From Candidatus Iainarchaeum sp. (GTDB lineage Archaea > Iainarchaeota > Iainarchaeia > Iainarchaeales > JAAZKV01): DNA of 12,576 bases. Positions 1 to 12,576 of this stretch are shown here, in pieces. The first letter of the stretch is position 1. Each line of letters starts with the position of its first letter. Under the pieces are notes generated by a model. It ran no database searches, was not told the origin of the DNA, and saw only the letters and a list, made by a program, of their open reading frames with translations. The DNA lies in assembly GCA_026397035.1 (NCBI GenBank), contig JAPLVQ010000118.1:717-13292 (forward strand). Reading direction: 5' to 3'. Both the position numbers and the translations under genes were made by a program.

Positions 1-362
1 TCATATTTAATTTCAACCCCAAAACTGGATCCGTCGCCAATTACTGAATATACTTTTGTAAGAAGATTGTGTCCTCCAACAATAAATATCTTTTTGAATT
101 TACTTTCAGAAAGCTTTTGTACGGCGTGCTCAATAATAGTTTTTCCTTCTACTTTTAACAAAGGTCTTTCTTCGAAATCAGTAGCATGTTCTTTTTTTGG
201 CGGGGTTGTAGCCATTATTACCGCTATTCTCTGGTCAATAAGAGCTTTCTCAAGAAGATATTCGATTGCTTGGGACAATCCGTTTATTCTGACCCCATCA
301 ACTAAACCCAAAACTTGGCTGAGAGTTTTTTCATTTATTGTAACCGATATCTTGTGTTTCAA
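1..362 (-). CDS. Ribbon-helix-helix + nucleotidyltransferase fusion protein (5' part, runs off left edge)
   Basis: The reverse strand is open from position 362 to the window edge (120 codons, no stop). Residues 1-45 look like a ribbon-helix-helix DNA-binding domain: a short beta strand (KHKISVTINE), then helices with LSQVLGLVDGVRINGLSQAIEYLLEKAL. From about residue 45 it resembles the start of a sugar-phosphate nucleotidyltransferase: strand RIAVIMA, then RPLLKVEGKTIIEHAVQKL and KKIFIVGGHN. Such fusions are known to me from archaea. The usual glycine-rich nucleotide loop (LAGGxGTR) is replaced here by MATTPPKKE, so catalytic activity is doubtful. There is no ATG before residue 50; I chose TTG at 362 because it places a start just before the domain's first strand, and an in-frame TAG lies upstream near 434. 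The alternative ATG at 215 would delete the DNA-binding domain. It is divergently arranged with the radical SAM operon, so it could regulate it (inference). Confidence 0.7.
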   Translation of the reverse strand, partial: MKHKISVTINEKTLSQVLGLVDGVRINGLSQAIEYLLEKALIDQRIAVIMATTPPKKEHATDFEERPLLKVEGKTIIEHAVQKLSESKFKKIFIVGGHNLLTKVYSVIGDGSSFGVEIKY

Positions 363-441
363 AATAATGACTTTCGGGTTTATACTACTGGGTAGGACAA
401 TAATCTTATTTTTATGGCGGAAGGTAATATAATCCTATCTT
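363..441. promoter_or_regulatory. Divergent intergenic region with candidate TATA boxes
   Basis: This 79-bp gap separates the leftward RHH-nucleotidyltransferase gene and the rightward radical SAM operon, so promoters for both should lie here. For the rightward gene, an A/T box around 403-415 (CTTATTTTTATGG) lies 27-39 nt before the ATG at 442, compatible with a leaderless or short-leader mRNA; GGAAGG at 419-424 is too far from the ATG to be a good ribosome site. On the reverse strand the same A/T stretch (ATAAAAATAAG) or TATAAACC near 377-384 could serve the leftward gene. Exact boxes are uncertain. No clear palindromic operator was seen. Confidence 0.35.
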
Positions 442-2028
442 ATGGGGACTGCACAAAAAGTTTTGCTGGTAGGGCCGTTTAAGAATTCTGAACTAAGAGC
501 TGGTCAGTTTTTCTCCCCGCCTAACGGAGTATACCGGATAAAATCTTTTGTTGAAAAAAAAACGGATGCAAGTGTAGATGTTGTTGATGTAGATCTTGAT
601 GGATTCCCTTTTTTAGGAAGAAAAATTATTGATAACAATTATGATATAATCGGTTTTAGCCTTCTTTATCCAACCATAAAAAATGATATTGAGCTAATGC
701 ACACTGCTAGACTTCTTTCTCCAAAATCAATTCTAATTGCAGGCGGGCAGGGCGCAGTTTTTATTAAAAAAGAGCTTTTGTCAAAAACCCCGCTTGATAT
801 AGTTGTTCATGGTTTTGGTGAATTCCCTATTGCAGAAATGATTAATTCAATTAAAAAGGGTTCAAATAAACCAGAAGATTTTAGAGAAATAAAAGGGCTT
901 TCAATAAAAACCTCAAAAGGGATAATTGATACTGGGTATAGGGATGTGTATTCAAACAAAGATTATGCAAAAATAGCTAATTCCTTTGATTATTCGGTTG
1001 TACCATATGAAAAATATTGGGAGCACATGGAATTAAAATATTCTAAGCAAGTACTTGAAGTAATGAAAAATGACGGACTACTTTATACAATAAGACTCAT
1101 GACAAGCAGCCATTGTCCAATGAGATGTACTTTTTGTTCAGCGACCAATTTTCTTGAAGATGCGACTGGAAAACTACAATGCTCACTAGAGACGGATGTT
1201 GGGGATATTATTAAGTCCATGAAACAAGCCATAAAGTTTCATCCGAATGTTAACGCATTTTATTTTAATGATGATAATTTGCTTCAAAATTCTGAACGAG
1301 CGGCAGAACTTTGTAAAGCTCTTGTAAATGAATTTGGTACAAAAAGTCTTAATTATTTTTGTCTTTCAAGAACAGACAACGTTGAACCAAATATCCTTTC
1401 ATTAATGAGAATTGCTGGTTTTAAGCTGATAATTTATGGGGTTGAGTCATTCTCAAATAAAATTCTCAAAGATATACAAAAAAAGATTGCTTCTAATAAT
1501 CCTTCAAGACTTGCAGAAAAGGTTATTATGCAAACAATAAATTCTGGAATCACTCCCTTAATGAATATACTCCTTTTTTATCCAACCACAACGATAAATG
1601 ACATAGTTGAAACGATTGAAAAATCAATTCCTTTAATTGAAAAGGGAGCTCGAATAACAGTCTTTTCATTTGTTGAATTTTATCCGGGTTCTGATATATC
1701 AAATGAAAAAAATATTGAGTATCAATATGAAAAATTCAGGATAAACAATCAATCTTATTGTTTTCCTTGGGCAATAATGCCTAAAAACAAAGAAGTGAAA
1801 GAGTTTGCTTTGTCAGCAATAGGACTAAGAGAAAAACTAATTAAAGAGATAAAAACAAAATATAATTACCAAAGGGAGTTGCCTCATCCGGTATTTTCTT
1901 TGAGTTTATTCTTGGCTGTTTTTAAATTACTTGAAAAATCAACCATCCAATTAGATAATCTTATAGATTCCTTGATGATTGAGGCAAAGAATGAAGAAGC
2001 AAAGGTGGTTGTTTATGGGCGAAATTGA
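442..2028 (+). CDS. B12-binding-domain radical SAM protein (528 aa)
   Basis: A class-B-type radical SAM enzyme: an N-terminal cobalamin-binding-like Rossmann domain (about residues 5-140; VLLVGPF, YDIIGFSLLYP, IAGGQGA at 99-105, DIVVHGFGEFP) followed by a radical SAM barrel (about 210-430). The [4Fe-4S] cluster motif CPMRCTFC gives C225, C229, C232. YFNDDN (274-279) and YGVES match the beta strands of the B12 radical SAM (BchE/Elp3-like) barrel. The classical DxHxxG cobalamin histidine motif is absent (the equivalent stretch reads VDLDGFPFLG), as in many class B enzymes, so cobalamin, if bound, would not be His-on. Family members mostly methylate unactivated carbons or do ring or rearrangement chemistry; the substrate here is unknown. 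The N-terminal strand requires the ATG at 442. It is the first gene of the operon and overlaps the next gene by 14 nt. Confidence 0.88.
   Translation: MGTAQKVLLVGPFKNSELRAGQFFSPPNGVYRIKSFVEKKTDASVDVVDVDLDGFPFLGRKIIDNNYDIIGFSLLYPTIKNDIELMHTARLLSPKSILIAGGQGAVFIKKELLSKTPLDIVVHGFGEFPIAEMINSIKKGSNKPEDFREIKGLSIKTSKGIIDTGYRDVYSNKDYAKIANSFDYSVVPYEKYWEHMELKYSKQVLEVMKNDGLLYTIRLMTSSHCPMRCTFCSATNFLEDATGKLQCSLETDVGDIIKSMKQAIKFHPNVNAFYFNDDNLLQNSERAAELCKALVNEFGTKSLNYFCLSRTDNVEPNILSLMRIAGFKLIIYGVESFSNKILKDIQKKIASNNPSRLAEKVIMQTINSGITPLMNILLFYPTTTINDIVETIEKSIPLIEKGARITVFSFVEFYPGSDISNEKNIEYQYEKFRINNQSYCFPWAIMPKNKEVKEFALSAIGLREKLIKEIKTKYNYQRELPHPVFSLSLFLAVFKLLEKSTIQLDNLIDSLMIEAKNEEAKVVVYGRN
2001..2008 (+). promoter_or_regulatory. 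Ribosome binding site deciding the start of the second radical SAM gene
   Basis: AAAGGTGG lies six bases before the ATG at 2015, inside the end of the upstream gene. It matches the archaeal anti-16S core GGTG and favours ATG 2015 over the in-frame TTG at 1979 or ATG at 1991, neither of which has a comparable site. Confidence 0.6.
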
Positions 2029-3013
2029 TTTTGTGAAAAGAGGGTTTGTTTCAAAAGAGCAATTTGAGTTTCCTTCGATAATAAATGTTTGTGTCCTTAG
2101 GGGCTCTTGTCCATGTGAATGCATTCATTGTCCAGTAGGACTGACCCCAAAAGAAAAAAGAGGGGATTTTTTTGGGAATGAGACAATAAATATTGAGCTT
2201 TTCAAAAAAATCGTCGATGAAATTAAAAATTACTCTTCAAGCGTTTTAAGAATACATGCTGTTGGAGAACCTTTGTTGTGGAACCGTCTAGAAGAAGCAT
2301 TAAAATATTCAAAACTAAGAAAAGTAAAAACATGGATTTTTACTTCAGCAGCAACAAAAAACAATTTGCTTCTGGAAATTCTTGCAAAGAACTGTTCAAT
2401 AATTGAGGTTTCAATTAATAGTTTTGATTCCGAAAATTATAAAAATACAAAAGGAATTGATGAGTTTAATTTGATAAAAAAGAATCTAAAATTCTTGTCT
2501 GATTACAAAAATAAAAACAGGTTTCATTGTAAAATACTTGTGTCAAGAGTACAAAGTAAAGACAAAGAATATGATGAGAGTTTTGTTGAATACTGGAAAA
2601 AATCTGGTTTAGTTAATGATGCCTTTGTCAGGTCTTATCACGATTATAACCACGCTATTTCGAATAAATTTGATACTCAAATTAGAGAAAACGTTCCATG
2701 TCTTGTTCATTGGGCAAGATTTAATGTTGATTGCTCAGGGGAAGTAGTTATTTGTTTTAATGAGCTTTTCAAAGGAAAAAAGGTAAAACCTGAATTTATT
2801 ATTGGTGATTTGAACAAAGACAGCATAAAAGAAATTTGGCAAGGGAAAAGATTGGAACAAATAAGGGAAGCCCAATTAGTTTCAGATTATGGAAGATTAA
2901 GTCTTGGATGCAAATTGCCTTGTGAAAGCTGTACTTGCTGTCAACCACTGAATACGACTAGAACAACTAGTGAAAATCAAATTAAAGATTTAAATTCTTG
3001 TGAAGAAAAATAA
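2015..3013 (+). CDS. Radical SAM protein with Cys-rich SPASM-like C-terminus (332 aa)
   Basis: Radical SAM enzyme with cluster motif CPCECIHC (C32, C36, C39, with an extra C34 inside it). The SAM-binding motif following strand 2 is AVGEP (G84-E85-P86) rather than the usual GGEP. The C-terminal third has the SPASM/twitch signature: C229, then C240 and G-x4-C (G242 to C247), IIGDLNKDSIKEIWQGK, and a dense cysteine tail CKLPCESCTCC (C299, C303, C306, C308, C309), which could hold auxiliary Fe-S clusters. SPASM proteins commonly modify peptides or proteins, but sugar- and other small-molecule-modifying members exist. It lacks the N-terminal FGG domain of the next four genes. Start ATG 2015 is chosen from its ribosome site; the reading frame stays open back to TTG 1979. 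The last 20 or so residues after the cysteines are polar and probably disordered. Confidence 0.85.
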   Translation: MGEIDFVKRGFVSKEQFEFPSIINVCVLRGSCPCECIHCPVGLTPKEKRGDFFGNETINIELFKKIVDEIKNYSSSVLRIHAVGEPLLWNRLEEALKYSKLRKVKTWIFTSAATKNNLLLEILAKNCSIIEVSINSFDSENYKNTKGIDEFNLIKKNLKFLSDYKNKNRFHCKILVSRVQSKDKEYDESFVEYWKKSGLVNDAFVRSYHDYNHAISNKFDTQIRENVPCLVHWARFNVDCSGEVVICFNELFKGKKVKPEFIIGDLNKDSIKEIWQGKRLEQIREAQLVSDYGRLSLGCKLPCESCTCCQPLNTTRTTSENQIKDLNSCEEK

Positions 3014-3040
3014 AAGAATTGTTTAGTTTAAGGGTAAATT

Positions 3041-3044
3041 GGTG
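3041..3044 (+). promoter_or_regulatory. GGTG ribosome binding site for the third radical SAM gene
   Basis: GGTG at 3041-3044 precedes ATG 3050 by five bases. It overlaps the alternative GTG start at 3044, so the ATG two codons later is preferred. A weak TATA-like stretch (TTTAGTTTAAG, about 3022-3032) in the same 36-bp gap could be an internal promoter, but this is not convincing. Confidence 0.5.
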
Positions 3045-3049
3045 TGCAA

Positions 3050-4291
3050 ATGATTAATTACAAAGTAAGGGAAGAAAAAAAAGGTGCTTTTTTATTTGAC
3101 AGGAAAAACGGAAAAGCGGAGCAATTAACTGAAGAACAATATCTTTCAATGTTAAATAATTCATTAATAAAAAATAATCCTGAATGGCAATTTATCCCTA
3201 AAAAAAACCGTGATTTGCTTCCAGATGATTGTTTTTCAGCCCCGTCAAGAATATATTTTGAACTTTCGAGAAAATGCAATCTGGGCTGCAAAGCGTGCTT
3301 TAATGAAAGCTCGTTGCCGCTCGATAAGGAACTTACAACAAAAGAAGTCCTTGATATACTTAATCAATTAAACAAAGCGGGAACATTTGAAATAAGGTTT
3401 ACTGGCGGGGAACCAACGACAAGAAAAGACTTTTTGACTATAATACAATATGCAAAAAAACTTGGTTTTTATATTAGCATGGGAACAAATGGGGTGTATA
3501 ATGCGACTAAATCCAAGAAAATAATTAATAGCGGGATTGATTGGTTCATTGTGAGCCTTGAAGGAAGGGAAAAGGTAAGTGATTATATACGTGGGAAAGG
3601 AAATTACAAAAAAGCGTTAAAAACTTTAAAGGCGATTTCAAAACAAAAAAAGCGAATCAGGATAAATACAGTAATAGGTAAATATAATAAAGACGAAATA
3701 AAATTTCTCGCAAAACTTGCTGATTCCCTTGGGGCAGAAAGCCTGAATTTAATTCCATTAAGACCTTATGGGAGGGCTGCGAAACTTTTGTCAGACCAAA
3801 TGCTTTCACGCAAAGAATTTTATGAAATGATAAAAACTATTAATGGTTTGAGAAAAGTTCATAAGGTAAAATTTGTTACAACGATTGATCTCTTAAATAA
3901 GGATAATCTTTCAAAACAGGATAGAATAATTAAAAAAGAGCGCACTTGTGCAGCAGGAGTTGAAGGAGCAGTAATTTCTCCTCTCGGGGATATTTATGGT
4001 TGTAGTTATAGTCCTGCAAGTGATCCATCTAGTAAAGATAAGATTGGTAAAGAAATATTTGTTGCGGGGAATCTTAGAAAACAAAAATTTTCTGATGTTT
4101 GGCTTAACAGCAAAAAGTGGGCAGTTTTTAGAGATTTAAAGCAATACAAGAACAAAAAATGTTTGTCCTGTAATCATTACAAACATGAATGTGTTGGAAG
4201 TTGTCCAGTAATGTCATATTATGAAAATGGAACTCTTGATAATTTTGATCCTTATTGTTTCAAAGACTTGCTTTTGGGTGAGAAAGCATGA
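3050..4291 (+). CDS. Radical SAM/SPASM protein, paralog 1 of 4 (413 aa)
   Basis: First of four tandem paralogs. Residues 1-35 form a short N-terminal domain (YKVREEKKGAFLFDRKNG, equivalent to FGGLLYD in the others) reminiscent in place and pattern of the PqqD/RRE-like peptide-recognition element of some SPASM maturases (inference). A conserved SAP(S/T) linker leads into the radical SAM core: CNLGCKAC (C76, C80, C83), TGGEP (G119-G120-E121-P122), MGTNG, IVSLEG, YIRGKGNYKKAL. The SPASM domain is complete: C300, G313-x4-C318, then C371-x2-C374-x6-C381-x3-C385-x17-C403, enough for two auxiliary [4Fe-4S] clusters. Known relatives use SAM to crosslink or otherwise modify peptides and proteins; no substrate is evident here. 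The stop overlaps the next start (ATGA). An upstream in-frame GTG at 3044 is possible but overlaps the ribosome site. Confidence 0.87.
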   Translation: MINYKVREEKKGAFLFDRKNGKAEQLTEEQYLSMLNNSLIKNNPEWQFIPKKNRDLLPDDCFSAPSRIYFELSRKCNLGCKACFNESSLPLDKELTTKEVLDILNQLNKAGTFEIRFTGGEPTTRKDFLTIIQYAKKLGFYISMGTNGVYNATKSKKIINSGIDWFIVSLEGREKVSDYIRGKGNYKKALKTLKAISKQKKRIRINTVIGKYNKDEIKFLAKLADSLGAESLNLIPLRPYGRAAKLLSDQMLSRKEFYEMIKTINGLRKVHKVKFVTTIDLLNKDNLSKQDRIIKKERTCAAGVEGAVISPLGDIYGCSYSPASDPSSKDKIGKEIFVAGNLRKQKFSDVWLNSKKWAVFRDLKQYKNKKCLSCNHYKHECVGSCPVMSYYENGTLDNFDPYCFKDLLLGEKA

Positions 4292-5442
4292 ATAGATATG
4301 TTATGAGAAAAGAAGTTTTTGGCGGATTATTGTATGATAGGGAAAAAGTTTTAGTTTATAGTCTTGATGAAAAAAGGTTTGTTGATATACTAAGACAAAG
4401 TCCACCAAATACAGATATTATTTTGAGGGAAAGTAGTTTATGCTCAACTCTAAGTGCCCCGACAAGAGTATTTTTTATTTTAACAAACAAATGTAACCTG
4501 AACTGTACTTATTGTTCTAATGATTCAAGTCCATTAAAAGAAGATTTATTGAATTTTTATGAAGTAAGCAGAATATTATATGAACTCAAAAATATGGGTG
4601 TGTTTGAAATATCCTTTGGCGGGGGGGAACCTCTTTGTCACCCAGACTTTTTCAAAATAGTAAAACTTGCTAAAGAATTGGGCTTTGTTATTTTTATTAA
4701 TTCAAATGGAATTTATACAGAAGAACAAAAGAAAATGCTGGCCAAATCCAGTATAGACAAAATTAAAATAAGCATTGATGGTGTTAGCGGGGTGAATGAT
4801 TCTCTCAGAGGGACAGGTAATTTTGAGAAAGCATGGTCTTCAATGCTTTATTTTAAAAAGATGGGAAAAAGAGTAAAAGTTAATTGTACTTTATCAAGAA
4901 AAAACTTTTTTGGTGCTTTTGAACTAAGCAAATTGTGCAATGATAATGAGTGTGGTCTAAAAATAGCCCCAATGTTTAATGTTGGCAGAGCAAAAAACTC
5001 AAAAATGGAACCAATCCTTTTAGAAGAAATTTTAAACTTGCGAAATCAAATAGAAAACTATTGCAAAGAAAAAGGAATTGAAAATCGTACAAATATTACT
5101 TCTTCATTATTTTGTGAACTTTCTGGGGAAAAAGGGGAATTTAGCGGGATGCATATTGAGTGTTGCATAAACAGGATTCATACAAGCATTGATTTCGACG
5201 GTAGTGTAATTCAAACCGGTTGTCAGACTTATTTTGAACGGCATAAACCGCTTGGAAATATTAAAAATGAAAATTTTTCGGATGTTTGGGCTAAAATTCA
5301 GGTGCATAACGAAAAAGTTAAAAATTTGACAAAAGATTGCAGAGAATGTGACTTAAATCAGAGACTAGCAAATTATTTTTGGGTAACAAATGATTTTCAT
5401 GGGGAAGTGTTTGAAAATGGAAAAACAAAAATTATCTTTTAG
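4288..5442 (+). CDS. Radical SAM protein with reduced SPASM/twitch end, paralog 2 of 4 (384 aa)
   Basis: The N-terminal domain has RKEVFGGLLYDRE, then the SAPTRVFF linker and radical SAM core: CNLNCTYC (C69, C73, C76), GGGEP (G111-G113, E114), INSNG, KISIDG, SLRGTGNFEKAW. The C-terminal auxiliary region is reduced compared with paralogs 1 and 4. It keeps C292/C293, C312 with G-x6-C instead of the usual G-x4-C, and a single CxxC (C351, C354), followed by CDLNQRLANYFW where the others have the remaining SPASM cysteines. That is enough for one auxiliary cluster (twitch-like), not clearly two. Translation starts at ATG 4288 in an ATGA overlap with paralog 1, with GGGTGAG at 4276-4282 as ribosome site. 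A run of seven G (4621-4627) lies in the GGGE codons; the frame is intact through it. Substrate unknown. Confidence 0.85.
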   Translation: MNRYVMRKEVFGGLLYDREKVLVYSLDEKRFVDILRQSPPNTDIILRESSLCSTLSAPTRVFFILTNKCNLNCTYCSNDSSPLKEDLLNFYEVSRILYELKNMGVFEISFGGGEPLCHPDFFKIVKLAKELGFVIFINSNGIYTEEQKKMLAKSSIDKIKISIDGVSGVNDSLRGTGNFEKAWSSMLYFKKMGKRVKVNCTLSRKNFFGAFELSKLCNDNECGLKIAPMFNVGRAKNSKMEPILLEEILNLRNQIENYCKEKGIENRTNITSSLFCELSGEKGEFSGMHIECCINRIHTSIDFDGSVIQTGCQTYFERHKPLGNIKNENFSDVWAKIQVHNEKVKNLTKDCRECDLNQRLANYFWVTNDFHGEVFENGKTKIIF

Positions 5443-6535
5443 GCATGAATATTTTGGGGGATTACTTTATGATCCAGATATTTGGACATTAAAAGCTTTC
5501 TCAAAAAGCGGTGTGCAAGAATTTTTTGGCATGACAAAAGAAATACCCTTGATTTTTAATAACCCAAAAACAGGTTTTTTGTCTGCTCCGTTAAAAGTAT
5601 TTGTTGCAATTTCAGCATCTTGTAATTTGAGGTGTAAACATTGCATGGTGGGAAAAAAACGTACTCAAACAAAAGAACTGAGTTTTTCTAGTTTAAAAAA
5701 AGTTTTTAAGCAACTTGGTCAAATGGGAGTTTTTGAGGTGCGTTTAGGCGGTTTTGAACCAACTGCAAGAAAAGATTTTGACAAAATATTTGAAGAAGCC
5801 AAGAAAAATAATCTTACCGTTTCTATTAATACTAACGGGGTTTGTGCTGACGAGATAAGAGAAAAGCTTGCAAATAGTTGTGTTGATAAAGTACATGTTA
5901 GTCTTGATGGGCTTGAAAAAAACCATGATTATATTAGAGGGATTGGATCATTTAAGCGTGCAATTGAAACGATAAAATTGCTAAAATCAAAAAGAAAATA
6001 TGTGCGAATAGTTGTGTGTTTATACAAAGACAATCTTTGTGATGTTGATGAATTGATAAAAATTGCTGAACAACTTGACTGTGACATAAAGTTTTCTCCT
6101 GTATCAAAAATAGGCTCTGCCGAAGAAATGCAAGGTCTATTGGACAGACAAGAAAATGAATTACTTAAAACAAAGATGGATCTTTTTAAGAAAAAAGTGA
6201 ATGTCTTCTTTAATTATGGTACAATGGCACCCGATTTTTTTGATTATTGTGATATTAGTGATTTTGACAGCGTGATTTGCGGAGCGGGCAGAACGCAGCT
6301 AAGAATAGAAAATAATGGGGATGTTATAATGGCTGGTTGCGGGGACTTATTGTCGGGTGTAAAACCGCTTGGAAATGTCAAAGAGTCCTTTAGTGCCATG
6401 TGGGAGAAATCCCAATTTGTAATGGAAGAATTGATGAAAGAACGTGGACAAAAATGTTCTTCCTGCAGTCTTGAATCAGTATTTGGAGCTTGGTTGAAAA
6501 AACCGACTCCTGCATTTAACTTTTGGAGAGAATGA
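5417..6535 (+). CDS. Radical SAM protein with reduced SPASM/twitch end and altered GGE motif, paralog 3 of 4 (372 aa)
   Basis: Closest in plan to paralog 2: N-terminal FRHEYFGGLLYDPD, SAPLKVFV linker, cluster motif CNLRCKHC (C69, C73, C76), INTNG, HVSLDG, YIRGIGSFKRAI. At the SAM-amino-binding motif it reads GGFEP (G111, G112, F113, E114), where paralog 2 has GGGEP at the same numbering, so the last Gly before Glu is Phe. The auxiliary region keeps C288, C308 (G-x6-C) and one CxxC (C347, C350), then SLESVFGAWLKKP; the later SPASM cysteines are missing. It may hold one auxiliary cluster, and the altered motif could change SAM binding. ATG 5417 is preferred because it puts the FGG motif at about residue 13, as in its paralogs; in-frame ATGs at 5390 and 5399 are alternatives. 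From 5417 it overlaps paralog 2 by 26 nt. No strong ribosome site. Confidence 0.82.
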   Translation: MEKQKLSFRHEYFGGLLYDPDIWTLKAFSKSGVQEFFGMTKEIPLIFNNPKTGFLSAPLKVFVAISASCNLRCKHCMVGKKRTQTKELSFSSLKKVFKQLGQMGVFEVRLGGFEPTARKDFDKIFEEAKKNNLTVSINTNGVCADEIREKLANSCVDKVHVSLDGLEKNHDYIRGIGSFKRAIETIKLLKSKRKYVRIVVCLYKDNLCDVDELIKIAEQLDCDIKFSPVSKIGSAEEMQGLLDRQENELLKTKMDLFKKKVNVFFNYGTMAPDFFDYCDISDFDSVICGAGRTQLRIENNGDVIMAGCGDLLSGVKPLGNVKESFSAMWEKSQFVMEELMKERGQKCSSCSLESVFGAWLKKPTPAFNFWRE

Positions 6536-6539
6536 AATT

Positions 6540-7730
6540 ATGTTTTCAAGCATGAAAGGGAAAATTGTTTTTCGAGAAGAAAAATTCGGGGGGATAATTT
6601 ACAATTCTACTACTGGTAAATACAATTATGTTACAAAAGAACAAACCAAAGAGCAACTGGAAAAATTTAAATCAAGCAGCTTGGTTTTTGTTAAAAACCC
6701 GGAAATTACAAACTGTTATCTAAATGCGCCTGAAGAAATAGGTCTTGATATAACGCAACAGTGCAATTTGGTTTGTTCTCACTGTTATAAAGATTCTGGG
6801 AAAAATACAAAAAAGGAGCTCTCGACTCAAGAAATATTTGAGATAATTGACGAAGCTGCTGAAGCAGGGATATTTTGTCTTTTCATATCTGGCGGCGAAG
6901 CTACTTGCAGGCAGGACCTTTTTGAAATTGTCAATTATGCGAACAATAAAGGAATCCGTTCAACGCTTACTACAAATGGTGTTTATGGAAAAGACATTTT
7001 GGATAAAATAGTCTCTGCAAATTTTCTTAGAGTACAGATTAGTCTTGATGGGCCGAAAAAAGTTCATGATGGCATAAGAGGAAAAGGCAATTTTGATAAA
7101 TCGGTTGAGTCAATAAAATATTTAAAACAGCGAGGGGTTGATATAAGAATAAGCTGTCATCTTTGTAAAATAAACAAAGACTTTATTGAAGAAATGATTG
7201 CTCTTGCAAATTCTATCGGTGTTGCAATAAAGTTTTCTACTATCCGTCCTATTGGAAGGCAACAAACAACAGCAGATTTGGAAATGCTAACTGGCAAAGA
7301 GTTCTATAATGCAGTGCAAAGAATTCTTGAATTAAAAAAAGACTTTCCAAAAATCCAAATAACTTGTGATTTTGACAAACTGGTAGCGGAAGAAACGCTT
7401 TATCCTTTGCCCTCAGGTGGAAATAATCGCTGCTTGGCTGCAGAAAAAACAATTGCCATTGATAGTTATGGAAATATATTTCCTTGCAGCTTTTTTACCC
7501 CCTTTCCTGAATTTAATGCAGGCAACGTAAAAAACAATGGATTCATGAAAATTTGGAAAGAATCTGGGGTGTTTAAAAAATTTAGAGGCCGAAAATCAGC
7601 TGAAGAATGTATTTCTTGCAAGTATTTTGAAAAAAGTTGTTTTGGTGGCTGTCCAGCAATATCTTATGCTTTATTTAATAATGTTGAAATGCTTGACCCG
7701 ACTTGCCCAAAAAGCGAAATGAAAAAATAA
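6540..7730 (+). CDS. Radical SAM/SPASM protein, paralog 4 of 4 (396 aa)
   Basis: The N-terminal domain has VFREEKFGGIIYNSTTGKYN, then a NAPEEIGLD linker and radical SAM core: CNLVCSHC (C75, C79, C82), SGGEA (G118-G119-E120, Ala replacing the usual Pro), LTTNG, QISLDG, GIRGKGNFDKSV. The SPASM domain is complete like paralog 1: C298, G311-x4-C316, C357-x2-C360-x6-C367-x3-C371-x17-C389, with spacings identical to paralog 1 in the last five cysteines. Paralogs 1 and 4 therefore look like one subtype and 2 and 3 another. Start ATG 6540 follows GGAGAG (6525-6530) by nine bases; ATG 6552 is an alternative. It lies four bases after the stop of paralog 3. Predicted cytoplasmic; substrate unknown. Confidence 0.87.
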   Translation: MFSSMKGKIVFREEKFGGIIYNSTTGKYNYVTKEQTKEQLEKFKSSSLVFVKNPEITNCYLNAPEEIGLDITQQCNLVCSHCYKDSGKNTKKELSTQEIFEIIDEAAEAGIFCLFISGGEATCRQDLFEIVNYANNKGIRSTLTTNGVYGKDILDKIVSANFLRVQISLDGPKKVHDGIRGKGNFDKSVESIKYLKQRGVDIRISCHLCKINKDFIEEMIALANSIGVAIKFSTIRPIGRQQTTADLEMLTGKEFYNAVQRILELKKDFPKIQITCDFDKLVAEETLYPLPSGGNNRCLAAEKTIAIDSYGNIFPCSFFTPFPEFNAGNVKNNGFMKIWKESGVFKKFRGRKSAEECISCKYFEKSCFGGCPAISYALFNNVEMLDPTCPKSEMKK

Positions 7731-7743
7731 AGGGGGTATATTT

Positions 7744-8622
7744 ATGATGAGAGTTAATTTATGCAAGGGTCTAAAAAGAACCAAACGGTTTCCAAAAGAC
7801 AATGAAATTAGATTTGTGTGGGGAAAGTATTTGCCTGAATTATTTAGGGGAAAATCGCTTGTTCGTTATATTCCAAATGAATACGGTCCGGATTTTAAAA
7901 TAATATTTAACAAACGCAGAGCAGCTAATTTGACTTATCCAAAAAATATTTGTCCGTTCAGCAAATTTTTAAAAAGAAGGTATTATGTGATTGGCAACTA
8001 CATTTTGACCCCCAATCTGTATCCATTTGCTAAGCACCATCGGCTTTTGATAACAAAAAAACATTACGCAAATCCAAGGTTAAAAGACTTTGAATTTATA
8101 CTAAAGTTCTGTGAAATTATTCCAACTACTGCAATTCTGAGTATTAAGGGGTCTGGGGCGGGAGTTCCAGCTCATCTCCATTTTCAGGTATTTGACGAAA
8201 AACTTCCTGTAATGAGTGCAAAAACAAAGTTTCTTTTTTCAAATGGGGAAGTAGTTGTTAGTCGAATAATTTATCCATCTTATGGGATAAAGATAATTGG
8301 AAAGAATATTTCAAAATGGGTTTTTAGAATAATAAAGGGTATTTCTTATTCTTATAATCTTGCAATAAAAGGGAATCAAGTTATTTTTTATCCGCGAACA
8401 ATTGTTTTGCCAACAAAATCTGTCGAGTGGCGTTTTGGGGCGACAGAGTTAAGCGGCTTTATTATAACAAAGAACAAAGAAGTATTTGACTCAATTACCT
8501 GCGAACAAATAAAAAAGTATTTAAAAAAAGCCACTATTTCTTCAAGAAAAGATATAAATGAATTTGAGAAAAAAGTAAAAAATGCCATTAAGATTAAAAA
8601 GCTGAAGAAAACTGCTGATTAG
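7744..8622 (+). CDS. HIT-superfamily nucleotidyltransferase/phosphorylase-like protein (292 aa)
   Basis: Two HIT-fold signatures are visible: NLYPFAKHHRLLITKKHY (residues 91-108) and GAGVPAHLHFQVF (138-150) with H144-x-H146-x-Q148. The HxHxQ form is typical of the GalT/Apa/GDP-sugar-phosphorylase branch, where the second His is the nucleotidylated nucleophile, rather than of HxHxHxx hydrolases. The exact family (for example DUF4922-like or GDP-hexose phosphorylase-like) cannot be settled by eye. A basic C-terminal tail (KKVKNAIKIKKLKK) follows the fold. Start ATG 7744 is preceded by GGGGGT (7732-7737) with six bases between, and the gene lies 13 bp after the last radical SAM gene, so it is very likely co-transcribed. 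It may activate, transfer or cleave a nucleotide-linked intermediate of the pathway (inference). Confidence 0.75.
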   Translation: MMRVNLCKGLKRTKRFPKDNEIRFVWGKYLPELFRGKSLVRYIPNEYGPDFKIIFNKRRAANLTYPKNICPFSKFLKRRYYVIGNYILTPNLYPFAKHHRLLITKKHYANPRLKDFEFILKFCEIIPTTAILSIKGSGAGVPAHLHFQVFDEKLPVMSAKTKFLFSNGEVVVSRIIYPSYGIKIIGKNISKWVFRIIKGISYSYNLAIKGNQVIFYPRTIVLPTKSVEWRFGATELSGFIITKNKEVFDSITCEQIKKYLKKATISSRKDINEFEKKVKNAIKIKKLKKTAD

Positions 8623-8651
8623 TTGGTTTGAGAAAATACTTGGCTGAAAAA

Positions 8652-8969
8652 TTATTCTCCTTTGACAAGCTTGTCATCCTTAATTGAGGGCCACTTTATA
8701 AGAAAACACTTTAAGTTCGGACTTGTTTTTATTATACCATGAACTTCACCAGGTTCAACGAACAAAACCTGCCCTTTTTTTACTGACAACCTTTTCTCAT
8801 TAATTAGAATCTCAAAAGAACCTTTGGTGACAATATAATATTCATTAATCTTCTTGTGGGAATGCTGTTTGTCTGGCGCTTTTGCAAAGTAATCAATCTC
8901 AACAGGAGACTTGGATTCTCCAACGCCAAGAAGCCACTTTCTTTTGCAATTAATATCGGCAAGTTCCAT
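8652..8969 (-). CDS. Single-domain cupin protein (105 aa)
   Basis: A small beta-barrel cupin. Motif 1 is HSHKKINEYYIVTKG with metal ligands H36, H38, E43; motif 2 is GQVLFVEPGEVH with H77. All four classical ligands are present, so it should bind a divalent metal. Similar one-domain cupins act on sugars or sugar phosphates or as small-molecule sensors; the specific reaction is not readable. It is transcribed toward the radical SAM operon and ends 29 bp from the HIT gene (convergent), so it is not part of that operon. ATG 8969 has no ribosome site but does have a TATA-like box about 26 nt upstream, suggesting a leaderless mRNA. Confidence 0.82.
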   Translation of the reverse strand: MELADINCKRKWLLGVGESKSPVEIDYFAKAPDKQHSHKKINEYYIVTKGSFEILINEKRLSVKKGQVLFVEPGEVHGIIKTSPNLKCFLIKWPSIKDDKLVKGE

Positions 8970-8989
8970 ATATTGGTTGTTGGAAAATA

Positions 8990-9001
8990 ATAATATAAAA
9001 A
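8990..9001 (-). promoter_or_regulatory. TATA-like box for the cupin gene
   Basis: On the reverse strand TTTTTATATTAT is centred about 26 nt before the cupin ATG at 8969, the archaeal TATA-to-TSS distance, implying a transcript that starts at or next to the ATG. Confidence 0.5.
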
Positions 9002-9113
9002 GACCGCTTTGTCCTTAATATGGTATAGTATGTATTTCGCGTTGGCGGTTGTAAATTAGTATCATTTTAGGGCATAACCAATGTGTTTGAATAGTATTTT
9101 AATGGGAAATATG

Positions 9114-9120
9114 TATAAAT
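9114..9120 (+). promoter_or_regulatory. TATA-like box for the lipoprotein gene
   Basis: TATAAAT is centred about 24 nt before ATG 9141. This spacing suggests a leaderless mRNA beginning at 9141 and argues against the in-frame upstream ATGs at 9081, 9102 and 9111. Confidence 0.5.
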
Positions 9121-9140
9121 TTAATATGCAAAAGCGCGGT

Positions 9141-10058
9141 ATGGATTCAAGATTACTTATTGGGAGCATTACTGCTTTGTTTGTTTTGGCACTTTTTGGG
9201 TGTATTCAAATACCAATTGGTGGGCAGGCAGTAAATGTTGAACTAAATAAACCGATTACTTTAGCCCAGAACTCAACTTATGAAAATAAGGATTCAAATA
9301 TATTTTTCACAGTAATTTCTTTTACTGATTCTCGGTGTCCTGCTGGAAAAGAATGTATCTGGGCGGGGGAGTTAGGAGTCAACCTTAAACTTTATGGTGG
9401 AAATTTAATTAAAGAACAACAAATCCATTTAGCCATGACTACAGAAAAAAGCACACTAATTGGTAATTATCAGATTGAACTTTTGGCAATTGATCCTAGT
9501 AATAGTCAAGTCCAAATAAAAATTACTGATATTACGCAGCCTATTATTGGCGAACAAAAATGGTTTTCAATAGAGTCAAAACAATGCAATAACAATCCTT
9601 GGAATATTTGGAAAGCAAGTAAAATGCAGGAACTTACTATCCAAGGGATATCTCCGCAAGAACCAACCGAAGAAATTCAATTAGTGCGCTCCTGGCTTAC
9701 GGAAAAATACAAGATAACTGTTTTAGATTTTGCATCAGGAAGTGTGGCAGATTTAGTGACTTGCGAAACATGTAACTGCCTTACAGGAGAAAAAATAGCC
9801 GTGCTTGTTGATGCAAATTATTCAGCGAAAATGATTGAAATAGGTTTTACTGAAATGGGGTTAATTGGATGCACAATGGATGCGAAAATTTGTCCTGACG
9901 GAAGCGCAGTTGGGCGTACAGCGCCGTTCTGTGAATTTGAAGTGTGTTCTTCTATAAATGAGGAATCAATTGTGTGTCCAAAAGATGCAAGAAGCTGTCC
10001 TGATGGAAGTATAGTAGGACGAGTAGCGCCAACTTGTGAATTCGCTTTATGTCAGTAA
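9141..10058 (+). CDS. Putative lipoprotein with RCPxxxxCxWAGE motif and two C-terminal Cys-rich repeats (305 aa)
   Basis: Begins with MDSRLL, a hydrophobic stretch and LALFGC, a lipobox-like end to a signal peptide with C21 as anchor, so it is probably attached to the outer face of the membrane. Residues about 60-80 hold DSRCPAGKECIWAGE (C66, C72), a motif I recognise from many secreted proteins of unknown function. A middle region has CNNNPW (C149) and a CETCNC cluster (C208, C211, C213) preceding a beta-rich LTGEKIAVLVDA segment. Residues 244-269 and 279-304 are two 26-residue copies of C-x7-CPDGS-x-VGR-x-AP-x-CEF-x2-C, four Cys each with one Cys at each end. I chose ATG 9141 because it gives a normal signal peptide and sits the right distance from a TATA-like box; the frame is open from ATG 9081. 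No enzyme function is evident. Confidence 0.7.
   Translation: MDSRLLIGSITALFVLALFGCIQIPIGGQAVNVELNKPITLAQNSTYENKDSNIFFTVISFTDSRCPAGKECIWAGELGVNLKLYGGNLIKEQQIHLAMTTEKSTLIGNYQIELLAIDPSNSQVQIKITDITQPIIGEQKWFSIESKQCNNNPWNIWKASKMQELTIQGISPQEPTEEIQLVRSWLTEKYKITVLDFASGSVADLVTCETCNCLTGEKIAVLVDANYSAKMIEIGFTEMGLIGCTMDAKICPDGSAVGRTAPFCEFEVCSSINEESIVCPKDARSCPDGSIVGRVAPTCEFALCQ
9870..9947 (+). repeat. Cys-rich domain repeat, copy 1
   Basis: Encodes residues 244-269 of the lipoprotein (CTMDAKICPDGSAVGR, then TAPFCEFEVC). It matches copy 2 at 9975-10052 in length and in all four cysteine positions; a 27-bp linker separates the copies. Confidence 0.75.
9975..10052 (+). repeat. Cys-rich domain repeat, copy 2
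   Basis: Encodes residues 279-304 of the lipoprotein (CPKDARSCPDGSIVGR, then VAPTCEFALC). It ends two codons before the stop. The DNA has diverged from copy 1 at many positions, so the duplication is not recent. Confidence 0.75.
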
Positions 10059-10145
10059 ATTTAGGAAGACCTTTTTTTGGAAACTTTTTTTGTTTCTGGT
10101 AAAGTATTTAACCTTGTTCTTCTATGCTTTTTGTACGGTGTTTTG

Positions 10146-10979
10146 GTGAGTAAAAGCTTTAAGAAAAAAAATACTGGGAAAATGATTCCTGAAACAGAAA
10201 AAGGGGGAAAAGGAGTTTTTGGAAAATCGTTGTTTTTTGTTTCAAATTATAAGGGATTTTCACTTGCTGTAATAGTAGTGCTTTTTGCGATACTCTTATT
10301 ACTTTTGAATTATGCTGGTGTTTCTAATGGGGTTCCTGACTTTACTGCAGAAAAAATATCCTACGCGCAAGGACTTTATACTTCAAATCAGGAACTGCTT
10401 GACAGTTATGTGATTGGAATGGAAACACAAGCAGTCCCTGATGGAATACAAGCAGTCCCTGATGGAATACAAGCAGTCCCTGATGGAATACAAGCAGTCC
10501 CTGATGGAATACAAGCAGTCCCTGATGGAACACAAGTGGCTGAAGGAGAAACAAGCACTATTAATGATGATTATTATACTTCAACAAAACAGGATATTGA
10601 CTGGCTGAAAAATAAAGAAACCCAATTGTACAAAACGCCGCCAATAAGACTTTTATTTGCGCGAGAACTTGCTTATTCTGGAGTTATGCAATTAGTAATG
10701 ACAATAAATACTTCCACTGTTTTCCAATTATCAGAACAAGATTATACTTCGTCAATTAATGAAGCAAAAAATCAGGGAATAACAATGCCGATGATACTAT
10801 CTCAGCAAGAAATTGACGATACTTTTAGTTCAAGCGAAGAAAAAGATGCATTCAACAAGACTTGCGAAGAATTGTTTAAAGAATACGTCGCCCTCAAAAA
10901 GCAAATACTTGAATCTAATGCTTCAAAAGAAAGAAAATTTGTCGAAGCAAAAAAACTTCTCTGGATAACGGATTCATAA
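10146..10979 (+). CDS. Single-pass membrane protein with QAVPDGI tandem repeats (277 aa, start uncertain)
   Basis: Not recognised as a known family. It has a basic N-terminus (SKSFKKKNTGK), one transmembrane helix at about residues 38-57 (FSLAVIVVLFAILLLLLNYA), and then a domain probably outside the cell. Residues 95-129 are five exact copies of a heptapeptide, QAVPDGI (last copy QAVPDGT), followed by a polar linker and a helical C-terminal domain (about 150-277) with DIDWLKNKETQLYKTPP and a charged helix ending KERKFVEAKKLLW. GTG 10146 is chosen because GGTG precedes it by five bases, the same spacing as at 3050. TTG 10077 (which would add a hydrophobic stretch) and ATG 10182 (with a TATA-like TTTAAG upstream) are alternatives. 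It follows the lipoprotein gene on the same strand and may be co-transcribed with it. Confidence 0.6.
   Translation: MSKSFKKKNTGKMIPETEKGGKGVFGKSLFFVSNYKGFSLAVIVVLFAILLLLLNYAGVSNGVPDFTAEKISYAQGLYTSNQELLDSYVIGMETQAVPDGIQAVPDGIQAVPDGIQAVPDGIQAVPDGTQVAEGETSTINDDYYTSTKQDIDWLKNKETQLYKTPPIRLLFARELAYSGVMQLVMTINTSTVFQLSEQDYTSSINEAKNQGITMPMILSQQEIDDTFSSSEEKDAFNKTCEELFKEYVALKKQILESNASKERKFVEAKKLLWITDS
10428..10532 (+). repeat. Five tandem 21-bp repeats, in frame
   Basis: Five head-to-tail copies of CAAGCAGTCCCTGATGGAAT(A): 10428-10448, 10449-10469, 10470-10490, 10491-10511, 10512-10532. The first four are identical; the fifth differs only near its end (GGAACA). The flanks (ATGGAAACA before, CAAGTGGCTGAAGGA after) look like decayed partial units. 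The period is a multiple of three, so copy-number change keeps the frame. Confidence 0.95.
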
Positions 10980-11078
10980 AAAAGAGTTTTAAATTTTTGA
11001 TGAAGTAAGTTTTAGATCTTTTATAATGAGTTTTAGAGTTTAAATAATAAAAGGATATTGTTCGAATTTTGCTTGTAA
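10980..11078. other. A/T-rich convergent intergenic region with GAGTTTTA-like repeats
   Basis: A 99-bp gap between the converging repeat-protein and YkgJ-type genes. Three similar words occur at about 10984 (GAGTTTTAAAT), 11008 (AAGTTTTAGAT) and 11029 (GAGTTTTAGAG), spaced about 21-24 nt. The T-runs could terminate the rightward transcript in the archaeal manner; no GC-rich hairpin is present. Confidence 0.35.
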
Positions 11079-11798
11079 TTATTTGTAGATTTGCTTTTTT
11101 TTGGAACTTTTTGGCATCATGCTTACAAGCTCGTCAAGCGAAATCTCTCCGATTTGTTTTTCTCCCAAAAACAGCAAACCTTTTTTTGGTGGATACTGCC
11201 AAACACCCAAAAAACTTTTTTCATCAACGTTTTTAAAGTACTCCTGAACTCTTTTATAATAAATTTTTGATTCAATTGAAAGATTCTTTTGAGTTGACTT
11301 GAAAAGCTCGCAAAAAGGATATTGTTCGCGTAAATCAGGCATTGCGATAAAAGGGAAAAGTTTACAAGGCTCAGGACGCACTGGATAAATTTCGCAGGCA
11401 TTTTCTGCTTTAAGAAAAGAACAACTAAAACGCTGTTCTTTTTGGGTTCTTTTACTATCAAATTTGAATATAATCTTGTTTTTGCGAGATAATACTACTT
11501 GTGGAACAATAAAAAAACTTTCAGCCGGAGTTGCCACTTCTTTTTTTATCAAATCAAAAAGCCTTTGCGGGAAAAAAGTAGTTGGGAAAGTCAATACCCC
11601 TGGAGTAGTTTTTGGATAAAGCTTGACATTAAGCATGCAGTAATTTGGAAGAAAGGTTCCCTTACTAGTTTTAAGCAAACGTGCTATTTTGGACGCTTCA
11701 CTTGGAAGAAGTGTAATCCAGTAACGCTTACAACACTCGCCACAAGAAAGACAAAATTCAGATTCCTGTTTTTTAGTTAGTTTTTGAAGCGAACCCAT
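11079..11798 (-). CDS. YkgJ-family CxxCxxCC metal-cluster protein (239 aa)
   Basis: The N-terminus carries CLSCGECC (C16, C19, C22, C23), and a second set of ligands follows in CSFLKAENACEIYPVRPEPC (C126, C135, C145) with the diagnostic YPVRPEPCKLFP. This is the signature of the YkgJ / CxxCxxCC family, proposed to chelate zinc or an Fe-S cluster; biochemical roles in the family are mostly unknown. The roughly 100 residues between the two cysteine groups and the 90-residue C-terminal extension make it longer than compact family members. It ends in a basic KSSKKKQ tail. ATG 11798 lies about 27 nt from a TTTTTTAAAG box on the reverse strand, so it is probably leaderless and monocistronic. Confidence 0.8.
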   Translation of the reverse strand: MGSLQKLTKKQESEFCLSCGECCKRYWITLLPSEASKIARLLKTSKGTFLPNYCMLNVKLYPKTTPGVLTFPTTFFPQRLFDLIKKEVATPAESFFIVPQVVLSRKNKIIFKFDSKRTQKEQRFSCSFLKAENACEIYPVRPEPCKLFPFIAMPDLREQYPFCELFKSTQKNLSIESKIYYKRVQEYFKNVDEKSFLGVWQYPPKKGLLFLGEKQIGEISLDELVSMMPKSSKKKQIYK

Positions 11799-11820
11799 GC
11801 TTTGATTAAATGGTAAAAGG

Positions 11821-11830
11821 CTTTAAAAAA
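11821..11830 (-). promoter_or_regulatory. TATA-like box for the YkgJ-family gene
   Basis: On the reverse strand TTTTTTAAAG is centred about 27 nt before ATG 11798, consistent with an archaeal promoter and a leaderless message. No ribosome site precedes this ATG. Confidence 0.5.
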
Positions 11831-11918
11831 CTCGACTCCTTTTGGATATTATTTGAATTTTAGCCCGGACAGGAACCTTTTAAAAAGTGATTAAATGAAA
11901 TTCTTGTAAGAATGAGCT

Positions 11919-11929
11919 AATAAATAATG
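11919..11929 (+). promoter_or_regulatory. TATA-like box for tRNA-Thr
   Basis: AATAAATAATG is centred about 29 nt before the first base of the tRNA, a usual archaeal tRNA promoter distance. A 14-bp perfect inverted repeat (ATTCTTGTAAGAAT, 11900-11913) sits just upstream; its role is unknown. Confidence 0.45.
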
Positions 11930-11952
11930 CAATAAAATTGCCGGATTGTTTC

Positions 11953-12042
11953 GCCTCTGTGGCTCAGTTGGTAGAGCGCCAGTTTTGTACTCTTAAATGA
12001 CAAACTAACTGGATGTCGTGGGTTCAAATCCCACCAGAGGCT
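11953..12042 (+). tRNA. tRNA-Thr(UGU), intron-containing
   Basis: A full cloverleaf can be drawn. Acceptor stem GCCTCTG (11953-11959) pairs with CAGAGGC (12035-12041), with discriminator T at 12042. D stem GCTC/GAGC has loop AGTTGGTA, anticodon stem is CCAGT (11979-11983)/ACTGG (12008-12012), variable loop ATGTC, T stem GTGGG/CCCAC with loop TTCAAAT. The anticodon loop before splicing is 24 nt; removing 17 nt (11990-12006) leaves TTTGTAA with anticodon TGT (11986-11988), which reads ACA threonine codons. CCA is not encoded. Discriminator U fits archaeal tRNA-Thr. Confidence 0.95.
11990..12006 (+). other. tRNA intron with bulge-helix-bulge junction
   Basis: The 17-nt intron CTCTTAAATGACAAACT lies between tRNA positions 37 and 38. 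The loop bases TTTG (11984-11987) pair with intron CAAA (12001-12004), a 4-bp central helix flanked by two 3-nt bulges, TA^C and CT^A, each cut after its second base. A short inner stem TC/GA closes the intron loop. This is the standard archaeal splicing endonuclease substrate. Confidence 0.9.
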
Positions 12043-12062
12043 TCCTTTACTGGAAAATGTGT

Positions 12063-12075
12063 ATTTTAATAATAT
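12063..12075 (+). promoter_or_regulatory. TATA-like box for the glycosyltransferase gene
   Basis: ATTTTAATAATAT is centred about 25 nt before ATG 12095. No ribosome site precedes the ATG, so a leaderless message is likely. Confidence 0.45.
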
Positions 12076-12094
12076 ATCATTTCAAATAATAATA

Positions 12095-12576
12095 ATGGAT
12101 GCTGTGACGCAAAAAATAAAGTTACTGCCTACAAAAGATTTTTTGAAAAAGCATTTTTTGGCTTTGTTATTTATTTCATTAATAGTATTTGCTGTGATTC
12201 TTTGTTCGCTTCAATATTCAAAGCCGTTTACTGCTGATGAGTTTTGGTATCTTGATACCGCAAAATCATTAAATGAAGTTGGACGACCTTTAATAAATTT
12301 TTGTCCAAACTTGCCCCCAATTTTATTTTGGGGACATCCTACAACGTATATACATTATCTTGCATTATTTCTTTTGATTTTTCCGGAAAGTTTATTGCGC
12401 TTTTCAGGGATATTAGTTTTTATCGCAACAATAATTATATTTTATTTTCTAGCTTCAAAATTACTGGATAAAAAAGAAAGCGTATTTCTCGCTGTAGCGA
12501 TTTATGCCTTTAATCCGCTTGCAATTCAGGGAGCGCTTTTACTTGATATTGACAATACAATACTTGCTTGTGCGAT
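12095..12576 (+). CDS. GT-C / PMT-like membrane glycosyltransferase (N-terminal part, runs off right edge)
   Basis: Open from ATG 12095 to the window end (160 codons). A first transmembrane helix (about residues 21-40, HFLALLFISLIVFAVILCSL) is followed by a loop with TADEFWYLDTAKSLNEVGRP, containing the D48-E49 acidic pair typical of the first external loop of ArnT/PMT-type GT-C enzymes. GHPTTYIHYLALFLLIFP (80-97) is the matching family motif, then further membrane helices (about 103-120 and 130-150) and LLLDIDNTIL (148-157). These enzymes transfer sugars from polyprenyl- or dolichyl-phosphate carriers to lipids or proteins on the outer membrane face. The acceptor and sugar are unknown. It starts 52 bp after the tRNA gene with its own TATA-like box. 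Confidence 0.8.
   Translation, partial: MDAVTQKIKLLPTKDFLKKHFLALLFISLIVFAVILCSLQYSKPFTADEFWYLDTAKSLNEVGRPLINFCPNLPPILFWGHPTTYIHYLALFLLIFPESLLRFSGILVFIATIIIFYFLASKLLDKKESVFLAVAIYAFNPLAIQGALLLDIDNTILACA

Follow-up and report, generated by a model that had tools for sequence, protein, structure and literature searches.

A seven-gene archaeal operon with six radical SAM genes and a possible RiPP-like modification pathway

The window analysed here, the whole stretch of 12,576 nucleotides from Candidatus Iainarchaeum sp., carries at positions 442-8622 seven consecutive plus-strand open reading frames (genes A-G), which encode a B12-type radical SAM protein (A), a SPASM protein (B), four radical SAM paralogs (C-F) and a HIT-superfamily protein (G). 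Our best reading is that these genes form a pathway working like RiPP maturation of the MftB-MftC/SkfB kind, in unusual multiplicity and with enzymes unusual for such pathways, whose product would be a multiply modified, perhaps nucleotide-linked peptide; we put the probability of this reading at about 0.48, just short of even odds. The initial annotation had proposed that the genes form a single, hitherto undescribed multi-step modification system, and this view is supported, as no listed NCBIfam match of the window proteins reaches its cut-off (for C-F, the best 25 of 70-78 matches), C-F fall into one supported clade, and relatives of E and G occur together on equal-sized contigs in three cases, one of which also has a relative of A. 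No published description of the gene set was found in titles and abstract openings. To our knowledge, the ribosomal peptide products of archaea are little charted. Tiny-genome archaea are thought to lack most biosynthesis, and six radical SAM genes together with a need for B12 in one operon are a heavy commitment for an assembly of 1.29 Mb.

The genes are closely packed, with spacings of -26 to +36 nt. The overlaps of 14, 4 and 26 nt and the gaps of 36, 4 and 13 bp reported previously are recovered when ATG 2015, ATG 3050 and ATG 5417 are taken as the starts of B, C and E, respectively, rather than 1979, 3044 and 5390, where the longest open reading frames begin. That six radical SAM genes lie next to each other also agrees with our searches: a CX3CX2C motif is present in all of A-F, and the Pfam Radical_SAM model scores above its cut-off in A, C, D, E and F, while B reaches 28.8 bits (cut-off 29.5) among the window proteins and 30.4 bits, above the cut-off, in an assembly-wide search (1.29 Mb in 188 contigs, completeness 77%). 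Of the 24 matches to this model in the assembly, six stand side by side in the operon. The assembly is archaeal, since it matches the ribosomal L15e model, which among 14 control genomes is matched by the four archaea only. The FGG motif attributed earlier to all four paralogs is found literally in D, E and F, whereas C has KGAFLFD at this place.

The four paralogs share a layout of an N-terminal domain, a radical SAM domain and a C-terminal domain for auxiliary clusters, with PF13186 over its cut-off in each of them. By Pfam domains and cysteine set, gene C (3050..4291, plus strand) encodes an N-terminal domain, radical SAM and a full seven-cysteine SPASM domain, and gene F (6540..7730, plus) combines an MftB-like N-terminus with the same two elements. 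The C-terminal cysteines of both follow CX17C ... CX2CX6CX3C ... C (C302, 320, 373, 376, 383, 387 and 405 in C, numbered on the 415-aa reading frame from 3044; C298, 316, 357, 360, 367, 371 and 389 in F). Genes D (4288..5442, plus) and E (5417..6535, plus; reading frame open from 5390) likewise encode an MftB-like N-terminus and radical SAM, but their cysteine set ends after CX2C and the distal SPASM cysteines are absent, giving a shortened, twitch-like C-terminal domain. Compared with C, the other three paralogs show 30-32% identity. In a tree of 41 proteins, C-F fall into one clade of 20 (support 99/98) with the 13 non-self orthologs of E and with P0025, P0028 and L080, set apart from the other radical SAM proteins included from this genome and its relatives; the rows were hand-chosen and several branches, those of D and L080 among them, are long. 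D is the sister of the E family (100/97, long branch), suggesting that the D/E split predates the spread of the E orthologs, and the positions of F (89/56) and C (91/90) within the clade are weak.

Several comparisons point from these paralogs to peptide maturases. MftB is the best match for the N-terminal pieces of F (22.1 bits, E 1.4e-4), D (17.4 bits, E 0.004) and E (13.1 bits), all below its cut-off of 33 bits; the piece of C has no MftB match, none of the pieces matches PqqD by Pfam, and that of F has a weak Pfam match to DUF2129. MftC is the best curated NCBIfam model for each of C (151 bits), D (119), E (122.2) and F (201.6), in all cases below the cut-off of 265 bits. Compared by sequence with solved structures, F is closest to PqqE, followed by SkfB and CteB. 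The best fold matches of the E model are SuiB and SkfB (about 18-21% identity), with which it aligns from residues 3-4, so including the N-terminal domain. Ahead of the SAM domain, three strands and a single helix are modelled for E, as against three strands and three helices in an RRE, and on this model the N-terminal domain would be a shortened RiPP recognition element. According to PMC6231123, a full RRE has three helices, SkfB is laid out as RRE, radical SAM and twitch, and the leader bound by SuiB makes no contact with the RRE.

In the RiPP-like pathway that we envisage, each of C, D, E and F would consist of a shortened peptide-docking domain, corresponding to the beta-wing half of an MftB/PqqD-type RRE, joined to an MftC/SkfB-type radical SAM enzyme. 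The four would take turns, in some order, on one peptide or protein tail whose gene probably lies in another part of the genome, C and F using two auxiliary Fe-S clusters each and D and E one each. Each enzyme would carry out oxidative chemistry, for example cross-linking, decarboxylation or the formation of a thioether. A, which is predicted to be B12-dependent, and B would act as a coupled pair adding a methyl group or making another C-C change. G may move a nucleotide through a histidine-bound intermediate, thereby capping or activating the product, or may cleave a nucleotide-linked intermediate.

Several known peptide systems come close to this scheme. Mycofactocin (MftA-F) supplies the best curated models, both for C-F and for the N-termini of D, E and F, but the operon differs in having the MftB-like part fused and shortened, in having four paralogs in place of one MftC, and in its additional genes for a B12 radical SAM protein and an Ap4A-phosphorylase-like protein. 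No match to MftA, MftD, MftE or MftF is listed for the ten window proteins scanned, and by these sequence tests the operon does not appear to be a mycofactocin system. The sactipeptide and streptide maturases SkfB and SuiB are built of three parts, RRE, radical SAM and twitch/SPASM, a layout that C-F appear to follow, but the RRE-like part of E has one helix rather than three and there is no convincing precursor at hand. The His-Xaa-Ser (Hxs) system is likewise a peptide system with multiple radical SAM enzymes, and its marker HxsB occurs in a relative of this archaeon; among the NCBIfam matches listed for the window proteins, there is none to HxsB, HxsC or HxsD.

The search for a precursor took in all reading frames of at least 18 aa in the window, with any start, and gave no convincing gene. 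Of these frames, three fall mostly within gaps: a nested pair of 26 and 21 aa (352/367-432), which ends 9 bases ahead of A, and one of 24 aa (8944-9018). The MftA precursor ends in ...GxCGVY, and an MftA-type ending is absent from all three of these frames. The lack of a convincing precursor, the sub-threshold MftB matches with none for C, the lack of a Pfam match to PqqD, the narrow lead of MftC, the one-helix N-terminal domain and the SuiB leader that does not contact its RRE count against the RiPP-like reading. So does the limited co-carriage of E and G, which covers three of the six non-self G and three of the 13 non-self E proteins, with other G and E contigs for which the partner is not listed.

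Gene G (7744..8622, plus strand) encodes an Ap4A-phosphorylase-like nucleotidyltransferase of the HIT superfamily. Its assignment to that superfamily with an HxHxQ motif holds: HLHFQ begins at residue 144, with the glutamine kept in eight of nine aligned sequences, and within the HIT/GalT superfamily the model of G most resembles Ap4A phosphorylase. ATP_transf (PF09830) scores 16.5 bits against a cut-off of 23.5, and a DUF4922 match is also below its cut-off. The closest known counterpart of G, the yeast Ap4A phosphorylase Apa2, is 13-14% identical to it, and G, unlike Apa2, is linked to radical SAM genes. On the other side of the operon, the start of a divergent gene (1..362, minus strand), cut by an assembly gap just beyond the window, probably encodes a nucleotidyltransferase, judging from matches on the minus strand of L063 (683-1078) to NTP_transf_3 (23.8 bits, cut-off 27) and NTP_transferase (19.6 bits, cut-off 21.2). 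A rival reading is that the operon serves small-molecule biosynthesis, with a nucleoside or a nucleotide-activated sugar as substrate, comparable to the making of blasticidin or desosamine. Its radical SAM enzymes would then deoxygenate, decarboxylate or C-methylate an NDP-sugar, with G making or phosphorolysing the nucleotide link and the divergent nucleotidyltransferase supplying the activated sugar. We regard this reading as unlikely.

Gene A (442..2028, plus strand, 528 aa) has CPMRCTFC at residue 225 and matches PF02310 (37.7 bits) and PF04055 (33.4 bits), both over cut-off, which gives it the class B layout of an N-terminal B12-binding domain and a radical SAM core. Its 17 NCBIfam matches are all below cut-off, the best being HpnJ (74.0 against 577.6). 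Gene B (2015..3013, plus; 332 aa from ATG 2015, reading frame open from TTG 1979) encodes a radical SAM and SPASM protein (PF13186, 39.9 bits). A search in which scoring covered the 7,996 candidates sharing most words found 50 proteins for A, with 41 non-self relatives at 38-70% identity, some of them partial, before a drop to at most 29%. Six of the 41 have organism names, all Nanoarchaeota/Nanoarchaeia, Pacearchaeota or Woesearchaeota. P0148, from a Nanoarchaeia archaeon, is a single protein of 828 residues with an A part (45%) followed by a B part (54%), a fusion that makes joint action of A and B probable.

For E, 13 non-self orthologs were found (44-68% identity, at least 351 bits; the next protein scores 136 bits at 33%), and for G six non-self relatives. 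Relatives of E and G are found on contigs equal to the base for three of the six G and three of the 13 E: on 19,063-base contigs (G 58%, E 66%), on 1,031,526-base contigs (G 47%, E 55%, with an A relative at 56%) and on 22,792-base contigs (both 49%). Contigs of exactly equal length are almost surely one and the same; the co-carriage rests on equal sizes, not on gene order. For one G relative, on a contig of 40,775 bases, no E partner is listed, and no G is listed for the contigs of 115,824, 47,849 and 34,080 bases that carry E relatives, the second being the source of a Patescibacteria E-family protein. Joint occurrence with G is thus limited to a part of the E family. This distribution could be taken to mean that the operon consists of two modules, a widespread archaeal A-B pair with its own substrate and a separate C-G set, adjacent by chance or for regulation. 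The number of A relatives (41 non-self, against 13 for E and six for G), the single A contig in common with E or G and the A-B fusion would all fit such a division; however, relatives of A, E and G share the 1,031,526-base contig and the genes here are spaced at -26 to +36 nt, and we consider two modules somewhat less likely again than a sugar or nucleoside pathway. Under the RiPP-like reading, the E and G families would provide a rare and easily searched marker pair for finding the precursor through the few carrier genomes.

The initial annotation had looked to relatives for a conserved neighbourhood, with one unique to this genome speaking against a system. Within the phylum the outcome leans towards the latter: on the evidence of A, E and G, the operon appears to be absent from the 86 other genomes, many of which are incomplete assemblies. 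In searches of 87 genomes with the own genome as positive control, G gave three matches, two of them non-self at 31-35% identity, and no open reading frame in the stretches examined around these two matched A-F by BLAST. The E-family profile matched 22 genomes at E ≤ 1e-25, but the best outside G000 (1.6e-39, against 1.7e-188 for its own E) point to generic relatives, and the A-family profile matched four at E ≤ 1e-30, the best outside C122 being 3.1e-36. Searches made with no positive control gave no E-family match at 1e-60 in the G088 phylum (86 genomes) or at 1e-50 in the G091 phylum (34 genomes), no A-family match at 1e-50 in the G088 phylum (86 genomes) and no G match in the seven genomes behind the loci. 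Among viral contigs, the profiles of G, B and D found nothing, that of E 13 distant loci and that of A two loci. The E-family member P0021 matched 521 plasmid records, all below 60% identity, the eight listed ones being radical SAM proteins of mycofactocin, PqqE and other kinds. Scanning named genome contigs with F turned up 21 loci, whose best segments are 23-31% identical; 10 of these were annotated by reading frames and BLAST, and none of the 10 has the operon. Six multi-radical-SAM stretches in relatives were rejected as versions of the operon, none having the R-x-E-x-x-[AG] N-terminal motif, and in L117 the His-Xaa-Ser marker HxsB exceeds its cut-off (432 bits, cut-off 370). The gene set is real and rare, and its patchy distribution probably reflects gain or loss.

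That C-F instead perform tetrapyrrole, lipid or quinone chemistry, as AhbD/NirJ-like heme-type or envelope-lipid enzymes, seems highly improbable. In its favour, NirJ2 and AhbD are the second and third models for F (NirJ2 179 and heme b synthase 157 bits after MftC at 202) and come just behind MftC for C (heme b synthase 144 and NirJ2 143 bits against 151), a relative has a radical SAM gene (L069, 9099-10523) adjoining a UbiA prenyltransferase gene, and F has a match (E 4e-8) to the tetraether lipid synthase 7tol. Against it, the NirJ2 and AhbD cut-offs (500) are far from reached, the L069 protein falls outside the C-F clade, tetraether lipid synthase aligns to E only from residue 57, and the ten window proteins scanned include no tetrapyrrole or lipid gene. 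A defence system was also considered and rejected, as PADLOC gave nothing but viperin-type matches to the radical SAM genes (pVip on C, 92.7 bits) and none to A or G at 1e-5. The NCBIfam viperin model (cut-off 180) scores 61.0 bits on D and 26.3 on B and is not among the best 25 for C, E and F.

Downstream of G lie a small cupin gene on the opposite strand, two plus-strand reading frames without a family (9081-10058 and 10077-10979) and, beyond these, a minus-strand gene for a CxxCxxCC protein and a tRNA-Gln, for which reason the operon is taken to end at G. The CxxCxxCC protein has orthologs at 58-60% identity in three of four congeners, which fits the contig to the genus and counters the idea of a mis-binned contig. 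G000 has a second copy of this protein (61%) on C39, and the contig may thus stem from a sibling in a mixed bin.

A protein resembling A, the B12-binding radical SAM protein whose gene opens the operon, is also encoded on a viral contig (L103) that carries the gene for a tail tape-measure-type protein. There, at positions 8265-13044, a radical SAM protein is followed by the A-like B12 radical SAM protein, which matches A at 29% across A residues 25-503, and then by a glycosyltransferase-like protein. The radical SAM protein of this stretch ends in many HGDKPYGDKP-type repeats, and a neighbouring protein (5695-7839) contains His-rich PH-x-D repeats; this is possibly a phage modifying repeat peptides of its own. 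Two further relatives of A (P0161 and P0164) are extended at the N-terminus by approximately 130-200 residues, a region for which a Pfam search returned no match.

The genome that holds the window (G000) contains a second mini-cluster (L064, 9606-13333), which encodes a PqqD-radical SAM-SPASM protein with 37% identity to the SPASM protein F, a 289-aa protein that scores above cut-off for no family, and a distantly A-like B12 radical SAM protein. Its assembly measures 1.29 Mb compared to 0.7-0.9 Mb in its four congeners, and the CxxCxxCC protein encoded beside the operon is present in two copies that are 61% identical to each other; this genome may be a mixed bin. Among the other records, L015 is titled Falkowbacteria, a title that is probably wrong since the genome collection places L015 in one phylum with L009, a Diapherotrites record.

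Outside the seven genes, positions 352-432 of the window hold a + strand reading frame, short (21-26 aa) and hydrophobic, that ends 9 bases before gene A. A 21-base tandem repeat of 5.6 copies (10419-10536) encodes QAVPDGI repeats within an open reading frame that also has a hydrophobic stretch and gave no match in Pfam. The tRNA-Gln gene (11953-12042), at 90 bases, exceeds the 71-position model in length and may contain an insertion or intron.

Radical SAM genes are also densely packed in five stretches from relatives (L117, L118, L119, L121 and L122), which are probably archaeal His-Xaa-Ser systems. The marker protein HxsB scores 432 bits in L117, above the cut-off of 370, and HxsD-like proteins in L118 (40.2) and L119 (47.2) fall below the cut-off of 50. 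In another stretch from a relative (L069, 9099-11405), a UbiA prenyltransferase gene adjoins a radical SAM-SPASM gene.
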